Source: a virus. From it: a stretch of DNA of 64,000 nucleotides. Positions 1 to 64,000 of the stretch are shown here, in pieces. The stretch lies in the IMG/VR virus record IMGVR_UViG_3300047476_002043, positions 18,024 through 82,023 of that record; one strand, 5' to 3'. How positions within the stretch are numbered: the first letter of the stretch is position 1; the number at the start of each line of letters is the position of its first letter. The notes below the pieces were generated by a model. That model was not told the DNA's origin. It made no database searches and worked only from the letters and a program-made list of their open reading frames with translations. The position numbers were made by a program, and so were the translations under genes.

Positions 1-863
1 GCGATTTTGTTTTTGAATTCTAGGATTTCGTTGGCCTTTGAATCTTCGAGCAGCTTGACCTTTCTTTCGAGAGCGCTGTATCGAGTCTTGAAATCATCGC
101 GTTCGGCCGCCATCCTTTTGCCGACGCTTTCAACAACTGCCGCCTCTTGGGCGCTTTGAAATTTCTTATGGGCAGTAACAGCTTCATCGGCCGTTAACCC
201 AAGGGCAATCAATGATTCGGTTTCGCTATGCACAAAATTTCCGTCTGTGAATAGTGATTCTATATTTAGAGATGCGGTCATATAAGACACGTCCCCATTA
301 TTAACAACTAGATTCATCGTAGCTTCCGGCGCTTTTACATTGGTTACCGAGATCGGTACTGTAGCACCTGCGAAATAAGCAAAGACATTGCCAGCCCTTG
401 CTTTTGGATCATTGATTACACAAGAGATGAAGAACTTGCTATGAGCATTTTTGATGCTAAGCATTGCCTTCTCAACTGCATCATTCAAGATATCCATTTT
501 GAATGGATGATCAACTTTTGAACCGATGATGGAACTTGAGAACAAGTAGTTTGTCTCGACGTCGTAAAAACTACGACGTTCAATTTCCATCTGTGGAATC
601 TCTATGACGATTGTCTGAAGAGGGATTCCAGAGTAGTACCTCTGGTCCTTCGATGCTCTAGAACCTATGTGATGCCTGACGGTAATCACTAGGTATCCAT
701 GTCTGATCGGATAGGTATCCACAGGAAGTAGTTCTGCTTTGTTGTTGCAGTCTACAGCGTGAATGGGGAGCGGAGTGCCGTTAGAGATGAGGATCTCTTT
801 GTACAAGCCATTGTGACATAGCGCGACGGCATCCGAGGAACATGTATATTTGAATACTCGCAT
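1..863 (-). CDS. Hypothetical protein, C-terminus beyond window edge
   Basis: The minus frame stays open from an ATG at 863 to base 1, giving at least 287 residues with the C-terminus outside the window. The N-terminal part looks globular; roughly the last 70 visible residues are rich in K, E, A and Q and look helical or coiled-coil. No family is recognised. A TATATTAC element lies 47 bases upstream, the same spacing as at the gene starting at 5954, so it is probably an early gene. Confidence 0.75.
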   Translation of the reverse strand, partial: MRVFKYTCSSDAVALCHNGLYKEILISNGTPLPIHAVDCNNKAELLPVDTYPIRHGYLVITVRHHIGSRASKDQRYYSGIPLQTIVIEIPQMEIERRSFYDVETNYLFSSSIIGSKVDHPFKMDILNDAVEKAMLSIKNAHSKFFISCVINDPKARAGNVFAYFAGATVPISVTNVKAPEATMNLVVNNGDVSYMTASLNIESLFTDGNFVHSETESLIALGLTADEAVTAHKKFQSAQEAAVVESVGKRMAAERDDFKTRYSALERKVKLLEDSKANEILEFKNKI

Positions 864-909
864 GATCCAACCTTAGTTATGTCTTCTTGCATTTCGGGGT
901 TGCAAATAG

Positions 910-917
910 GTAATATA
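910..917 (-). promoter_or_regulatory. Early-promoter-like octamer TATATTAC
   Basis: On the minus strand this reads TATATTAC, 47 bases ahead of the ATG at 863. The same octamer, or TACATTAC, precedes the first gene of most minus operons here. It matches the early promoter element reported for phiKZ virion RNA polymerase; its function here is inferred. Confidence 0.7.
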
Positions 918-995
918 GATCTAAAACGATCTTGAAATAACCGGTCTTGCGAGATATAGAGATGGTACGGCAGCGTAAAAAATAAAAAGAACTAG

Positions 996-1025
996 CCACC
1001 CTAGCGGCTCATGCCGCTAGGGTGG
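996..1025 (-). terminator. Hairpin terminator after 1031-2098
   Basis: A 13-bp perfect stem with a 4-base loop lies directly after the stop of the minus gene at 1031. The minus strand continues with a T-rich run, as expected for an intrinsic terminator. Confidence 0.8.
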
Positions 1026-1030
1026 TTTAG

Positions 1031-2098
1031 TCACTTAGGTTTGCTTTCAGGGACAGTCTTCTCTCGAAGATCCAGTATCTTGACGACACCAAATGTTGTA
1101 GCTTGTCTGGCAGTAGGTATCGATGGAGAATAACCAGGAGATGCCAATGTTCCAACGCCCTGGAGGACATTGTTATTGGAGCTTGTAGCAACGATATTTG
1201 TCGCTTTAGCCATTCTCTGCTGATTTGTATCGATAGCTCCAATCTCTGTCAGAACAGAACTCGATTTAGAGTAGCGATCTGTAGTCGCCACGTTTATCAT
1301 CGGATCGAATGTCTGTCCAACAGATGCTGATCTTGGTTGTTGGATGACGGACGAGAAGATATCGACGCCAACTGATCCATATTGCTTTATGGTGTCTCCG
1401 GTCACTGTATCTTTAGCCTGAACACCAACAACAGACTTAGCTGCTGCTATGTTCTCGTCTGTTCCAGGCATGGCAGCAAGACAGTTTTCCGTATTCTCCT
1501 CCAGGTCAGGATTGAATTCGGCAGGATTGTTTTCTGATGCTTCCTTGAAGATGTCCATCGCTCCAGACTTAGCTACGGTATCGAACACGTTACCAAGAAG
1601 AGTTGGTGAAGCCTGAGCTACCGCTAAGGGATCGCCGGAGATGATTCCTTCGGCGTTGTTCCTATCTACTCCTGAGTATTCTAGAACATCACCAATTTTG
1701 TTGATGACGTACTGACCACCAGATTTAGTTTTGTCCCAAACCGTAGCACCGACATCTTTTGTCTTTTCCCAGAAAGAAGGTTCTGGGTCAAAATCTGGAG
1801 CGTCATCGGTTGATGCGGCGCCGTCTTGATTAGGAGCGACGACGTTGATATCTTCGATCGCTCTATACTGATTCGACGTTAATGAAGTCTTGTCTGAGTA
1901 GAAATTAGAGAATGCATCAGATTTGGCTCTTGCCAATTCTGTATCATTTGTAATTGCGTATGGCGTGTTGGCCTGAAGCGCCTTCAGTGTTTTGGGATCA
2001 ACTTGACTCAGATAGGTGGTATCCGACGAAGTTGTCTTGGCGACTTGAGGAGACGAGACGGGCTTTTGAGTTTCGGTAATGAATAGACCGTTTGGCAT
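1031..2098 (-). CDS. Hypothetical protein, 355 aa
   Basis: The ATG at 2098 follows a good AAGGAG site. The protein is rich in Ser, Thr, Asn and Asp, has low-complexity N- and C-terminal stretches, no membrane segment and no recognised motif. Such composition is common in virion or scaffold-like phage proteins, but that is only an inference. It follows the RNAP beta fragment gene and is separated from it by a hairpin at 2137-2166. No early octamer precedes it. Confidence 0.8.
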   Translation of the reverse strand: MPNGLFITETQKPVSSPQVAKTTSSDTTYLSQVDPKTLKALQANTPYAITNDTELARAKSDAFSNFYSDKTSLTSNQYRAIEDINVVAPNQDGAASTDDAPDFDPEPSFWEKTKDVGATVWDKTKSGGQYVINKIGDVLEYSGVDRNNAEGIISGDPLAVAQASPTLLGNVFDTVAKSGAMDIFKEASENNPAEFNPDLEENTENCLAAMPGTDENIAAAKSVVGVQAKDTVTGDTIKQYGSVGVDIFSSVIQQPRSASVGQTFDPMINVATTDRYSKSSSVLTEIGAIDTNQQRMAKATNIVATSSNNNVLQGVGTLASPGYSPSIPTARQATTFGVVKILDLREKTVPESKPK

Positions 2099-2136
2099 GT
2101 GAATCTCCTTGAATTAAACATATAATCGTCTAAGAC

Positions 2137-2166
2137 CTACCAGCTGGCCGCTAAGCCAGCTGGTAG
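2137..2166 (-). terminator. Hairpin between two minus genes
   Basis: A 12-bp perfect stem with a 6-base loop sits after the stop at 2175 and before the start at 2098. No strong T-run follows, so it could be an RNA processing or stability element instead of a full terminator. Confidence 0.6.
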
Positions 2167-2174
2167 ATTTAGAG

Positions 2175-2852
2175 TCATTCATCGATGAGGTTGCTATCAA
2201 TGTGCATACCCGCAAGGAGCACACTTGCAACTTGAGCCGTTCTGCTGACCGAACCACCAGGGATGTTCTTGAGGCTGGCGCTGCCAGTCTCTTCCAACAT
2301 AGCTCGGAAACTACCGTAGGCATTGATATCACCACCACGAACTGTAACCAATTCATTGAGTGTGTTTTTCAATCCTTTAGCACTAAGAGCCTGAATCTCG
2401 GGAGCAGTAACAGACGAAGCTCTGTCCTTACCTGTAACCTGACCAGTGATCATATCGATCCGGCGGTCACTATCAGGAACACTGAGCTTCTTATCCAAGA
2501 ACTGCTGCATCCTTCTCAGTGGAAGCCTGAGGATAGGGAGCTTATGTCTCGATCTGTAGTGCGTCTTGAGTTCTTTGTCGTAGAACCATACGTAATCGAA
2601 CAACTTAACGTCGACCTTTTTAGCCGTAGCCAGGATTTGGTCGAGCGAGATTCGTTTAGTCATGTTTGGAACGGAGAAGTTGAATTGCACTCTTCCTTCT
2701 CGCATATTGGTCATGAAAGTTGTTAGCTCTTTGTCGGACATGTTGGTAAACATATCGACATATCGCTTGACGTTTGTTCCGTTAGGATCGATTCCAGAAA
2801 GACTCTGGACATAAGAGATGAGCGCCTTGCGTTTGCTCGCCATGTCAGCCAT
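2175..2852 (-). CDS. RNA polymerase beta subunit, C-terminal fragment
   Basis: This 225-residue protein resembles the extreme C-terminus of bacterial RpoB. Two stretches fit in order: an N-terminal part like the RpoB segment SDEEVMRLAENLRKG (here SDKELTTFMTNMREG, about residues 40-54), and a later part of the form GQVTGK, EIQAL, LNELVTVRGGD (about residues 138-175), matching the RpoB end GGQRFGEMEVWAL to LTVKSDD. phiKZ-like phages split beta and beta-prime over several genes, which explains the short length. Whether it belongs to the virion or non-virion polymerase cannot be told. The start at 2852 has AAAGGAG seven bases upstream. The match is by eye, so the family call is likely but not certain. 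Confidence 0.68.
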   Translation of the reverse strand: MADMASKRKALISYVQSLSGIDPNGTNVKRYVDMFTNMSDKELTTFMTNMREGRVQFNFSVPNMTKRISLDQILATAKKVDVKLFDYVWFYDKELKTHYRSRHKLPILRLPLRRMQQFLDKKLSVPDSDRRIDMITGQVTGKDRASSVTAPEIQALSAKGLKNTLNELVTVRGGDINAYGSFRAMLEETGSASLKNIPGGSVSRTAQVASVLLAGMHIDSNLIDE

Positions 2853-2898
2853 GATAGACTCCTTTTTGAATTAGATGTATACGATGACTGACATCTAT

Positions 2899-3129
2899 TC
2901 ATCTAAAGATTGCGTTACTAAGATCTTTAAGTTTTTGTCTGAGCTCTTCTTGTGTAGTGTCATCAAGAACGATACGCTGTGTTTCTGTTGATTTGAATAC
3001 ATACGAAGTATCTCTGTTCTTAGCCATTTCTTCTCTAAGTTCAGCGATCTTCTTCGCACATATTTCTGTGTCAGTCCCATCTAAAGAAATGAGTGTTTTA
3101 AGACTGACGATGGTCTCTTTTTTAGACAT
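2899..3129 (-). CDS. Small helical protein, 76 aa
   Basis: The ATG at 3129 follows GAGGAG. The charged protein has heptad-like spacing (KKIAELREEMAKN, ELRQKLKDL), suggesting a short coiled coil. It sits between topoisomerase A and the RNAP beta fragment, with small gaps and the same strand. No family is recognised. Confidence 0.75.
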   Translation of the reverse strand: MSKKETIVSLKTLISLDGTDTEICAKKIAELREEMAKNRDTSYVFKSTETQRIVLDDTTQEELRQKLKDLSNAIFR

Positions 3130-3171
3130 AGGTTTATCTCCTCAAAAAAAAAATTAATACACTGGACACAA

Positions 3172-3198
3172 CCTCCGGGAGCGATGAGCTCCCGGAGG
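3172..3198 (-). terminator. Hairpin after topoisomerase A gene
   Basis: An 11-bp perfect stem with a 5-base loop lies 12 bases past the stop of the gene at 3210. A run of nine T on the minus strand occurs about 25 bases further on, so it may end the topoisomerase transcript. Confidence 0.6.
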
Positions 3199-3209
3199 CA
3201 ACTTGTTCT

Positions 3210-5450
3210 TTATTTCAAATGCATCAGGTGTGTTCCATACTTACTCAGGGATCTTCCATCGCTGGATGATCTCTTGGAAAGATCGATAATGATCGACCCG
3301 GCCGTTTCGGAAGAATGGATTAGAACGTGCGCGATAGAAATGCGATTCAAGTGGGATTCGGGAACAGAGATGATCGAATCTTCACCAGGCTTCCAAACAG
3401 TCAAGATTGTCGTCTCGCCAAGTGGCGACCGTCTCAACCTACCGCTAGTTTCGAGTTTCACAACACGCACGACATTTTTCTCGTTGGAGTTGATGTATGC
3501 GATGTAGACCTCATTACTAACGATCGGGTATACGTTTTCGATATCACTTAAGATACCGGTGCTATCCGCACTTTTACGTACGGCCAAATCGTTGGGAGTC
3601 AGGATCTTGAGACAACCGTCTTTGTCAATTGTCAAGAATTGCTCACTGACGTGAACGTACTTAACATCCGGTTCATCCCTATAGTGTAGTCCCTTAACCG
3701 CAAAGATAGTTGTCGGGTTCTTGCGAATACCGACTGTAAATTTGTGTTTCCGGTTGGACACTTGGAAATGTTTCGTAACGAATTCTTTAGGGAAGCTGAG
3801 TTCACTCTCATCGTCCAATCCGTCGTCATGGTGACGAACCTTATTCTTAACTCCATTGGGGTAGAGCCGAATATCGGTATCGATACCGAAGCGACTAATG
3901 ATCATGTCGGCTTCGGTCAAGGAATTGAATTGGATACGTCCCTGGCCGATCGTAGCACATCCGATGAACGAAGGAACGGCACTGCGTCTATGCCCGAATT
4001 CTCCGCCGAATTTCTTGCGGATGTTTTCAGCAGCTTCGCAGATGACCGCATCGATCATGAACATCTTCTTCTGAACTTCCACGCTTTCTGTGTGGATACG
4101 TTCGAGGTCAAGCTTAAGCTTTTCCACGTTGATGTTGGTAATACTACCGAGTGTGATCTCGCTCAAGTATTTAGCCTGGAACTGAGTCATACCAAATCGC
4201 TCAATGAGCGGTTGGATAGTGTCCTCAGGTTTCTTTGCATTCTTGAAGATTTGGAAGACGGCATCCATGTCAGTGTGTGCCATGAGGATAGCCTCAAAGC
4301 GACGCATAGCGATGGTGAGATGCCTCTGGGTATTCTTGAAGCCAGCGAGAACTGATCGCTTGCGCTCTTGGTACCACATATCGAGAACATCGAAGGGTGA
4401 TAACTCAGGGCACTTACGCTCCTTTGTGAAGAAGCGGTTGCAAGGAGTGTAGCGACCAGTGAACTCGATCAGTTTCTTGAGGGGTTCGATGACATCCCAG
4501 GGAGATACGCCACGCTTGAGTGTGAATTCAACCCTGCTGTCCATACATCCCTTAGATGCATTGGTAATCCCGTCGATGTTCAGGTTGACGAAGTTTTCTT
4601 TTTTGTCAACGATCATCTTACCAACATTCTTTTCTGCTTGAGAAAAGTTCTTGAAGTACGGAAGGGTTCTGAGGATGATGGATTTTGGAGTAACTTCCAT
4701 TGCACCATCCTGAACGATGGAGCATTTGAAATCACCACTCCGATAAGCTTCAAGAAGTTCGGCTTCATTTCTCAGGAGACCGTCTGTTGGAGTATCCGGG
4801 ATGAGGAAGTGTCCAAGTTGCTCATTCAGCTCTTTGGCCGGTGGGCGGAAACCGAATTTGTTGTAGAGATTGACATAAGCGACAGTCAGTCTACAAAGTG
4901 CATCGAGATTGAGGGTGGTTGGTGAAGTCTTGAACCCGATGGACATACCAAAGCCGCCAGTGATCAAAGCCATAGGCAGAGCAGGGATGAGATAATCCGG
5001 CTCTTTGGTAGTTTCAGTATCCGACGTAACCATGTTGAGTGTGCCCAACTCGGTATTGTCGAAGTACACAGCTCTTGTGAACTTATGTTCCTGAACTTCA
5101 AGATAACGCGGCTGAGCTGGTTTACCGCCACCGTAGTCACCTACGTTAGTCTCAGCGTAAAGCAGAGGCACGATGAAGTTGAAGGGTTGACAGAGGTGAG
5201 AGATCGCTTCGTTCACGGATGAGTCACCACTAACGTGGTATTTCTCAAGCACATCACCACCAAGAACGGTAGCTTTATGCTTTCCAGGATTGCGATGATA
5301 GATAGTCCAAAGGATCCTTTTCTGGATCGGCTTCAGTCCATCGATGACGTGCGGGAGTTTGGTGGCAACCGTGTGTAGACCATAGTCTCGGTAGTCCGAG
5401 ACAACGGCTTCATCGGCGTTCATTTTTCCATTTACTGTATCTTCTGCCAT
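3210..5450 (-). CDS. DNA topoisomerase II, GyrA/ParC-like subunit
   Basis: The 746-residue protein has the breakage-reunion domain of type IIA topoisomerases. Visible marks are DGLKPIQKRILW near residues 38-49, KYHVSGDSSV at 70-79, and the Arg-Tyr pair in PAQPRYLEV with Tyr116 as the probable DNA-linking residue. IPALPMALITGGFG near 165 matches the conserved GyrA tower-side loop. The C-terminal half resembles T4-type medium subunits more than the GyrA beta-pinwheel, but this is uncertain. With the B subunit at 6152-8656 it should form the phage topoisomerase that relieves supercoils in replication. The start at 5450 has GGAGA six bases upstream; a longer reading to 5486 would run through the preceding hairpin and is less likely. 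Confidence 0.93.
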   Translation of the reverse strand: MAEDTVNGKMNADEAVVSDYRDYGLHTVATKLPHVIDGLKPIQKRILWTIYHRNPGKHKATVLGGDVLEKYHVSGDSSVNEAISHLCQPFNFIVPLLYAETNVGDYGGGKPAQPRYLEVQEHKFTRAVYFDNTELGTLNMVTSDTETTKEPDYLIPALPMALITGGFGMSIGFKTSPTTLNLDALCRLTVAYVNLYNKFGFRPPAKELNEQLGHFLIPDTPTDGLLRNEAELLEAYRSGDFKCSIVQDGAMEVTPKSIILRTLPYFKNFSQAEKNVGKMIVDKKENFVNLNIDGITNASKGCMDSRVEFTLKRGVSPWDVIEPLKKLIEFTGRYTPCNRFFTKERKCPELSPFDVLDMWYQERKRSVLAGFKNTQRHLTIAMRRFEAILMAHTDMDAVFQIFKNAKKPEDTIQPLIERFGMTQFQAKYLSEITLGSITNINVEKLKLDLERIHTESVEVQKKMFMIDAVICEAAENIRKKFGGEFGHRRSAVPSFIGCATIGQGRIQFNSLTEADMIISRFGIDTDIRLYPNGVKNKVRHHDDGLDDESELSFPKEFVTKHFQVSNRKHKFTVGIRKNPTTIFAVKGLHYRDEPDVKYVHVSEQFLTIDKDGCLKILTPNDLAVRKSADSTGILSDIENVYPIVSNEVYIAYINSNEKNVVRVVKLETSGRLRRSPLGETTILTVWKPGEDSIISVPESHLNRISIAHVLIHSSETAGSIIIDLSKRSSSDGRSLSKYGTHLMHLK

Positions 5451-5467
5451 GAGGGTCTCCAAAAAAT

Positions 5468-5497
5468 AACCGCAGCCAGTTTTCACCAGCTGCGGTT
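5468..5497 (-). terminator. Hairpin terminator or attenuator ahead of topoisomerase A
   Basis: On the minus strand this folds as a 13-bp stem with a GAAA tetraloop and two G-U pairs that exist only in minus-strand RNA, followed by six T. It lies after the stop at 5505 and just before the ribosome site of the topoisomerase A gene, so it may limit read-through into that gene. Confidence 0.75.
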
Positions 5498-5504
5498 GTT
5501 GAGG

Positions 5505-5954
5505 TTAGAGTTGAACTTGTCGATGAGCTGAGGTGTTGATGTTGGAATAAGTGAAGCTACGGACCGTGGCCTTCTTATCAACAAGAGTCACACTGATGTC
5601 GACGGAATAGCCGAGGATACATTCAAGAATTTCAACGAACTTCTTGTACGTGATTTCATTCCTGGCCAAAGTTGAAAGGAGATTCCCTCTACCCGATGAG
5701 ATCCTACTTGGGGTTTCACCAAGAACAACTCTGGCGTACTCAGCATATCGATCGGTGATGTACTCTTTGCTAACCTTGTCGTCAACTAGAATTCTTCTGA
5801 GGATTTTCATCAGTGGGTGCGATGTGTTATGAACATCCTCTTCTCTAAAGAGGGGATCACCATCCATAGCATCCGACCGATCAAAGTTGACCCCTTCTTC
5901 CATCAACTGATGGAACGATTTGTAGGCTACGTCTTTTGACGGTGGAAATTGCAT
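5505..5954 (-). CDS. Hypothetical protein, 149 aa
   Basis: A charged soluble protein of unknown family. The start is set at 5954 because AAGGAG lies 10 bases upstream and because it then stands 47 bases from a TACATTAC element, the same distance as at 863; an upstream start at 5975 is possible. It is the first gene of a unit that continues through a hairpin into topoisomerase A. Confidence 0.75.
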   Translation of the reverse strand: MQFPPSKDVAYKSFHQLMEEGVNFDRSDAMDGDPLFREEDVHNTSHPLMKILRRILVDDKVSKEYITDRYAEYARVVLGETPSRISSGRGNLLSTLARNEITYKKFVEILECILGYSVDISVTLVDKKATVRSFTYSNINTSAHRQVQL

Positions 5955-6000
5955 GTCACTATGACTCCTTGACATGGGTTGAGGTTGAGGTTACCTTAAG

Positions 6001-6008
6001 GTAATGTA
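6001..6008 (-). promoter_or_regulatory. Early-promoter-like octamer TACATTAC
   Basis: The minus strand reads TACATTAC, 47 bases upstream of the start at 5954. It is one of eleven copies before minus operons. Confidence 0.65.
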
Positions 6009-6068
6009 TGTCTGAATGTCTTCTCATCTCTTTTCATCCTGGGGAGGTGGGCGATGAAAGATTAAGAG

Positions 6069-6142
<74 letters not shown>

Positions 6143-6151
6143 AATGTATCG

Positions 6152-8656
6152 TTACTCTGCGTCGATGTAATCATCATCCTTAGCGCCCTTGAACTTGAGA
6201 ACTTGCTCAAGATCTTGGAGGTTTTCTTGGATGAGCATCTTACGCAGTTTCGTTGCAACACCAAAGATTTCGTGGATGATGTCAACATCACCGACGTTCG
6301 TGATCTTGGTGTAACTACGAGTGAGCGGGTCCAAACAAACATGCACAAGCTGGGCAGGAGGAACCTGAGCCAACCCTTTGAGTCTGCTAGGAACAAAGTA
6401 TTCGTTGATGGTCTGGAAGACTTGATAGAGCTGGAGATAAGTCATCATCCTCTCGTTGTAAAGGGGCGAATGTCTTGTTGTCACAGTCACGTAAATCCTG
6501 TTGTGCTTAACTGCCCGCAAGGTAGGCAACACATTCATGCGGATTTCAGTAGCCAAGTCTTTGCACTGAATAACAGTGTCAACATTACCTACGGTAAGGA
6601 TGAGACTGTCGCTTTCTTTTCGGTATTCGCAGTGGTCAAGTGCAAGACCTTCTTTGATCTTCTCAGGATTGATAGGATCAAGATGATCGACAACACTCAC
6701 CAAGCTTTCAAGGATATGCGGATCGATGATCAGTTTGGTGGCAACCGCATTGATGATGCGACCAACCTCATAGATCAGATAGCAGAAGTCTCTGAATGCT
6801 GCGCCGGACAGTTCATGATGAGCGACCTCACCATAGACCTTGATGCGAAGAAGGGAATTGTACATGTCAACTCGCTGATCCATCAATGCATGTGCATCTC
6901 TGGCAAAAATCCGAAGCTTCTTGTGAAGCAGTAGATACAACGGCGGGTTGATCATGATAACGCGACCGGAAGTGACAATCAGAGGATTGATCTTGTAGAG
7001 CGTACCGATGCAGAGTGACCGGATATGATAGCCGTCACAGTCAGCGTCAGCCAGCAAGCAGATCGTCGCGAAGTTCATGTTGTCAAGATTGGTATCAGTT
7101 GGGCTAACACCAAGGATCTTGCTCAAGTCTTGATACATTTCGCTAGAGCGAAGCTGGCGCGTTTCTTTCTTGAACGGATTGGTAGGCTTGCCACGACACT
7201 TGTACACAGCTTGAGTCTGTGCATTGCGGTGTTGCTTAATGTAGTCACCGGACGAGTCGCCTTCAGCGAAGAAGATCTCGGTGATGGTCTTGTCACGAGA
7301 AACACATTCAAGGTAACAATCAGGGTTATTGAGTGTATACTTGAGGTTCTTGAGGCCGTTGTTGGATTTGAGGTCGCGATTGAGGAATCGCTTGTAGCGC
7401 TCTTCAACATCCTCAAAGATTTGAAGAAGGTAATCCTTCCAGAAGTCGTCACCAAGACGTTCGCATGCTTTGATGAGGCTAGCCGTGAATTGCTTCAAGA
7501 ACTCATTGTCGCTGAAGTTATTCTTGGCTTGGTCATCAAAGTTGGCTCCTTGCCATTCTGCCATGATGATGATACCACCAGGTAGTTGGTAGAAGTTCTC
7601 GAAGTAGTCTCGCATTTCAACATCTGCGATCTTCTTCATGAGCATCTTTTTGATAACGGAAATTGTACCGAAGACATGTGATGCCTTAGGGTTTTGGATG
7701 CGGACCATGTTAACCGCAGCAACCATCATCTGACTTCTTTTACCGAAGTCTTTCTGAAGGAAGGTTTGAATCGTGTATCCAAGGCGACCATCAACATTGA
7801 TGTCTTGTTCGATGATGGGCGATTCCCAAAGAACAGGAGCATTGATGCCGTTGGAGCGAAGAACATAGCTACTGAAACTTACGTTCTCCGGGGAGAGGTA
7901 GATTTCTCTAGCGCTATTGGTTTCGCGTTTGTAGTAGAGTGAGCGCCAGATGTCTTCGATCGGAGCCCCAATGTGGTAATCAGGATCTTCTGCGATTGAA
8001 CAGGCTTTGACTGAGAATCTGATGTTCCTAACGAAAGTTGCTTCGAAGTCGAGGTAGTCCAAGAGCAGCTTGATGCCGCTATCAGGAGTGTCCTCAAAGA
8101 AATCGCCAGCGTCTTTGTAGACTGTCCAGTCGGGCTCATAAATGACTGTAACACCATCAAGTGAACGGTCTTCTGGATGCATCTCAAGAACCTCGCTCCT
8201 CATGGTCTTACCAAGACGAGAATGAACGATGGCGAAACCATCACGACGACGAGAGATGACAGTGATGAATTTCGAGAGAGCATTGGTGGCCTTAACGCCA
8301 ACACCGAATGTACCGATGGATGTAGTGTAGGAAGAGGGTGACCACTTACCGGATGTACCATACTTGGTGTACGATGCGTCAAGTTTGTGAAGTGGGATAC
8401 CGCGACCTGTGTCGGTGATGATGACTTGGAATCGACCTTCGGCTTTCAGAACGAAAGTGATAGAGATCAAATGCTTCTTATCTTTCGTGATTTTGGCTTC
8501 ATCGATAGAGTTGTCGATGATTTCCTTGAGCAACTGATACATCCCCTTTTGGTTGGGAGAAAAGCCATACATCGTAGGCTTAAGGCGGATGTGATCGAGT
8601 ACCGTTTCAACTGATTCAATGTCTTTAGCTTCGTAAGACTTGGTATTCACGCTCAT
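6152..8656 (-). CDS. DNA topoisomerase II, GyrB/ParE-like subunit
   Basis: The 834-residue protein has an N-terminal GHKL ATPase: EIIDNSIDEA at residues 45-54, DTGRGIP at 82-88 and GTFGVGVKATNALS soon after. A TOPRIM domain follows in the middle of the protein, with FFAEGDSSGD and DADCDGYHI holding the metal-binding acidic residues. Both modules are in one chain, unlike T4 where they are split. It should pair with the A subunit at 3210-5450. AAGGAG precedes the ATG at 8656. It follows a small gene at 8681 and a dNMP-kinase-like gene, forming a nucleotide and DNA topology operon that starts at the octamer at 9768. Confidence 0.95.
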   Translation of the reverse strand: MSVNTKSYEAKDIESVETVLDHIRLKPTMYGFSPNQKGMYQLLKEIIDNSIDEAKITKDKKHLISITFVLKAEGRFQVIITDTGRGIPLHKLDASYTKYGTSGKWSPSSYTTSIGTFGVGVKATNALSKFITVISRRRDGFAIVHSRLGKTMRSEVLEMHPEDRSLDGVTVIYEPDWTVYKDAGDFFEDTPDSGIKLLLDYLDFEATFVRNIRFSVKACSIAEDPDYHIGAPIEDIWRSLYYKRETNSAREIYLSPENVSFSSYVLRSNGINAPVLWESPIIEQDINVDGRLGYTIQTFLQKDFGKRSQMMVAAVNMVRIQNPKASHVFGTISVIKKMLMKKIADVEMRDYFENFYQLPGGIIIMAEWQGANFDDQAKNNFSDNEFLKQFTASLIKACERLGDDFWKDYLLQIFEDVEERYKRFLNRDLKSNNGLKNLKYTLNNPDCYLECVSRDKTITEIFFAEGDSSGDYIKQHRNAQTQAVYKCRGKPTNPFKKETRQLRSSEMYQDLSKILGVSPTDTNLDNMNFATICLLADADCDGYHIRSLCIGTLYKINPLIVTSGRVIMINPPLYLLLHKKLRIFARDAHALMDQRVDMYNSLLRIKVYGEVAHHELSGAAFRDFCYLIYEVGRIINAVATKLIIDPHILESLVSVVDHLDPINPEKIKEGLALDHCEYRKESDSLILTVGNVDTVIQCKDLATEIRMNVLPTLRAVKHNRIYVTVTTRHSPLYNERMMTYLQLYQVFQTINEYFVPSRLKGLAQVPPAQLVHVCLDPLTRSYTKITNVGDVDIIHEIFGVATKLRKMLIQENLQDLEQVLKFKGAKDDDYIDAE

Positions 8657-8680
8657 GAAAATCTCCTTGGTTGGGGTGGG

Positions 8681-9073
8681 TTAAAAGAAACCGAGCTCAT
8701 GCGCAAATTCGAGGCAGGCTTGAGCATCGATCTGGGTGATGTTTTCAACAGTAGCCAAATCAGCCAATGTAAAATCCGGGTTATCGACGTGCAGGGTGGC
8801 AACCGAATACGCCTTATCTTGATTGGTCTGAATACTGTTGTAAGTGTACTTGGAGCAGATATCGAAATCATACTCCTTGAGTCTGATGCTCTTAATGATG
8901 TTCGCTGGGACATGGGAGAAGTAGAAAGCTATCCGCTCATCACTCCACCCATCCAGCATGTGATGACAGATGTCAACTATGTCTTCATCCTGAAGAATTT
9001 GTACACATCCATCCACATCTTTTCTGCGTGGGAGATAGATTATGCTTGGCGCTTTGACATGTTCATCATACAT
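8681..9073 (-). CDS. Hypothetical protein, 130 aa
   Basis: The start at 9073 has TAGGAG upstream. The protein is mainly alpha-helical by composition, with segments such as GWSDERIAFYF and LADLATVENIT that could form a helix-turn-helix, but no family is recognised. It lies between the dNMP-kinase-like gene and topoisomerase B on one transcript. Confidence 0.78.
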   Translation of the reverse strand: MYDEHVKAPSIIYLPRRKDVDGCVQILQDEDIVDICHHMLDGWSDERIAFYFSHVPANIIKSIRLKEYDFDICSKYTYNSIQTNQDKAYSVATLHVDNPDFTLADLATVENITQIDAQACLEFAHELGFF

Positions 9074-9088
9074 AATCCATCTCCTATG

Positions 9089-9730
9089 TTAAGCTTCTAC
9101 TGGCACCAGGCCGGTTTTATCTCTAAGCCAGAAGTTGTGGTCGCCGAATTTGATTCCCGACAACTCTTCAACCTTCTGATGAATCTTGTAGCAGAGGTCG
9201 TCAGGTGTTCCGTCATTGACAACATCAGCATCACTACCAGGGAGGTAGAGATAATTGCGTGAGTCGCCGGCGAACGATTTACCTTCTCTGTGAATCCGAA
9301 TGACGATGAGTTTCGAGTCTTTGACTTCTTTAAGACACTCGATCTCTTCCATGAAACCACCATCACTGAAGAAGTAGAAGGTGTTGGTCGTCCATGGGAT
9401 ATCGTTGTCAGTGTCGATGACAGACTTAACTGCCATGTGACCGAAGTAATCTTTTCCGAAAATAGGCTTGCACCATTCTTCCGAGATCTTGATCATGAAC
9501 TGGCGCTGACTTAATCCGCCGAGTTTATCCCAAGGTTGACTCTTGAGTGTCGGACACTCGTAGCGTTCGTCCCATTCTTTCTCACTGAAGGGGATGATAG
9601 ACTTGGCGATTTTGAAAAGCTGTCGCTTCATTTCCAAATGCTCGCAGCAATGGTACCAGCGATTGAACGCAGATGCCGCAGTGTCCTTACCACATGAAGG
9701 AGGTCCGCTCAAAACAATGATAATTTTCAT
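9089..9730 (-). CDS. Deoxynucleoside monophosphate kinase-like P-loop enzyme
   Basis: The 213-residue protein begins with a Walker A loop GPPSCGKDT at residues 9-17. FYFFSDGGFMEEIE and VIRIHREGKSF match the pattern of T4 gene 1-type dNMP kinases, where the first helps bind nucleotide and the Arg residues contact phosphates. The likely role is conversion of dNMPs to dNDPs for phage DNA synthesis, using ATP, in the cytoplasm. It is the first gene after the octamer at 9768 and lies in one operon with topoisomerase B. A different P-loop nucleotide kinase cannot be excluded. Confidence 0.8.
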   Translation of the reverse strand: MKIIIVLSGPPSCGKDTAASAFNRWYHCCEHLEMKRQLFKIAKSIIPFSEKEWDERYECPTLKSQPWDKLGGLSQRQFMIKISEEWCKPIFGKDYFGHMAVKSVIDTDNDIPWTTNTFYFFSDGGFMEEIECLKEVKDSKLIVIRIHREGKSFAGDSRNYLYLPGSDADVVNDGTPDDLCYKIHQKVEELSGIKFGDHNFWLRDKTGLVPVEA

Positions 9731-9767
9731 TCGATTTTATCCTTATGGAAAGTGGTTGCTCTTATAA

Positions 9768-9775
9768 GTAATGTA
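9768..9775 (-). promoter_or_regulatory. Early-promoter-like octamer TACATTAC
   Basis: Minus-strand TACATTAC, 38 bases upstream of the start at 9730, within a longer shared stretch that continues as AGATCT on its 5' side. Confidence 0.65.
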
Positions 9776-9860
9776 GATCTCAAGCTTCACTGAGATGCCT
9801 CTACTTACTCGATATAAAATCAGTGAGTCCTCTAGTTTTTAATCGCTGAAAAAAGAAAGG

Positions 9861-9896
9861 AAGCTACACCAGGGCCGCGAGGCCCTGGTGTAGCTT
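9861..9896 (-). terminator. 16-bp hairpin in the 9.7-10.2 kb intergenic region
   Basis: A perfect 16-bp stem with a 4-base loop (GCGA on the plus strand). The minus strand continues with a T-rich run, so it should stop minus transcripts entering from 9.9-10.1 kb. No confident gene lies immediately upstream on that strand. Confidence 0.7.
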
Positions 9897-10164
9897 ACCT
9901 CGAACAAGTATTTCTCTCATCTCCCACCCCTGAGGATGAAAGAAACTACGGGCATGATTGGGGAGCCACCAACCACATCCACTCGCTCAACGACATTGCA
10001 ATTAACGATGTGCCTCACGCATCGCCAACTACAACTGCTCAATTCATCAACAGAAAAGGATCAATTCCACCTGCCCACTGTTGAATGACGAATTGTGTTG
10101 TCGTATACAATCATATGACCAACACTACAAAATTACGGATTAATTCCGTTTGGAGAACTTATTT
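9897..10164. other. Intergenic stretch without a confident gene
   Basis: About 270 bases lie between the hairpin and the plus gene at 10165. A plus frame is open from the hairpin to a stop at 10082-10084 but has no start codon or ribosome site, and a shorter minus frame is also open. It may be a decayed gene. The last 60 bases are AT-rich and probably hold the promoter of the plus gene. Confidence 0.5.
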
Positions 10165-10650
10165 ATGAGCAAGCAAGTTGATGACCGCATCGATGCAGTT
10201 GTTGCACTCTCTGCAAAGAACAACGAAATCCGCAGAGCTATGGCTGAGAAGCTTAGCGCAGCGGCTAACAAACTCAACTTCGACGACATCGATAAGATGC
10301 GATCGAGTGAACTTGAGAGTAGACTCGGTGTTTTCACCACCGTAGACAGTATCCTCAAGAGCATGGAAAGTTCCGAAATCAACAACGTTAAGATCATGCT
10401 CAGTAAGCAAAATACTGAGGCTAACGTCGGTACCGCCGAAACCGTTGCTAACCTCCTCAGGGCCGTTAAGGTTGGTGACATCATTCCGCCCAGACATGGC
10501 GATGCCACTGAAGATGACATCGATAACAAGCTCGATGGGGTCATCAGTGGTAATGCTGAAATTCGTCCTGTCTCGGCAGGGGAACTTGGTGCCAATGAAC
10601 AACAAGATGTGATCAATCTTAGCGATAAAAAAACTGATGTGGAAGAATGA
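10165..10650 (+). CDS. Hypothetical helical protein, 161 aa
   Basis: The ATG at 10165 follows GGAG nine bases upstream; an in-frame TTG at 10150 is less likely. The first 110 residues are helical and rich in Ala, Lys and Glu; the last 40 are acidic. No family is recognised. It is a lone plus gene between minus units and converges on 10697-11305 across a shared hairpin, so it is probably expressed at another time than its neighbours. Confidence 0.8.
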   Translation: MSKQVDDRIDAVVALSAKNNEIRRAMAEKLSAAANKLNFDDIDKMRSSELESRLGVFTTVDSILKSMESSEINNVKIMLSKQNTEANVGTAETVANLLRAVKVGDIIPPRHGDATEDDIDNKLDGVISGNAEIRPVSAGELGANEQQDVINLSDKKTDVEE

Positions 10651-10655
10651 AAGAC

Positions 10656-10687
10656 CACCTACGTCACCCGCAAGGGTGACGTAGGTG
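10656..10687. terminator. Bidirectional hairpin terminator, GCAA loop
   Basis: A 14-bp perfect stem closed by a GCAA tetraloop separates the ends of the convergent genes at 10650 and 10697. Confidence 0.75.
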
Positions 10688-10696
10688 TATCTTCTA

Positions 10697-11305
10697 TCAC
10701 TCGATGCGAGTGGCAAGGAAGCTGACGATCTCTTCGCGATGGAGGGTCTCGCGCACGATATCAAGGTTGGGCTTGACGCGGCTGAGGTTCTTCTTGTAGT
10801 CGATGGTCATGTTGATGGCGGTGTACAGAACGCTCATCTGACGACGAGTTCCAGCACTGATGCTGTCATTAATGCCGTAGATCACGCTGGCATCGATCAT
10901 GAGACCACGATTCTTCAGGAAGAAGTCGTAGAAGATGACCAGGTTCTCGATGTCCGGATGTTCGATCAGGTAGACGGTAGCCTTCTTGAGCAGGTCAACG
11001 AGGACGGCACGAGAGGCATCGGTGTGAGCCGGGGTAGCTTTGAAGGCCTTTTCGAAATTGGCAAGGAGTTCAGCTTGCTTGGTGCCGGTCTTGACAACAT
11101 CGACAGGAGCCGCGAGTTTCGGCTCTCTTTGCGGTTCCGGGATGATCGGAGCCGGAGCAGGTTGAGTCTCGACAACAGGAGCTTCACTAACGACGACCGT
11201 TTCGGTGGCGGTAGCTTCAGGAGTGGGTTGGGTTTCATTCATGGGAGGAGTTCCTTGGTTGACAACACCAGTGACGGTGGTCGTGTTCTTTCTGGGTCTA
11301 GCCAT
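10697..11305 (-). CDS. Hypothetical protein with Pro/Ala/Thr-rich linker, 202 aa
   Basis: The ATG at 11305 has AAAGGA upstream. Residues 1-10 are basic (MARPRKNTTT), residues 10-75 are a disordered linker rich in Pro, Ala, Thr and Glu, and residues 80-202 look like a compact helical domain. A basic tail, linker and folded domain could suit DNA or protein tethering, but no family is recognised. It is the second gene of a short unit driven from the octamer at 12036. Confidence 0.8.
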   Translation of the reverse strand: MARPRKNTTTVTGVVNQGTPPMNETQPTPEATATETVVVSEAPVVETQPAPAPIIPEPQREPKLAAPVDVVKTGTKQAELLANFEKAFKATPAHTDASRAVLVDLLKKATVYLIEHPDIENLVIFYDFFLKNRGLMIDASVIYGINDSISAGTRRQMSVLYTAINMTIDYKKNLSRVKPNLDIVRETLHREEIVSFLATRIE

Positions 11306-11355
11306 AAGTAATTCCTTTGTAGTTGATCTTTGACAGAAGCAAGCATACAATAGTT

Positions 11356-11970
11356 TTACCCGGCGAACTTGAGCTTCTTAAGGTACATGGCATGTTCTTG
11401 TTTGCTCATCCAGGCCAGATTATCTGGTGTTGGTGGCAGAGTTTTATCGACGACTACAACAATCATGGTTTTCCATGCTGTGGGTTTTGGAAGGAATGCG
11501 AGAGCCACCAATCTAGCCACGGAGACACCATAAGCCTTACCACGAAATGAGTATGTAATTTCCTTTTTATGTCTAAGGAAGCGAGTGGAGTTTGATCTAT
11601 AGACCGCTCCATCTCTAGTTACTCTGATTCCAGGAAATTCGGGAACTTTAACAGCATCCTTAGGGATTCTGTAATCCTCATCATCAACCCAGAGAAGGTT
11701 GGTCAGTTTGCAGTTCATTTCATCGCCATCGCGATGAATCAACCGTGTAGCCCCAGCCGGTTTAGGGTAGAACATTTCTGCAACCAATTCAGCAACGGAT
11801 CTCATCTCGGCCTTCTTTACAGAACCAATGAATCGGTAAAGTTTGACCTTGGCTCGACCTCGACTACTGATGATATCATGTGGCCAGGTTGATGCAGTAT
11901 CGAACACTTGACCAGCTTCGTTAATCGAATCTCGAATGTATCCTAATGATTTCAATGAAGCAACTTTCAT
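11356..11970 (-). CDS. HNH endonuclease-like protein with two repeats
   Basis: The 204-residue protein carries VAELVAEMFYPKP followed by RLIHRDGDEMNCKLTNLLWV, the pattern of phage HNH_3/NUMOD-type homing endonucleases, in which the His, Asp and Asn residues bind metal and cut DNA. A second copy follows, VARLVALAFLPKP and then PPTPDNLAWM, where the His-Arg-Asp core is lost. It therefore looks like one full and one decayed half, or a DNA-binding derivative. It stands alone next to an octamer, as free-standing homing genes often do. Activity is uncertain because only part of the catalytic set is visible. Confidence 0.72.
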   Translation of the reverse strand: MKVASLKSLGYIRDSINEAGQVFDTASTWPHDIISSRGRAKVKLYRFIGSVKKAEMRSVAELVAEMFYPKPAGATRLIHRDGDEMNCKLTNLLWVDDEDYRIPKDAVKVPEFPGIRVTRDGAVYRSNSTRFLRHKKEITYSFRGKAYGVSVARLVALAFLPKPTAWKTMIVVVVDKTLPPTPDNLAWMSKQEHAMYLKKLKFAG

Positions 11971-12035
11971 TGCTAACCTCGACTGTTTTTTTGTTTTCTT
12001 CCTCCTAACTGGCGTTAATATACCAGCTCAAATAT

Positions 12036-12043
12036 GTAATGTA
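12036..12043 (-). promoter_or_regulatory. Early-promoter-like octamer TACATTAC
   Basis: Minus-strand TACATTAC, 66 bases upstream of the start at 11970. A second related AT-rich stretch (TATATTAA) lies 20 bases closer to the gene. Confidence 0.6.
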
Positions 12044-12069
12044 GATGTAACTTTATTTTGAAATGGCAC

Positions 12070-12099
12070 CCATCGTCGTGGCTAACGCCACGACGATGG
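12070..12099 (-). terminator. Hairpin after RNAP beta-prime gene
   Basis: A 13-bp perfect stem with a 4-base loop starts ten bases past the stop of the beta-prime gene. It separates that unit from the octamer at 12036. Confidence 0.75.
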
Positions 12100-12108
12100 T
12101 TACGCTTC

Positions 12109-13545
12109 TCAAGTTCCAGTACTCTCTTCTGCCTCAGTATCGTCGCTGATTCTAAGAACAGATTTCTTCTTGTCGACGGTTCTGATGTACGTCATCGGCT
12201 GAAGTCTCACGGTACTAATCTTGCTACCGTGCATATTCTTCATCTGAAGACCTTGGAAGGTTGATCCAATGTCGACCGCCTGCGCACCAATGAAGTTGAG
12301 GCCGAGACTCTTGATCTTACTGCCGATACAGGCATAACACAGTCCGCCCTCAGCTTTGCAATAAAGCGGGGAACGGATGTAGACATCTTTATCGGTATAA
12401 GCTGCGGCAGTCTCCGAGTTGATCGGGGTTAGGCCAGAGGGGCCGATGACGAATCTTCCTTGGTACCTACCGAGCTCTTCCTTGCTAAGGTTGATGCGAA
12501 TTCCTTTGGTGGTTTTACAGTCGTCCATAACAACCTTCACATCCTGGAAGATGCGTAAGAGTGTTTTGGCCATGGCACCACCTAGGGCGGTCAAGATACC
12601 ACGAGAGTAAGAACCTTTGCGGATCTCGTTAGCGATGGCATCGAAGTTATTCTTGTTCCATCCTTCAGCAAGGCTGTTGGGGATGTTGACATATCCAGAT
12701 GTTGCGCCGGATGTGAAGTCTTCGATAGCACCGACTGTAAGGAAGAGTTTCTTCCTGTGGATAGCCAAGGACTTGGTCGGGTTAACGGCCAAGTGGAAAC
12801 CAAGACTATCATCACCCTTGAGGTACTCTCTATCCATCTTGAGCAACTCATTCTCGATCTTGTCAAGAACCAACGGATCACTGAGCTGATCCTTGTGTTC
12901 CTCAAAGAGTTCCTTTTTACGGGCTTTGATTTTTGGATCAGTAGTGAAGCTGCGTTCTGTGATTGTAGGGACGGAGATTTCCGCTAAGTGACCGATGAAG
13001 TATCCATGATCGATATACTTCCTGTACTCGACCATAGTAATCGTCCCGGCAAGGAGTCCGGCTGCGATCAGATCTTCAGTCTTACCGATATTCCAGACCG
13101 TGTTGATGTATGGGATCTTGTCGCCGAAGACACTAGCACCTACGATATAGTTCAAGACGAAACGACCGATGGTGGTTGTGGTTTCAGCTCCCTTGAAGTT
13201 AGCGATATCGCCTTCCTTAAGAACGATCTGGTCATAGATATCGAAGAGAGGTCCATCATCATCTTCTTTGATGTTCCATAGAACGTCATCGCCGCCGTAA
13301 ATGGTTAGGTACGATCTATGATTGGAAACGACCTTAATCACATCACCGACAGTGATCGGCGTTTGTGACATCAGCGTCTGAAGTGCAGTTGGGTCGACTT
13401 TCCAGTTACCATCAGGTTGAGCAGTTACCATCTCCACTACCTTGTTGTGCACAATGGCAGTGAAGTAGCTCAGAAGGATCTTCCGTTCAAGCAACCGAGG
13501 CATCACTGCCGGAAGCTTAACGCACTTGGAAAAGGCTTCATTCAT
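12109..13545 (-). CDS. RNA polymerase beta-prime subunit, C-terminal half
   Basis: The 478-residue protein follows bacterial RpoC from about the secondary-channel region to the trigger loop. TTTIGRF near residue 124 matches RpoC TTVGR; a SGATSGYVNI stretch matches the RpoC SGARGS bridge region; AMAKTLLRIFQDVKVVMDDC matches the RpoC LTRRLVDVAQD to EDDC segment; YCKAEGGLCYACIG holds the zinc-type CxxC; and GAQAVDIGSTFQGL with MKNMH fits the trigger loop with its His. The NADFDGD catalytic loop is absent and must lie in another gene, as in phiKZ-type split polymerases. It overlaps the preceding gene by ATGA. Confidence 0.92.
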   Translation of the reverse strand: MNEAFSKCVKLPAVMPRLLERKILLSYFTAIVHNKVVEMVTAQPDGNWKVDPTALQTLMSQTPITVGDVIKVVSNHRSYLTIYGGDDVLWNIKEDDDGPLFDIYDQIVLKEGDIANFKGAETTTTIGRFVLNYIVGASVFGDKIPYINTVWNIGKTEDLIAAGLLAGTITMVEYRKYIDHGYFIGHLAEISVPTITERSFTTDPKIKARKKELFEEHKDQLSDPLVLDKIENELLKMDREYLKGDDSLGFHLAVNPTKSLAIHRKKLFLTVGAIEDFTSGATSGYVNIPNSLAEGWNKNNFDAIANEIRKGSYSRGILTALGGAMAKTLLRIFQDVKVVMDDCKTTKGIRINLSKEELGRYQGRFVIGPSGLTPINSETAAAYTDKDVYIRSPLYCKAEGGLCYACIGSKIKSLGLNFIGAQAVDIGSTFQGLQMKNMHGSKISTVRLQPMTYIRTVDKKKSVLRISDDTEAEESTGT

Positions 13546-14564
13546 GACGGTTGCCCTTGATTAGGATTAATGGTTGATCCCACAACAGGTTGAGAAAGTT
13601 TCGTGAGAACGGCAACGATTCTTTCTTTGAATGCTTGGTTGATATTGAGTCGTGTGCACTCTTTCTCAAGTTCGACCAAATTCTTATCCAGACCCCACTC
13701 GGCCCTGTAGAACATGGAAGAAACACCAAGGATCGCGGTGTCATCGTATCCTTCAGCATTCAGACCGACGTAGTGATCTAGGAAGAACTTGCATGATTTG
13801 CGATAGGCGACAACGTTACCATCCTCAACAGTTTGGCAGTACCAAGGATTGGAATCGTTTGAGGCTAGGTAGTACGGGAGGAATGAATCATCGATGATGT
13901 TGAGAATGTGAGGAGCAACGGCAGCCGTTGCTAAATCAACAGTGGTGACATAGACGGCACCGTTATCAGCCTTAGACATAGTTCCAATGCGGTTACTGAC
14001 GACTGTGGTGTAGGCGACTACCTTGTTGGTGAAGTCACTCATCAGAACCGAGTTGTTGCTGTAGTGCTGTTCGATCATCGCTCCTGTGAGCATGCTGTCG
14101 ATGTGAGCATGGAAACTTTCATTGTTGCTGAAATGTTCCATGTATGTTTCCAGGTAGGAATAAACCGGAGATAGCGGGAATGTTCGGTTGAGTAAGCTAA
14201 CGATCTCGTGGATCAGGTTAGACTCATCGTAGTCGTCTCCGATAAGAAGCGCACCAAGGATTTCTTTCAGATCCTGATTGCCTCTGAGCAGCTCAGGGAA
14301 GTGATTGATGTCGAATACCGTGCGGAGATGGTAAATGACTTTGATGATGTTGGAGTCGGTGTACATGTCATCGCCACATTCCAGCATGATACCCATAGTG
14401 ATCAATTCTTGGTTGACCTTGTTCAGGACCAGATTGAAGATTGTAGTATCACTAAGAACGTCTACGGTTTCGACTTCTGCCAGGTAGCTCTGTTCGTTGA
14501 GATAAGCTCGAACCATCGGGCTAACATCTCTGATGTTGAGGAGAAACTGCTCTCTTGCGTTCAT
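13542..14564 (-). CDS. Hypothetical protein coupled to RNAP beta-prime, 340 aa
   Basis: The ATG at 14564 follows CAGGAG. The protein is soluble and mostly helical, without zinc, nucleotide or RNAP catalytic motifs. It ends in an ATGA overlap with the beta-prime half, so the two are translated together. In phiKZ the non-virion polymerase has a fifth subunit of unknown ancestry; this gene could be its counterpart, which is only inferred from coupling. It could also be an unrelated protein. Confidence 0.8.
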   Translation of the reverse strand: MNAREQFLLNIRDVSPMVRAYLNEQSYLAEVETVDVLSDTTIFNLVLNKVNQELITMGIMLECGDDMYTDSNIIKVIYHLRTVFDINHFPELLRGNQDLKEILGALLIGDDYDESNLIHEIVSLLNRTFPLSPVYSYLETYMEHFSNNESFHAHIDSMLTGAMIEQHYSNNSVLMSDFTNKVVAYTTVVSNRIGTMSKADNGAVYVTTVDLATAAVAPHILNIIDDSFLPYYLASNDSNPWYCQTVEDGNVVAYRKSCKFFLDHYVGLNAEGYDDTAILGVSSMFYRAEWGLDKNLVELEKECTRLNINQAFKERIVAVLTKLSQPVVGSTINPNQGQPS

Positions 14565-14639
14565 GAGAACTCCTGAGGTTGTTGAGTGTGTAAACATAGG
14601 ATGGTTTTACCGCCTCAAGTACAAATGAAACAAAAAAAA

Positions 14640-14671
14640 AGATCTAGCTTGGCCTGGGCCAAGCTAGATCT
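14640..14671 (-). terminator. Strong terminator of the 14.7-19.7 kb operon
   Basis: A 14-bp perfect stem followed on the minus strand by nine T. It lies just after the macro-domain gene and ends the long small-gene operon that starts at 19718. Confidence 0.88.
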
Positions 14672-14673
14672 AA

Positions 14674-15159
14674 CTAATCACCACCGAAGTCAACGACGAT
14701 GATCTCTCTTTTCGGACACCAATCGTTGGCAATGTTTCGTATTGTTTCGGCATAATCTTCCCAGTTGCCTTTGGCCAAGCCACTACCGATATTCTTCGGT
14801 ATAGCCAAGCTATCGACATCCGAGGTTGCTGTGGTGAGTTCAATGAAAGCCTCCCTGAATTTCTCAAGTCGACTGACCGCACTATCCGGCCCAAAGAGAG
14901 CTGGCTTCCCTGGGTAGATTTGTGCGTAGAGATTAGCAACTCGTACTTTGACACCGAAGGGCATGTTCATTTCTCCTATCAGGCATCTTCCGTATAACTC
15001 AACACATCGACGTCCTTGTCTAGTGTCGGTATCCGGATATTGTCTGTAGATTTTTTGAGCCAGTCCTTTCAGGTCTTCGCTGACGCAGTTGCATTGTTGA
15101 ACGATGATGTGAGAATTGGCGTAGGAGAAGATGTTTCCCTTAACTAGCCTTAGTGACAT
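14674..15159 (-). CDS. Macro domain protein (ADP-ribose binding)
   Basis: The 161-residue protein is a single macro domain: VKGNIF at 6-11, IIVQQCNC at 18-25, and IPKNIGSGLAKGNW at 120-133, the last typical of the Poa1p/ADP-ribose-1''-phosphatase-like branch. Macro domains bind or hydrolyse ADP-ribose, its phosphates or ADP-ribose on proteins. A phage copy in an early operon may act on NAD-derived signals or on ADP-ribosylated proteins, or process tRNA-splicing by-products; these roles are inferred. It is the last gene of the operon and overlaps the previous gene by ten bases. Confidence 0.88.
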   Translation of the reverse strand: MSLRLVKGNIFSYANSHIIVQQCNCVSEDLKGLAQKIYRQYPDTDTRQGRRCVELYGRCLIGEMNMPFGVKVRVANLYAQIYPGKPALFGPDSAVSRLEKFREAFIELTTATSDVDSLAIPKNIGSGLAKGNWEDYAETIRNIANDWCPKREIIVVDFGGD

Positions 15160-15401
15160 GTTGCCACCTTGAGTCTGCTGAAAAATGTACGCATCTTGCC
15201 CATTCTCCCGGTTCTGTTGTAGGATATCGTGATATCGGCAAGGTAACGCAGTAAACCATTAGGGCTATCGATGCGGCGCTTTCCGATCACAGACATCACG
15301 TTGTTGAGGTGCTTCCTTCTCGTAGCCAACTTGACCACATGTCTAGCGGCAATGATTTGACGAAATTCATCAACCAAAGGTCTAAGCTCTTTGTACTTCA
15401 T
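15150..15401 (-). CDS. Small basic protein, 83 aa
   Basis: A Lys/Arg-rich protein with many His and few acidic residues, so it may bind nucleic acid. It overlaps the previous gene by ATGA and the macro-domain gene by ten bases. No family is recognised. Confidence 0.75.
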   Translation of the reverse strand: MKYKELRPLVDEFRQIIAARHVVKLATRRKHLNNVMSVIGKRRIDSPNGLLRYLADITISYNRTGRMGKMRTFFSRLKVATCH

Positions 15402-15613
15402 CGGCGCTTTCTCCTTTTGATCACGCGTTTGAATTCACGCATGAGTTTTCGGCCTGGGTACATGGCGTAGTAAAAGTCTCCAGTAATGACGAAGGCATCG
15501 TCACAAGGGAGGGCTTCGGTGAAGATGTACTTCTGCCTAATGTTGACCGAGGCGTTAGTGCATTCCTCGGCCATCCATTTAGCAGTCAGCTTATCCAATT
15601 CAGTGCTGACCAT
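15398..15613 (-). CDS. Small protein with very basic C-terminus, 71 aa
   Basis: Read from an ATG at 15613 inside the end of the gene at 15600; a longer frame to 15736 lacks a ribosome site and would overlap that gene heavily. The end is strongly basic (FKRVIKRRKRR). No family is recognised. Confidence 0.68.
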   Translation of the reverse strand: MVSTELDKLTAKWMAEECTNASVNIRQKYIFTEALPCDDAFVITGDFYYAMYPGRKLMREFKRVIKRRKRR

Positions 15614-15968
15614 AGCGCATCCTTCGGTAGACGTTTTCCTTGGCGCTTTGCATGAATGCATCCCAAGCGGCTTGACCGATATTTCTTCTGGCATGATCTT
15701 GTAGTACCGCCTCAAAATCGACACCGGTCGTCTCAAGGTCGACGGTGAGATTTCGCTTGGTTGGATAGAAGCTCTCCACCAGAAGGCCAGTCACAAGCTT
15801 CTCAAAGAAAGTCATCCTGACAGACAACTTATTCCTGATGAACTCGCGAAACGTAAAGGGCGCTAGCCGGTTGCGGATGGATTCCAAGGATGGGATAACC
15901 TGTATCGGCGGACCTTCGTCCTGCGGAAGTTCAGAGTCTGGAATGACTGAGATTGTAAGTTTGCTCAT
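15600..15968 (-). CDS. Hypothetical protein, 122 aa
   Basis: The ATG at 15968 has AAGGAG nine bases upstream; a GTG six bases earlier is too close to it. The protein begins SKLTISVIPDSELP, then has a helical middle. No family is recognised. It overlaps the next gene by 14 bases. Confidence 0.75.
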   Translation of the reverse strand: MSKLTISVIPDSELPQDEGPPIQVIPSLESIRNRLAPFTFREFIRNKLSVRMTFFEKLVTGLLVESFYPTKRNLTVDLETTGVDFEAVLQDHARRNIGQAAWDAFMQSAKENVYRRMRYGQH

Positions 15969-15970
15969 CG

Positions 15971-16123
15971 TCACTTTCTCCTTGTAGCGAAGAATGCTGG
16001 ACGCTTGATGATGGGGATTGTGATGTTGTTCAGTGTGGCATCGATGAGCGTTGTATGACGCTCGTGGATGAAGGGTGAGTGGATGCGGATTTGGCGTGAT
16101 GCTTTCGAATGCTTGACGATCAT
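15971..16123 (-). CDS. Small basic peptide, 50 aa
   Basis: A short gene joined to its upstream neighbour by an ATGA overlap and ending two bases before the next start. The peptide is rich in His, Arg, Ile and Thr. The tight coupling on both sides supports real translation. Function unknown. Confidence 0.7.
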   Translation of the reverse strand: MIVKHSKASRQIRIHSPFIHERHTTLIDATLNNITIPIIKRPAFFATRRK

Positions 16124-16692
16124 GAGATTAATCCTTCTTCTCTTTGTTTTTGGACGGTCCGAACATCTTCGATGGCGAGATGTGTTTTGTAGCGCTCCTC
16201 TAAATCACTGAGGATTTTGTGAACGAGTGGTCGGATTGTCTTGGTGGATTCTGGACGTGTGTATCCGAAGACGTTCTCCACCTTATCCTTCAGTGCTATG
16301 TTTTTATCCTCGAAGTTGTTAACGACACAGTTGATCGTTAGGAGGAGTTCTCCTGGATAGATGACGCTTTTCTTATGGCTGAAGGTGCAAAAACTGTGCA
16401 TGTGCCTACCGAAGTTGACTGATGCTTCGAATGGCTGGGAAACCAATTGCATCAGGAAGTCCGATATCTCAGCAATATCGTCAGTTTCTAAGTAGCAATT
16501 CCTGTCAGTTGAAACAATGAACTTAGCCTGCTGACGCTCGTCGGGCTTGTTATACATCCTCCCGAGATTAGAACAGTTCGTGCATTGCTGCGCGAAGCCA
16601 ATGGAGCGTTTATCATTACCGTCCTGGATGAAGACGCGAGTGCGAGGAGAAGTGAGTGTGAATTGGCAATAGGCACAGATTTCTAATTGCAT
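16120..16692 (-). CDS. Zinc-ribbon protein, 190 aa
   Basis: The N-terminus has CAYC at residues 6-9 and CTNC at 37-40, a two-knuckle zinc ribbon. The rest is a mixed soluble domain without a recognised family; a late stretch is helical and charged. It overlaps the 50-residue gene by ATGA. Zinc ribbons recur in this operon (also at 17787), which suggests nucleic acid or protein binding. Confidence 0.8.
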   Translation of the reverse strand: MQLEICAYCQFTLTSPRTRVFIQDGNDKRSIGFAQQCTNCSNLGRMYNKPDERQQAKFIVSTDRNCYLETDDIAEISDFLMQLVSQPFEASVNFGRHMHSFCTFSHKKSVIYPGELLLTINCVVNNFEDKNIALKDKVENVFGYTRPESTKTIRPLVHKILSDLEERYKTHLAIEDVRTVQKQREEGLIS

Positions 16693-16705
16693 GATTTGCT
16701 CCTAT

Positions 16706-16945
16706 TCATTTCGGTGGTTGGATCGGTTTGGGTTCTGTCGCCTCTTTGAGGAGGGCGAGGATAGTTTCGAAGTCTTCCTTGGAGCAGTTGATGTCATGAC
16801 TAAGGTCGTTACATCCGGTAACACGAACGTTGAGACCGAGGCCTTTTACGATCGCGTCGAATGTATTCCAGAGGTAGTTACCTTTAGACGTTTCAGCGAT
16901 CTCGTTGGGAACAACTTCTTCTTGGGCGAAGGGATGTCGTCTCAC
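16706..16945 (-). CDS. Hypothetical protein, 79 aa (GTG start) or 97 aa
   Basis: Two starts are possible. GTG at 16945 has AAAGGA eight bases upstream and limits overlap with the preceding gene; ATG at 16999 gives 97 residues but overlaps it by 107 bases. The product is soluble with a Pro-rich tail. Function unknown. Confidence 0.65.
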   Translation of the reverse strand: MRRHPFAQEEVVPNEIAETSKGNYLWNTFDAIVKGLGLNVRVTGCNDLSHDINCSKEDFETILALLKEATEPKPIQPPK

Positions 16946-17279
16946 GACCCGTTTCCTTTGATGAGGGTTTGTATATGAGGTTGAAAAGGAATTTGCCAAT
17001 ATCCTCGTTAGTGAGTGTTGTATCTCTACTCATTTCCACAAGGTACCTGACAGGGTATTCATATCCTCCAAGTTCAACCAACATTAGGCCACCAGGGCGA
17101 TGCTTATCGGACAGGACGCTCTGTTGCTGTCTAATCAAGGCTAGGACAAGTCTTCTGGCGCACTTAGCCGCCTGTTCCTGATCTTCAAGACCCTCAATCA
17201 GTTGCATTACGCGACACAGTGCAGTGTCGTATAGGCATCCTTGCTCATGTAGGATTTCCCGAAGTCTTTTGAATTTCAC
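16893..17279 (-). CDS. Hypothetical helical protein, 128 aa
   Basis: A GTG start at 17279 forms a GTGA overlap with the preceding stop and follows AGGAGGA, so it is well supported. The protein is helical (RLREILHEQG, KCARRLVLALIRQ) with a basic C-terminus. Function unknown. Confidence 0.75.
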   Translation of the reverse strand: MKFKRLREILHEQGCLYDTALCRVMQLIEGLEDQEQAAKCARRLVLALIRQQQSVLSDKHRPGGLMLVELGGYEYPVRYLVEMSRDTTLTNEDIGKFLFNLIYKPSSKETGRETTSLRPRRSCSQRDR

Positions 17280-17524
17280 TTGTCCTCCTCCTTGATGACT
17301 GACGCATCCTGCCGCCAATTACAGTGGATGCAGGTTCGGCTTTGCTTTCCTGGATTACCAGGAGATGATTCCCAGCATCCGTAACGATGCCGCCCCTCTG
17401 CGCAATCTTTCTTTTCGCGTTGGTACTTGTCGTAGGCGGATTGGTTGGCCCCGGCAAGAATGGCCAAACAAAGCGCCAGGATGGCAATGCCGAAAAGAGC
17501 CGGGAGAATTTCTTTGAATTTCAT
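17276..17524 (-). CDS. Small membrane-anchored CxxC protein, 82 aa
   Basis: Residues 4-26 form a membrane segment (ILPALFGIAILALCLAIL). The outer part has CAEGRHRYGCW and CIHCNWRQD, so four Cys could bind metal or form disulfides. It is a paralogue of the next upstream gene, which shares the anchor, a spaced C, H-YG-W and C-HCN-RQD. The two genes overlap by ATGA. Function unknown; a host-envelope role is inferred. Confidence 0.8.
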   Translation of the reverse strand: MKFKEILPALFGIAILALCLAILAGANQSAYDKYQREKKDCAEGRHRYGCWESSPGNPGKQSRTCIHCNWRQDASVIKEEDK

Positions 17525-17790
17525 TTGCCGACTCCTTTGACTGCTTCGGTATCTTGCCGAAGATTGCAGTGTTTACAGAATCGCATTTGCTGACCCATGC
17601 TGAGTCCTGATGTGCACCAGGATCCGTACACATGGTGACCAGCTTCGCACTGAGCTCTCTCATCGGCTCGCTTCTTGTCGACGGTTCTGATGATGATGGC
17701 GGAACTGCACGCCACGACCGCTGTCCAGATAATAAACACCTGGACAACTTTTGCGCGGCGCGAGGTGAGAATTTCAATCAGTCTTTTCAT
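17521..17790 (-). CDS. Small membrane-anchored CxxC protein, 89 aa, paralogue
   Basis: Start ATG at 17790 gives an ATGA overlap with the zinc-ribbon gene. A membrane segment spans about residues 13-32, followed by CEAGHHVYGSWC and FCKHCNLRQD. It copies the layout of 17276-17524, so the pair arose by tandem duplication. Function unknown. Confidence 0.8.
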   Translation of the reverse strand: MKRLIEILTSRRAKVVQVFIIWTAVVACSSAIIIRTVDKKRADERAQCEAGHHVYGSWCTSGLSMGQQMRFCKHCNLRQDTEAVKGVGK

Positions 17791-18098
17791 TTGTTGTCCT
17801 GTATTTTGAGTTTGTGGACTCGCGAATTCCATTTCGCAACGCTTTGATGAACATCTTCTCCGACGGGACCCAAAGATCCACAGGAACCGCAACCTACGGC
17901 ATTCTTGTAGATATTGAATTTCTTCTCATTCACGTTACCGCAGAATGGACAGAAGACGAGAGAGAAAGTCAATGTTCCTTTTTTGGATTGATCTTCTTGA
18001 ACTGGAGGCTCCTCAGTCTTGACTTCCAAGGTTTTATTCCTGTTGACGAATCCGCCGAACAAGAACGATCCGATGACGTCACCAATTTGCTTGAACAT
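17787..18098 (-). CDS. Lar-like restriction alleviation zinc protein
   Basis: The 103-residue protein ends in a zinc domain with CPFCG at 50-54, CGSCGSLGP at 70-78 and a later AKWNSR at 88-93. This order (CPFCG, C-CG-GP, WN-R) is typical of the Lar family, whose members relieve host type I restriction. The N-terminal 45 residues are extra. In an early phage operon an anti-restriction role is plausible, though many Lar-like zinc proteins have no tested function. Confidence 0.75.
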   Translation of the reverse strand: MFKQIGDVIGSFLFGGFVNRNKTLEVKTEEPPVQEDQSKKGTLTFSLVFCPFCGNVNEKKFNIYKNAVGCGSCGSLGPVGEDVHQSVAKWNSRVHKLKIQDNK

Positions 18099-18100
18099 GA

Positions 18101-19003
18101 TTATTCTCCGAATTCTTGTTTAGCGATCATGGTGATGAGTTTCTTGCAGGCTTCGTGATCATCGTAGAGATTGTTGTCGAAGTCGGTAACGCTTCGGTAT
18201 CCAACCTTAGCACGAAGTTCTCGGTTGCTGCGGATTTTGATGAACCCAGGAACAAGGTGTGCCGGTTCCAGGATAGTGAAGTGCGCATCTTTCACAGACG
18301 AATTATAGACGGGGATAACCCATCCATATTCACCCTCGAGTGCTACAGCAACGCTGATTGCGCTCGGTTTGATGTGATGCATGTATCGGTCAATGATGCA
18401 CTTATGGAAAACTTCAGCGAACTCATCGCTGTAGAACTTCCTCAGCATGCTGTAGGCATTAGACCTAGCGGTCAGAATAGCATCACGCCCACATGGGAGG
18501 TTCGCTTTGTGGCAGATTGTGTGGCATCTGGCCAGGGCTAATGGATCTTTGGTGCAAGCATCCGCAACTTCTACCACATCGATAATGCCATCGAAGGTTG
18601 GATAGATCAGAGCGTAATGACTAGGGTCACCGAACTCAATCATTCTCAACAATGTGAGATATATCTCGAGAAGGATGTCTTCATTCTTACTCCCGACTGA
18701 GGCCCAAGCGATACCACCGCGATGCACACTATTCAGAGATGTCACGCTGAATACGTCATTGATAGTCAGTTTGATATCAAGTCGCGGTTCCATCGGACAG
18801 TTGGTTGGATTCAACATGTCGGTGATGATGGATGTGACGATGGATCGCATAGCGGAGCGATAACGTGTATCATCCATGCTGAAGTCTTTGGGAGGAAACT
18901 TCTGTTGCATGTAACTTTCGATGAGGAACACAATAACGTTCTTATTCTCTTCGAGGTTGTTCTTATTAAGGCTTCTGGAATTGAGGAATGTCATGTGTGT
19001 CAT
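18101..19003 (-). CDS. Hypothetical protein, 300 aa
   Basis: The ATG at 19003 has AAAGGA seven bases upstream; a longer frame to 19075 overlaps the previous gene. The protein is the largest of the operon, soluble, with several Cys and His in the middle (CHTICHKANLPC) that could bind metal. No family is recognised. Confidence 0.78.
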   Translation of the reverse strand: MTHMTFLNSRSLNKNNLEENKNVIVFLIESYMQQKFPPKDFSMDDTRYRSAMRSIVTSIITDMLNPTNCPMEPRLDIKLTINDVFSVTSLNSVHRGGIAWASVGSKNEDILLEIYLTLLRMIEFGDPSHYALIYPTFDGIIDVVEVADACTKDPLALARCHTICHKANLPCGRDAILTARSNAYSMLRKFYSDEFAEVFHKCIIDRYMHHIKPSAISVAVALEGEYGWVIPVYNSSVKDAHFTILEPAHLVPGFIKIRSNRELRAKVGYRSVTDFDNNLYDDHEACKKLITMIAKQEFGE

Positions 19004-19007
19004 GGGA

Positions 19008-19241
19008 TTATCCTTTTGTGTTTTTGATGTTGAGATACGGGGCTCTTGACGTCCGTAAGTTATTCGAGGCCTCAAGCAGGTGCTCGGTGGTTATGATCTC
19101 TCGCATAAGTATGAGACGGAGTTTTCCATCCTGATCAGGAACAACCGCCTTAAGTTCCCATCCCTCGAGGCCATGTCCTTTCAATGATGCTGTAGCATTT
19201 ATAGGAGCAACGACCTCCTCGCAGTAATCGAAACGTCTCAT
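19008..19241 (-). CDS. Hypothetical protein, 77 aa
   Basis: Starts MRRFDYC with AAGGAAA upstream. The sequence GHGLEGWELKAVVPD with flanking strands resembles small DUF4177-type proteins (short beta-beta proteins with GWELV), but the match is weak. It overlaps 19238-19516 by ATGA. Confidence 0.7.
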   Translation of the reverse strand: MRRFDYCEEVVAPINATASLKGHGLEGWELKAVVPDQDGKLRLILMREIITTEHLLEASNNLRTSRAPYLNIKNTKG

Positions 19242-19516
19242 GTTGTTTTCCTTAAAATTTCAAGATTGATTTCGGGTGAGGATCTCATGATTCCGCGCAT
19301 GGCGCTAGCTTCATCACTACAGATGAGATCGGAAAGATCAGAATCTGCCGCAGGCTCGTAGTCGATCTTAAGTAAGTCAGATAGAGGATACTTCCTGATC
19401 TCATCTCCAGGGAATCTGTCGAAAATGAACGTCTCAGTCTTGTGGTAGAGATCGCGCAACTTTATATCACCTTTGATGTAACCATAAGCATCCTCTACGG
19501 ACACCGGTATGATCAC
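19238..19516 (-). CDS. Hypothetical protein, 92 aa, GTG start
   Basis: A GTG start at 19516 directly adjoins the preceding TAG stop. The protein is acidic and soluble. Position in a contiguous operon supports it; function unknown. Confidence 0.68.
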   Translation of the reverse strand: MIIPVSVEDAYGYIKGDIKLRDLYHKTETFIFDRFPGDEIRKYPLSDLLKIDYEPAADSDLSDLICSDEASAMRGIMRSSPEINLEILRKTT

Positions 19517-19678
19517 CTATCTATGACATACGTTGTCTTGATCTACCCAAGAGAAAATGAAAAACGCATCGTCCTTTTTGTACAGTCTTTCCATTATTCC
19601 TTCGAACTCTATCAAGTCAACAACTTTCTTGTAGCTGCTCATGCGGTCAACGACCGGCGTACCAACTAAAGCTTGCAT
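19517..19678 (-). CDS. First gene of the small-gene operon, 53 aa
   Basis: The ATG at 19678 follows AAGGAGA and stands 40 bases from a TACATTAC element; a longer frame to 19756 would run through the promoter. The peptide is charged with aromatic ends. It is the leader gene of about 15 genes reaching to 14674. Function unknown. Confidence 0.75.
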   Translation of the reverse strand: MQALVGTPVVDRMSSYKKVVDLIEFEGIMERLYKKDDAFFIFSWVDQDNVCHR

Positions 19679-19717
19679 GGAAATCTCCTTATTTTTTTTC
19701 TTGACTTCATCACTTAA

Positions 19718-19725
19718 GTAATGTA
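19718..19725 (-). promoter_or_regulatory. Early-promoter-like octamer TACATTAC
   Basis: Minus-strand TACATTAC, 40 bases upstream of the start at 19678. It probably drives the whole 14.7-19.7 kb operon. Confidence 0.68.
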
Positions 19726-19749
19726 TATCTACAAGATCTTCGAGTACAG

Positions 19750-19785
19750 CATCCACCTACCTGGCCGATGCCAGGTAGGTGGATG
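19750..19785 (-). terminator. 16-bp hairpin containing the stop codon of 19757-20413
   Basis: A perfect 16-bp stem with loop CGAT. The last codons and the TAG stop of the gene at 19757 lie inside the hairpin, so ending translation and RNA folding compete. No T-run follows; the octamer of the next operon lies 25 bases on. Confidence 0.7.
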
Positions 19786-20413
19786 GTATATCTCCCATCG
19801 CAACGTAATGTCTACTGTTCTGATTGCGCTTGTAGCGCCACTCTGGAGAGATCTTGAATTTACCGTACATCATGGCGGTATTGTTGGGATAGACAGCGTT
19901 TACAGCGCAAGCGCGTTTAAGCTCCTTGTACTGCGGCATTTCGAACATCTGTCTAATCACTTGCTTATCGCTAAATGTAGAGAATCCACTACCGTCATGA
20001 ACATTGCCCTTAATCATGAATTTACCGCGAAGCTCGATCACATCAGCTATGTCACTAAAGTGAGTACGAGCTTCTTTGCTGTGAGTTCCCCATGCGATGC
20101 AGTAACCTCTGGCTATAGTTACTCTGCTTCTTATCGATTTGCATCTTGCATAGAAGGCATGAATGAATTGCATGTCTTGATCATCGAGGATCGATTCGAT
20201 GGTTAGGATCTTACCATTCCTCGTCTTGCTACTGATCTTGATGGTATTATCAACCTGTTCAAGAATCAATTCATCATTGTTCCAAACATCATGAAGGTCT
20301 TGTGTTGTAGCTCGTCGAGAGATGATGATTTCATCATCCTTGCATAGAAGCTGCTTAACGGCTTCGAAAAACAGAGAGAATAATTTGGTTGGATCAACCG
20401 ATTCTAAACTCAT
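19757..20413 (-). CDS. Hypothetical protein, 218 aa
   Basis: GAAGGAG precedes the ATG at 20413. The protein is soluble and mixed in structure, with a basic C-terminus. No family is recognised. Its upstream region is the palindrome-rich gap at 20.4-20.98 kb, and it is transcribed away from it. Confidence 0.8.
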   Translation of the reverse strand: MSLESVDPTKLFSLFFEAVKQLLCKDDEIIISRRATTQDLHDVWNNDELILEQVDNTIKISSKTRNGKILTIESILDDQDMQFIHAFYARCKSIRSRVTIARGYCIAWGTHSKEARTHFSDIADVIELRGKFMIKGNVHDGSGFSTFSDKQVIRQMFEMPQYKELKRACAVNAVYPNNTAMMYGKFKISPEWRYKRNQNSRHYVAMGDIPSTYLASAR

Positions 20414-20982
20414 TAGATTCTCCTTCGTTGGTTTGGGTGGCTCATAGAGTGATAACGACTACATTTACTTTAAATATCTCTAAGGTCTCAATCCTCAATT
20501 TAAGAGTTTGTGATGTTCCCTACTCAGTGTTCTTTGTAATTCATTCCTTCGGCTTTAGAGTGTAGAATAACTTTGAGTTTTAGTTGATGATTTTTGCTTC
20601 GCCATCTTTTTTGAAAGATTCTTGATATCGATGAAATCTTACTTTGTTGTTCTACCCTTCCACTCAGGGAAGGGTATAAGTTATGATATCTATAAATATT
20701 TTTTTAGTTGTTCTCGTGCGCGCTTGCGCGTATAGATACTAGTATTAAGATTACTTAATACTAGTTATATCTTTATTTATCTATTATTATTTCTTATATA
20801 AGAAGAAGTATTTATTAATATCTTCTTATACTCTTTAGAGTATAAGTTTATATTTATAAGTATCTTACGTAGTAAGATACTTCCTTCTAGCAACGCAGGC
20901 CTGCGCGCGCGTATTTATAGTTGTCAAATTTAATTCCTAAGGGTAGTCATCTTATACCTAACCAATTTCAAGGAGCTCCCTA
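20414..20982. other. Gene-free AT-rich divergent region
   Basis: About 570 bases without a gene separate the minus gene at 20413 from the plus gene at 20983. The left half is plain AT-rich sequence; the right half holds a chain of perfect palindromes (20653-20905). It may contain divergent promoters, a replication origin or another cis element. Confidence 0.7.
20653..20905. repeat. Cluster of six perfect hairpins
   Basis: Separate inverted repeats lie in series: 20653-20676 (9 bp), 20738-20765 (12 bp, loop ATTA), 20797-20830 (10 bp), 20826-20845 (8 bp, loop TTTA, competing with the previous one), 20858-20882 (11 bp, loop GTA) and 20894-20905 (12-base palindrome). A CGCGC/GCGCG pair is at 20719-20730. 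The arms differ from each other, so this is not a simple repeat array. Confidence 0.8.
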
Positions 20983-21630
20983 ATGCCCGAAGATCCCAAA
21001 ATCCACACCATCAGAGCTGAGGAAGATCCAACATTACCTCCTCCCGACTTAGCTATGCACTACGTCAACACAGTAACCAAAGCCATCTGGCTCTCAGCAG
21101 GCATTGATACTGTTGATGACTGGATCCTGATCGTTCCTGCATCAAGAACAGTTACAGTTGGACCTGGCTTAGTTGGTGGTGGGGCACTGGATGACGATAT
21201 CAGTATATCCATTGCCGATACCGATGTCACTGAGGGTACCTACCGTAACCCGCTCATGACAGTCAACTCAAGAGGTCAGGTTACTGATATCTCTGAAGGG
21301 CTAACTGGTAATGACGTTGTGCGTCGGTTGACGATCGGTATTGATGCTATCACTGATTCAACTTTCGATATACCGGACCTCGTTCGAGTCATCGAAGTTA
21401 GAGTCGTCATCACAACGGCCTACGACAACAATGCTCGTATCTCTGTTGGTAAAGCTTCTAGTCCATCGTGCTATGCAACGGACAACAAGAGCTACCCAGC
21501 TGCGATTGGCACTTATGTCTTTAGGCAGGATGTGTTTAGTGGTCTTGCTGCCGCTCCGCTACGAGTTAGCATCAGTAACAATCCTACGGTTGGTGCTGGT
21601 GAAGTTGTGATCAAATACCTCCTTCCGTAA
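20983..21630 (+). CDS. Probable tail fibre-associated structural protein, 215 aa
   Basis: The ATG at 20983 follows AAGGAG. Residues 55-100 contain VTVGPGLVGGGALDDDISISI and TVNSRGQVTDI, patterns common in phage fibre and collar proteins (GPGL-GGG, then NS-GQVT). The C-terminal 100 residues are beta-rich. It opens the plus-strand fibre cluster that runs to 27250. Exact role unknown. Confidence 0.75.
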   Translation: MPEDPKIHTIRAEEDPTLPPPDLAMHYVNTVTKAIWLSAGIDTVDDWILIVPASRTVTVGPGLVGGGALDDDISISIADTDVTEGTYRNPLMTVNSRGQVTDISEGLTGNDVVRRLTIGIDAITDSTFDIPDLVRVIEVRVVITTAYDNNARISVGKASSPSCYATDNKSYPAAIGTYVFRQDVFSGLAAAPLRVSISNNPTVGAGEVVIKYLLP

Positions 21631-21635
21631 GTTGA

Positions 21636-21670
21636 CGTTCTACTCCTCCCATGATGGGAGGAGTAGAACG
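21636..21670 (+). terminator. Hairpin terminator after 20983-21630
   Basis: A 15-bp perfect stem with a 5-base loop followed by CTTTTTG on the plus strand. Confidence 0.82.
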
Positions 21671-21724
21671 CTTTTTGATCATCCTATGGAACCATAATAA
21701 TTCACCACCCAAGGGGTAACCTTT

Positions 21725-22210
21725 ATGCCCGATAGTACAGACATCATTGAAAATATCGTCGGTTTCATGACCGCCGATGGTAAGGTGTGGCGACTTCCGA
21801 CTGGAGTGGCTACAACCCTGAAGCAAGTCCTGGCCGTCACGAACGCATCGACAGGTCAGGTTGAATTCGTTACATTGACCAAGACTGATCTTGGCTTAGG
21901 TAATGTGAGCAATGTTGACCAGTTACCAAGAAGTGCTGAATACGAAATGACAACAGCCGGAGTCGCTTACATGGTAGTTCAAGCCGACAACGGGAAGACT
22001 AAAGGCTGTGACACTGGAGTTGTTCTCGACGACCTCTTACCATTCACTCAAATCGTTGTGTTCAATGAAGCTAACGTTGACATCCCGTACACGCTTCCCG
22101 TTGGATACACCCAGAAAGGCGGTAATACGGATTCTAAAATCCGTAAACACACCTACGCCTCTTTCCAATGGATTTCTTCAACAGAGCTCCGCATTGCTTG
22201 CTCACCTTAA
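21725..22210 (+). CDS. Probable fibre-associated structural protein, 161 aa
   Basis: The first 70 residues contain TNASTGQVEFVTLTKTDLGLGNVSNVDQL, the LGLGNV-NV pattern that is common near trimerisation or attachment parts of phage tail fibres. The C-terminus is beta-rich. It lies in the same plus-strand cluster. No catalytic motif is seen. Confidence 0.78.
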   Translation: MPDSTDIIENIVGFMTADGKVWRLPTGVATTLKQVLAVTNASTGQVEFVTLTKTDLGLGNVSNVDQLPRSAEYEMTTAGVAYMVVQADNGKTKGCDTGVVLDDLLPFTQIVVFNEANVDIPYTLPVGYTQKGGNTDSKIRKHTYASFQWISSTELRIACSP

Positions 22211-22232
22211 CAACTAACATGGAGATGTTCTT

Positions 22233-23057
22233 ATGGCACTAGCCTTAGATGTTGTTCAGAACATCTTGCAATGTTCTGTTAACGGTCAGGGTACAGCCAA
22301 CGGCTGGACCTTTAGTTTGCCAGCTGGAGTGCTGGACAATGATCAATTCCAGATTAGTGGAGATTATGTCCAGCCTAAGTCTACTGGGACATTTAGATGT
22401 GCTCATATGGTCGTTAGGATAATGGCTGTTAATGGCGGTACAACGGTTTATGCCAACAGGCTTATAAACGTTGTCGACTTTGGTATGAAGATGACTGCCC
22501 TAGGGCAGGGAATATCCTACAACAGCACCATCTATTCGTCATTCGCTATTAACAACAGCGGACAAAATTCCTACACCATCTCCTTCAATTTCTACATCAA
22601 TGCGACACCATCGATCAACCATGAGTTTGCTATATTTGGTAAGTCCTCTGCGGCCACTTACTACATGTACATATACGTCACTACAACATCAGGCGTTATC
22701 TTGTACTGCAAAACCGGTGCTGGCGCATCTAACACGATGGTTCTAACGAGCACGAACACATGTAGACGTGGACAATGGAATCAGTATTCGATATCCATAC
22801 CAGCTGGATCTTCGGTATTGTGGTCAACTACGCTCAATGGTGTAGTGACTACATCAGGTAGCAATGTGGCATTCCCTAACTTAAACTTTTCAACAGGCTT
22901 AGATTCGTACGGTGGACCATCAGGATCGGGAAACACGATGATCATTTCTGATCTTAAGGTTATTGAGAACTCAACAACAAAGATCGATGAAAAACTCCAA
23001 TCATTGCCGACCAATGCGTCAGCTTTAGGATCACCAACATTCAATCAATCCTCTTAA
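22233..23057 (+). CDS. Fibre-cluster paralogue 1, lectin-like, 274 aa
   Basis: First of three tandem paralogues. Residues 15-55 share GQGTANGWTF, LPAG, DND-FQISGD with the next two genes, followed by a variable beta-rich domain that looks like a concanavalin/LamG jelly roll (YNSTIYSSF, YTISFNFYIN). Such domains bind glycans, so a receptor-binding role is inferred. The C-terminal part is the most divergent of the three. Confidence 0.82.
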   Translation: MALALDVVQNILQCSVNGQGTANGWTFSLPAGVLDNDQFQISGDYVQPKSTGTFRCAHMVVRIMAVNGGTTVYANRLINVVDFGMKMTALGQGISYNSTIYSSFAINNSGQNSYTISFNFYINATPSINHEFAIFGKSSAATYYMYIYVTTTSGVILYCKTGAGASNTMVLTSTNTCRRGQWNQYSISIPAGSSVLWSTTLNGVVTTSGSNVAFPNLNFSTGLDSYGGPSGSGNTMIISDLKVIENSTTKIDEKLQSLPTNASALGSPTFNQSS

Positions 23058-23072
23058 CCCCAAGGTAACAAG

Positions 23073-23945
23073 ATGGCTATCTATGCGACAGCAGGACAGA
23101 CTATCTTCAACTGCTCAGTTGGTGGACAAGGTACAGCCAACGGCTGGACTTTTACTTTACCTGCTGGAGTTGCAGATAATGACCTTTTTCAAATCAGTGG
23201 TGATTCCGTCCAGTTCAAATCAGCCACAGCTTACTACTGTAGACAATACGCAGTGCGCGTCAACGGCGTTAATGGTGGCAACACGACACTGATTGCGCAA
23301 ACGTTTATCGTTGGCGAGCGTGGGATGCGACCTAACCTAACTAGTGTATCGGGTTTGAGTTATAACTCAGCGATTTACAACAGTCTGGTTAATACTAGCG
23401 CTTCCATGGACTGTACAGTTGAATTTGCGGCCTACATTCCTCCGGCAGGATCTAACTCGCTGTATTCGATCATGGCAAGGGGCACATCGTACCTCAGCAG
23501 TTCATCACCAACAGGAACTTCACACATTCTAGCGCTGATGATCTCCAACGTAGCGACTCCGACCGTAAGTCTATACGCACTCAACACGTCAGGAGCCCTC
23601 CAATCTTTAATTACTGCATCATCTGCATTCGGCCTTACTCGATCGGTGTGGATTAGTGTCAAGATAACGTGGACAGCAGCCGCAGCAACAACAGTCACGC
23701 TTGATATCAACGGTACTCAAGTTGTTGCTGGTACATCTTCATCCTATCACCTCAATTTACAACAGGCAGCTATTGATGGAGGTATGTGGACAGGGTGTTC
23801 CAATGGAGTTGCTAACTCAGGTGCTCCTTTGATGGCAGATTTGGTTATCACTCAAAACAGTTACAACGTCCTCACCGATCCTATGACGTCCCAACACGCC
23901 AACGCCACTCTTGTTGGCACCCCAGTCTTCAACCTACTCAACTAA
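23073..23945 (+). CDS. Fibre-cluster paralogue 2, lectin-like, 290 aa
   Basis: Begins MAIYATAGQTIFNC, then the same GQGTANGWTF and LPAG block as its neighbours. It also shares YNSAIYNSLVN, a VKITWTAAAATTVTLDING strand and an ending like ATLVGTPVFN with paralogue 3. The central loop region differs, as expected for a receptor-binding surface. Confidence 0.82.
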   Translation: MAIYATAGQTIFNCSVGGQGTANGWTFTLPAGVADNDLFQISGDSVQFKSATAYYCRQYAVRVNGVNGGNTTLIAQTFIVGERGMRPNLTSVSGLSYNSAIYNSLVNTSASMDCTVEFAAYIPPAGSNSLYSIMARGTSYLSSSSPTGTSHILALMISNVATPTVSLYALNTSGALQSLITASSAFGLTRSVWISVKITWTAAAATTVTLDINGTQVVAGTSSSYHLNLQQAAIDGGMWTGCSNGVANSGAPLMADLVITQNSYNVLTDPMTSQHANATLVGTPVFNLLN

Positions 23946-23964
23946 CACAACAAGGATCATCATC

Positions 23965-24840
23965 ATGTCTATCTACGCAACAGCAGGGCAGACTATCTTC
24001 AGCTGCAACGTCGGCGGTCAGGGTACAGCCAACGGCTGGACCTTCACCCTTCCGGCAGGCATCCAGGACAACGATAGCTTCCAGATCAGCGGCGACAACG
24101 TTCAATTCAAGTCAGCCATCACCTACTACTGCAAAACCTACAACATCCGTGTTCAGGGCGTTAACGGTTCCAGCTCCGCGCTCATTCTTCAGCCGATCAC
24201 CATCAAGGAACGTGGCATGAAGTCTAGCGCTGCTACCGGTACTGGCGTTAGCTACAACTCAACCATCTGCAACGGCTGGGTCAACTCCAGCGCTACTGTC
24301 GATACCACAGTCGAATTCGCATTCTACATCCCGACTACAGCAGCGGCGACTGTCGCTTACTGCCTCTGTGCTAGGACATCTGGTACCAACATCACAACAA
24401 CTGTTCCAACACAAGCGACAACAGTTCTCTCGATGCTGCTCGATACGACAACCAGTCCTAACGTAACGCTTTACGTCAGGAACCCCGCCGGTACCTTGAT
24501 CACAACCCACTCAGCCATCTCTTCCTTCGGCTTGGTTCGTGGTAACTGGTACAGCTGCAAAATCACTTGGTCGGCCGCTGCCTCCACTGTCGTTACTCTC
24601 GACATCAATGGCATTCAGTCCAACGCCACTGCCTCTGCCAACAACCACATCGGCGGAGCCACCATCCAGACTGACGGTATCGTGTATACCGGAAGCGCCA
24701 TCTCTAGCGGTACCAACTACCCGATCATCGCTGACCTTCGCGTCATCCAGGCCGGCTTCGGTGTTATCACTGACCCGATGACCGCACAGCATTCTCAGGC
24801 TACACTTGTGGGTACACCTACCTTCAACCAAGTTAGCTGA
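23965..24840 (+). CDS. Fibre-cluster paralogue 3, lectin-like, 291 aa
   Basis: The ATG at 23965 follows AAGGATC; a longer frame from 23911 would overlap paralogue 2. It is closest to paralogue 2 over its whole length (same start, ITWSAAASTVVTLDINGIQ, ATLVGTPTFNQ). Codon choice is more C-rich at third positions than in paralogue 1, which suggests high expression. Probably a major fibre or decoration protein. Confidence 0.82.
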   Translation: MSIYATAGQTIFSCNVGGQGTANGWTFTLPAGIQDNDSFQISGDNVQFKSAITYYCKTYNIRVQGVNGSSSALILQPITIKERGMKSSAATGTGVSYNSTICNGWVNSSATVDTTVEFAFYIPTTAAATVAYCLCARTSGTNITTTVPTQATTVLSMLLDTTTSPNVTLYVRNPAGTLITTHSAISSFGLVRGNWYSCKITWSAAASTVVTLDINGIQSNATASANNHIGGATIQTDGIVYTGSAISSGTNYPIIADLRVIQAGFGVITDPMTAQHSQATLVGTPTFNQVS

Positions 24841-24856
24841 TAGGGCTGATTAAGTA

Positions 24857-26893
24857 ATGCGTACGGCCATCTCAACTGCGATGATTAGCAGCTTCGCGGC
24901 TTCGGTGGCCGTGTTGTCTGTAACCTTCGCTGATGAAGATATACTCCTCAATAACTTCAGTGAAACTACTCCTGCGGTTATTGGGGTAACCTTCGTCGAT
25001 AACGATGTTCTTAGAGACAATATGGTCGATGAGGTTATGCCTATATCGACCAACTTCGTCGACCCAGATATCTTGTTGAAGGATGTTGATGAAGAGCCCT
25101 TTTACGGGAGTACCGCATTTGTTGATAGTGAAATCTTGCGCACCGATATGCAAGATATCACCAATCCAATAAACGCTTATTTCGCGGATGGAGACATCCT
25201 AGCAAGAAACCTTTCTGAAGCATACCCAGGAACAATAACTGCGGTAGAAACGGATAGTGATGTCTTGCTGAATAACTGGAACGAAACCATCCTCACGGGA
25301 TCAACATCTTTTACCGATAGCGATATCCTTTTAACGGGACTCACCGCTTCGTACCCAGCTCTAATATCGGCAGTCATTGTCGATGCCGACATCTTACTCG
25401 CGAACATGTCCGATGGCGTCGCCACGATCGTCACATCGTTCGCCGATAACGACATCCTTTTACGAAGCCTAGCTGAGGCCCCAAGTTACGGAAGCGCATC
25501 AATAGCCGATAGTGACATTCTCAGCAAAAACTTAACTGAAAGCTACAGCACAGCCATAAGTGCTTCGTTTGCTGATAGTGATGTTTTGTTGAGAGTGCTT
25601 AATGAAGGTCCCGCCTCCGGATCGGCCTCTGTAGTTGATAGTGATGTGATGCGCGCGGCGCTTTCCGAGAGCTACCCAACATCAGTCTCGACTAGCTTCC
25701 CGGATACAGACATCCTGCTCGTTGTTCGCGCAGAAGCCCCAACATCGGGATCCACGAACATACCAGATACGGATATCCTTCTGATCAATATGCCCTCCGG
25801 GCCGACGATTGGAAGTACCAACATCCCAGACTCGGATATGCTGCTTAACCAAGTTACAGCAGGCCCTTCGATCGGTAGCACCACGATACCTGATAGCGAC
25901 ATTCTTCTCAAATCTCTCACTGCCAACGGCGGCACAACCATCACCACATCCTTCCCAGATAGTGATATCCTTAGAAGGAGTCTTGCAGCTGAGCCTACCA
26001 TGGGTAGCACAACCATACCCGATAGTGACATACTACTCAGATCCTTGGTTGAACTCCCACTTACCGGTAGCACCACGATTCCAGACACAGACATCCTCAA
26101 AGCTAACCTTGTTGAAAATGGTGGCGTAGCCATCTCTACAACATTCGCCGATGCGGATATCCTCAATCGAAATCTCACCGCTGGTCCGACAATCGGATCG
26201 ACTACAATCCCTGATAGCGACATCCTTGTTGCTAACAACACGGCGACCTACCCAGGTGTTGTTACAACCTCGATTCCCGATGCGGATATACTCCTCAATA
26301 ACCGAACAGCCGGACCAACTAACGGTTCGACATCTATTCCGGATAGCGATATCTTGCTTAGATCTCTTACCGCTTCTGGAGGCACACTCGTCACTGCTAC
26401 GTTCGCTGATGCTGATGTTCTCCTTAGGTCGCTCACAGCCTCCGGTGGTACCCTCATTACAGCCACATTCGCGGATGCCGACATCTTGCGCATGTCCCTT
26501 GCTGAATACTACCCGACACCCGGTTCGACTTCGTTTGCTGATAGTGATGTCTTGCTCAAAGATATGCCTGCGACAACAGTTCTCGCCGGTAGTGCAAACT
26601 ACCCCGATTCTGACATTGAAAGACTCAACCTTACAGGTTCCGCTGGTAACGGTGGGTTGGCAACATTCCCTGACTCCGACATCGAAAGACGTAATCTCAC
26701 CGGCTCTGCTGGCAATGGCGGTCTCGCTACCTTCCCGGATAACGATATCGAGAGAAGGAACCTTACAGGTTCCGCTGGTAACGGTGGGTTGGCTACCTTC
26801 CCCGACAGTGATATCGAACTTAAAGTCGCTACTGCTCCTGCCTACCAGGCAACGATCACCGACCTTGATTCGGTCTACACTATCAACACATAA
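24857..26893 (+). CDS. Protein of about 30 tandem DSDILL repeats, 678 aa
   Basis: After an N-terminus of 25 residues the protein is built of about 30 units of 18-23 residues. Each carries a core of the form F/I-x-D-S-D-I-L-L followed by a turn rich in Gly, Ser, Thr and Pro (for example GSTTIPDSDILLRSL). The last units (LTGSAGNGGLATFPDSDIE) are almost identical also in DNA. The alternating Asp residues suggest stacked strands with metal or water binding, as in a beta-solenoid. Its place after the fibre genes suggests a fibre shaft. No known family is recognised. Confidence 0.85.
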   Translation: MRTAISTAMISSFAASVAVLSVTFADEDILLNNFSETTPAVIGVTFVDNDVLRDNMVDEVMPISTNFVDPDILLKDVDEEPFYGSTAFVDSEILRTDMQDITNPINAYFADGDILARNLSEAYPGTITAVETDSDVLLNNWNETILTGSTSFTDSDILLTGLTASYPALISAVIVDADILLANMSDGVATIVTSFADNDILLRSLAEAPSYGSASIADSDILSKNLTESYSTAISASFADSDVLLRVLNEGPASGSASVVDSDVMRAALSESYPTSVSTSFPDTDILLVVRAEAPTSGSTNIPDTDILLINMPSGPTIGSTNIPDSDMLLNQVTAGPSIGSTTIPDSDILLKSLTANGGTTITTSFPDSDILRRSLAAEPTMGSTTIPDSDILLRSLVELPLTGSTTIPDTDILKANLVENGGVAISTTFADADILNRNLTAGPTIGSTTIPDSDILVANNTATYPGVVTTSIPDADILLNNRTAGPTNGSTSIPDSDILLRSLTASGGTLVTATFADADVLLRSLTASGGTLITATFADADILRMSLAEYYPTPGSTSFADSDVLLKDMPATTVLAGSANYPDSDIERLNLTGSAGNGGLATFPDSDIERRNLTGSAGNGGLATFPDNDIERRNLTGSAGNGGLATFPDSDIELKVATAPAYQATITDLDSVYTINT

Positions 26894-26905
26894 GGAACCT
26901 GCACA

Positions 26906-27250
26906 ATGTTACCCAACGAAAGAATGTACAAGGTCACGTTCAAGGATGGAACGGTTAATAACGTTCCGTTCGAGATCCCGCCTGAACCGAGTGATGCAAC
27001 TGGTATCGTTTCAGTCGTTCTGAAAGATCCGACGCCAACTACCGATGTTGTACAAGTTAGCGCCAGTTTCTGGCGCAGCTTACCCGATGAAATCAGAGGA
27101 GCGTTCTTGGTTTATCGATCATCGATAACTCAGGCTCTCGAAGAAGGCGATTATGTCGCCGCTAGACTCTGTATAGGCAACGTTACGGTACCTCCAGAAT
27201 TGGAAGCCGTTAAACAACAGTTGCTTGATTTGATACCAACAGGGCCTTGA
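26906..27250 (+). CDS. Hypothetical protein, 114 aa
   Basis: AAGGAA precedes the ATG at 26906. A small soluble protein with an N-terminal beta segment (MYKVTFKDGTVNNVPFEI) and a helical end. It closes the fibre cluster before a terminator. It may be a fibre assembly chaperone by position, but no motif supports this. Confidence 0.75.
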   Translation: MLPNERMYKVTFKDGTVNNVPFEIPPEPSDATGIVSVVLKDPTPTTDVVQVSASFWRSLPDEIRGAFLVYRSSITQALEEGDYVAARLCIGNVTVPPELEAVKQQLLDLIPTGP

Positions 27251-27253
27251 TCC

Positions 27254-27285
27254 ACCATCCCATCTCCAAAAGGAGATGGGATGGT
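27254..27285 (+). terminator. Hairpin terminator, AAAA loop
   Basis: A 14-bp perfect stem after the stop at 27250, ending the fibre cluster. Confidence 0.78.
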
Positions 27286-27327
27286 TATTCTATGCCGTCA
27301 TAAAAAACAACAAAAGGAACCAAAATC

Positions 27328-27858
27328 ATGCGATCGTTCTTAATCCTCCTCATTACACTCATCCTTACCTCGTGTGGTATGGTTGGGTTCGAAAACAAAT
27401 CCGCCGTTGCTGCCAGAGAACATACGGCACCTATCAACGATGGTGAGTACGACAATATCACTTCAACCGAAGGTAAGGTTGTCATTCGTCGGACAACCTC
27501 CTATCGTGCATTGATCAAAGCCGATACTCATGTGGACACCAAGCAACAAGGTGTTGATGCATCGAGTAAAGTTGATGTCAATCTTGCGGTTAGTAAGTAC
27601 CTCGGGACCATCTTCACTGGAGGAGCTGGTTCGGCTATGATGGCCCTCGATGCTTTGGTTGCTAAGCCTAGCGATGCACTTACTTCGGAGGAAGCTCTGG
27701 CTCTTGCCGTTTCTGCCAATAAGAAAAACGGCGGGGTTCAGCCTGGTAAGGAGGAGATCCTTGCTGCTGTTGAAAAGTATTTACCATCGGCTTCTACGGA
27801 TAAAGCTAAAGAAGCAGCCATGGCGCTTATCAACGACTTGAAATCCAAAAAGGAATAA
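27328..27858 (+). CDS. Lipoprotein, 176 aa
   Basis: A lipoprotein signal peptide with lipobox LTSC predicts acylation at Cys16. After cleavage the chain has GEYDNITSTEGKVVIRRTTSYRALIKA, which parallels GDYANISGKRGVEIIEETTVVYEGDLKS in the next gene, so the two are paralogues. The C-terminal half is helical and Ala/Lys-rich. The role may lie in the host outer membrane (superinfection exclusion or lysis); neither is shown. Confidence 0.85.
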   Translation: MRSFLILLITLILTSCGMVGFENKSAVAAREHTAPINDGEYDNITSTEGKVVIRRTTSYRALIKADTHVDTKQQGVDASSKVDVNLAVSKYLGTIFTGGAGSAMMALDALVAKPSDALTSEEALALAVSANKKNGGVQPGKEEILAAVEKYLPSASTDKAKEAAMALINDLKSKKE

Positions 27859-27861
27859 GTT

Positions 27862-28119
27862 ATGAAAAAATTAAACCTTCTCTTCCTCATCCTGTTGTTT
27901 GCTAGCTGCGCTAGCGTCTTCAGCCCTACCTCCAGCTCTACCGGCACCGTCAAAGACAAAGGTCAGATGCGTGGCGATTATGCCAACATCAGCGGTAAGC
28001 GAGGTGTTGAGATCATCGAAGAAACAACTGTCGTTTATGAAGGCGACCTGAAGTCAGTTCAGGAAGCCTTGCAGAAGGACGTCACTGCTAAGCAGGGCGC
28101 AAAAACAAAAGGCGAATGA
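27862..28119 (+). CDS. Small lipoprotein, 85 aa, paralogue of preceding
   Basis: A signal peptide with lipobox FASC predicts acylation at Cys16. The body matches the centre of the 27328 product. The genes are three bases apart. A short outer-membrane lipoprotein could act as an outer spanin, but no inner partner is evident next to it. Confidence 0.83.
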   Translation: MKKLNLLFLILLFASCASVFSPTSSSTGTVKDKGQMRGDYANISGKRGVEIIEETTVVYEGDLKSVQEALQKDVTAKQGAKTKGE

Positions 28120-28126
28120 GATCCAA

Positions 28127-28160
28127 CCCTACCAAGCTACCTTGCGGTAGCTTGGTAGGG
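28127..28160. terminator. Bidirectional hairpin terminator
   Basis: A 15-bp perfect stem, loop TTGC on plus and GCAA on minus, between the convergent gene ends at 28119 and 28169. Confidence 0.8.
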
Positions 28161-28168
28161 TGTTCTGT

Positions 28169-28600
28169 TTAGAGCTCACCGTCAAGTAGCTTTCTAATAA
28201 GATCTTCAAGATTGCTAATAACTGTCTTGGTAAGGATATCGCGATGGAAGAACGGGAACTGATGAATGAGCACGCTCAGCTTGTAAATATGCACCTCACC
28301 GCCAACGATTTTAATATCGATAAACGGTAACGGTAATGCACTATCTCCTCTCTTGGTTGAGATGCTGACAGTGGAGATGTTGAAATTGGCCACGACCAAC
28401 ATGTCGACGGCAGCAGCTGCTGCTTCATGCGCGCTGCTGGTTTCGAGAGACTGGTTTAGAGCGGTCACTTTGAGTGTGACTACAGCTTTAGACTCATCCA
28501 TCGATCCATCGGCGATAAGCTTCTCGATGTAGGCATCGTACTTGTCCATGACGGCCTTGATTTCAGCATCGCGCTGCGCGAAGATTTCTTTGAGGTTCAT
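28169..28600 (-). CDS. Hypothetical protein, 143 aa
   Basis: GGGAGA precedes the ATG at 28600. The N-terminal half is helical and charged, the rest beta-rich. It overlaps the upstream gene by ATGA. Function unknown. Confidence 0.75.
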   Translation of the reverse strand: MNLKEIFAQRDAEIKAVMDKYDAYIEKLIADGSMDESKAVVTLKVTALNQSLETSSAHEAAAAAVDMLVVANFNISTVSISTKRGDSALPLPFIDIKIVGGEVHIYKLSVLIHQFPFFHRDILTKTVISNLEDLIRKLLDGEL

Positions 28601-28875
28601 GTCTGATCTCCCTGCTGTTGTTTTGGTGCTTTGACGAATGTAAATCCAAACCCTCTTCCTGTTATAGGCTTGCGATTGACTAAGGATCCAACTAGAATTA
28701 TGACTGACCCGTCAGAAAGCTTCACGGGTACAGCTTTATCTTTAATCCAGCGATCTTCAGAGGAAGCTTTCACATCTTGATTCACCGGATCACGACAGGT
28801 CAATTGAGCAACAGTCACAAGAATCTTGTAAAGATCATTGTAGCTGTATCTTAACTCATCATCTTCTTTGCTCAT
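28597..28875 (-). CDS. Hypothetical protein, 92 aa
   Basis: The start at 28875 (MSKEDDEL) has GGGAG six bases upstream and leaves room for the octamer at 28901; the ATG at 28896 would be only five bases from it. The product is a small soluble protein with strand-like segments (VPVKLSDGSVIILVG). First gene of a two-gene unit. Confidence 0.72.
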   Translation of the reverse strand: MSKEDDELRYSYNDLYKILVTVAQLTCRDPVNQDVKASSEDRWIKDKAVPVKLSDGSVIILVGSLVNRKPITGRGFGFTFVKAPKQQQGDQT

Positions 28876-28900
28876 AAGCTTCTCCCAGTTGTTCATGAAA

Positions 28901-28908
28901 GTAATATA
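28901..28908 (-). promoter_or_regulatory. Early-promoter-like octamer TATATTAC
   Basis: Minus-strand TATATTAC, 26 bases upstream of the start at 28875. Confidence 0.68.
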
Positions 28909-28993
28909 CTTCCAAGTAACTAATGAAATTGTAGTTGATATAGTTCATTGAATGCGATAGTTAATTCAACAGAAAAAGATGGAGATTACTAAG

Positions 28994-29521
28994 ATGCCAG
29001 AAGAAACTCAACAACAGGGCCTGAAATCTCTCCCGACCTCCTGGTCCAAAGATGACGGCGAAAAGACCGCGAAGACTTTCCCAATTCCGAATAGCAAAGA
29101 AGTCGCTCTCGACTACGCGTATGAAAACGATACCGATGAGCGCGACCGCATTGATGATGAACAGGATGATACCGAGTCCAAAGAACATGTTGAAAAGGCC
29201 ATCAAGCTCTCCAGGAAGCAGGACATCCTCGAGCGTAAATTGGCTATCGAGGAACTCAAGACTAAGATAGCCAAACTCAAACATGAGAGAGTTATTCTTG
29301 AACATACTGAGCGTCGCTTGGAAGTGGCCACTCAAGCCATGGAAGAAGATTGGGACTACTCGCCTGAGGTTCGGATCAAACCTCCAAGTATTCTCGACCT
29401 TGTCAAAGAAAACAATGAAACCGCGCTAGCCAGCAAGAAAACTGCAACAGAAACAATGATCGTTCTGACTTTCATTGTTGGTGTAGCTGTTGTGTTGTCG
29501 CTCTGTGCCATCTTCCAGTGA
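28994..29521 (+). CDS. Tail-anchored coiled-coil membrane protein, 175 aa
   Basis: The ATG at 28994 has GGAGAT seven bases upstream. The chain is highly charged with a coiled coil around residues 60-115 (KLAIEELKTKIAKLKHE) and one membrane segment at the very end (about 150-172). This gives a tail-anchored protein with a cytoplasmic coil. It overlaps the glycosyltransferase gene by GTGA. Function unknown. Confidence 0.8.
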   Translation: MPEETQQQGLKSLPTSWSKDDGEKTAKTFPIPNSKEVALDYAYENDTDERDRIDDEQDDTESKEHVEKAIKLSRKQDILERKLAIEELKTKIAKLKHERVILEHTERRLEVATQAMEEDWDYSPEVRIKPPSILDLVKENNETALASKKTATETMIVLTFIVGVAVVLSLCAIFQ

Positions 29522-30171
29522 AAACCAAACAGTTTTTAATCGTCATCTACTCTTGTAAACACTACGAGGATACAAGAGTGAGGTGGCAGATAGATACCTG
29601 GACTAAGCGACTACCTGAGAACATGAAGCTTCTTGTCATGACTGGGTCAGGAAATGATCGGATCGATGATGTCGGAGTACTGAGGCTCAACTGCCCAGAT
29701 GATTACTACGGTCTCATAGATAAGACACAGGCTCTGTTCGACTGGTTCACCAAAGAAAGGTCTGAAGATTATTTGATCAAGGTGGATGATGACGTGTGGT
29801 TATCCGATCAATCAATCGAGAAGATAGCCAACTTTAGAGATCTGTACGGAGGACTTTATTTGTCCGGATCATGGGCATCAGGACCTCTCTACGTTCTCGA
29901 TAAAGACGTCATTAAATCCCTACCACGTTTGAGATCTTTTGATGTACCTGGTGTTAGATGGTCACCTGAGGATGTTGCTGTTGGGGCCGCCTGCGCTTCA
30001 ACTAACGTCTATCCAGTATGTCTAAATTTAGGTCACGTCGAATGGCTAAAGGATGATACATCGTTTGATACATGCAAATCTTGGGAAGCGGTTTTCTGTT
30101 TCCAAAGAAGCAGACATCAGGAGATGTTCGAGACCATGGAGAAAAGTAGATCTTCACTTATTTTTAAGTAG
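29518..30171 (+). CDS. GT-A glycosyltransferase, beta-1,3-galactosyltransferase-like
   Basis: The start is a GTG overlapping the previous stop. Of 217 residues, RVRWQIDTW near 20-28, KVDDDVWLS at 88-96 (the metal-binding DxD), GPLYVLDKDV and WSPEDVAVG near 146-154 appear in the order seen in family GT31. It should transfer a sugar from a nucleotide donor, in the cytoplasm. Targets could be phage DNA, virion proteins or host surface glycans; the sequence does not say. It lies between a tail-anchored protein and the tRNA cluster. Confidence 0.78.
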   Translation: MKTKQFLIVIYSCKHYEDTRVRWQIDTWTKRLPENMKLLVMTGSGNDRIDDVGVLRLNCPDDYYGLIDKTQALFDWFTKERSEDYLIKVDDDVWLSDQSIEKIANFRDLYGGLYLSGSWASGPLYVLDKDVIKSLPRLRSFDVPGVRWSPEDVAVGAACASTNVYPVCLNLGHVEWLKDDTSFDTCKSWEAVFCFQRSRHQEMFETMEKSRSSLIFK

Positions 30172-30749
30172 GTCTATTATCTTATGCGTCAAAACCGCTT
30201 AAGTGATACTCTGGATAGTTGGCCCAGACTTCGCGGACATAAAGAACAACGAGGATCTATTCATGCACTGCATGGATTATCTTGACACGGAGCCTAAGAC
30301 TCTCCGGCAACAAAAGGTCTACTCCAACACAACTGATAGCGATGCAAAGACACAAACACTTTTCTTGGTAGCCATCACGGCGAATTACCAACGGACCTGT
30401 TAGCAATCATCGCTTTAGCTCTCCTGATGTTATCAGGAAGCATCGTCGCTATCCTTATGTGTTGAATCCTGCCGTCATCTACAGGTAACTGTTGGGCATG
30501 ATGATGGTGTGCCAAAATGACTAGATTGAAGTCACCTAACTTCGTCTAGCTAGCTCTGTCGTACTCGGGTCTTTCCTAGACCTCACTTGAGCCGAATCAA
30601 AATAGGCTCAAGTAGAAACTCATTCTGACGTACGCAGATCTACTCTTTCATCAGGAATAAGAGAGAAGAAATTGACGAATGAGTATATGTGTTGGTGTAA
30701 TAGAAAACTTGCGGTGATGAAACCAACGTAAACCGCACCCTTTCAAGGA
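30172..30749 (+). other. Non-coding stretch ahead of tRNA-Asn
   Basis: About 580 bases without a convincing gene. It includes three successive hairpins (30521-30549, 30568-30582, 30585-30613), so part of it is probably a structured RNA or tRNA leader. A GTG-started open frame at 30203-30403 has no ribosome site and unlikely composition. Confidence 0.6.
30521..30613 (+). ncRNA. Candidate structured RNA with three hairpins
   Basis: A two-part stem (CTAGA/TCTAG over GAAGT/ACTTC), a GGTCT/AGACC hairpin and a 9-bp ACTTGAGCC/GGCTCAAGT hairpin follow each other closely on the plus strand of a tRNA-bearing region. No known RNA family is recognised. Confidence 0.4.
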
Positions 30750-30825
30750 TCCACGATAGCTCAGTTGGTAGAGCTCGGTGCTGTTAACACCGCTGTCCTA
30801 GGTTCGAGTCCTAGTCGTGGAGCCA
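30750..30825 (+). tRNA. tRNA-Asn (anticodon GUU)
   Basis: A complete cloverleaf: 7-bp acceptor TCCACGA/TCGTGGA, D stem GCTC/GAGC, anticodon stem CGGTG/CACCG with loop CTGTTAA, T stem CTAGG/CCTAG with TTCGAGT, and an encoded CCA after discriminator G. It reads AAC and AAU. Confidence 0.96.
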
Positions 30826-30831
30826 GATCAT

Positions 30832-30874
30832 GCCCTCTTAGCTCAGATGGTAGAGCAGCTGTTTTTGTGATTAA
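30832..30874 (+). pseudogene. Orphan 5' half of a tRNA
   Basis: GCCCTCT, TA, then a perfect D arm GCTC/GAGC with AGATGGTA look like the first half of a tRNA. The anticodon side does not pair, and no matching AGAGGGC acceptor half follows. The loop could hold TTG or GTG. It ends directly against the next tRN­A. Confidence 0.6.
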
Positions 30875-30962
30875 GCCAGCTTCCGTTAGTGGTCGAGACG
30901 ACAGGACTTGTAACCCTGCGAGGGATACCTCCGCGTGAGTTCGAATCTCACAGCTGGCTCCA
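30875..30962 (+). tRNA. Class II-type tRNA with apparent UGU anticodon
   Basis: 88 bases with encoded CCA: acceptor GCCAGCT/AGCTGGC (7 bp), a 3-bp D stem CGT/ACG with a class II D loop, anticodon stem CAGGA/CCCTG closed by an A-C mismatch around loop CTTGTAA, a 16-base variable arm and a perfect T arm GTGAG/CTCAC. The loop matches tRNA-Thr(UGU), but the long variable arm and D arm are those of Ser, Leu or Tyr tRNAs. Charging identity is therefore unclear. Confidence 0.75.
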
Positions 30963-31060
30963 AGATTCTCGCTGGCTGCGAGGACAGAGTGTCTGACAGT
31001 ATGCACTATAAATAATCTGTTGCATGCACATTGAGTTCTCCACCTCACGTAGATCAGTGA

Positions 31061-31147
31061 TCAATCATCTTCTAGACGACCTCGCGTCGCACTTGGTAAG
31101 AACTGCTCTTTAGAGCAGGAATGATGGTTCAAATCCGTCTGGTTGAT
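31061..31147 (+). tRNA. tRNA-like gene with enlarged D loop and short anticodon loop
   Basis: The acceptor TCAATCA/TGGTTGA forms 7 pairs (one wobble), the T arm GATGG/CCGTC with TTCAAAT is sound, and the anticodon stem CTGCT/AGCAG is perfect. The D stem TTCT/AGAA encloses 25 bases including an extra hairpin (GACG/CGTC). The anticodon loop is CTTTAG, six bases, one short. CCA is not encoded. It may be a decayed tRNA or a tRNA-like RNA; possible anticodons are UUA or UAG. Confidence 0.55.
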
Positions 31148-31386
31148 CCGTTACAATTTTCAACGGCCTACTCGGAGCTATGTTCGACATGACCATGACC
31201 TCTATGTCGAAAGACAGACGTCGGTGGTGTGCGATTATCTGTGGGTAATAGCTATTATCGATAGCTAGGGCAACCTGAGAGGCTGACATCAAGCTAGGCT
31301 TAAAAATTCTCAGTACAACCTTAGACGGTGCGCAACGTCAACGGATCGATAGTCGATAGCCAGGTTAGTCTGTCATGAACCCTATT
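31148..31386 (+). other. Non-coding spacer in the tRNA cluster
   Basis: About 240 bases with no gene. A small GNRA hairpin (AGG-GCAA-CCT) is present near 31267-31276, and GACATC recurs here and at two further places in the non-coding regions. No complete tRNA is seen. Confidence 0.5.
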
Positions 31387-31428
31387 GTTGGCCTACGCTA
31401 GCGGTAGAGCGACATCGTCCCAAGATGG
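31387..31428 (+). pseudogene. tRNA-Gly-like 5' half (CCC loop)
   Basis: GTTGGCC, TA, a D arm CGCT/AGCG with GG, and an anticodon arm CATC/GATG with loop GTCCCAA resemble tRNA-Gly(CCC). No T arm with TTCGA or matching acceptor strand follows. It is a fragment or a very divergent tRNA-like RNA. Confidence 0.5.
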
Positions 31429-31469
31429 TGTACAGGTTAGTGATCATCACCTAGCAAATTCGTCGAAGG

Positions 31470-31508
31470 AACCACCTAGGCCCCAACGGGCCTAGGTGGT
31501 TTTTTTTA
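31470..31508 (+). terminator. Terminator of the tRNA cluster
   Basis: A 14-bp perfect stem with loop CAAC, then seven or more T on the plus strand. It shows that the 30.2-31.5 kb region is transcribed on the plus strand. Confidence 0.9.
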
Positions 31509-31572
31509 TTTTATCTTTTCTCCCTATAGTAAGCGTAGCCGCACCAACCAACAAAAAACAAGAGGTAGAATC

Positions 31573-32535
31573 ATGGGAACAATCCAGCTCAAGAAAGAGA
31601 ATGATCAGAACGATGGTCTCGTTGCCGACAACATCATCCGTATCAACAAGCCTGCCAACCTTGCTCATTTGGCTATCGACTGCACCAAGCCTGGTGGCAG
31701 CAAAATCTGTAGCACCAACCTCATCGAGCGTAATGTCAAACTGACACACGTTCACTTCCTTGTTGATGATGTTGGAGAGGACGGAAATAAAACCAAAAGT
31801 CTTGCGGCTCAAGAATGGCCGACCAATGCTCGCCTCACCGTTGAGGACATCTCCTCAGGCGATCAAAACATCGTCTCCTATCGCGGCATCGCCGAAGTCA
31901 CGGTGCCGGTTTACTACGAGATCACCTTCGTTAAAGTTACGATCGATCTGTGCGTTCGTGTCGACCTCCGTTCCGGACATGTTGAGTCTCAGGTGACTGT
32001 TGTGGACGGATTCAAAGACATCGAACTCGTTGGGTACACCCTCGATGCATCCTTCACCACCGAAGAAGTTAAATTCAAGGTCAACGATCCTTTGACAGGC
32101 GTTGGCTATCGAGAAATGAATGACCTTCAGAAATTCATCAGTTCACGTGTGCGTGAAATGAATAAAAGGTTGGCGAGACTCATCAGAGTCGGCAATGATG
32201 GTGATAACATCATTAATGACAACAACACCCTCATCGTCGCATGTGGTCGCCAAGTTGGACATACCACATACATTTACAATGTTGCTACAGAAAACGATAT
32301 CGTCTTCTGCCATAGTGACTTTCTCAAAAACGAGATGATCGGCTGCGGCTGTAAAGCTACAATCGTCGCTAAGGTCAATGGTGTTTTCACCATCCCCAAG
32401 GAGCTTGCCGATAAAGGATTCACCAACTTCTATGTTGATGGCTTCTCTTCAGCTAAGCTTCCCAATTCGTTTAAGACTGATCTGATCGCAGCGTTCAAAC
32501 CGAAAAAAGACGCCCTCTTCATCTTCCTTGGGTAA
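31573..32535 (+). CDS. Hypothetical protein, 320 aa
   Basis: AAGAGGT lies upstream of the ATG at 31573. The start LKKENDQNDGLVADNIIRI resembles LAKSNDNKNLLLEDNIIIS in the 40237 product, and both then have long beta-strand-rich regions, so they may share a domain. The last third contains CGRQVGHTTYIYNVA and CGCGCKATIVAK. No family is recognised; a virion role is possible because it is a plus-strand gene. Confidence 0.78.
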   Translation: MGTIQLKKENDQNDGLVADNIIRINKPANLAHLAIDCTKPGGSKICSTNLIERNVKLTHVHFLVDDVGEDGNKTKSLAAQEWPTNARLTVEDISSGDQNIVSYRGIAEVTVPVYYEITFVKVTIDLCVRVDLRSGHVESQVTVVDGFKDIELVGYTLDASFTTEEVKFKVNDPLTGVGYREMNDLQKFISSRVREMNKRLARLIRVGNDGDNIINDNNTLIVACGRQVGHTTYIYNVATENDIVFCHSDFLKNEMIGCGCKATIVAKVNGVFTIPKELADKGFTNFYVDGFSSAKLPNSFKTDLIAAFKPKKDALFIFLG

Positions 32536-32543
32536 CCAAGGTT

Positions 32544-32573
32544 CTACCTCATGGGCACACGCCCATGAGGTAG
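32544..32573 (+). terminator. Hairpin terminator after 31573-32535
   Basis: A 13-bp perfect stem with loop ACAC, with TTTTATTT shortly downstream. Confidence 0.78.
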
Positions 32574-32632
32574 CAGACGATTTTATTTCAGGTGACTGAG
32601 CTAGTATATAAACCCTAAAAAGGAACAGTCAA

Positions 32633-33130
32633 ATGAATCCAATCCTTACCAGACACGCCGCCCTCAAGAAAAAGATCAAGCCTTCTTACGTGAGTCTTTT
32701 TCTGACCAATCAAAAAGTTACCCAACCAGAAATCGATACCACCATCAGTCTTCTCGAACATCAAGGTGGGTACGATGCGCTTGTTGAGCTCGCGCTACAT
32801 GGACCTATCCCTTACGACGATGGTGTCATCAGCCGCCTGTTCAAAATCCCACTAACTAATCTGACAACAACTACTGTTGTTAAATCTTCGTCCTCAAAAA
32901 AGCTAGTCCTTGCTGAAGGGATAAGCGAACTAGGACTTAAACTTCTTGCCGCACACTACGGCTTCCAGGCTTCAAGGGGTAATCAGTACCTCAAAGATAC
33001 ACTAGACTACATATTCTGCCTTGATGCCATCAAGCAAGATGAAGAAGCTGGTGATGGCTGCGTCAGATGCGGGGGACCTAGTGATGTATGTAAGTTCTGT
33101 GGAAAACTCCAGAAGGTAGCACATGCTTAA
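32633..33130 (+). CDS. Protein with C-terminal zinc finger, 165 aa
   Basis: A helical N-terminal part and a C-terminal CVRCGG-x-CKFCGK four-cysteine finger (about residues 142-158). It overlaps the deformylase gene by eight bases, so the two are translationally coupled. The finger may bind RNA, ribosome or protein; function unknown. Confidence 0.8.
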   Translation: MNPILTRHAALKKKIKPSYVSLFLTNQKVTQPEIDTTISLLEHQGGYDALVELALHGPIPYDDGVISRLFKIPLTNLTTTTVVKSSSSKKLVLAEGISELGLKLLAAHYGFQASRGNQYLKDTLDYIFCLDAIKQDEEAGDGCVRCGGPSDVCKFCGKLQKVAHA

Positions 33131-33569
33131 GACTATCGATAATGATACAGAAGGATGCCTGCGGAAGGTATCTCAACCCATCGTCTTCGATGATACATCA
33201 GCTGAGTTCCTTGAACGTCTTGTCAAGGTTATGATGAAGACGGTTATTGATTCTGGAGGCATCGGCTTAGCCGCTCCACAGGTTGGTATCTCCAAACGCG
33301 TTATCATCATCAAGCGAAGAGCACACAGCGACTTCTTGGTTATGATCAATCCCAGCATAATCAGACGAGTAGGCAAATTGGTAGCCTGCGAAGAAGGCTG
33401 TCTCAGCGTTCCCGGAAAAGCTGTGCTCAAAAAGAGACATGCATCTGTCCTGGTTGCCTATCAAACTGTTGATGGCAAACATCTGACTAAAACCTTCGAT
33501 AACGTTGACGCCCGATGCGTTCAACACGAGATCGACCACTTAGATGGCGTTCTCATATCGGATGAGTAA
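33123..33569 (+). CDS. def: Peptide deformylase
   Basis: All three signature motifs are present in 148 residues: GIGLAAPQ at 46-53, EGCLS at 91-95 (Cys93 metal ligand) and HEIDH at 135-139 (two His ligands and the catalytic Glu). The enzyme removes the formyl group from nascent N-terminal Met with Fe or Zn. It is shorter than bacterial enzymes, lacking the C-terminal helix, as usual in phages. A phage copy may speed maturation of phage proteins or alter host processing; this is inferred. Confidence 0.96.
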   Translation: MLKTIDNDTEGCLRKVSQPIVFDDTSAEFLERLVKVMMKTVIDSGGIGLAAPQVGISKRVIIIKRRAHSDFLVMINPSIIRRVGKLVACEEGCLSVPGKAVLKKRHASVLVAYQTVDGKHLTKTFDNVDARCVQHEIDHLDGVLISDE

Positions 33570-33596
33570 AAACAAAAAAAACAAACACGAGGATTT

Positions 33597-34781
33597 ATGG
33601 AACAAGAAATTCACACAACTAGCGCCGACCTCACCATCAAAATTGATTTCATCAACACCATGATGGAAGTTTCGGGGAAATTCAAAGGCAATGAGAAACT
33701 TGCGCACCACGCAGCCAAGATCTTACGTAAGGTCATCTTTGCACACAAAGAAAGAAGCCTCAGTGAGAATGAAGGGTTTATCACTACAACCATCGAATAC
33801 CTCACCGGTAAGATCGGCAACAATAGAGTTACTCACTACGCCTTCTCAAATGGAGTTTGTGAGCGCTTTGGTATCACCCCATCCGACACTCCTGAAGTTG
33901 TCAAACGCGCGGAAGGTTCTGAACGCAAAGAACTTATCATCACACTCAGAGAGCGAGAGCTGAGCTTTGTTTCCTTCACTAAAGACTGTCTGAAACTGGC
34001 CGAATTGGCAGCAGATCTCTGGCTAGATTTTGTCTACCTAAACTCTAATAGTAATTTCAACCCTCGCAAAGACTCCAACCAGCATAAGCTCAACTTCGAG
34101 TCTCAGTTGCAGGCCTTTACCAACGTAGATGGTAGGACTCTGACAACCCATCTCGTACACAAGGCCGCCGGTAGATTAGGTCTTATTCAGAATGAAAAAC
34201 TCAATGTCAAAATAGACTTCCGCTCGAAGAGCATGGATATTTCTGGCGAGTTCCATCATGACGAAAAGATGTCTAGACTTGCTGCTACCATCCTCAAAAT
34301 TGTCATGTTTGGTCATAACGATATGAACCAAGAAGAGACCGATGAATTTTACGCAAAAAATATCGAGTACTTCATGCATAAGCTGAAAAGTGGGTATAGG
34401 GCAACTTATGTCTTCCACCACGCTGCTCTCACAAGATTCAACATCCCCATGACTTCTGAACAATCGATGGATCAAATCATTAGTGAGAAATTCAATCCCA
34501 ACGGTGGTAGACAAGATATCACCATTCGGATCAATGAAGATGGGACTATGGCGTTTGAGAGTTTCATTCGCGACAACATCTATCTTGCCTACATCGGTGC
34601 AGCGATTTGGGAAGCCATCGAGATCGATCTTGGAATCTACGATCACGCCTGCAACAAAGAGGCCTACATTTGTGGACTTGTTGAAAAGTTTGCAACCGGT
34701 AGTCGGGCTACTATCAATCCTAGCTTCGAGCACTACTCCAAAATGACCACCGCAACTCCGAGGATCAAGTGTGCGGATTGA
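33597..34781 (+). CDS. Internally duplicated protein, 394 aa
   Basis: The protein consists of two copies of one domain. Residues 12-150 (LTIKIDFINTMMEVSGKF, KLAHHAAKILRKVIFAH, IEYLTGKI, RFGITPSD) match residues 200-340 (LNVKIDFRSKSMDISGEF, KMSRLAATILKIVMFGH, IEYFMHKL, RFNIPMTS). Each copy ends in a strand and helix pair (ELIITLRERELSF; DITIRINEDGTMAF). No family is recognised. It is overlapped by a small GTG-started gene. Confidence 0.82.
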   Translation: MEQEIHTTSADLTIKIDFINTMMEVSGKFKGNEKLAHHAAKILRKVIFAHKERSLSENEGFITTTIEYLTGKIGNNRVTHYAFSNGVCERFGITPSDTPEVVKRAEGSERKELIITLRERELSFVSFTKDCLKLAELAADLWLDFVYLNSNSNFNPRKDSNQHKLNFESQLQAFTNVDGRTLTTHLVHKAAGRLGLIQNEKLNVKIDFRSKSMDISGEFHHDEKMSRLAATILKIVMFGHNDMNQEETDEFYAKNIEYFMHKLKSGYRATYVFHHAALTRFNIPMTSEQSMDQIISEKFNPNGGRQDITIRINEDGTMAFESFIRDNIYLAYIGAAIWEAIEIDLGIYDHACNKEAYICGLVEKFATGSRATINPSFEHYSKMTTATPRIKCAD

Positions 34782-34992
34782 TGTAGGAGAGCTCAGAGTC
34801 TTGCTAGCAAGACTCAAGAGTCTAAATTCTGTCTCACTTGATCAGATCGAGTGGGTTGAGAACGATGTTCTAATAGAAGTTGACAAGAAGGATATCGATG
34901 GGTGGAAGTACATTGGTCTTAGTAACCAATACTTCTTCACGGACTTCCTTGAGCCAGAACTTCTCAAACGAGCTAAACAGATTAAGTCTTAG
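34771..34992 (+). CDS. Small protein, 73 aa, GTG start
   Basis: A GTG at 34771 overlaps the end of the duplicated-domain gene by 11 bases, with GAGGATC just upstream. The product is acidic and has an LLARLKSL helix and an aromatic-rich middle. Function unknown. Confidence 0.68.
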   Translation: MRIDVGELRVLLARLKSLNSVSLDQIEWVENDVLIEVDKKDIDGWKYIGLSNQYFFTDFLEPELLKRAKQIKS

Positions 34993-35219
34993 TTTGGTTT
35001 ACCATAATAAGCGAGAAGAATCTTGCTGATGAGCTAATCCCTTGTCGAGCTGCTTCATAAGATGCAGAATCAAATAGGGCAACCTAGTACTAGAAGTAGT
35101 GCGAAGTCTATCCGACTCAAGATGAGCTGGATAGTGACATCAGATACATTGCTGGTAACCAGGATATCGTCCTTAAGGACTGATCCTACTTCCTGACTGA
35201 GAAAAAACTTAAGTCTGAT
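34993..35219 (+). ncRNA. Candidate structured non-coding RNA
   Basis: No gene fits. Hairpins include TAGG-GCAA-CCTA (GNRA loop), a nested CTATCC/GGATAG stem with inner CTC/GAG, CTGG-TAA-CCAG and GTCC/GGAC. A TTCATAA loop flanked by partly pairing arms looks like the remains of a tRNA-Met anticodon arm. A strong plus-strand terminator follows at 35220. It resembles the 30.2-31.5 kb region in having GACATC and a GGGCAACCT hairpin. Confidence 0.5.
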
Positions 35220-35257
35220 AACCACCACCTGCTACCTTGCGGTAGCAGGTGGTGGTT
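35220..35257 (+). terminator. 17-bp hairpin terminator with T10 run
   Basis: A 17-bp perfect stem with loop TTGC (GCAA on minus), then a long T-run on the plus strand. It ends the plus-strand non-coding transcript and also lies past the last gene of the minus operon at 35329. Confidence 0.9.
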
Positions 35258-35328
35258 GTTTTTTTTTTGTTGCTTAAGCGATATTGTAGGCGCGCGCTCG
35301 ATGTGAACCCATGAGAGGTTCTCCTTTC

Positions 35329-35649
35329 TTATTTCGTTGAGTTTATAGGTCCTGCATCCTGTAGAGATGTGATATCAATGCAAGCGTCACTGTGTGGTGC
35401 AGGAGGATTTTTGATATCGCTGGCCCATCTGGTAAAGACGACTTCGATGTTGGTAGGTTTGCCCTTTACTTCATACTCGAGCTTCTTGATCGATGGTACC
35501 TTGTCGGTCTTCTCAGTAAGATTAACGTTGCCGATAGATACCGGATAGATCTCTTTAGGACCTGGACCCATCGCTTTAATCGCCTCATTGACGAATGCTT
35601 TATCAAGTTTCATCCCACGGAAGCGGTTTCTTAATTCTTGGTATTTCAT
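35329..35649 (-). CDS. Hypothetical protein, 106 aa
   Basis: Last gene of the operon starting at 40147. It begins MKYQELRNRFRGMKLD, like MKYKELRPLVDEFR of the 15150 product, a weak similarity. The middle is beta-rich. It overlaps the upstream gene by ATGA. Confidence 0.75.
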   Translation of the reverse strand: MKYQELRNRFRGMKLDKAFVNEAIKAMGPGPKEIYPVSIGNVNLTEKTDKVPSIKKLEYEVKGKPTNIEVVFTRWASDIKNPPAPHSDACIDITSLQDAGPINSTK

Positions 35650-36452
35650 TTTGGTTCCTCGCGTTTCGATTGGTTGATGTTGTGAAGTTTGACGATGAGG
35701 TCGAAGGTCTCTTCCTCCGTCATTTTGAAATCCAATGTCGCCAATCTTTCATGTTCCTTACGCCTAGTGAGCGCAGGACTGTCGAAGAATGGCAAGAGTG
35801 ACTTATCGCGCACCGAAATTCGAACAGAAATTGAAGGGTTGATGTTGGTAAGCGAGAACGTCCTGCGACATAGAACACCAATCTTAAGATCCTTGAAGTA
35901 AGGTTTCCAGAATGAAGTTATCTCCATTCGTGGATTAAGAAGGAATGTCACCCTGTCGTCGAATTTAGATCCGATAGCCCTGGCATATGTGAATGCTGGA
36001 CCGAGCCACTCAGGAAGAGTAAGTATGGTTTCGATATACTTAACAATCTCAGTTGTGGTATAGCTTACCTTCTTGTCCGGGCTATCTTCAGGGGCAGAAT
36101 CTGATTCGTTAAAGTGAACCCACTTCCCGGTACCAAGATTGCACGCAACTATGTGATCGCCGGTGATCGCATATGGATAGAGCTTTTTCGCTTCTCTTGG
36201 GACAGTATACGAGAAAGCGAAATCCGACACGTAGGTCACCTTAACTACAAGCGCTACATCGAAGGTGGAGGTAAATGCTACGATGGCGTTAACCGCCAGT
36301 TTGTCGGCAATGCGCTTGAACATTTCGTCAAATTCGTTCAGGATGAGTTTCATCTGAGGAGGCACATTCTCCTTTTCCAAGTCGTAGGATCCGGAAGCGA
36401 TTCTGTGAGCCTCAATGTAAAACGTCTTGTGAAGTGAGTATCCTTGTTGCAT
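35646..36452 (-). CDS. Hypothetical protein, 268 aa
   Basis: AAAGGAACACC precedes the ATG at 36452. A soluble mixed protein with a basic C-terminus. No motif recognised. It lies in the 35.3-40.1 kb early operon. Confidence 0.78.
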   Translation of the reverse strand: MQQGYSLHKTFYIEAHRIASGSYDLEKENVPPQMKLILNEFDEMFKRIADKLAVNAIVAFTSTFDVALVVKVTYVSDFAFSYTVPREAKKLYPYAITGDHIVACNLGTGKWVHFNESDSAPEDSPDKKVSYTTTEIVKYIETILTLPEWLGPAFTYARAIGSKFDDRVTFLLNPRMEITSFWKPYFKDLKIGVLCRRTFSLTNINPSISVRISVRDKSLLPFFDSPALTRRKEHERLATLDFKMTEEETFDLIVKLHNINQSKREEPK

Positions 36453-36557
36453 CTGGTGTTCCTTTCTCTTTTCGGCTACGCGGTAAATGTTGCTCGCCGT
36501 TTTGTTTTGATTGATCCATTTTGATTAGGCTAGGACGGATCTTAAACCTAGCATCAA

Positions 36558-36758
36558 TTATTTTTGCCGGTCGTCCTGCGTGAAGCGCTCATGGCTACAT
36601 TTATCACAGAGAAGAAGACCAGGTAAACCTTTTAGAGGACCGGTTCGTCCGCATCCATCACAAGATCCCAGACCCTTTTCCAACTTACGACCTGAGACGT
36701 TTATGGGATCAGGGCGGATTCCAACCAAGCTCAGGAATTTTGAGAGTAAGCCGCTCAT
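36558..36758 (-). CDS. Zinc-ribbon protein, 66 aa
   Basis: CDGCGRTGP at residues 33-41 and CDKCSH at 51-56 form a compact four-cysteine ribbon. An N-terminal helix (LLSKFLSLVGI) precedes it. It overlaps the upstream gene by ATGA. Small ribbons like this recur in the early operons. Confidence 0.78.
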   Translation of the reverse strand: MSGLLSKFLSLVGIRPDPINVSGRKLEKGLGSCDGCGRTGPLKGLPGLLLCDKCSHERFTQDDRQK

Positions 36759-37138
36759 GGTTTGTTCTCGGTGTCCAATTCTTTCTCATCATGAATATAA
36801 CTATCCTTCGATGAGAAGACTTCCACGCTAGAGTTTACATGTCCACATGGGGCGGCCATGAGGAGTGCGCGTTCTTCGCCGCAGTGGATGATAACCTTGT
36901 CGAAGTCGCTGTCAGTGGTGATGTTGGTTATCGTCTTACCAACAAGACGTCGCTTCAAATCCTTCAAGTTTTCTTCAGTGCTCATTTGTGATTTTCCTTT
37001 TTCGGTTGAGTGAAGTCTTATCGCGGTATGATGAGCGGATCTCTTTTCCATACCAAGGAAGGCGAGGGATAGAGAAACTCCCGCGATCATCCCGCCGATA
37101 AGTATTTTTTTACTGAGTCGATCATAGTAGTCTTGCAT
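36755..37138 (-). CDS. Hypothetical protein with N-terminal membrane segment, 127 aa
   Basis: From the ATG at 37138 the protein has one membrane segment near residues 12-30 (ILIGGMIAGVSLSLAFL). An in-frame ATG at 36985 with AAAGGA upstream would give a soluble 76-residue form, so two products are possible. No family is recognised. Confidence 0.7.
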   Translation of the reverse strand: MQDYYDRLSKKILIGGMIAGVSLSLAFLGMEKRSAHHTAIRLHSTEKGKSQMSTEENLKDLKRRLVGKTITNITTDSDFDKVIIHCGEERALLMAAPCGHVNSSVEVFSSKDSYIHDEKELDTENKP

Positions 37139-37702
37139 TTAACTTCTCGCGGATTTCAATTTCTTGTGGGTTGATGGCTGCGCCCTGACAAGTGCATCGG
37201 GCGTAGCCAGTTTCTTGGCAACAAAATCATGAAGACCAGCACTGAACTGATGTAGGTATTTCATTCTTTGTTGCAAGATATTTTCAGGACCAGACTTAAG
37301 TCCTTCAAGATGCGTGATCAGTTCGTAAATGATCACGTGTTCTCGTGTGGTCAAACACGTGCATTCCGGATCTTTTGGATTGAACACCAGAGCCGCCGAC
37401 ATGACGAGATGCGGGTAAGTCATAAGCTTAGTCGGTCGCGACTTTTTAAGCATTTCATCTGTCCTCACGAGAACGTTACCGGCAAAGGTTCTCTGATTGT
37501 CGATCTCGCGATTTAGACGATTGATCCTTGATGCAGCGATGTTGCCGACGTTAGTAAGTACCTTGTTGAGAAGTTCGTCATCATTGGATTTGAGAAGGAA
37601 TGCAACTAGTCCTGAGCGGAAAGCCTCCTTCTCAGACTCACGACAAGAATCGTTGAGTGTATTGATAGCATCGAGAAAATCATTAGCTGTGCGTTGACTC
37701 AT
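37139..37702 (-). CDS. Hypothetical helical protein, 187 aa
   Basis: AAGGAG lies ahead of the ATG at 37702. The protein is helical and charged with a basic C-terminus (STHKKLKSARS). Its end abuts the next start. Function unknown. Confidence 0.78.
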   Translation of the reverse strand: MSQRTANDFLDAINTLNDSCRESEKEAFRSGLVAFLLKSNDDELLNKVLTNVGNIAASRINRLNREIDNQRTFAGNVLVRTDEMLKKSRPTKLMTYPHLVMSAALVFNPKDPECTCLTTREHVIIYELITHLEGLKSGPENILQQRMKYLHQFSAGLHDFVAKKLATPDALVRAQPSTHKKLKSARS

Positions 37703-37719
37703 ATCGAAGCTCCTTGTTA

Positions 37720-38352
37720 TTACTCTTGTTCGATTGGGTCGTAAACCGTCACGGTCACTTGACGAGGTTTAACGGGTTTGAGCTCGACGAGATTGGAGCA
37801 ATTAGCGAAATCTCCATTGCGGCAGGAAGCTTCGTAGAGATTACCTTGAGTATCTTTCAGTATGAACTTAGAGCAGTCTTCAAGGTCGGAATCGACAGGC
37901 AACTCCGTAACTACACAGTCGTAGTTGTACCCAACAAAGGGGATATCAGGATTGAGCGTGATTCCAAAGAAACGCTCAAATTCGGCTTTGTGAATAAGTA
38001 CCTGACGCTTGCTAAGATTCGCGAAGCGAAAGTGAACTTCGGTAACATTGCTTAACACTTCACACATTTTTGCAGTGATGTGCTTTGCTACGTCGAAGGA
38101 AATCTCAGGACATTCGAACCTCAGAGTGAGGTAGAGAGACTCGACTAACGAATCTAAGCACGCGCGCAAATTGACCGTTGCGGTGAATTGCTCGACTGAT
38201 CTAGATTCTAGCGTTGCACGGCGCTCGAGCCATCTGATCTTGTAGGCGTCGCAGACACTGGATAAAAGTGCTGCATTGCTGTTTCTGCGACTAACGTCGA
38301 GAGTGAATGTGAATGTCTTATCACCTTCGACCAAATTGAATTCTTGCTTCAT
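37720..38352 (-). CDS. Hypothetical protein, 210 aa
   Basis: A soluble, beta-rich protein starting MKQEFNLVEGDKTFTFTL. It overlaps 38349-39008 by ATGA. Several neighbours in this operon are about 200 residues long, beta-rich and Cys-containing, which hints at a family, but the similarity is too weak to claim. Confidence 0.78.
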   Translation of the reverse strand: MKQEFNLVEGDKTFTFTLDVSRRNSNAALLSSVCDAYKIRWLERRATLESRSVEQFTATVNLRACLDSLVESLYLTLRFECPEISFDVAKHITAKMCEVLSNVTEVHFRFANLSKRQVLIHKAEFERFFGITLNPDIPFVGYNYDCVVTELPVDSDLEDCSKFILKDTQGNLYEASCRNGDFANCSNLVELKPVKPRQVTVTVYDPIEQE

Positions 38353-39008
38353 CGAGCACCTCCGGGTTTGTTGGTTTCTTCTGGTGAGGTCTGTACGAAT
38401 TCGTACGTCACTCGTCTTACGTAGCGATAGAATCTAATGATGCCGTGATCTGAGTCCAACCCACAAGTTGTTCCTTCTGTCTTTAGGTAGACGTCGTTGA
38501 ATGTATCGTAAGGAAGGTACACTTCCCCGTCAGAGAACGTTGCGTTGCCGTTCATGATCAGATCGCGGACATTCTTAGTCCCTTCATCCGTTCTTCCTGG
38601 GAACAGGAGGTGGAGATGGTCTTCATGAATCGGTATGAAGCTACCATGGAACATGTTGAACATCAGTCTGCCGCCAGAGGCTTTGTTTAGAAACATATCC
38701 GTTGAAGTACCAATCTGTCGCAGCTCAGCTAGCAAGTTTGGACTAAATATGTGGTTATCGACCAGTAAGCGGAACAGCTGAGCCGAAGCGGTCCTCCTGA
38801 TTTGAGTTGACTCATAACCAGCTATCATTAGATCCTTACACTTGTGCAAGGTGATGTTCAGATCATCTATGTATCTAACGATAGTTGGATTCGGGATATG
38901 GTTCCGAGTATTGACAAGCCTGAGGAACTGATTGCTCCCATCGTCTGCTTGAAGATTGAGCTCTAGCACATCGATGTCTGCATCGATTTCTCCTAAGAAA
39001 ATTTGCAT
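38349..39008 (-). CDS. Hypothetical protein, 219 aa
   Basis: GAGATAA precedes the ATG at 39008. A soluble protein with helical N-terminal and beta-rich C-terminal halves. No recognised motif. Confidence 0.78.
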   Translation of the reverse strand: MQIFLGEIDADIDVLELNLQADDGSNQFLRLVNTRNHIPNPTIVRYIDDLNITLHKCKDLMIAGYESTQIRRTASAQLFRLLVDNHIFSPNLLAELRQIGTSTDMFLNKASGGRLMFNMFHGSFIPIHEDHLHLLFPGRTDEGTKNVRDLIMNGNATFSDGEVYLPYDTFNDVYLKTEGTTCGLDSDHGIIRFYRYVRRVTYEFVQTSPEETNKPGGAR

Positions 39009-39034
39009 GAGTTATCTCCATTTTTTGATTGACA

Positions 39035-39646
39035 TCAATCCGTGATGATAACGGAAGTGAGGATGAGCGATGAATCGTTGTAGAAGATGAACGGAGAGAT
39101 TACGCTGTTATGATCCGTGCTGTACTCATGATCTTTCATTGTTTCTAGATTACAGACCGAGCCAACAGGGAAAGATCCACGAAGGATCGCAACATTACCG
39201 ATTTCTTTCTTGATCATATCAGCATGCCGATCGATCTCAATCAAGAATGCTGGATCACAATGTAGAATACCGAGCAAGTAAAATTGACGATTTGGGATAT
39301 TAATTTCCATCCTCGCCTTCGCTTGCTCAATGAGCTTGTCGACATGGCTTAAAAGCTCCTGCTTGAATGATTTAAACATGTTAGACTCCTCCGGCTCGGC
39401 AACTGCCATATTCGCAATGAGAAGTTTGATGTCATCCGAAGGAACGGGGTTTAGGAATTTAATGTCCATCACGCGAATCGTTTGTGGGCTACTTAGGTCG
39501 CAACAGGAGAATTCGATTCTCCCATTATTGATAATAATCGATCGTTCGCGATCCAAGAATCTGTTCAGTTTGACGTCGTTAAAGTTTAGCCACTCTTGAA
39601 GGACTTTCTTTCCTGCGTCATTGAGGATTGAATTTAACTTAGGCAT
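39035..39646 (-). CDS. Hypothetical protein, 203 aa
   Basis: Start ATG at 39646 has GAGGAGGA at good spacing; another ATG six bases earlier is too close. The N-terminal part is helical, the rest beta-rich. It is coupled to the gene at 39649. Confidence 0.76.
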   Translation of the reverse strand: MPKLNSILNDAGKKVLQEWLNFNDVKLNRFLDRERSIIINNGRIEFSCCDLSSPQTIRVMDIKFLNPVPSDDIKLLIANMAVAEPEESNMFKSFKQELLSHVDKLIEQAKARMEINIPNRQFYLLGILHCDPAFLIEIDRHADMIKKEIGNVAILRGSFPVGSVCNLETMKDHEYSTDHNSVISPFIFYNDSSLILTSVIITD

Positions 39647-39648
39647 GA

Positions 39649-40110
39649 TCATTCCTCCTCATTTTCTTCAAGTGAATCTTCCTCGACCGGTTCACCGATA
39701 GCAATCGTCGTCTTGGTGTCGATGAAGACCGCCGGTGTAATTGTCACACAACAGAAGGTTCCGTTGGTTTCAGCGAAGACGCTAAAATTGTCTTGCCAAT
39801 TCTCTTCAGTGCTATCCTTCTCGATGCCGATAGAAAGAGTAACGATCTCTCCAGAATCGCCAGATAGAAGGAAATCCCACGTGAGATTTCTCTCTCCTCC
39901 AGAAATCGCCGAAGAATCGATCTCGTCGAAATTGAAGATCTCGCAACTAGCGACAACACCATGATCATCGGCGTTGACTCGGAAGTCGTAAATATCAAGT
40001 TCGATAGGAAGAAGATGAGATACATCTTCAGTCATGGTAAAGACAAATTTGGCAACGAAATTGAAACCTTTGAATTCGAACGGAGCAGACGTAACTGAGA
40101 TTTTCTTCAT
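39649..40110 (-). CDS. Hypothetical acidic protein, 153 aa
   Basis: The ATG at 40110 follows AAGGAAA and is 37 bases from the octamer at 40147; a longer frame to 40170 would cross it. The protein is beta-rich with a very acidic end (EEDSLEENEEE). First gene of the nine-gene early operon ending at 35329. Confidence 0.78.
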   Translation of the reverse strand: MKKISVTSAPFEFKGFNFVAKFVFTMTEDVSHLLPIELDIYDFRVNADDHGVVASCEIFNFDEIDSSAISGGERNLTWDFLLSGDSGEIVTLSIGIEKDSTEENWQDNFSVFAETNGTFCCVTITPAVFIDTKTTIAIGEPVEEDSLEENEEE

Positions 40111-40146
40111 GATGATTTCCTTGGTTGGTTTTGCGAGGGCAATAAA

Positions 40147-40154
40147 GTAATATA
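40147..40154 (-). promoter_or_regulatory. Early-promoter-like octamer TATATTAC
   Basis: Minus-strand TATATTAC, 37 bases upstream of the start at 40110, in the divergent gap before the plus gene at 40237. Confidence 0.7.
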
Positions 40155-40236
40155 TACTCATTATGATCATGAGTTGATTCTAAGAAATAAGTCCACCAAC
40201 TCCATATTAAAACATTCAACCGCTCAGGAGAATAAC

Positions 40237-40755
40237 ATGAGTAAAAGAGTCACGTTAGCTAAATCAAACGATAACAAGAACCTTCTCCTTGAAGATAACA
40301 TCATCATTAGTCAAAAAGACACGATGATCAACTTGCATCTTCTAGTGAATCCGGATAGTGCTTTTGATAAGGACAAGCCAAAGATCTGCATAAAGAACAC
40401 GAGGCCGCGTGGGGTTATTGTGGCTTTTGATGTTATTAGAGGTGAGGAAAAAGAGAAAGAGGAGCTACGATTGGCGATCGAGTTGAAGGAGTATGAGGTT
40501 ATGCTTCTTCCGGCAAACTGCTCCACTTATAAGTGTGCCACTTATACACTTGGTCCTAACGCAAGCATTGTTACGGCCTTTGGGTTCATTAAGATCACGG
40601 GTATCTTTACTCTGTTGCTCGATGAGAATTCTGGCATACTCACTGTCAAGATTGACGACAATGCGTGGATTGGCGGTAACTTACTTGGCGAACCGGTTAA
40701 GCGCGGGAAGATAAAGACGTTAGGCTTCATCTTTGATCTTTGGTACGAAGACTAA
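40237..40755 (+). CDS. Hypothetical beta-rich protein, 172 aa
   Basis: The ATG at 40237 follows CAGGAG. It begins SKRVTLAKSNDNKNLLLEDN, similar to the 31573 product, and has alternating strands through its length. It is an isolated plus gene between two early minus operons. A structural role is possible. Confidence 0.75.
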   Translation: MSKRVTLAKSNDNKNLLLEDNIIISQKDTMINLHLLVNPDSAFDKDKPKICIKNTRPRGVIVAFDVIRGEEKEKEELRLAIELKEYEVMLLPANCSTYKCATYTLGPNASIVTAFGFIKITGIFTLLLDENSGILTVKIDDNAWIGGNLLGEPVKRGKIKTLGFIFDLWYED

Positions 40756-40776
40756 AAAAAGATTTGAGCAAAGAAC

Positions 40777-40808
40777 CCCAAGTAGACGGCGTACGCCGTC
40801 TACTTGGG
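40777..40808. terminator. Bidirectional hairpin terminator
   Basis: A 14-bp perfect stem with loop GTAC between the convergent ends at 40755 and 40813. Confidence 0.78.
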
Positions 40809-40812
40809 ATAT

Positions 40813-41262
40813 TCATGTGAATCGACAGAAATGAGAATCGAAATCCTTGACATCATCTAGTTCTTTTGTGTCAAGAACATCGATGCGTCCATAATGAGGA
40901 AGCTCAGTGTACATTTCATTGTAACACTGTGCACAGATATCGACGTATTCCACGAACGGTATCTGAAGATCCTCACCGCATCTATCACATCTACCGTGAC
41001 TCATGTAGGAATCCCAAGATCCTTCATCAGGGTTAAGAACAGAAGGGCGATCATTGATGGAGAACACTTGTTCGCAGCCATCAGGTGCCTCTATCTCATT
41101 CTGATACAGGACAGATTCGCTGCGTATTCTTTCTATCGCAGGGTAGAACACCCGTAAGATTTCATCTATCCTTTCGGATACCGAAGTCGTACTTAGGAGG
41201 CGTGCGTGCGCCGGAAGCCCTAAGGTGTTATTCTGAGATAGATCGATAGGGTTGTGTTCCAT
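40813..41262 (-). CDS. Zinc-ribbon protein, 149 aa
   Basis: CDRCGED at about 91-97 and CAQCYNE at about 109-115 make a four-cysteine ribbon; the first 80 residues are helical. Last gene of the operon starting at 43882. Function unknown. Confidence 0.8.
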   Translation of the reverse strand: MEHNPIDLSQNNTLGLPAHARLLSTTSVSERIDEILRVFYPAIERIRSESVLYQNEIEAPDGCEQVFSINDRPSVLNPDEGSWDSYMSHGRCDRCGEDLQIPFVEYVDICAQCYNEMYTELPHYGRIDVLDTKELDDVKDFDSHFCRFT

Positions 41263-41277
41263 ATCGACCTCACTTGA

Positions 41278-42105
41278 TCATTTGAATAGAGAGATGATTT
41301 TCTGGAGGAATCCAGGGTTCTTGATCTCCATTTCTTTGAGCTCAACGATCTCGCGACTCTCCCTCGCAGCATCTTCACGTTGCTTGATGAGCTTACGTTT
41401 TGCAAGCTCGGTTACCATGAACTTATTAGCTGCATCGGAGAACTTATCGTCACTGGTCAATGTTGGTTGACCATCACCGATGCGAAGATCTTTCATTTCA
41501 TCGAGCAATACGCTCAGTGTGAGGTCGCAGTGTTCATCGACCCAGTCTGCTATGAAGTAGAATCTTTCCACTACATAGGTCTGGGTTCGATAAACACCGA
41601 AAATGATAGGGTCTTTCTTCCTGTCTTCCTGCTTGACTTGCTTTGTGATTTTGTTGGTGTAGTCGGTGAACAGAACGTAGAACTCGTCCCACAGGTTGAG
41701 GCTTTGAGCTAAGGTAATCTTCTCCCTAACCTCAGGAGGAATAGGGCGAGGGTAGCGTTTGAGTTCGATGAGTTTGACGACTCGCTTGTCCACCTTTTCG
41801 ATGTACTTAGCGATGTGCTCTCGCATGACAAACTTGTCGAACCCATGACGGACAGCTAGCTTTTCTCTGCGGATAGCCTCGAGGTGGGTGACCAGGTTTT
41901 TAGCCAAGTCAGTTTGACCACAAGCGACCGCATCATCGAGAAGATTTTTGGACAGATCGAATAGGCCATTGAGGGACTCGTCGGTTTGAATACCGACGCT
42001 GTCTTTGATCTTCATGAAGTATGTGTCAGGATCGAGCACAGCCTCTTGGGTTGCTTTGTCGATGATGGAATTGGATATCTGATCAATCCGTAAGTCGTCG
42101 GCCAT
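41278..42105 (-). CDS. Hypothetical helical protein, 275 aa
   Basis: Nearly all helical and charged. The C-terminus has a Lys/Arg/Glu-rich helix and then an amphipathic end GFLQKIISLFK that could touch a membrane. No family is recognised. It starts two bases past the stop of 42107. Confidence 0.78.
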   Translation of the reverse strand: MADDLRIDQISNSIIDKATQEAVLDPDTYFMKIKDSVGIQTDESLNGLFDLSKNLLDDAVACGQTDLAKNLVTHLEAIRREKLAVRHGFDKFVMREHIAKYIEKVDKRVVKLIELKRYPRPIPPEVREKITLAQSLNLWDEFYVLFTDYTNKITKQVKQEDRKKDPIIFGVYRTQTYVVERFYFIADWVDEHCDLTLSVLLDEMKDLRIGDGQPTLTSDDKFSDAANKFMVTELAKRKLIKQREDAARESREIVELKEMEIKNPGFLQKIISLFK

Positions 42106-42106
42106 G

Positions 42107-42478
42107 TTAACTCATCCTCCGATTGCGCATTTCGTTTTCTTTTTTCCAATAAGCCAGACTATGCCTCCGTTCCGATTTATGATCTCGGATGGCGAAGAAG
42201 GGCTTGCGTTTGAGATACTTTGCGTCATCGGAATTAAGTAGTGATTCATGATCCGTCACGACCACAGACTTGATCGGTTCGAAGACGCAGTTGAGCATCG
42301 TCATGTCTGGAGAAATGAGGGTCATCTTGGATGCCATCACTTGCCCACGAATTCCCAGGTCGACAAACTCGAACATGGTGTATGAAAACCAGAGGTAGTA
42401 GCCGCAGATCTGCCCGGCCTTGTTGGTTACATACAGTCGGGCTTCGTAGGTGGCTAAGTTCTTTTTGGACTTACTCAT
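42107..42478 (-). CDS. Hypothetical protein, 123 aa
   Basis: A small protein with a beta-rich first half and a strongly basic end (KSERRHSLAYWKKENEMRNRR). Possibly nucleic acid binding. The gene lies four bases after its upstream neighbour. Confidence 0.76.
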   Translation of the reverse strand: MSKSKKNLATYEARLYVTNKAGQICGYYLWFSYTMFEFVDLGIRGQVMASKMTLISPDMTMLNCVFEPIKSVVVTDHESLLNSDDAKYLKRKPFFAIRDHKSERRHSLAYWKKENEMRNRRMS

Positions 42479-42481
42479 GAG

Positions 42482-43234
42482 TTATCCTTTATTCTTAGGA
42501 GTTGGAAGGTTGATCATGTAACGTTCGAGAACGTCGACAGCGTATCCGTACGCTGACTTGTTCATGAGGATGCGAGGACCGATATCGGCAAGAGCATAGA
42601 TGTATGCCTTGTGTTTGGTGTCTCCGACATACTTCATTGCGCCGCGCTTTTTGTTCAAAGTGAATGTTACTTCGCAGTGCCATTCTTCTCCAACTTTAAC
42701 GTTGGTGATTTCAAGATCGGTGAGTTTACCGTCAATGATTTCATTGATCCAAGCACACGGGCATCCTTTGAATGCTTTGGACAGCATCATCGCTGTTGAG
42801 ATAGAGGATTTCCTACCGCAGGAACACTGGACGACGTAGCGAGTGGAGACGGCTCTGTTGGTATCAACTTCAGATACAACAACGCGCCCGTCGATGATCT
42901 TGTTGCCCACCGAGAGGTTGGCTCGACGGAGACCGCTTTCCAGAATTTCTTTGTACTCAACCAGACCTTTGACCATGAGTTCTTCGTACTTCTCGATGAT
43001 CTTGGAAGTTTTGTTGTAGTACATAGATGAACCGCGAGGATTCATGATGTAGAAGCTGCTGAACTCAGCAACGAAGTGACTGTGCTTGAGTCCGGAGAAA
43101 GACAGGATCTCTTCTTGCGAGACCGACTGCTTCGTCCGAAGAAGAACGTATGCGAGCAGCTTTTTGTATTTCGGAGTGTTACCGAACCAGATTTGGACGT
43201 ACTCCTTGAATTTGACCAACTCATCTTTTTTCAT
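42482..43234 (-). CDS. Hypothetical protein, 250 aa
   Basis: The ATG at 43234 follows AAAGGAAA. A soluble protein with two Cys motifs (CSCGRKS and CPCAW, about residues 151-172) that may bind zinc. The N-terminal 80 residues are helical. No family is recognised. Confidence 0.78.
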   Translation of the reverse strand: MKKDELVKFKEYVQIWFGNTPKYKKLLAYVLLRTKQSVSQEEILSFSGLKHSHFVAEFSSFYIMNPRGSSMYYNKTSKIIEKYEELMVKGLVEYKEILESGLRRANLSVGNKIIDGRVVVSEVDTNRAVSTRYVVQCSCGRKSSISTAMMLSKAFKGCPCAWINEIIDGKLTDLEITNVKVGEEWHCEVTFTLNKKRGAMKYVGDTKHKAYIYALADIGPRILMNKSAYGYAVDVLERYMINLPTPKNKG

Positions 43235-43254
43235 GTTGCTTTCCTTTTTTTGCG

Positions 43255-43845
43255 TTAGAAGACCCACTCTGTTGCACCGACCATTTTTCTATGCTCAACT
43301 GCCATATCGTACATGAGCATCCAGTTACCTTTGAACGTTTTGTACTCCAGACTCGTAAATGTCACTTTAGTACAATCGCACGTAAGGGTCCAGATGCACG
43401 GATCCGGATCAGGGTGACATGCGATGAAGTTATCATCCCAATCAGCCTTCCCACACTTATGACATTTGTAGCGCCGGCCGTAAGTTGTTGCCAACTCTTC
43501 AGCCATTGATTCCGTGACATTGCGATACGCGTCAGCGAATGTGAATCCTCTTTCGCCGATACACTCACCGCTATCGTTAGACCATGCAAGAGCGATCTCT
43601 CTTTCTTTGGGAGTATCGCAGCACATCTTGATGAACTCTTTATCGAATCCACCCTTGAGCCACCAGCAGCAGATGTTTTTATCCTTACACTTCCAGTCGT
43701 CGTTAGGGAAGTCCTGACGGCGGACGATTAGGAAGTTGCTCAAGAAAGGATACTTTTCCACCAAGTGTTCTGGGAATGGTTTGTAAGGCTGCTGTTGTTG
43801 CGCTAGGAATTTCTCTTTGCGCCATTTATCTCTGATTTGTTTCAT
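43255..43845 (-). CDS. Cys-rich hypothetical protein, 196 aa
   Basis: The ATG at 43845 has AAAGGG upstream and is 37 bases from the octamer at 43882. It is rich in Cys and Trp: CKDKNICCWW, CHKCGK and CDC. At least one zinc site is likely. First gene of a five-gene early operon. Confidence 0.78.
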   Translation of the reverse strand: MKQIRDKWRKEKFLAQQQQPYKPFPEHLVEKYPFLSNFLIVRRQDFPNDDWKCKDKNICCWWLKGGFDKEFIKMCCDTPKEREIALAWSNDSGECIGERGFTFADAYRNVTESMAEELATTYGRRYKCHKCGKADWDDNFIACHPDPDPCIWTLTCDCTKVTFTSLEYKTFKGNWMLMYDMAVEHRKMVGATEWVF

Positions 43846-43881
43846 TCTTATCCCTTTGATGTTGATGAGGGTTATATGTAG

Positions 43882-43889
43882 GTAATATA
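43882..43889 (-). promoter_or_regulatory. Early-promoter-like octamer TATATTAC
   Basis: Minus-strand TATATTAC, 37 bases upstream of the start at 43845. Confidence 0.7.
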
Positions 43890-43917
43890 TCGCTGATACA
43901 TTGATGAAAAAAAATAA

Positions 43918-43946
43918 CTCTAGTGCTCCGTTATGGAGCACTAGAG
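43918..43946 (-). terminator. Terminator of the 44-50 kb operon
   Basis: A 12-bp perfect stem with a 5-base loop, followed on the minus strand by TTATTTTTTTT. It lies past the RecA-like gene and before the octamer at 43882. Confidence 0.88.
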
Positions 43947-44017
43947 GCGTGAATCGATTATGTCGGATCTTCATTAAATCATCGAGTACCACGAATGGTA
44001 TTTTCTTGAGGAGGAAG

Positions 44018-44635
44018 CTAGTTTTTGTGATCAGCTTCAGGTAGTTCGTTCATGCCGCCTTGATTGGAAGCACCCCAGCGGTCCTTCCTGACCTCGGCCA
44101 TGATTTTAGGCCGAGAATCCGGAGTGACTTGGATACTCATGATGTGGACAACAAAGGGGAGGATGACCAATCGGAAGAACGACTCCATGCTCCCACCAAC
44201 AGGGACTGTTTCAGTCTTGATGATGGTTGCTCCCTTGTACGGTTCGATGTGATCGAGATGGAAAGATGTGTCAATGACGAACAGAGTCTTAGTGATTTCT
44301 TCCGTCGGGATAACGCGCTTGACGAAGTCGTTAAACTCCTCCATCGAGGTGATACCATCAGCAACATGCCATAAGCCAATATTCTTACCTTTCGGCCGGT
44401 ATTCCGACAAGATAGTCAGAAGAGCTTCCGATGAATGATCTTGCGTTACGAAAACGCACTGCTCGAATTTGTGTTCATTGTTCGCCATGATGGTAACGGC
44501 GGCGATAACTGCTGCCCTGGTTTTACCAGAATTGGAGCGACCGATGAACATGCTAAGCTCACCTTTGGGGATAACCAGCGTGCTGGTGTAGTCGCGGAGC
44601 TGGATGTCGGTATTGATGTATTTCTGTTCACTCAT
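44018..44635 (-). CDS. RecA/DnaB-like P-loop ATPase
   Basis: GRSNSGKT at residues 32-39 is a Walker A motif, and KTLFVIDTS near 130 fits Walker B. The overall layout (short N-terminal part, VFVTQDHSSEALL strand-helix, then Walker B) suits the RecA/KaiC/DnaB fold, and 205 residues is about one core domain. It may be a helicase-like or recombination ATPase, or a motor for a phage process. It overlaps a zinc-ribbon gene by ATGA and shares an operon with DNA ligase. Confidence 0.75.
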   Translation of the reverse strand: MSEQKYINTDIQLRDYTSTLVIPKGELSMFIGRSNSGKTRAAVIAAVTIMANNEHKFEQCVFVTQDHSSEALLTILSEYRPKGKNIGLWHVADGITSMEEFNDFVKRVIPTEEITKTLFVIDTSFHLDHIEPYKGATIIKTETVPVGGSMESFFRLVILPFVVHIMSIQVTPDSRPKIMAEVRKDRWGASNQGGMNELPEADHKN

Positions 44636-44835
44636 GATTTATTTTCCTTGTTTTCGGTGTGACAGTTGATTTTTTCAAGCAGCTTAAGCATCTGTGTTGG
44701 GATCGGGGTCGGATCCTTTTTGTTGACGCGGAGAGAGAAAGTCGTCTCGCAGCCAAGGCATTTGATTGTCGTTTTTGCGATCGTCACCTTAAGGTTGGTG
44801 TTGTCGCAGAGCGGGCATCGCGGAGGATTACTCAT
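44632..44835 (-). CDS. Zinc-ribbon protein, 67 aa
   Basis: CPLCDN at 7-12 and CLGCET at 26-31 form a classical ribbon, as in small transcription or replication accessory proteins. The rest is charged. It is translationally coupled to the RecA-like gene. Confidence 0.8.
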   Translation of the reverse strand: MSNPPRCPLCDNTNLKVTIAKTTIKCLGCETTFSLRVNKKDPTPIPTQMLKLLEKINCHTENKENKS

Positions 44836-44859
44836 GATGAGTTTCCTTTAAGCGGTTGG

Positions 44860-46101
44860 TTACGATCCGGATTGTTTGCGGCTAAGACTGGCATTATAAC
44901 CAACATCGCGGAACGCGATGCAGGTCTTTCCCCCGTAGGAGAATGTCAATCTGTCATGATTCTTGGACACCACGGCAGTGAGCTCAGGGATTTCTGGATG
45001 GACGAAAGAAGCGCGGTCATCGCCTACGAGCATGTCTTGAACATGATCCCATTCGACACCAAGTTTACGCTCAACCCAGTTACAGGTTCTGAGTTGAAGA
45101 AATTGGTCCATGGCTGTAATGATTACGTTTGTGCCGCGAAGAATGAATGAATTGTATTTTCGAGGAGCGAGAATAACCTTCTTACGCTTAGTCCTCGTCG
45201 AAGATTCGTCTTTCGATTTCGCCGCCAAACTCACACCATCTACCATGTCCCGCTCATCTCTAAATCCTTTAAAGATTGGGTGTCTGGGACGATCTTTGTT
45301 GCCCACTGGGAGGTAGCTGTAGTGAGCTATCTTCCCAATGTACTCTTTCTGGTTTTCCCAGATATCTTTTCTTTGCTTAGCGTTGAACCCTGAGCCGATC
45401 TTGATATCACCCCATTTACTAGAGTGACAGAGTAAAGCTCCAAGTTCACCTTTAGGCGTTAAGCCGTTTTTGTCATCGCTCCTTTCTGTTAAACCAAGTT
45501 CGTTTACAACAGCCTCATTGTTGTTGTGATAAGCTTCAACCATAGAGACGATGGTCGCTTCATCAGTTTCTACAGGCTTAAGCTTATACAAGTAACCCTC
45601 TTTAGGTGTCACCTTGCCGAACTTGTATGGACCATCAAGTGTTCTGATCATGATGCCCTCATAACCAAGAGACAAGAATCTATCGTAGTAAAACTTAAGC
45701 TCCTTCTCGTTGTAGATGAGCTTTTGTGGAACTAGACAGATCCGTGAATCTCTAGCCTTTCTGATCATCCCGACCAATGTGTTATACCTCTCGGAGAACG
45801 GGACAGTATCTGATATGAGGTCAAAAACATGAAAAGTGAAATTTGGTTTCCCATCTTCACTCATCACAGCAGAGGTGACATCCTGAAAATTACCAGGCAC
45901 CATCAACTCCCCGTCAAGGAGGTTGACATTAGCCTTGGTTAGATAATCGCAGATGAACTTGTTAGGTATGGGCTTCAGAGACTTACTCAACACTCCATTA
46001 TTAAGTAAGCACCTTATCCCATCATGCTTCGGACTGATGTAAACCGGATACCTTAGAACCGAGAAGTCGGTTAAGGTGGCCGCCCGCATAGGTCTCATCA
46101 T
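44860..46101 (-). CDS. ATP-dependent DNA ligase with C-terminal extension
   Basis: KHDGIR places the adenylated Lys at residue 25; LLDGEL (motif III), EGIMIR (motif IV) and YKLKP (motif V) follow, then RPRHPIFKGFRDERD matches the conserved C-terminal ligase motif of the OB domain. The enzyme seals nicks using ATP. At 413 residues it has about 110 more than the core needs; the tail has no known domain and contains RTKRKKVILAPRK. It shares an early operon with the RecA-like ATPase. AGGAGG precedes the start. Confidence 0.92.
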   Translation of the reverse strand: MMRPMRAATLTDFSVLRYPVYISPKHDGIRCLLNNGVLSKSLKPIPNKFICDYLTKANVNLLDGELMVPGNFQDVTSAVMSEDGKPNFTFHVFDLISDTVPFSERYNTLVGMIRKARDSRICLVPQKLIYNEKELKFYYDRFLSLGYEGIMIRTLDGPYKFGKVTPKEGYLYKLKPVETDEATIVSMVEAYHNNNEAVVNELGLTERSDDKNGLTPKGELGALLCHSSKWGDIKIGSGFNAKQRKDIWENQKEYIGKIAHYSYLPVGNKDRPRHPIFKGFRDERDMVDGVSLAAKSKDESSTRTKRKKVILAPRKYNSFILRGTNVIITAMDQFLQLRTCNWVERKLGVEWDHVQDMLVGDDRASFVHPEIPELTAVVSKNHDRLTFSYGGKTCIAFRDVGYNASLSRKQSGS

Positions 46102-46877
46102 TTCCTCCTTTTACGTTTACCGCCGTTAGGGCCGCGTTTAAGATCCCACCAGTTTTGCTGGGTTTTGATGGAGCTTGTGGGGATGTAGACTTCTTTCTCA
46201 GGTTTGATGTCGAGTGTGTAGATGGTTTGCTTCGGGAATTCGTCGAAGATCTCTTGCATGCTGCTAAATTCGGGGCTACCTGCTTCTCCCTTTCCGTCGT
46301 AGAGACGTAGCGCGATGGCGCGGCGTTTAGCCTCAGCCAGTTGGAATCTAACCCCAGCTTCGATGAACGATGCAAGGAATTCTTGTCCTTCGTTGCCGTA
46401 GCGTGCGCTGATGATCTTCCTGTTAGCTTCGCTGGAACAGATGTACAGATCGTGCTCTTGGTAACGACCCAGGAAGATACACTCTTCGCAGGTGTGTTTA
46501 AACACGGGCATGAATTGATGATCTGTCATCGAATCCAGAGCGATCTGTGGCTCGGAAGCTGGACGACCTGTAGAGCAGATGGTACGATAGAGCTTCTGGT
46601 ACATGTTCTTCGACAGAGGACCTTGGTAGTGTCCGAGATGACGATAGCCGATGATACCATACCCACTACCGTATTTGATCTTCGGGTCAAGGTCGATTTT
46701 GGCACAAAGCTCTTTGAACTCTTCAATCTTTTTGTTCTTCTCCATGTTCCAAATTTCAGCGAAAAGATCAACACCACCAGAGTGGTAGTAGGGGGAGAGA
46801 CATTCGCCTGCGACAAGGATCTCAAGTTGGCCGGCGATTTCGACTTCTTCTTGAGTGCTGTTGAAAACGGTATTCAT
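46098..46877 (-). CDS. Hypothetical protein, 259 aa
   Basis: The ATG at 46877 lies one base after the upstream stop; a longer frame to 46970 overlaps that gene. The chain has several Cys in the middle (CEECIFLG) and a basic end (GGKRKRRK). It overlaps the ligase gene by ATGA. No family is recognised. Confidence 0.78.
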   Translation of the reverse strand: MNTVFNSTQEEVEIAGQLEILVAGECLSPYYHSGGVDLFAEIWNMEKNKKIEEFKELCAKIDLDPKIKYGSGYGIIGYRHLGHYQGPLSKNMYQKLYRTICSTGRPASEPQIALDSMTDHQFMPVFKHTCEECIFLGRYQEHDLYICSSEANRKIISARYGNEGQEFLASFIEAGVRFQLAEAKRRAIALRLYDGKGEAGSPEFSSMQEIFDEFPKQTIYTLDIKPEKEVYIPTSSIKTQQNWWDLKRGPNGGKRKRRK

Positions 46878-46878
46878 C

Positions 46879-47394
46879 TTAACCCTCAGGTAGATTGTTG
46901 AGTTTGTAGGTGTTGAACGGTGGTGAATGGAACATGTCGATTCCGCCAGTAGTCCTTGTTCTGACGGCAAGAGAGTACCTGAGCCATTCTCGCACGATCT
47001 TCATCCACGCATCTGGTATGGCTCCTGGCCAACCTTGTTCGATGCCGACGTTATCAAGATAGATCTTTCCATCCATCTCGATAATCGGAACGACAAGAAT
47101 CACCGGAGATCCGTTCCAGATGAATTTCATGCACTTGAAGATTTCTCCGTGACGAAATACCTGAGTGATTTCCAGAACGATATCCCCGTATCTATCTCGG
47201 TCGAGATACCCAGGTAGATTCTCTCTGATCCATTGTGGAAAGATGTGCGCCATGAAGGTTCGCCACCACTCAGAAAGACAGAGTCTCCCCTTTAGGTATT
47301 GTTGCAACTTCAGGTCATTCTCGGCTATGGATTTTTTCTTTTCATGCGAGCGCTTTGCTGCACCGCGCAAGACCTTTGGTTTTTCATTGCTCAT
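46879..47394 (-). CDS. Hypothetical protein, 171 aa
   Basis: Basic N-terminus (KPKVLRGAAKRSHEKKKS), then a soluble mixed domain. It overlaps the upstream gene by ATGA. Function unknown. Confidence 0.77.
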   Translation of the reverse strand: MSNEKPKVLRGAAKRSHEKKKSIAENDLKLQQYLKGRLCLSEWWRTFMAHIFPQWIRENLPGYLDRDRYGDIVLEITQVFRHGEIFKCMKFIWNGSPVILVVPIIEMDGKIYLDNVGIEQGWPGAIPDAWMKIVREWLRYSLAVRTRTTGGIDMFHSPPFNTYKLNNLPEG

Positions 47395-48002
47395 TTGTGC
47401 CTCTCTTTGTATTGCTCGTACAAGACGAGGAATTTGTCCATTGGGATAGCGCGATCCTCCTCTCCGAGTTCCGGATTTCCCACCTCGAAGAAGATGTTAC
47501 ACCACGCGAAGAAGACGCCGAATTCACGAGCCTTGGCTAGAGCCGTGAGCCAGACATCAACAATGAAAGGAGAGTCTAGATCAGGATGGTCGTTCATCCA
47601 CGATGGACGGAAAGATTTATCCTTTTCTAAACTAAGCATAGTCTCGTAAGCTTGGAACTCACAATCGGTAAGCCAGCCAACCATTAATGCTTCAGAGACC
47701 ATGTTGATGCAGTCGTAGATCAGCTTACAGGCTTTGGTAAAGTCCGTCAGCTCATAATACTCCTTACTCACAACTCGAATGTTCTCTTCTTTCATCAAGT
47801 TGCGCAGGTCATCATTGAGCTTTGTCGGTAGCGTTATTTCATCGGTAAAGACCAAGCTGAGGATTTTGTCAAAAGGCATCTCTTTCGTGATGTAGCCATG
47901 ACGAAGACATGCGTCCATGGTCCGGCAGTCCGAAATTAGAGACAATTCCGGACCACGCTTTCCTCGAACGACGACAGCGTATAGATCTTTCTTAGTCGTC
48001 AT
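47391..48002 (-). CDS. Hypothetical protein, 203 aa
   Basis: The ATG at 48002 has GAAGGAG six bases upstream inside the end of the previous gene. The protein is mostly helical and acidic. No family is recognised. Confidence 0.77.
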   Translation of the reverse strand: MTTKKDLYAVVVRGKRGPELSLISDCRTMDACLRHGYITKEMPFDKILSLVFTDEITLPTKLNDDLRNLMKEENIRVVSKEYYELTDFTKACKLIYDCINMVSEALMVGWLTDCEFQAYETMLSLEKDKSFRPSWMNDHPDLDSPFIVDVWLTALAKAREFGVFFAWCNIFFEVGNPELGEEDRAIPMDKFLVLYEQYKERHK

Positions 48003-48270
48003 CCTCATCTCCTTCGTCGACGTCTGTGTCCTCACGATGGACGTAGATACCTTCTGCGGTGATGAGCTTAGAGCTCATCATGTAGTCTTTGATATCTTCG
48101 GTGCAGTCATCGTACTTGACGAAGGGGCCGCCAGGGAGAGACGGTTCGCTTTCATGATTGGTTGTAGTCCACCAGAATCGATTATCAATGACGCTGATGT
48201 TGATGGCGAACTGCTCATCCATCGGATCATCGGTTTCGCCATGATTAAAGAATTGCTTACCAGTTCCCAT
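47992..48270 (-). CDS. Small acidic protein, 92 aa
   Basis: Very acidic, ending in DVDEGDEDDD. Small acidic phage proteins often mimic DNA to block host nucleases or bind basic host proteins; that is an inference from composition only. It sits inside the early operon starting at 50005. Confidence 0.75.
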   Translation of the reverse strand: MGTGKQFFNHGETDDPMDEQFAINISVIDNRFWWTTTNHESEPSLPGGPFVKYDDCTEDIKDYMMSSKLITAEGIYVHREDTDVDEGDEDDD

Positions 48271-48305
48271 GATCAGATTCCTTTTTTTTTGTTTCGTTGA
48301 TGGAC

Positions 48306-49085
48306 TTATTCTTCAAGTTCGATTACGTCAGTTCCAACGACCGCGAATTTCGACTGTCTCAGGAGCTCTTGGTATTCTGGAGTTCTTTTCTTAAACTCAG
48401 GGTCCTTGTCGAATGTAAATCCTGCGGTGGTCAGTTTGAATGATTCTCCGCCATTAAGGTAGATATCGATAGCTTCAGCGAATTCTGTATGCACAACCCA
48501 CTTCTGTTCTTCTCCGCATAGTTCAAGTTCCCTTACCTGAACTCCCGCTTTATTGCTCATGTTGAGGAAGGTATTTGAACCGCAGGCTTCTTGTGTGAGG
48601 AAGTGCCAGCGCTCTCTCGCCGAAGTGCAGCGGAGGAATCCATGGAGAAGACCAGGTGAACATTTCTTAAACACCGAAGCGCCGCTAAGCTCAAGAAGAG
48701 CTTCGCGACGACCTTCACATTTTGAAGTGATACAGCTTCCATTGAGAAGGATGGGAGTGATCTTCAAACTGTAGCCGGCATATTCCTCTTTCTCTGATGT
48801 GCGCGGGCGGTGTCCAATAACGATACCTAGACCGCTGGAGTTTTCATGATCGCGATGATCGAAGATTACCCAGGTCCCAATGGGGTAAGTTGTGGTTAGA
48901 TGGTAGGTGTCGTGTTGAATCATCCTAGCGAGTTTATCGAGTTTGTTTTTCTCAGTCACTCGGTAGTTCTGTTCTTGGATGTTCTTCATCCAATCCAGTT
49001 GCTTCATGAGCGAACGGTTGATAAGAATGCAGGTGACAATGAAAATCGAAAGAGTGATGATGATTATGAGGGACAAGGCGTTCAT
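48306..49085 (-). CDS. Membrane-anchored hypothetical protein, 259 aa
   Basis: One N-terminal membrane segment (residues 5-23, LSLIIIITLSIFIVTCILI) is followed by a soluble domain of 230 residues with several Cys. Orientation is probably signal-anchor type. No family is recognised. Confidence 0.78.
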   Translation of the reverse strand: MNALSLIIIITLSIFIVTCILINRSLMKQLDWMKNIQEQNYRVTEKNKLDKLARMIQHDTYHLTTTYPIGTWVIFDHRDHENSSGLGIVIGHRPRTSEKEEYAGYSLKITPILLNGSCITSKCEGRREALLELSGASVFKKCSPGLLHGFLRCTSARERWHFLTQEACGSNTFLNMSNKAGVQVRELELCGEEQKWVVHTEFAEAIDIYLNGGESFKLTTAGFTFDKDPEFKKRTPEYQELLRQSKFAVVGTDVIELEE

Positions 49086-49103
49086 GGTAAGTTTCCTTTG
49101 TGG

Positions 49104-49511
49104 TTAATTGATTTCTTTTTTCTCGAGGTAGAGATGACTGTGATCGGACATGCAGCTGTGGTGTTTGAGAAGATGATCGGCGCACGCCTCAGACATGAGT
49201 AGGCTAAGTTGGTATTTAGTGGGTAGTTCCTTGTAGAGACGAATGATCGTAAAACCGTTGACGATCGCCCACACAAAACCCTTAGGTTCATTATGATCCC
49301 TTAGGTCTGAGGTCTCCCCTTTGTAGGTCATGCATCTAGAGACTAGACCGCTAAAGGTTTCATGTGTGTTGGAACCTTCAGGTTGGAATTCTTCTGGGAT
49401 AGGCTCACCAAGGTGAACCAATTCGATGTCGTCTTGAGTCATGCCTCCAATCTTAGAAATAAGTTTAAAGGCATCCAAGATCGCATTCACTTCGATTCGT
49501 TCTTTACTCAT
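49104..49511 (-). CDS. Hypothetical protein, 135 aa
   Basis: Three ATG codons stand in a row; the third at 49511 has AAGGAG at seven bases and is chosen. The gene overlaps the previous one by eight bases. The protein is soluble with a His-rich end. Function unknown. Confidence 0.75.
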   Translation of the reverse strand: MSKERIEVNAILDAFKLISKIGGMTQDDIELVHLGEPIPEEFQPEGSNTHETFSGLVSRCMTYKGETSDLRDHNEPKGFVWAIVNGFTIIRLYKELPTKYQLSLLMSEACADHLLKHHSCMSDHSHLYLEKKEIN

Positions 49512-49962
49512 CATCATTCTCCTTATCTATTTGACAGGTGATTGTTAAACGTGGGTTGTATGGTCTTAGTAGATTCTTGGCCTCTTCTTGGCTAATTGGT
49601 TGTTTGTAGTATTTGGGCTTATCTGGCATCATCTCGATCACTCTGGCTTTTATCTTCTCGTAGTCCGATTCCACAGGAGAGTATGATTTGTTCCACTCGG
49701 CTTCATGTTCAACATAGTCGAGAGTGGTATTAACACCGCGCCTCTCTAGTTCATTCTTTATGCGATCGAATCGCTCGCTTATAAACTTACCCTTATCGGC
49801 AAAGAACTTAACATGACCTTTACCTAATGTAAATTCTGGAGGTATTTGTTTTGGAGTTGTTCTATCTGGTTCTATTCGCACCCTAAGAATCTCGCGATAT
49901 TCTGCCAACAGATGCTGATCTGTTAACGAGGAGGGATCTATGGCAACATTAACTCTAGTCAT
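49504..49962 (-). CDS. Hypothetical protein, 152 aa
   Basis: First gene of the ten-gene early operon that runs to the RecA-like ATPase. The protein is charged and helical, with EAEWNKSYSPVESDYEKI in the middle. The start is 43 bases from the octamer. Confidence 0.77.
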   Translation of the reverse strand: MTRVNVAIDPSSLTDQHLLAEYREILRVRIEPDRTTPKQIPPEFTLGKGHVKFFADKGKFISERFDRIKNELERRGVNTTLDYVEHEAEWNKSYSPVESDYEKIKARVIEMMPDKPKYYKQPISQEEAKNLLRPYNPRLTITCQIDKENDDE

Positions 49963-50004
49963 ATTTCACCTCCATTTGGTAGATTTGATGTTGAGTACAT
50001 TTAA

Positions 50005-50012
50005 GTAATGTA
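50005..50012 (-). promoter_or_regulatory. Early-promoter-like octamer TACATTAC
   Basis: Minus-strand TACATTAC, 43 bases upstream of the start at 49962, again with AGATCT on its 5' side. Confidence 0.68.
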
Positions 50013-50046
50013 GATCTGAAGAAATGATCAGATAGGCGAAAAAAAA

Positions 50047-50072
50047 ATAACTAACGATTGCTCGTTAGTTAT
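50047..50072 (-). terminator. Terminator after a small gene
   Basis: An 11-bp perfect stem, loop GCAA on the minus strand, followed there by eight T. It comes just after the stop of the 52-residue gene. Confidence 0.88.
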
Positions 50073-50080
50073 GCAGCTAA

Positions 50081-50239
50081 TCAGCTGCGTGAAATCTTGG
50101 GAATCGAGTTAAGCCTGGATGGCTTTTCGAAGCGTAATTCGTTTCGCTTTATTTCCAGTCTTATAATTTCGATCTGGCACTGGATAATCAGATGTCTACG
50201 CTCACTGGCCAGAAGTTCTAGCTGATACTCTTTTTTCAT
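50081..50239 (-). CDS. Small coiled-coil peptide, 52 aa
   Basis: An open frame of 52 codons with heptad spacing (YQLELLASERRHLIIQ, IEIIRLEIKRNEL) and a terminator directly after it. The ribosome site is weak. Composition and bracketing by two hairpins favour a real small gene. Function unknown. Confidence 0.55.
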   Translation of the reverse strand: MKKEYQLELLASERRHLIIQCQIEIIRLEIKRNELRFEKPSRLNSIPKISRS

Positions 50240-50251
50240 AGGTGTAACCAC

Positions 50252-50284
50252 CATCCCCATCTAGCCGCAGACTAGATGGGGATG
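50252..50284 (-). terminator. Hairpin after 50293-51249
   Basis: A 13-bp perfect stem with a 7-base loop just past the stop at 50293. Confidence 0.78.
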
Positions 50285-50292
50285 ATAGCGCG

Positions 50293-51249
50293 TTACTTGG
50301 AGAACGCTTTCCAGGCCCACTGAAGGACCAGGACGGTGACGGCACCGGCCGTGAAGGCGCCGACGTCGCGTTTGGTGATGCCGCCGAATTTGACGGGCTT
50401 GGCTTCTTGGCTCATCGCTTCTTTCTCCTTTGCAGCTTCATGCTGCGCTTCGGGTTGGGCACCGCTATCGATGATGATGGATTCAGCGGCGGATTCGTTG
50501 CTGTTGTTGTTGTCTTTGGACATGGTGACGATCTCCTGTTCAGGTTCTTGTTTGGGGGTGATTTTGGTGAATGTGGTTTTGCCGTTATGCCGTTCGGCGA
50601 CGTAGTTGCCGCTCTTGATGATGATGTTGTAAGACCGCGTCAGGGCCTGTTCAGCCTTGAGCTCTGTCATGGCTCGATGATTGCCAAGTTTCTTATTCTT
50701 AGCGATCAAAGCGCGGATCTCATGATGCATGGCTTCAAGAGATTTGTCAGGGTTCTGTTCATAGACTTTGAGTCTTTCTTGAACTTCGATGAGGACCTCT
50801 TCGCCACTGTCGGTTTTCTTGTTCCTGACCCAGCGTCTGCTGTTGTCAGGGAAAACCTTCAGTTCGGCAGATTCTCCTTTCATCATCTGTTCTACCTGAC
50901 GCAGAGCGGCTGCTTCAAGCTCGATACCACCCTCTTTAAGGAGAGCGCATTCGTTCTTGACCTCAGCCAGCCAGCGATCCCAGTCGATATCTTCCGGGAA
51001 ATTGGCAAGAGTGTCGACAAGATCTCTGACCTTTTCGCTCACTTTCTTTTCGAGTTCAGCGGCGGCCTTGATGGCCGAATCCATTTTGCTAATGTCGTCG
51101 TACATCAGAGCCTTCCTTGTTGTTGATTGTTCTACGGCCATTTGACCGATTAGGTTATCTAAACATTCTCGCAGAGACCTTAAGTCAGCTTTTGGTCTCA
51201 GGCCGTAAGCAACCAGAAGGTCGCGTACGTACGATAACGATTCGCTCAT
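50293..51249 (-). CDS. Tail-anchored coiled-coil protein, 318 aa
   Basis: A long helical, charged N-terminal part, a disordered stretch (NNNSNESAAES and EAQHEAAKEKEA), then a single membrane segment at the end (about 298-314). Two in-frame internal ATG codons, MSKDNNN and MSQEAKP, have their own AGGAG and AAAGGAG sites, so shorter tail-anchored forms may be made. AGGAGG precedes the full-length start. No family is recognised. Confidence 0.8.
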   Translation of the reverse strand: MSESLSYVRDLLVAYGLRPKADLRSLRECLDNLIGQMAVEQSTTRKALMYDDISKMDSAIKAAAELEKKVSEKVRDLVDTLANFPEDIDWDRWLAEVKNECALLKEGGIELEAAALRQVEQMMKGESAELKVFPDNSRRWVRNKKTDSGEEVLIEVQERLKVYEQNPDKSLEAMHHEIRALIAKNKKLGNHRAMTELKAEQALTRSYNIIIKSGNYVAERHNGKTTFTKITPKQEPEQEIVTMSKDNNNSNESAAESIIIDSGAQPEAQHEAAKEKEAMSQEAKPVKFGGITKRDVGAFTAGAVTVLVLQWAWKAFSK

Positions 51250-51361
51250 TCGTAGCTTCCTCCTGTTGCTGTTGGCGTTTCATTTTCTGCGTCCATGTTT
51301 CTTTCTCATGGCGCATGATCTCAAGAGCCGCGTGGCTATCACTTAGAAGTTTTTGGTCCAT
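51185..51361 (-). CDS. Small charged peptide, 58 aa
   Basis: An ATG-to-TGA frame overlapping the start of the 318-residue gene by 65 bases. The peptide is Gln/Glu/Arg-rich (QKMKRQQQQEEATNER). There is no clear ribosome site, so this is a weak call; the region could be a leader. Confidence 0.4.
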   Translation of the reverse strand: MDQKLLSDSHAALEIMRHEKETWTQKMKRQQQQEEATNERIVIVRTRPSGCLRPETKS

Positions 51362-51419
51362 TTTTTGTGTAAGGGGGTTAAGTTGAAGATGAAGGCCGGA
51401 TTACTCCAACCACCAGGAT

Positions 51420-51989
51420 TCATTGGCTCATTTGAGCTACGTCAGCTAGATAATCCATGCCGTCCTTCCATTGGTTCCTATAGAAACCATCCAGGCTACG
51501 CATACCCTGGGGAACAACGATGTAGCCTTCAGTTTCAAAGAACCTTTCAACTAGTCGAGCATTTTGCTCAGCCAGCTGGGAATTTTTGAAGGTCATGGAA
51601 ATCGATGCGAGCATTAGACCATTAGCGGCCTTGATGCACAGAACGTTGTCTGTAACAGTAACACTCTTCTCATCTTGTTCTTTGATGAAATCGAGAGCTC
51701 TGTTAAGATCAATATTCGTTATGTGCTTATCAAGACTAGCTTCGTAATCGGCGATCGCCTTAGCTGCTTCTAGCAACCCAGCATTTACATCTTGGCCATG
51801 AGACCAGAGTACGCGGTGGGCTTCTAGAGTGAGCTCATAGCGCTTCAACTTGGACCTGAAGCGTTCGCACGCTTCTTTGTAGAACCCCTTAGAGAGTTCG
51901 GTAAAGTTTTCGTAGATGCCGATATCCTTATCGATACCTACGGCTTTAAGGTCCAAGGAAATAGCAACACTTGTTTCGAACGTAATCAT
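51420..51989 (-). CDS. Hypothetical protein, 189 aa
   Basis: The ATG at 51989 follows AAGGAG at six bases. Helical middle part, beta start (MITFETSVAISLDLKAVG). No family is recognised. Confidence 0.77.
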   Translation of the reverse strand: MITFETSVAISLDLKAVGIDKDIGIYENFTELSKGFYKEACERFRSKLKRYELTLEAHRVLWSHGQDVNAGLLEAAKAIADYEASLDKHITNIDLNRALDFIKEQDEKSVTVTDNVLCIKAANGLMLASISMTFKNSQLAEQNARLVERFFETEGYIVVPQGMRSLDGFYRNQWKDGMDYLADVAQMSQ

Positions 51990-52013
51990 TGTTTTCTCCT
52001 TGAACCTCATCTC

Positions 52014-52352
52014 TTAGGAGACGCAGACGGTCTCCTCGAGAATCAGTTTTCTTGGTGTGATGGAGCTAAGCTCCTTTTCGAGTTTGGCCGACAGACTTAC
52101 CAACAGTTCAGTCTGCTGGTAATCCTCGTCGTCGCCTTTGCCACCACGATGAGCGTGATAGGCTATTTGGGCCTGGAGAGCCGAATGCTTCGCCTTTTGA
52201 CGGGCGTCGTTCAGCGATGACTCCCAGACCGATCTCGAGGCTTTGCCTTTTATGGCGTCCTCAGCCAGACTGTAGAGATTCCTTTTGGCGTGAGCCGAGA
52301 CAGCCCAGGCGACTTCAGCTACTTCAAGTAGATTCTTCAGATCGCTACTCAT
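52014..52352 (-). CDS. Hypothetical helical protein, 112 aa
   Basis: Mostly helical and Ala/Lys-rich. It follows the small membrane peptide gene by 12 bases. Function unknown. Confidence 0.76.
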   Translation of the reverse strand: MSSDLKNLLEVAEVAWAVSAHAKRNLYSLAEDAIKGKASRSVWESSLNDARQKAKHSALQAQIAYHAHRGGKGDDEDYQQTELLVSLSAKLEKELSSITPRKLILEETVCVS

Positions 52353-52364
52353 GGCGGGTTCTCC

Positions 52365-52484
52365 TTATTTGAACATTTTAGGAGCGGTAAGAACGAGAAC
52401 GAAGGCGGCTGCTGCAAGCAGCATGCCGAATGAGATTTTGATGTCGATAGCAACTCGCTTGTTATCTTCAGATTCATTGCTCAT
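52365..52484 (-). CDS. Single-span membrane peptide, 39 aa
   Basis: ATG at 52484 with GAGGAA upstream and a TAA stop. The peptide has a hydrophilic N-terminus (MSNESEDNKR) and a C-terminal membrane segment (FGMLLAAAAFVLVLTA). It is the first gene after the octamer at 52543 and resembles in layout the tail anchor of the 50293 product. Function unknown. Confidence 0.68.
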   Translation of the reverse strand: MSNESEDNKRVAIDIKISFGMLLAAAAFVLVLTAPKMFK

Positions 52485-52542
52485 GGCGATTCCTCATGGT
52501 TTTAGGGTTAAGACTTAAGCTTTTGATAGCTTATTCACCCAG

Positions 52543-52550
52543 GTAATGTA
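52543..52550 (-). promoter_or_regulatory. Early-promoter-like octamer TACATTAC
   Basis: Minus-strand TACATTAC, 59 bases upstream of the start at 52484, with AGATCT on its 5' side. Confidence 0.66.
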
Positions 52551-52599
52551 GATCTATGAGCCAATGAACTACACTTTTTGAATTAATCATTATATACTC

Positions 52600-52865
52600 G
52601 AAATCACTTGCCTGTACCTCCCAGCTTTTAGCAGCCCTTGTAGATGGGGATAAAGGATAGGCAAGCCACTGGTTAATTCGGCTACCAAGACAGTTCGGTG
52701 TCTAGGTGGTTACAAGGGTTGGCATGTGTGTGCTCTGGAGGTTTGACCGGCGGTAAGTTAGCTGTTTAGGGGTTTTGTGTCCTCGTGGTTTACCCTAGGT
52801 AGTCTAACTTATCCAGGAATTGGTCCTCCTGGATTGCGGGGCCTAAGGTCTAACACCTCCAAAAA
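52600..52865 (+). ncRNA. Candidate pseudoknotted structured RNA
   Basis: No gene fits this GC-richer stretch, but many exact pairings do: CTTGCCT/AGGCAAG (52607, 52659), CCCTTGTA/TACAAGGG (52635, 52711) crossing it as a pseudoknot, a three-way junction CCAC/GTGG with TGGT/ACCA and AGACA/TGTCT, then GGAGGT/ACCTCC with GACC/GGTC enclosing TAAGTTAG/CTAACTTA, TAGGG/CCCTA and CCAGGA/TCCTGG. A hairpin terminator follows. The plus strand is favoured because AT-rich promoter-like sequence lies to its left, but orientation is not certain. No known RNA family is recognised. Confidence 0.62.
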
Positions 52866-52881
52866 GACAACATGAAGCCTA

Positions 52882-52917
52882 GCTCACCCCTCCCGGCTTG
52901 CGCCGGGAGGGGTGAGC
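52882..52917. terminator. 16-bp hairpin terminator
   Basis: A very GC-rich perfect 16-bp stem with loop TTGC (GCAA on minus) between the RNA candidate and the end of the minus gene at 52935; it could serve both. Confidence 0.8.
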
Positions 52918-52934
52918 CTTGCTCTGTTTGATTG

Positions 52935-53297
52935 TCATTTCTTTCTTTCTAGGCGATCTAGCGCATTCATAATGATTTTAAACCCGTTCCTGGATAGCCC
53001 ATTCTTATTCGAGCAGTTGTATAACCACCCAAGTCCATTGTGATAGATACAGATGTTGTATACCACGGAGTCGTGATCTATTATCTCAATGTGGATATCC
53101 TCAAAATGGAAAACTTTGGCAGTTTGAGTAACCGAGAAGCTGCACTTTCTATGAAAGATCCTGAGGTCGTGCATATCGTTTATTCTCTTGAACAGCATAT
53201 GGCGCTGATCCGGAGATGCGATATTGAAGAATTTGTAAGCTGTGTTCATACAGAAGAACAGAGTCGCAGCGATCATAAGTAGAATGATGTACAACAT
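52935..53297 (-). CDS. Membrane-anchored hypothetical protein, 120 aa
   Basis: The ATG at 53297 has AAGGAGG eight bases upstream. Residues 1-18 form a membrane segment or signal anchor (MLYIILLMIAATLFFCM); the rest is soluble. No family is recognised. It follows the polymerase promoter-proximal side and is bracketed by two hairpins. Confidence 0.75.
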   Translation of the reverse strand: MLYIILLMIAATLFFCMNTAYKFFNIASPDQRHMLFKRINDMHDLRIFHRKCSFSVTQTAKVFHFEDIHIEIIDHDSVVYNICIYHNGLGWLYNCSNKNGLSRNGFKIIMNALDRLERKK

Positions 53298-53332
53298 TGC
53301 CAATACCTCCTTCCTGTTTATAAGATGACCAC

Positions 53333-53360
53333 CAACCTACGGCCGAAAGGCCGTAGGTTG
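53333..53360 (-). terminator. Hairpin after DNA polymerase gene
   Basis: A 12-bp perfect stem with loop GAAA on the plus strand, 12 bases past the stop at 53373. Confidence 0.78.
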
Positions 53361-53372
53361 ACGGAGTGTATC

Positions 53373-55451
53373 TTAAGAACCGTAGATGTCACCAAGCAGA
53401 AGCTGACGCTTATCATGGCCAACAGCGATACCCAAGCGCTCAAGTGTTAGGTAAGCGGGCTTGAGGTTACTGAAGATGATGTGTCTAACGTTGATGAGCG
53501 GAATCAGTTCTTCAGGAATAGACCTACAAAGAGAATGTAGGACGATCGCCGAAGGTTGCTTCTTGTCGCCAACATGAGCAAGGTATTTCTTGTAGGCAGA
53601 AGGATTGCGCTCATTGAGCCATTCCAGGTACTGCGGCGTGATCGTGCAGAGCTTGATGAGAGGTACTTTATCAGGAGGATTGATGATTCCGTACTTATCG
53701 CCGAAAACGGCATTCCAAGCATCGCAATAGGCCCAGACTGAACCCTCAGGGTTGTCGTAGTCCTTATCCATCTTGACGGTTTGCTTAGGGAGATAGGTGA
53801 GTTCACCCTTAGCTAAACTCTCTCGGATAGCCTGTTCGAAAGCGATGACTTTATCGATGAGAGCAATACCGCTAATATCCCCTTTTGTAGCTGGGATAAC
53901 GATATCGTTGATGATGAGATCTTCGATGAAGTCCAAACTATCTTCAGCGATAGTTGAACCTTTGAGAACCGCACCTTTGATGTCAGGCTTAGGCTTAGGT
54001 AAGTTGACACCTTCTTGAATCTTGATGAGACCGGCGTATGTCTTTTTGGTATCGTACAGGATCAGCGCAGGATACAAGAACTCGTTCTTCATCCGCATGA
54101 TCTTGGTGTTCTCTTTAGTCGCACCCTGAGCGATGCTGAATTTACTCATGGCATCATCGTTGGCTTTGGTGAGCCAGTAGGTGACAAGAGCCGAGATGCT
54201 GAAGTGTGGAACATCGATGTTGTTAAGGTGACCAACGAACCACTCTGCCCAGTCCTTTGAGGTAAAGATAACCGAGTCAGTGTCAGAGATGATGACGGTA
54301 TTCCTAATCATCGCTTTGCGAGTAAGGATGTTGGGCGTCATGATGTTGTGGTAGATGAACGTTTCGAACAGATCATCCAGGAACCGGAGTTTTTTGTCCA
54401 TAGACTTGGCTGTCTGGACACAAAGTCTTGCGAGATTCGGATGCTTGTCGACCAGTTCACTATGTTTGGTGTCGGCCAGTTGAGGACTAAGGATAGTGTA
54501 GACGATAGGCATCATGTCCCCATCGAACTTATGGATATCCTTAGGGTCGACACTAGGGTCAACTTCAACGATCGGTGTAAGGATATCTTGGATGATGGGG
54601 CGGAAGATTGATTCATTAGCCCAGAAGAGATGGCGCAGGTTGCTGGCGTAGTAGATGAACTGGTGCACATGCCAAGGGAGGCTTCTGATGTACTGAGCGA
54701 GCATTCCAAAGTTATCACGTCGTTTGTATTGCATGACTGTTTTGGTCATGTAGTCGACAACATCTTCTGCCGAGACAGCTCTGATGTTATACTTGGTAAT
54801 GGCGTTCTGGATGGTCTCATGTGGTGGACCAAGGCGATTGCAAAGAATAGCCCAGTTGAGAGCTTCGGTGACATTGAACCAGGCGAAGTTACCACCGAGT
54901 GTATTCTCAGCTGTAGTGTAAGAGTGCGCGATCATCGCTCGAGCGCTTGAGGTGATCGAGTTGTAGCCGGCTTTGCAGTAGAAGACGTTGTACGCAGAGC
55001 CGTATCCACCAGGGAGTGAGTTTAGGCGAACCTTAACTGTAGTCTGTGCACACTTGTACTTGCGGACCATCATCTTCTCGCCAGACTCTTCAGCGGCGAA
55101 TTGTTTCTTCTTCAGAGTCTTCCGTTCGAGAAGACCTTCTTTGGTCATAGTTGAAAGGAACGCTTCTTCAACGTGAGCTGGCTTGTAGACTGTACCACTA
55201 GGAGTAATGATGTCTTTGTTGTACTTTTGAAGATAATTACCGAGGTTGCTTGATACAACTTTGGCAACCCCATCTCTAGGGTTTTCAACGCAGGTGATGG
55301 CAGGATTTTTGAGACGGGTCATTTGTGATTCGATGTATGCCATAGCCTCTTCGGGCGAGCATTTGGTGGATGCAGTCAACAGGCTAAGCATGTTGTTTTT
55401 GTAGGACGCTAGAAGCTGTGGGCGGACAACTTCGTCTGCAACTCTTTCCAT
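53373..55451 (-). CDS. Family B DNA polymerase, C-terminal (palm/thumb) part
   Basis: The 692-residue protein has VKVRLNSLPGGYGSAYN near residue 140, matching motif B (K-x-x-x-N-S-x-Y-G), IISDTDSVIF near 390, matching motif C, and a later LYDTKKTYAGLI matching the KKxY motif. The 3'-5' exonuclease and motif A are missing, so a partner gene elsewhere should supply them; split polymerases are reported in phiKZ-like phages. The distance from motif B to C is about 245 residues instead of about 60, so an extra domain is inserted in the palm. AAGGAG precedes the ATG at 55451. Confidence 0.85.
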   Translation of the reverse strand: MERVADEVVRPQLLASYKNNMLSLLTASTKCSPEEAMAYIESQMTRLKNPAITCVENPRDGVAKVVSSNLGNYLQKYNKDIITPSGTVYKPAHVEEAFLSTMTKEGLLERKTLKKKQFAAEESGEKMMVRKYKCAQTTVKVRLNSLPGGYGSAYNVFYCKAGYNSITSSARAMIAHSYTTAENTLGGNFAWFNVTEALNWAILCNRLGPPHETIQNAITKYNIRAVSAEDVVDYMTKTVMQYKRRDNFGMLAQYIRSLPWHVHQFIYYASNLRHLFWANESIFRPIIQDILTPIVEVDPSVDPKDIHKFDGDMMPIVYTILSPQLADTKHSELVDKHPNLARLCVQTAKSMDKKLRFLDDLFETFIYHNIMTPNILTRKAMIRNTVIISDTDSVIFTSKDWAEWFVGHLNNIDVPHFSISALVTYWLTKANDDAMSKFSIAQGATKENTKIMRMKNEFLYPALILYDTKKTYAGLIKIQEGVNLPKPKPDIKGAVLKGSTIAEDSLDFIEDLIINDIVIPATKGDISGIALIDKVIAFEQAIRESLAKGELTYLPKQTVKMDKDYDNPEGSVWAYCDAWNAVFGDKYGIINPPDKVPLIKLCTITPQYLEWLNERNPSAYKKYLAHVGDKKQPSAIVLHSLCRSIPEELIPLINVRHIIFSNLKPAYLTLERLGIAVGHDKRQLLLGDIYGS

Positions 55452-55580
55452 AGTTGGATTCTCCTTGTATGATTTCTGGCAGGTGGTAGATTATGATCGA
55501 CGGACGTAAATAAACAATAGTATGCAAAGCTAGAGCAAGACTAGCACTTACCATTCTAACAACCAAAAGGATATCACTCC

Positions 55581-56021
55581 ATGCCTGATTTCAACCTCAC
55601 CGCCAAAGCTTCCGCCGCTATCGCTCGTCTCGTTCTTCAGCAGCGCATGCTCAACGAAGCTGAAGAGTGCTGCTTCAACATGACCGCTGAGAACTACGAA
55701 GCCGTTCTCGCCAAAGTCACAAAATCTTGCGATGCCCTCGTCAACACTGGCAAGCTCTACAACGACATCTACGAGAAAGTCACCGCCATCGTCAAAGCGC
55801 GTCTTCTTGAAGGTAAAAACGGTCCCCCGTCTACAGATGTTCCTGTCTGGCTCGATGTTGATTCCATCATCGCATCTGTCGTTGCCGACCCGAGCATCGA
55901 ATCTCCCGATCTTCGCAAAGCATGTGAAGACTACCTGGCAGCCAAGAAAGCCCTTGATGCCACCAAGGACAATCTTGAAGATGTCTTCTATGGTGCTTAC
56001 CGAGTTGCCAACCCATACTGA
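55581..56021 (+). CDS. Hypothetical helical protein, 146 aa
   Basis: AAAGGATATC lies ahead of the ATG at 55581. All helical, Ala-rich, with strong use of C-ending codons, suggesting high expression. It opens a plus-strand late cluster divergent from the polymerase. A virion or scaffold role is possible; no family is recognised. Confidence 0.8.
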   Translation: MPDFNLTAKASAAIARLVLQQRMLNEAEECCFNMTAENYEAVLAKVTKSCDALVNTGKLYNDIYEKVTAIVKARLLEGKNGPPSTDVPVWLDVDSIIASVVADPSIESPDLRKACEDYLAAKKALDATKDNLEDVFYGAYRVANPY

Positions 56022-56029
56022 TCTCTCCT

Positions 56030-56061
56030 CATCCATCCTGACCGCCTGGTCAGGATGGATG
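56030..56061 (+). terminator. Hairpin terminator after 55581-56021
   Basis: A 14-bp perfect stem with loop GCCT followed by TTCTTTATTTTT. Confidence 0.85.
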
Positions 56062-56118
56062 ATCTTCTTTATTTTTACCTAGGGTAGTCATTCCATGAAC
56101 CAACCCAAAGGCATAATC

Positions 56119-56874
56119 ATGAGCGATGCTTTAAGTAAACAAGAGGAAGAATTCCTCAAACTCCACATTGCGTCCACATTCCGCCGTAGACCGAAGTGGA
56201 TTGTCTATAATCCAGAATTCCCGAACAAGCTCCTCTTCACGTCTATCGAGTGCGATGGCATCTTCGACTACAAACCGACCATCAATGATGTTGTACATAC
56301 CGTTTACTTCAAAGACCGGAAGATCATGGATCTCTTCAGAAAAGTCTACGGTAAGTACATCGATATGCAGAAAATCTTCTTCATGCATCAGCCGATGAGT
56401 ATGATTCTCCTCACGTCCAAAAATCACACAGAAGACTTCATCATTCAGAATACCGAGAAATCTGTTCTGATCACGAAGCTCAAAGTCAAGGAACCCGAGC
56501 CAGAAGAATTCGTTCATATCGTCGACGATTTAACATACCTACACCTTATCGAAGTTGCCGACAGCTTCGATAAGTTCACGGAACCGGGTAAATCGAGTAG
56601 CTTTAGCTGCCCGTTAAATATTTCAGCTCACGAGCTCGATGAACCATCGCGCCTTCAGATCAATACGCCTCTCGGTACAGTTAATCTCGTTTTCTTGGAT
56701 GGCCACTCTACAGTCTCCGTGAAGGAGTATTCCAAGAAGATCAAAGAGACATACACTGCCACCATCCATCTAGGGAAAGAGTTGGGTGTAACGAGAAATG
56801 TCATCTGTTACGACAACAAGTACATGACCGTTAAGTCACTCATTCCGGCGTCCATTCAATTCATCAGGAAATGA
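56119..56874 (+). CDS. Hypothetical beta-rich protein, 251 aa
   Basis: The ATG at 56119 has AAAGG seven bases upstream; an ATG at 56095 lacks a site. The protein alternates strands and short helices, with no catalytic motif. By position among late genes it may be structural. Confidence 0.78.
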   Translation: MSDALSKQEEEFLKLHIASTFRRRPKWIVYNPEFPNKLLFTSIECDGIFDYKPTINDVVHTVYFKDRKIMDLFRKVYGKYIDMQKIFFMHQPMSMILLTSKNHTEDFIIQNTEKSVLITKLKVKEPEPEEFVHIVDDLTYLHLIEVADSFDKFTEPGKSSSFSCPLNISAHELDEPSRLQINTPLGTVNLVFLDGHSTVSVKEYSKKIKETYTATIHLGKELGVTRNVICYDNKYMTVKSLIPASIQFIRK

Positions 56875-56882
56875 ACCTCCGA

Positions 56883-56910
56883 TCCTCTAGTCCCGTGAGG
56901 GACTAGAGGA
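56883..56910 (+). terminator. Hairpin terminator, GTGA loop
   Basis: A 12-bp perfect stem closed by the GNRA loop GTGA, after the stop at 56874. Confidence 0.82.
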
Positions 56911-56991
56911 GCTCTCTTTATTAAAAAGACTATTGTTATTTTATACTCCGTCTCAGGAGATCCCTCAATTCAACTGCAACAAGGACAACCT

Positions 56992-58455
56992 ATGACTCAA
57001 GTTAATCATGACGAGATGGCTTCCAGAATCGATGCTGCCGGTGAAACTCTCGGCGCCGAAAAAGTCAAAGTGATCGATCCGGTCGAACAACAAAAACAGA
57101 ACTCCGCAAAAGCTGCAAAGGACCGAGGCGGCGATTCGGCCGATTTCAGAGACATGTTCTCGCTTCTCCTCGCCAGCCAGAAGCAAGTCATGCAGGCCAT
57201 GGAGTGGATCAATAAATCCCTCGAAGGCGTTGAGACCGAAAAGCTCTTCAAGGATAACCCTAGCGATCTGCGCATTCGCATCGCAGAGAGTGTTGAGTCT
57301 CCTGTTCGCAATCGCAACACCGACTTCAACAATAGTGCCGTTATGCGCCAAGAGGCCTCAGGTGCTGTTTTCCGCGATTCCTCCCTCGATGAACGCATCC
57401 GCACAAGAGCTGCATATGGCGCCAACAAGGTTGGTGAACTTACCGGTAAGGACGCCGAGAACGTCTTCACTGCCCGTATGCGCGGTTACCAAAAAATCTT
57501 CCTTCTCGGTTCTGGCTTCTCCGTCACCATCCGTCCTCCTACCATCGAAGAGCTGAACCGCTTCATCATCAATGCCGATGCTGATGGCCGCGAAATCGGT
57601 AGCATCCTTGGCGGTCACTATTTCTACATCAGTGACAACTACATCAAAGCAAAGTTCATGGAGTTCTTCCCGCTCCTGATCAAAGATTGCAATCTGGTTG
57701 ATTGGGAGAAGGGGAACAATTTCGCCAACTCCGTCAGCATCCACGACTACGAAACTCTCATCTGGGCTGTCACCAGAACTATGTACATGAAGGGATACTC
57801 TCTCCCTCACATCTGCATCAAAGAAGAGTGCAAGCATGAGCGTGATGTTCTTTACGACATCGGCAAACTTCGTCAGGTCAATACCTCTATGCTTGGTGAT
57901 AAAGCATACGAGATGTTGCTTGGTCAAACAGTTACCGTCGAACAAGCTAACATCTATCGCAACACCCTCATCGGCGGTAACAGACAGTTCAAAGTCGAAG
58001 ATTACACTTTCTACACGAAAGTCCCGAGTGTTCAAGAAGTCATCGACTACAACAACAAGATCATCGCCCGTCTTGTTGCCAACACTCAAGGTGAGCGTAC
58101 CATTACCTCTAACAAGGTTGTGCATCAGCTGACCATCCTGTTCGCCAACACCTTCGCTCCGTGGATCCGCAAAATGGCACACGAAGCAGAGGACATCCCG
58201 CGCATCGAAACTGAAGATATCAACGCTATCTATAGCGTCATCGCACAGTTCCAAGATACCGATGCCTTCGATGAAATCAAAGAAGCTCTCTCCAATCTTC
58301 CCAAAGACACACGAGTTAGTTTCATCGGCTATCTCAATGAAGCATGCGTCGCTTGCGGCGCCAAAGATGAGGAGGCTGGTTCCTTCAAGACTTGGGACCC
58401 CTCTACAGCTTTTTTTATGCTTTCCGGAATCAAGATAGCCAAAAGGATCAAGTAA
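56992..58455 (+). CDS. Probable baseplate hub/tail assembly chaperone-like protein, 487 aa
   Basis: After a disordered charged N-terminus (about 150 residues), the middle has FSVTIRPPTIEELNRF, LIKDCNL, SIHDYETLIWAV, GYSLPHIC and CKHERDVLYDIGKLR. This order resembles T4 gp26-type baseplate hub proteins and related tail assembly proteins with a Cys site. Near the end, T-TTT-TTT in zero frame at 58410-58416 allows a -1 shift into the next frame. Two products, 487 and about 625 residues, are expected. The family call rests on pattern only. Confidence 0.72.
   Translation: MTQVNHDEMASRIDAAGETLGAEKVKVIDPVEQQKQNSAKAAKDRGGDSADFRDMFSLLLASQKQVMQAMEWINKSLEGVETEKLFKDNPSDLRIRIAESVESPVRNRNTDFNNSAVMRQEASGAVFRDSSLDERIRTRAAYGANKVGELTGKDAENVFTARMRGYQKIFLLGSGFSVTIRPPTIEELNRFIINADADGREIGSILGGHYFYISDNYIKAKFMEFFPLLIKDCNLVDWEKGNNFANSVSIHDYETLIWAVTRTMYMKGYSLPHICIKEECKHERDVLYDIGKLRQVNTSMLGDKAYEMLLGQTVTVEQANIYRNTLIGGNRQFKVEDYTFYTKVPSVQEVIDYNNKIIARLVANTQGERTITSNKVVHQLTILFANTFAPWIRKMAHEAEDIPRIETEDINAIYSVIAQFQDTDAFDEIKEALSNLPKDTRVSFIGYLNEACVACGAKDEEAGSFKTWDPSTAFFMLSGIKIAKRIK
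58410..58416 (+). promoter_or_regulatory. Programmed -1 ribosomal frameshift site
   Basis: Seven T fit the slippery pattern X-XXY-YYZ in the zero frame (GCT-TTT-TTT-ATG). The zero frame ends 12 codons later at 58455; the -1 frame is open to 58868 and has no good start of its own. Frameshifted gene pairs of this kind are conserved in tail assembly genes of many phages. Confidence 0.72.
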
Positions 58456-58868
58456 AGCATTACTTTAGGAACTACGACGAACTTAGAAATGATTTGGACA
58501 AGACATCTGGCTTCGATAGGTACTACCTGTTCTGTCACCAATACGAAGCCATTTTCTATCCTAACAAAATCGCTCCCATAGCTAGTACCTACAGGTATGG
58601 TTACAAGATCGACACTGATGAGATAAATAGCCCGTTTTACCACCGGGTCATGAACCTCTGTCTTAAGCCGATCAATCGTGACCCTATGGGAGGTGATAGG
58701 TTCTTGGTTAACATCCTAGGACTTACGCCGAACGATATCTTTAAGTTCGACTTCGCCAGTTTCATAGATCTTGAAGACCGGATCGTAGCTCTTGAAAACA
58801 GCTACAGAGATGAACTTGCCGAGAAAGCAAACTCGGCGGCTAAACTGAAACAGGAAATATCTAAATGA
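58416..58868 (+). CDS. Frameshift extension of the 56992 gene, 150 aa
   Basis: This -1 frame continues with YAFRNQDSQKD and ends in a charged helix. It lacks an ATG or ribosome site near its start, so translation by frameshift from 56992 is the simplest explanation (475 plus 150 residues). Its last bases overlap the chaperonin start by ATGA. Confidence 0.7.
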   Translation, partial: YAFRNQDSQKDQVKHYFRNYDELRNDLDKTSGFDRYYLFCHQYEAIFYPNKIAPIASTYRYGYKIDTDEINSPFYHRVMNLCLKPINRDPMGGDRFLVNILGLTPNDIFKFDFASFIDLEDRIVALENSYRDELAEKANSAAKLKQEISK

Positions 58869-60751
58869 CAAAAAACGACAATGAACGACCGGGCGCCATG
58901 ATCCTGGATGCTTACGAAGGCAAAACCAACATCATCGAAGACAAGAATATCGATGACACAATGATCAAAACCTTCGAGTTCATGCTCAACCTCCTCAGTG
59001 ACTATTGTGGTCCTTATGGCAAGTATGCCATCTTGGCTGCAACTCCTGGATCGGGCCTGGAACCAACGTTCACCAAGGACGGTATCAACATCGTCCGTTC
59101 AATCGAGTTCGTCAATCTGATGCAGCGTCATGTCAAGGACATGATCACCTACATCGGTTCCTGCGTTGAGCGTTCGGCTGGTGATGGTACAACATCCTCG
59201 ATGATCGTTGTCACGAAAGTCCTCCTTGAGATCCGTAAGTATCTCAGCGAGGTCGATGACCAGAAGAAATATCTGAATCATATCACCTATACCCAGTTCC
59301 GCTCTGAGTACGAGGCTTTCGTAGCTCGTGTCGTCGAAAAAATGAACGCTTACGCCATCAAGGTCACGAAGGAAACTCCCAAAGACAAGATCGCGGCCTT
59401 GGCTTATCACCAAGCCATGACCTCATCCCACGGAGACAAAGTACTTGCTGAGATGGTCAGTCAGTTCTTCAGTAGCATTTCACCCGAAGCGTGGAAGAAC
59501 ATCCACTACCGTCGAGAAACGCACGAGTCAGCTGCTCTCTACAGCTTCGAAACGAAAGATTGCGACTTCATGTCGAGTCGAGCTTCGGTCTTCAGCGGTA
59601 ACATGCTGAATGCTGAACAGGGAACAGAATACGTCATGGAGGGTGGTAAATTGGTTGTCTGTCCGACAGCTCTCATTTCCAACTCGCCCAACTGGCCTAT
59701 CCTTAAGAACCTGATCAAGGAAGCCATCGACAGTAAAGACAAACTCACTGTCATTGCCGGGTCGGCTTACGACTCAACCATCCAGCAGCAGTTTGAAGAG
59801 ATGTTCCATCAGGCCACAGAAGGCCACAATGTAGCGATCTTCACTCTCGATGCTACCGGCAACCCACTGACACAACACTTGACAGCCCTTGGTGCTATCC
59901 TCGGCTACAATGTTGCGAATTACCAAAAGCTAATCACTGTCGACAACGTGGATGTTAAGTTCAAACGGCGTAGACTGATGCTTAGTGGTATCGCTACCTA
60001 CGACGCGGATTGTCAGATCGTAGGACACGCTGACGAGAAGATCATCATCGGTGCGTACCTCAAAGATTTGTCGGCGTTCATCGAACGCCGCACCAAAGAA
60101 AAAGATGATCCGTACATCGCCAAAGAGCTCTCTGTTGCCACTGAGCTTTACAACCATGTCAAGTTCCGCAACCTGAGCACCTTCGTTATCGGCGGTAAGG
60201 CTTACGACCACATCGCTGCTAATGAGGTTGTCCATGATACCTTCACAGCAACTCGTCGCAGTTTGTTGGAAGGTACTGTCTTGGGTAGCTTTGCTACGCT
60301 CAAGCGAGCTCTCTCGGACATCATCAAAGAAGAGCGCAAAGAGAAAAAATCTCTCGCTGCTGTTCTTGCCCATGCCTTCATTTCAGGCATTCAATTCGTC
60401 GAGATGTGCGTTCTCAAATACAGCCCTACCCCGGACCTCAATGAGATTCTGCCTCTCACAGAAACAGAACCTTCTCGTGAATGGATCGCGAGTAAACTCG
60501 AAATCAGTCAATTCCTAACCGCAAGAGAAATGGGACTCTGCGTTTACGATGTTATGACGAATAGCTTCGTCAACTTGGAGATGGCTGAGACTAAGGGCAA
60601 TCATGTGATTGTTCAACCGATTAGCACAGACATCGCCATGATGAATCGCTTCGGTGAAGTGGCTTTAAAATTCCTCTTCGCCAACAGAATCATGGTTCCT
60701 AACAGTGTCGTCGTCAACGATGACCCTAAAAGCAAGGAAGCTAAGAAATGA
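58865..60751 (+). CDS. GroEL-like chaperonin
   Basis: The 628-residue protein has GPYGKYAIL at 49-57, FTKDGINIVRSIEF at 69-82 and GDGTTSSM at 106-113, matching GroEL motifs for ATP binding and hydrolysis (GPKGRNV, TKDGVTV, GDGTT). It is about 80 residues longer than GroEL, with a charged C-terminus in place of the GGM tail. Related chaperonins are known from jumbo phages such as EL, where they work without a GroES. It should assist folding of phage proteins in the cytoplasm. Its position directly after a tail assembly gene pair suggests tail or capsid clients. Confidence 0.92.
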   Translation: MTKNDNERPGAMILDAYEGKTNIIEDKNIDDTMIKTFEFMLNLLSDYCGPYGKYAILAATPGSGLEPTFTKDGINIVRSIEFVNLMQRHVKDMITYIGSCVERSAGDGTTSSMIVVTKVLLEIRKYLSEVDDQKKYLNHITYTQFRSEYEAFVARVVEKMNAYAIKVTKETPKDKIAALAYHQAMTSSHGDKVLAEMVSQFFSSISPEAWKNIHYRRETHESAALYSFETKDCDFMSSRASVFSGNMLNAEQGTEYVMEGGKLVVCPTALISNSPNWPILKNLIKEAIDSKDKLTVIAGSAYDSTIQQQFEEMFHQATEGHNVAIFTLDATGNPLTQHLTALGAILGYNVANYQKLITVDNVDVKFKRRRLMLSGIATYDADCQIVGHADEKIIIGAYLKDLSAFIERRTKEKDDPYIAKELSVATELYNHVKFRNLSTFVIGGKAYDHIAANEVVHDTFTATRRSLLEGTVLGSFATLKRALSDIIKEERKEKKSLAAVLAHAFISGIQFVEMCVLKYSPTPDLNEILPLTETEPSREWIASKLEISQFLTAREMGLCVYDVMTNSFVNLEMAETKGNHVIVQPISTDIAMMNRFGEVALKFLFANRIMVPNSVVVNDDPKSKEAKK

Positions 60752-61179
60752 GCATCGATATCCTTGGTCACCTTGTTGACAGACTTACGAAGGTCTCCTT
60801 CACAACAGTCAACACCTACGATTCCAATGTCTACATTGGTGTCATCGAAGCCATTGCAACCAAGAGCATGGCTTCTATCATCAGTGACGTTGATGGCTAC
60901 CAGGACCAGGTCTTGAAGTCCATCGACATCGGAGCACCCGAGAACGCAAACATTGTTAACCTTGATGATAGCACTCCATTTATCATCATCCGTACAAGCG
61001 ATGATGGAGAAGTTAGTAAGCGGGTTGCTATTGCAGTACCGTGGATCGCTTCTCTTGAAGTTCTCACCGCTACCAAGTTCGTCGACTTCCGAGTCTTCGG
61101 TATCACTGATGCTGCTGTTGGACCCATCCTTCAGCTCCTCACCGCTGCCGGCTACAAAGCCAAGCCGACTCCAAAATGA
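60748..61179 (+). CDS. Hypothetical protein, 143 aa
   Basis: Overlaps the chaperonin gene by ATGA, so it is co-translated with it. A small alpha-beta protein with a Pro/Lys tail. It could be a co-chaperone by position, but it shows no GroES-like mobile loop. Function unknown. Confidence 0.8.
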   Translation: MSIDILGHLVDRLTKVSFTTVNTYDSNVYIGVIEAIATKSMASIISDVDGYQDQVLKSIDIGAPENANIVNLDDSTPFIIIRTSDDGEVSKRVAIAVPWIASLEVLTATKFVDFRVFGITDAAVGPILQLLTAAGYKAKPTPK

Positions 61180-61185
61180 ACACCA

Positions 61186-61223
61186 CCCATCACCCATCTC
61201 CCGCAAGGGAGATGGGTGATGGG
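61186..61223. terminator. 17-bp bidirectional terminator, GCAA loop
   Basis: A 17-bp perfect stem with GCAA loop between the convergent ends at 61179 and 61229. Confidence 0.85.
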
Positions 61224-61228
61224 GGTTC

Positions 61229-62779
61229 TCATTGACTGAGCTGGTTTAGCTGAGCGCTACGAATGAACAGCTTGTTGGAGCTGGTCGCCTCGATAGCGTT
61301 CAGTAGCTTGGTATAACTCTGGTCCATCATCCCGTGTTTGAGGATATTGATCAATCCACCAACAGACAGGAAGGTTTGAGCGATGATGGCGAAGCGGTCA
61401 ACCGATTCGTAGAACTCACGAGATGACTTCAGCTTACGGATAAGGTTCTCACACTTGACAACTTCATCCAAGTAGAAGTTCATAACCTCATCACTAAGAC
61501 CTTCGTGCTTAAAGATCTTGATGAGATTCTGTAAGTTGCGTTCCGATCGCATGATATTCGATTCATAAGTGAGTCCACCGTTGACGGTACTTCTACCAGC
61601 CAGGATGACACTAAGTCTGGTGACTATGGTGTTGATGTGGAAGTTGATGCTCGACTTGCGAACGATATCGATGTTGCTAGAGATGGATGCACCTTCTTCA
61701 ATTTTGTTAGTCTTCTCCAATCCCGAAATCAGAGCAGCGGCAAGACCATGTCGAACTGTGAACTCGTCAGCGTAGCGCTCACAAATCTTGTTACTTGCAT
61801 CTGTAGTCAGGAAGTCGCTTGACTTATTAACGTAGAAGTCTCCCGAGATAGTGCTTCCTGTATCAGGTCCAAGAGCGGTATACATCAGACGGCAGAGGAG
61901 ACCACCAAGCATAGCTTGAATAGCATTCAGTGCAACAGCTGGCGCGCCAGCAACAGTTGCGAAGAATTCGGAAACCATGCTGTTGTTCTGATCAGTCGAA
62001 TTCTCGGCGATCAGTAAAGAGTTGTTAGTTTCTTCAATCCTGCCGGTCTTCGAAAGTCCTTCCTTGAGAGCGGAGAGTCTATCGAGTAGTATCTTATTCG
62101 ACACCTTCTTATTGTCAACCGAGGTGAGCTGAAGAAGACGGTCATGACGACGGATAAGATCGCCACCGTATTCAACGGCCGATATCATGTGACCAACTTC
62201 GTGGATCAGGATGGCAGCGATTTCAGCAGCAGTCAAATAATCAACTTGAGTGGTGTAACACTCCTTGCTGAGGAATGCTGTCCAAGGATCGAAGAGGATG
62301 ACAACACTCATATCGGGGTATTTCTTATCGGCCTTGGGAGAGAGCTTACTTGAGCTAACATCAAGTAGCTTGGAGATGTTCTTTAAACTCTCCTTAATCT
62401 CTTCTTCAGATTTGAATGGAGTTCCGTAAGGATCTTTCGGATCGATGTAGGCATGCGGATCGAATCCTAGACCACTGAATCGGCTTATGGAATCGCCAAG
62501 CGCAACATCGTCGGCTACGAACATACGACATTCGAAAGCCATATTTGGATATTTGGAAACGATAATTTTAGGTACGACAAGACCAGTAGTCTTGTTGATG
62601 GCATCGATCATCTTTTTGACACTGACATTATGGAAGAAGGTAACCGTATCAAATTTGTATTCTTCCGATGTCTTTGTTAGACTATCACGATGATTGATAA
62701 CCTCCTGGAAAATTTCAATGAGAGCGATGGCTAGTTTACTACCACCTTGGAATGCTACTGCCTCAAGACTAGGGTTCAT
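61229..62779 (-). CDS. HExxH zinc metalloprotease (M48-like)
   Basis: The 516-residue protein has ILIHEVGHMISAVEYGG with HEVGH at 193-197, and about 150 residues later ICERYADEFT, where the Glu fits the third ligand of M48-type gluzincins (E-x-x-A-D). No membrane segments typical of HtpX are clear. The N-terminus contains SLEA, also seen near the start of the next gene, possibly a prohead protease site. It may be a virion protein that cuts phage or host proteins; substrate unknown. Confidence 0.82.
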   Translation of the reverse strand: MNPSLEAVAFQGGSKLAIALIEIFQEVINHRDSLTKTSEEYKFDTVTFFHNVSVKKMIDAINKTTGLVVPKIIVSKYPNMAFECRMFVADDVALGDSISRFSGLGFDPHAYIDPKDPYGTPFKSEEEIKESLKNISKLLDVSSSKLSPKADKKYPDMSVVILFDPWTAFLSKECYTTQVDYLTAAEIAAILIHEVGHMISAVEYGGDLIRRHDRLLQLTSVDNKKVSNKILLDRLSALKEGLSKTGRIEETNNSLLIAENSTDQNNSMVSEFFATVAGAPAVALNAIQAMLGGLLCRLMYTALGPDTGSTISGDFYVNKSSDFLTTDASNKICERYADEFTVRHGLAAALISGLEKTNKIEEGASISSNIDIVRKSSINFHINTIVTRLSVILAGRSTVNGGLTYESNIMRSERNLQNLIKIFKHEGLSDEVMNFYLDEVVKCENLIRKLKSSREFYESVDRFAIIAQTFLSVGGLINILKHGMMDQSYTKLLNAIEATSSNKLFIRSAQLNQLSQ

Positions 62780-62806
62780 TGTTTAATTCCTTATTTTAAG
62801 AGACCT

Positions 62807-62834
62807 CCACCTACAGGTATGATCCTGTAGGTGG
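62807..62834 (-). terminator. Hairpin between two late minus genes
   Basis: An 11-bp perfect stem with a 6-base loop past the stop at 62845. Confidence 0.72.
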
Positions 62835-62844
62835 ATGGGCGAAC

Positions 62845-63816
62845 TCACGTGGTTTTGACCTCAATCTTCTTGAGGACGCTCATCAATTGATCGGCAAGAA
62901 CGAGGCTAACTCGTTCAATGACGACAATGACTTTCTGAATATGAGCAAGACGGTTTTGCATCGCCTTAGCTTCTTCAGCCGTGATTTTGTTATCAACGGA
63001 TTTGGCTTCGGCCTTCCAGGTGTTGATAGCGTTGGTACCGGCTGTTCTCACGTTAGTGAGGGCGGTAATAGTGGATGCGGTAATGACTTTAACCTCGTTA
63101 ACGCTCCAACCAAGAGTACGCATCTCTTCAACCTTGAGTGTGTGATCTTTTAGACGACCGATCTCATCATCATCGACGCCGTAACCAACTTTACCGAGGA
63201 TGGTAACGAAACTGGGATCAAGGGATTTGACCACGGAATCATCACCACTTACAACAACAGTATTGTAATTGAGAGACGACAGCTTCTCGACAACGCTTTT
63301 GAAATCTGCCATCGGGAGGATGTTGCTCTGAATGAAGCTGAATTTGTCAGTGTCAACAGAAGCGATATCCTTGAGCTTCTCGCCAGAAAGAGCCCTGAGC
63401 TCATTGATCTTGCGACGGTTAGCATCGATGCAGTCATTGATGAAATCTGCGATAGCGTCAATGATGCGCATGAGCACAGCACTAATGTTACCGGATTTGA
63501 CATCATCGATCATGCCTTCGATGGCTGAGATAGCATCACCGGCTGGATGCAGCTTGAGATTGATCCCCCGCTTATCGAGATCCTGACCAACAAGACTAAT
63601 GAGAGTAGGTGTGATACCATGCTCACCAATGTACTTGCTGATGTTTTGGAGAACCGCGACAGCTTCGAAAGTTTCATCAATGATGAGTTCGCCATACTTG
63701 TGCGACTTCTTCATATCGATTGCTTCGAGACTGAAGGTATTCTGATCGATAAGACTTTGCTCAGGGACCTTAATCGCGCCAGTGCTACGGAGAGCATTGA
63801 GCCTTAGTACGCCCAT
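62845..63816 (-). CDS. Probable virion or internal protein, 323 aa
   Basis: Starts MGVLRLNALRSTG and has FSLEAIDM near residues 28-35, matching the S-x-E type sites cut by phiKZ-like prohead proteases. The rest is a long helical protein with Ala, Val and Lys. It shares this SLEA feature with the metalloprotease gene next to it. A role in the capsid interior is inferred. Confidence 0.75.
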   Translation of the reverse strand: MGVLRLNALRSTGAIKVPEQSLIDQNTFSLEAIDMKKSHKYGELIIDETFEAVAVLQNISKYIGEHGITPTLISLVGQDLDKRGINLKLHPAGDAISAIEGMIDDVKSGNISAVLMRIIDAIADFINDCIDANRRKINELRALSGEKLKDIASVDTDKFSFIQSNILPMADFKSVVEKLSSLNYNTVVVSGDDSVVKSLDPSFVTILGKVGYGVDDDEIGRLKDHTLKVEEMRTLGWSVNEVKVITASTITALTNVRTAGTNAINTWKAEAKSVDNKITAEEAKAMQNRLAHIQKVIVVIERVSLVLADQLMSVLKKIEVKTT

Positions 63817-63865
63817 TTGGTAGTCCTTTTTGTTGAGAGAAAAAAAGAAGGGTTAAAAGAATGAA

Positions 63866-63900
63866 CCTCGCTCATGGGTCTTTTGAACCCATGAGCGAGG
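63866..63900 (-). terminator. Terminator near right edge
   Basis: A 14-bp perfect stem with a 7-base loop; the minus strand continues with T-rich sequence. It ends the gene entering from the right. Confidence 0.82.
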
Positions 63901-63940
63901 CTTTCTCATCACTTGCCGATGTAGGCAATGATGAGGTGGA

Positions 63941-64000
63941 TCACTTGGCGAATGCCTTGAAGGCTGCACCAGCAGCCTGGTTGGCAGCGCGCGAGCCGAG
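63941..64000 (-). CDS. C-terminal end of a gene outside the window
   Basis: Nineteen codons (ending ANQAAGAAFKAFAK) run to a TGA at 63941 on the minus strand. The Ala-rich tail and the terminator 40 bases later support a real gene end, but too little is visible to name it. Confidence 0.45.
   Translation of the reverse strand, partial: LGSRAANQAAGAAFKAFAK

Follow-up and report, generated by a model that had tools for sequence, protein, structure and literature searches.

A gene-free stretch beside the DNA polymerase gene of a phiKZ-related jumbo phage: candidate small RNA or intergenic spacer

The window analysed here comprises 64,000 nucleotides (bases 18024-82023) of an 82,023-base IMG/VR virus record (IMGVR_UViG_3300047476_002043), which covers part of the genome of a phiKZ-related jumbo phage (giant bacterial virus). 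A gene-free stretch of 450 nt (52485-52934; ORF lists and gap table) lies between a 39-aa ORF (52365-52484) and a 122-aa ORF (52935-53303; start at 53297 or 53303), both on the minus strand; the 122-aa product has a hydrophobic N-terminus and belongs to no family. The stretch is downstream of the gene for a phiKZ-type family B DNA polymerase (53373-55451, minus strand; phrog_2927, E 1.4e-117), whose identity to the polymerases of isolated phages is only ~25%, with ~40% for the best environmental records. The record also encodes an RNA polymerase beta-subunit, topoisomerase II subunits, an ATP-dependent DNA ligase and a GroEL-like protein (58865-60751; phrog_5725, E 2e-27).

In relatives, the DNA polymerase and RNA polymerase genes are close together, whereas here they are separated by ~38 kb (14.7-53.3 kb), and this ~38-kb block (window 14674-53300) is without homologues in the closest relatives. 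The DNA between the RNA polymerase subunit and DNA polymerase genes is a lineage-specific accessory block, with the DNA polymerase as the last conserved gene beside it and the gene-free stretch at its polymerase end. The non-coding share of the record is 9%, and gene-free gaps of 300-580 nt recur several times. A phage-encoded peptide deformylase is found at 33123-33569 (Pfam PF01327, E 6e-39).

The initial annotation had placed an undescribed pseudoknotted RNA in this stretch, with no ORF and no tmRNA tag. Its account of the coding capacity is confirmed: no ORF of at least 35 aa occurs within 52485-52934, and six-frame translations with stops read as X gave no Pfam or PHROG match, so that the stretch lacks coding capacity, as a stand-alone phage non-coding RNA would. 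No tRNA or tmRNA was found in it by ARAGORN or Rfam, in agreement with the claimed absence of a tmRNA, and the tmRNA and RNase P identities that had been considered were dropped. A search of the whole window against Rfam 15 at gathering score returned tRNAs only, with no family at the stretch, and a local Rfam search of the stretch up to E 10 yielded sub-threshold chance matches only; its description as absent from Rfam is correct.

The motif TCTACATTAC at 52552-52543 (minus strand), of the early phage promoter type, precedes the minus-strand operon that runs from 52484 downwards. The window has four exact copies, each of them on the minus strand (9777, 12045, 50014 and 52552), and a near copy at 919; the copies sit 47-200 nt before minus-strand genes, and the motif is enriched upstream of genes on the sense strand only. 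It resembles the predicted promoters of EL (CCTACATTAT) and phiKZ (TATATTAC) (PMC7058600), fits the description of early jumbo-phage promoters (PMC7598289) and has the features of phiKZ-type early promoters, namely an AT-rich, conserved motif of ~10 nt before operons on the sense strand. TCTACATTAC is apparently the predicted early promoter motif of this phage. Because the copy at 52552-52543 lies downstream on the minus strand, the stretch would not be the leader of the next operon. On the plus strand, a weak possible promoter, ATTATATAC, lies at 52589-52597; no sigma-70-like site was found in the stretch.

At the other end is a G+C-rich, perfect 16-bp hairpin with a 4-base loop (52882-52897/52902-52917), which can form on either strand. 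The initial annotation had called it a terminator; the 16 base pairs are indeed perfect, but no T-run directly follows the stem on either strand, and a regional terminator scan did not list the hairpin. It is separated by 17 nt from the preceding stop codon of the 122-aa gene (minus strand), and similar intergenic hairpins without a U-run recur in the phage. The hairpin could end the minus-strand 122-aa gene, a plus-strand RNA, or both.

All of the named stems are present. CTTGCCT (52607-52613) pairs exactly with AGGCAAG (52659-52665), and this pair is crossed by the equally exact helix CCCTTGTA (52635-52642)/TACAAGGG (52711-52718). Further along, the stems TAAGTTAG (52754-52761)/CTAACTTA (52804-52811) and ATCCAGGA (52811-52818)/TCCTGGAT (52827-52834), which have one base in common, are exact, as is the closing stem TGGAGGT (52736-52742)/ACCTCCA (52855-52861). 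The number of helices is another matter: in place of the eleven exact helices reported, we counted 7 maximal Watson-Crick helices of at least 6 bp, against 7.35 in dinucleotide shuffles. Three helices reach at least 8 bp (shuffle mean 0.48, P 0.018), which is equalled by 4.4% of the record's 266-nt windows, and 2.9% of them contain a crossing 7x8-bp pair like the one here (shuffle P 0.024). Since these fractions of equal windows match, several equally good windows are expected in 64 kb. The excess of long helices and the crossing pair are modest and post hoc, and the named stems are weaker evidence than had been claimed.

On the plus strand, the 5' domain contains helix H1 (CUUGCCUGU, 52607-52615/AUAGGCAAG, 52657-52665; 9 bp with one G-U), the proposed pseudoknot helix H2 (CCCUUGUA, 52635-52642/UACAAGGG, 52711-52718; ~11 bp with G-U pairs) and the hairpin H3, GGCUACC-A-AGACA(GUUCGG)UGUCU-A-GGUGGUU (52680-52711; z -3.35 for 52675-52720). 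The G-U extensions of H1 and H2 were taken straight from the sequence. The domain as a whole is ordinary (z -1.5 on the plus strand). Its plain fold has an energy of -41.9 kcal/mol; keeping the pseudoknot strands unpaired gives -34.4 kcal/mol, and the crossing helix H2 amounts to -14.3 kcal/mol. With an assumed pseudoknot penalty of 7-9 kcal/mol, the pseudoknotted 5' fold is predicted to be about equal in energy to the non-pseudoknotted one, so energy does not decide for the proposed H1/H2 pseudoknot.

Evidence for structure is stronger in the 3' domain (52736-52861) than elsewhere in the stretch. It forms a multi-branch fold on the plus strand, closed by UGGAGGU/ACCUCCA and containing the stems UAAGUUAG/CUAACUUA and AUCCAGGA/UCCUGGAU, with z -2.9 on the plus and -4.0 on the minus strand (values as low occur in 5% and 1.5% of coding windows, respectively). 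For the whole stretch including the 16-bp hairpin, the fold energy gives z = -4.5; without the hairpin, z is -2.1/-2.2 on the plus and -2.5/-2.8 on the minus strand, and a z of -2.2 is reached by 16% of the phage's coding windows. Whole-stretch folding is unexceptional, only slightly better than chance, and folding energy does not pick a strand, z on the minus strand being as low or lower. The gene-free setting and the stems of the originally proposed RNA are confirmed; that it is transcribed and pseudoknotted is a proposal, and outside the 3' domain its fold is barely above chance.

Relatives of the stretch were sought at several levels. No homologue was found by blastn against phage and plasmid records, by nhmmer and blastn on retrieved relatives, or by blastn on 20 whole records, in which the short matches checked were mostly within genes. 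No homologue came up in 50 related jumbo-phage records when covariance models were used for the 3' domain (R1) and the 5' domain (R2), nor with R1 in five phiKZ-like phages; the sole covariance-model match (17.7 bits, in G039) is inside a 504-aa ORF. A match of R2 at 31470-31508 (minus strand) is a terminator hairpin that has CTAGGTGGTT in common with H3 and was judged to be chance. Exact 17-mers of the stretch in IMG/VR gave matches in ORFs only, or none, and in the GTDB genome collection one 17-mer had 7 matches, scattered and with unrelated flanks. The neighbouring accessory proteins also have no relatives among phages or in IMG/VR. Single-sequence covariance models are weak detectors, and their failure to match phages whose polymerases are ~40% identical is no strong argument that homologues are absent. 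In a search for base-pairing to translation starts, with a duplex model that ignores self-structure, no usable target stood out.

A second candidate RNA lies at 10104-9850 on the minus strand and consists of ATTGTATAC, ~215 nt of structured sequence, and a strong hairpin with a T-rich tail (CTTCCTTTCTTTTTT). Folded on the minus strand it has a z of -3.6 to -3.95, against -1.75 to -1.97 on the plus strand, and it is a better RNA candidate than 52485-52934. The motif ATTRTATAC occurs twice in the record, at the possible plus-strand promoter described above and just 5' of this second candidate; at least two copies are found in 13 of 100 shuffled windows, and the coincidence is not significant. 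The upstream sequences of the two candidates are not significantly alike. Against Rfam, the second candidate scored nowhere above threshold, and none of 28 related records yielded a homologue of it.

We tentatively read the stretch as most likely holding a plus-strand gene for a lineage-specific small RNA of the phage, with a plain spacer about equally likely. For the candidate RNA we infer transcription, strand, ends, pseudoknot and function as follows. A phage RNA polymerase would begin plus-strand transcription at an AT-rich site near 52590-52600; the resulting RNA, ~280-320 nt long, would have a hairpin or pseudoknot as its 5' domain, a multi-branch fold as its 3' domain and its end at the 52882-52917 hairpin. 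Such a transcript may act as a stable regulatory RNA in infection, through base-pairing or protein binding. The only internal GGAGGU (52737-52742) could be contested by two ACCUCC segments (52616-52621 and 52855-52860), one of which would then be free to pair with Shine-Dalgarno sequences. Consistent with an RNA gene, neither an ORF nor recognisable remains of one are present in the stretch, the trio of 8-bp helices and the crossing pair have P ~0.02 each, and the z of the 3' domain is below that of 95-98.5% of coding windows. The early promoter at 52552 would set it outside the leader of the next minus-strand operon, the second candidate has the same layout with better folding statistics, and, by analogy, intergenic and UTR-derived ncRNAs occur in phiKZ (PMC8545117). 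Weighing against an RNA gene are the ordinary whole-stretch z, the absence of a strand choice, the non-significant promoter likeness to the second candidate, the lack of any homologue and so of covariation, and the fact that no base-pairing target stands out; the hairpin without a U-run serves the minus-strand gene equally well.

A close rival is an ordinary intergenic spacer, in which the hairpin would end the minus-strand polymerase-side operon, TCTACATTAC would start the next one and the helices would be chance pairings: minus-strand signals then account for both ends of the stretch, the helix count is at chance level with an ordinary whole-stretch z, and gaps of this size are present elsewhere in the record. 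A spacer accounts less well for three 8-bp stems and an organised 3' domain at the 2-5% level, and ~280 nt beyond the promoter is long for a genome with 9% non-coding DNA. If the stretch were instead transcribed on the minus strand, by read-through or from a separate start (e.g., as a processed 3' or 5' untranslated RNA), the minus-strand z values (-4.0 for the 3' domain), the orientation of both flanking genes and the 5'-UTR origin of one phiKZ ncRNA (PMC8545117) would all be in keeping. We nevertheless consider a minus-strand RNA unlikely, as the next operon is preceded by a predicted early promoter of its own, located downstream of the stretch, the G-U pairs that extend H1, H2, H3 and the 3' stems exist on the plus strand only, and no early-type motif occurs on the minus strand between the hairpin and the stretch. 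Least probable is a decayed protein gene or tRNA remnant; location within a block of accessory genes would suit such a remnant, but neither Pfam or PHROG matches in six frames nor a tRNA (ARAGORN, Rfam) were detected. Returning to the plus-strand RNA, it is doubtful that it represents a new class, i.e., a pseudoknotted two-domain phage RNA that would affect translation or a phage protein during infection and would be one of at least two structured stand-alone RNAs (with 10104-9850 minus) in an undescribed phiKZ-related branch.

Several known RNAs offer points of comparison. GOLLD and ROOL are large, ornate, multi-helix non-coding RNAs of phages and bacteria, some of them phage-encoded, and are Rfam families; the candidate RNA would likewise be non-coding and multi-helix, but the stretch is much shorter and is without an Rfam match or conservation evidence. 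In the nested pseudoknot of HDV-type ribozymes, the loop of helix 1 reaches past a further hairpin to pair with a downstream strand, much as the H1 loop here would pair to a strand 3' of another hairpin; this identity was rejected, since Rfam gave no match and the segment separating the pseudoknot strand from the 3' arm of helix 1 contains no P3-like hairpin. Type III antitoxin RNA (ToxI), like the proposed RNA, is pseudoknotted and followed by a strong hairpin, and was set aside, as the stretch contains no tandem repeats and no same-strand toxin gene follows it, the next gene being on the opposite strand. Few phage non-coding RNAs have been described, and in phiKZ a Grad-seq study with Northern blots reported only two candidates, one of ~100 nt between PHIKZ298 and PHIKZ297 and the other the 180-nt 5' UTR of p40 (PMC8545117). 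Those resemble the present case as structured non-coding RNAs from gene-free stretches of a phiKZ-type phage, but they were seen as RNA, whereas the stretch here is known from sequence alone, is longer and has no phiKZ-like homology that we could find. Phage ncRNAs of this general kind are already known, and novelty would need a proven, family-defining pseudoknot. If the RNA from this stretch is real, it would, together with the second candidate, add a poorly sampled jumbo-phage branch to that list and be a target for infection RNA-seq; if the stretch is a spacer, it illustrates how readily 265 bases can produce convincing stems by chance.

Three other gene-free stretches of the window have features of their own. 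Window 20560-20900 is AT-rich (29% GC), lies between divergent genes and contains many 9-12-bp palindromes (e.g., ACTAGTATTAAG and AAGTATCTTAC); it is a possible origin or control region. The long interval 30963-31510 follows tRNA-Asn and tRNA-Thr, carries a tRNA-like GGTAGAGC motif and ends in a terminator with a T-run, and could be a degenerate tRNA or a further RNA. On the plus strand, 34993-35265 has a z of ~-3 without its hairpin and ends in a strong hairpin with a T run.
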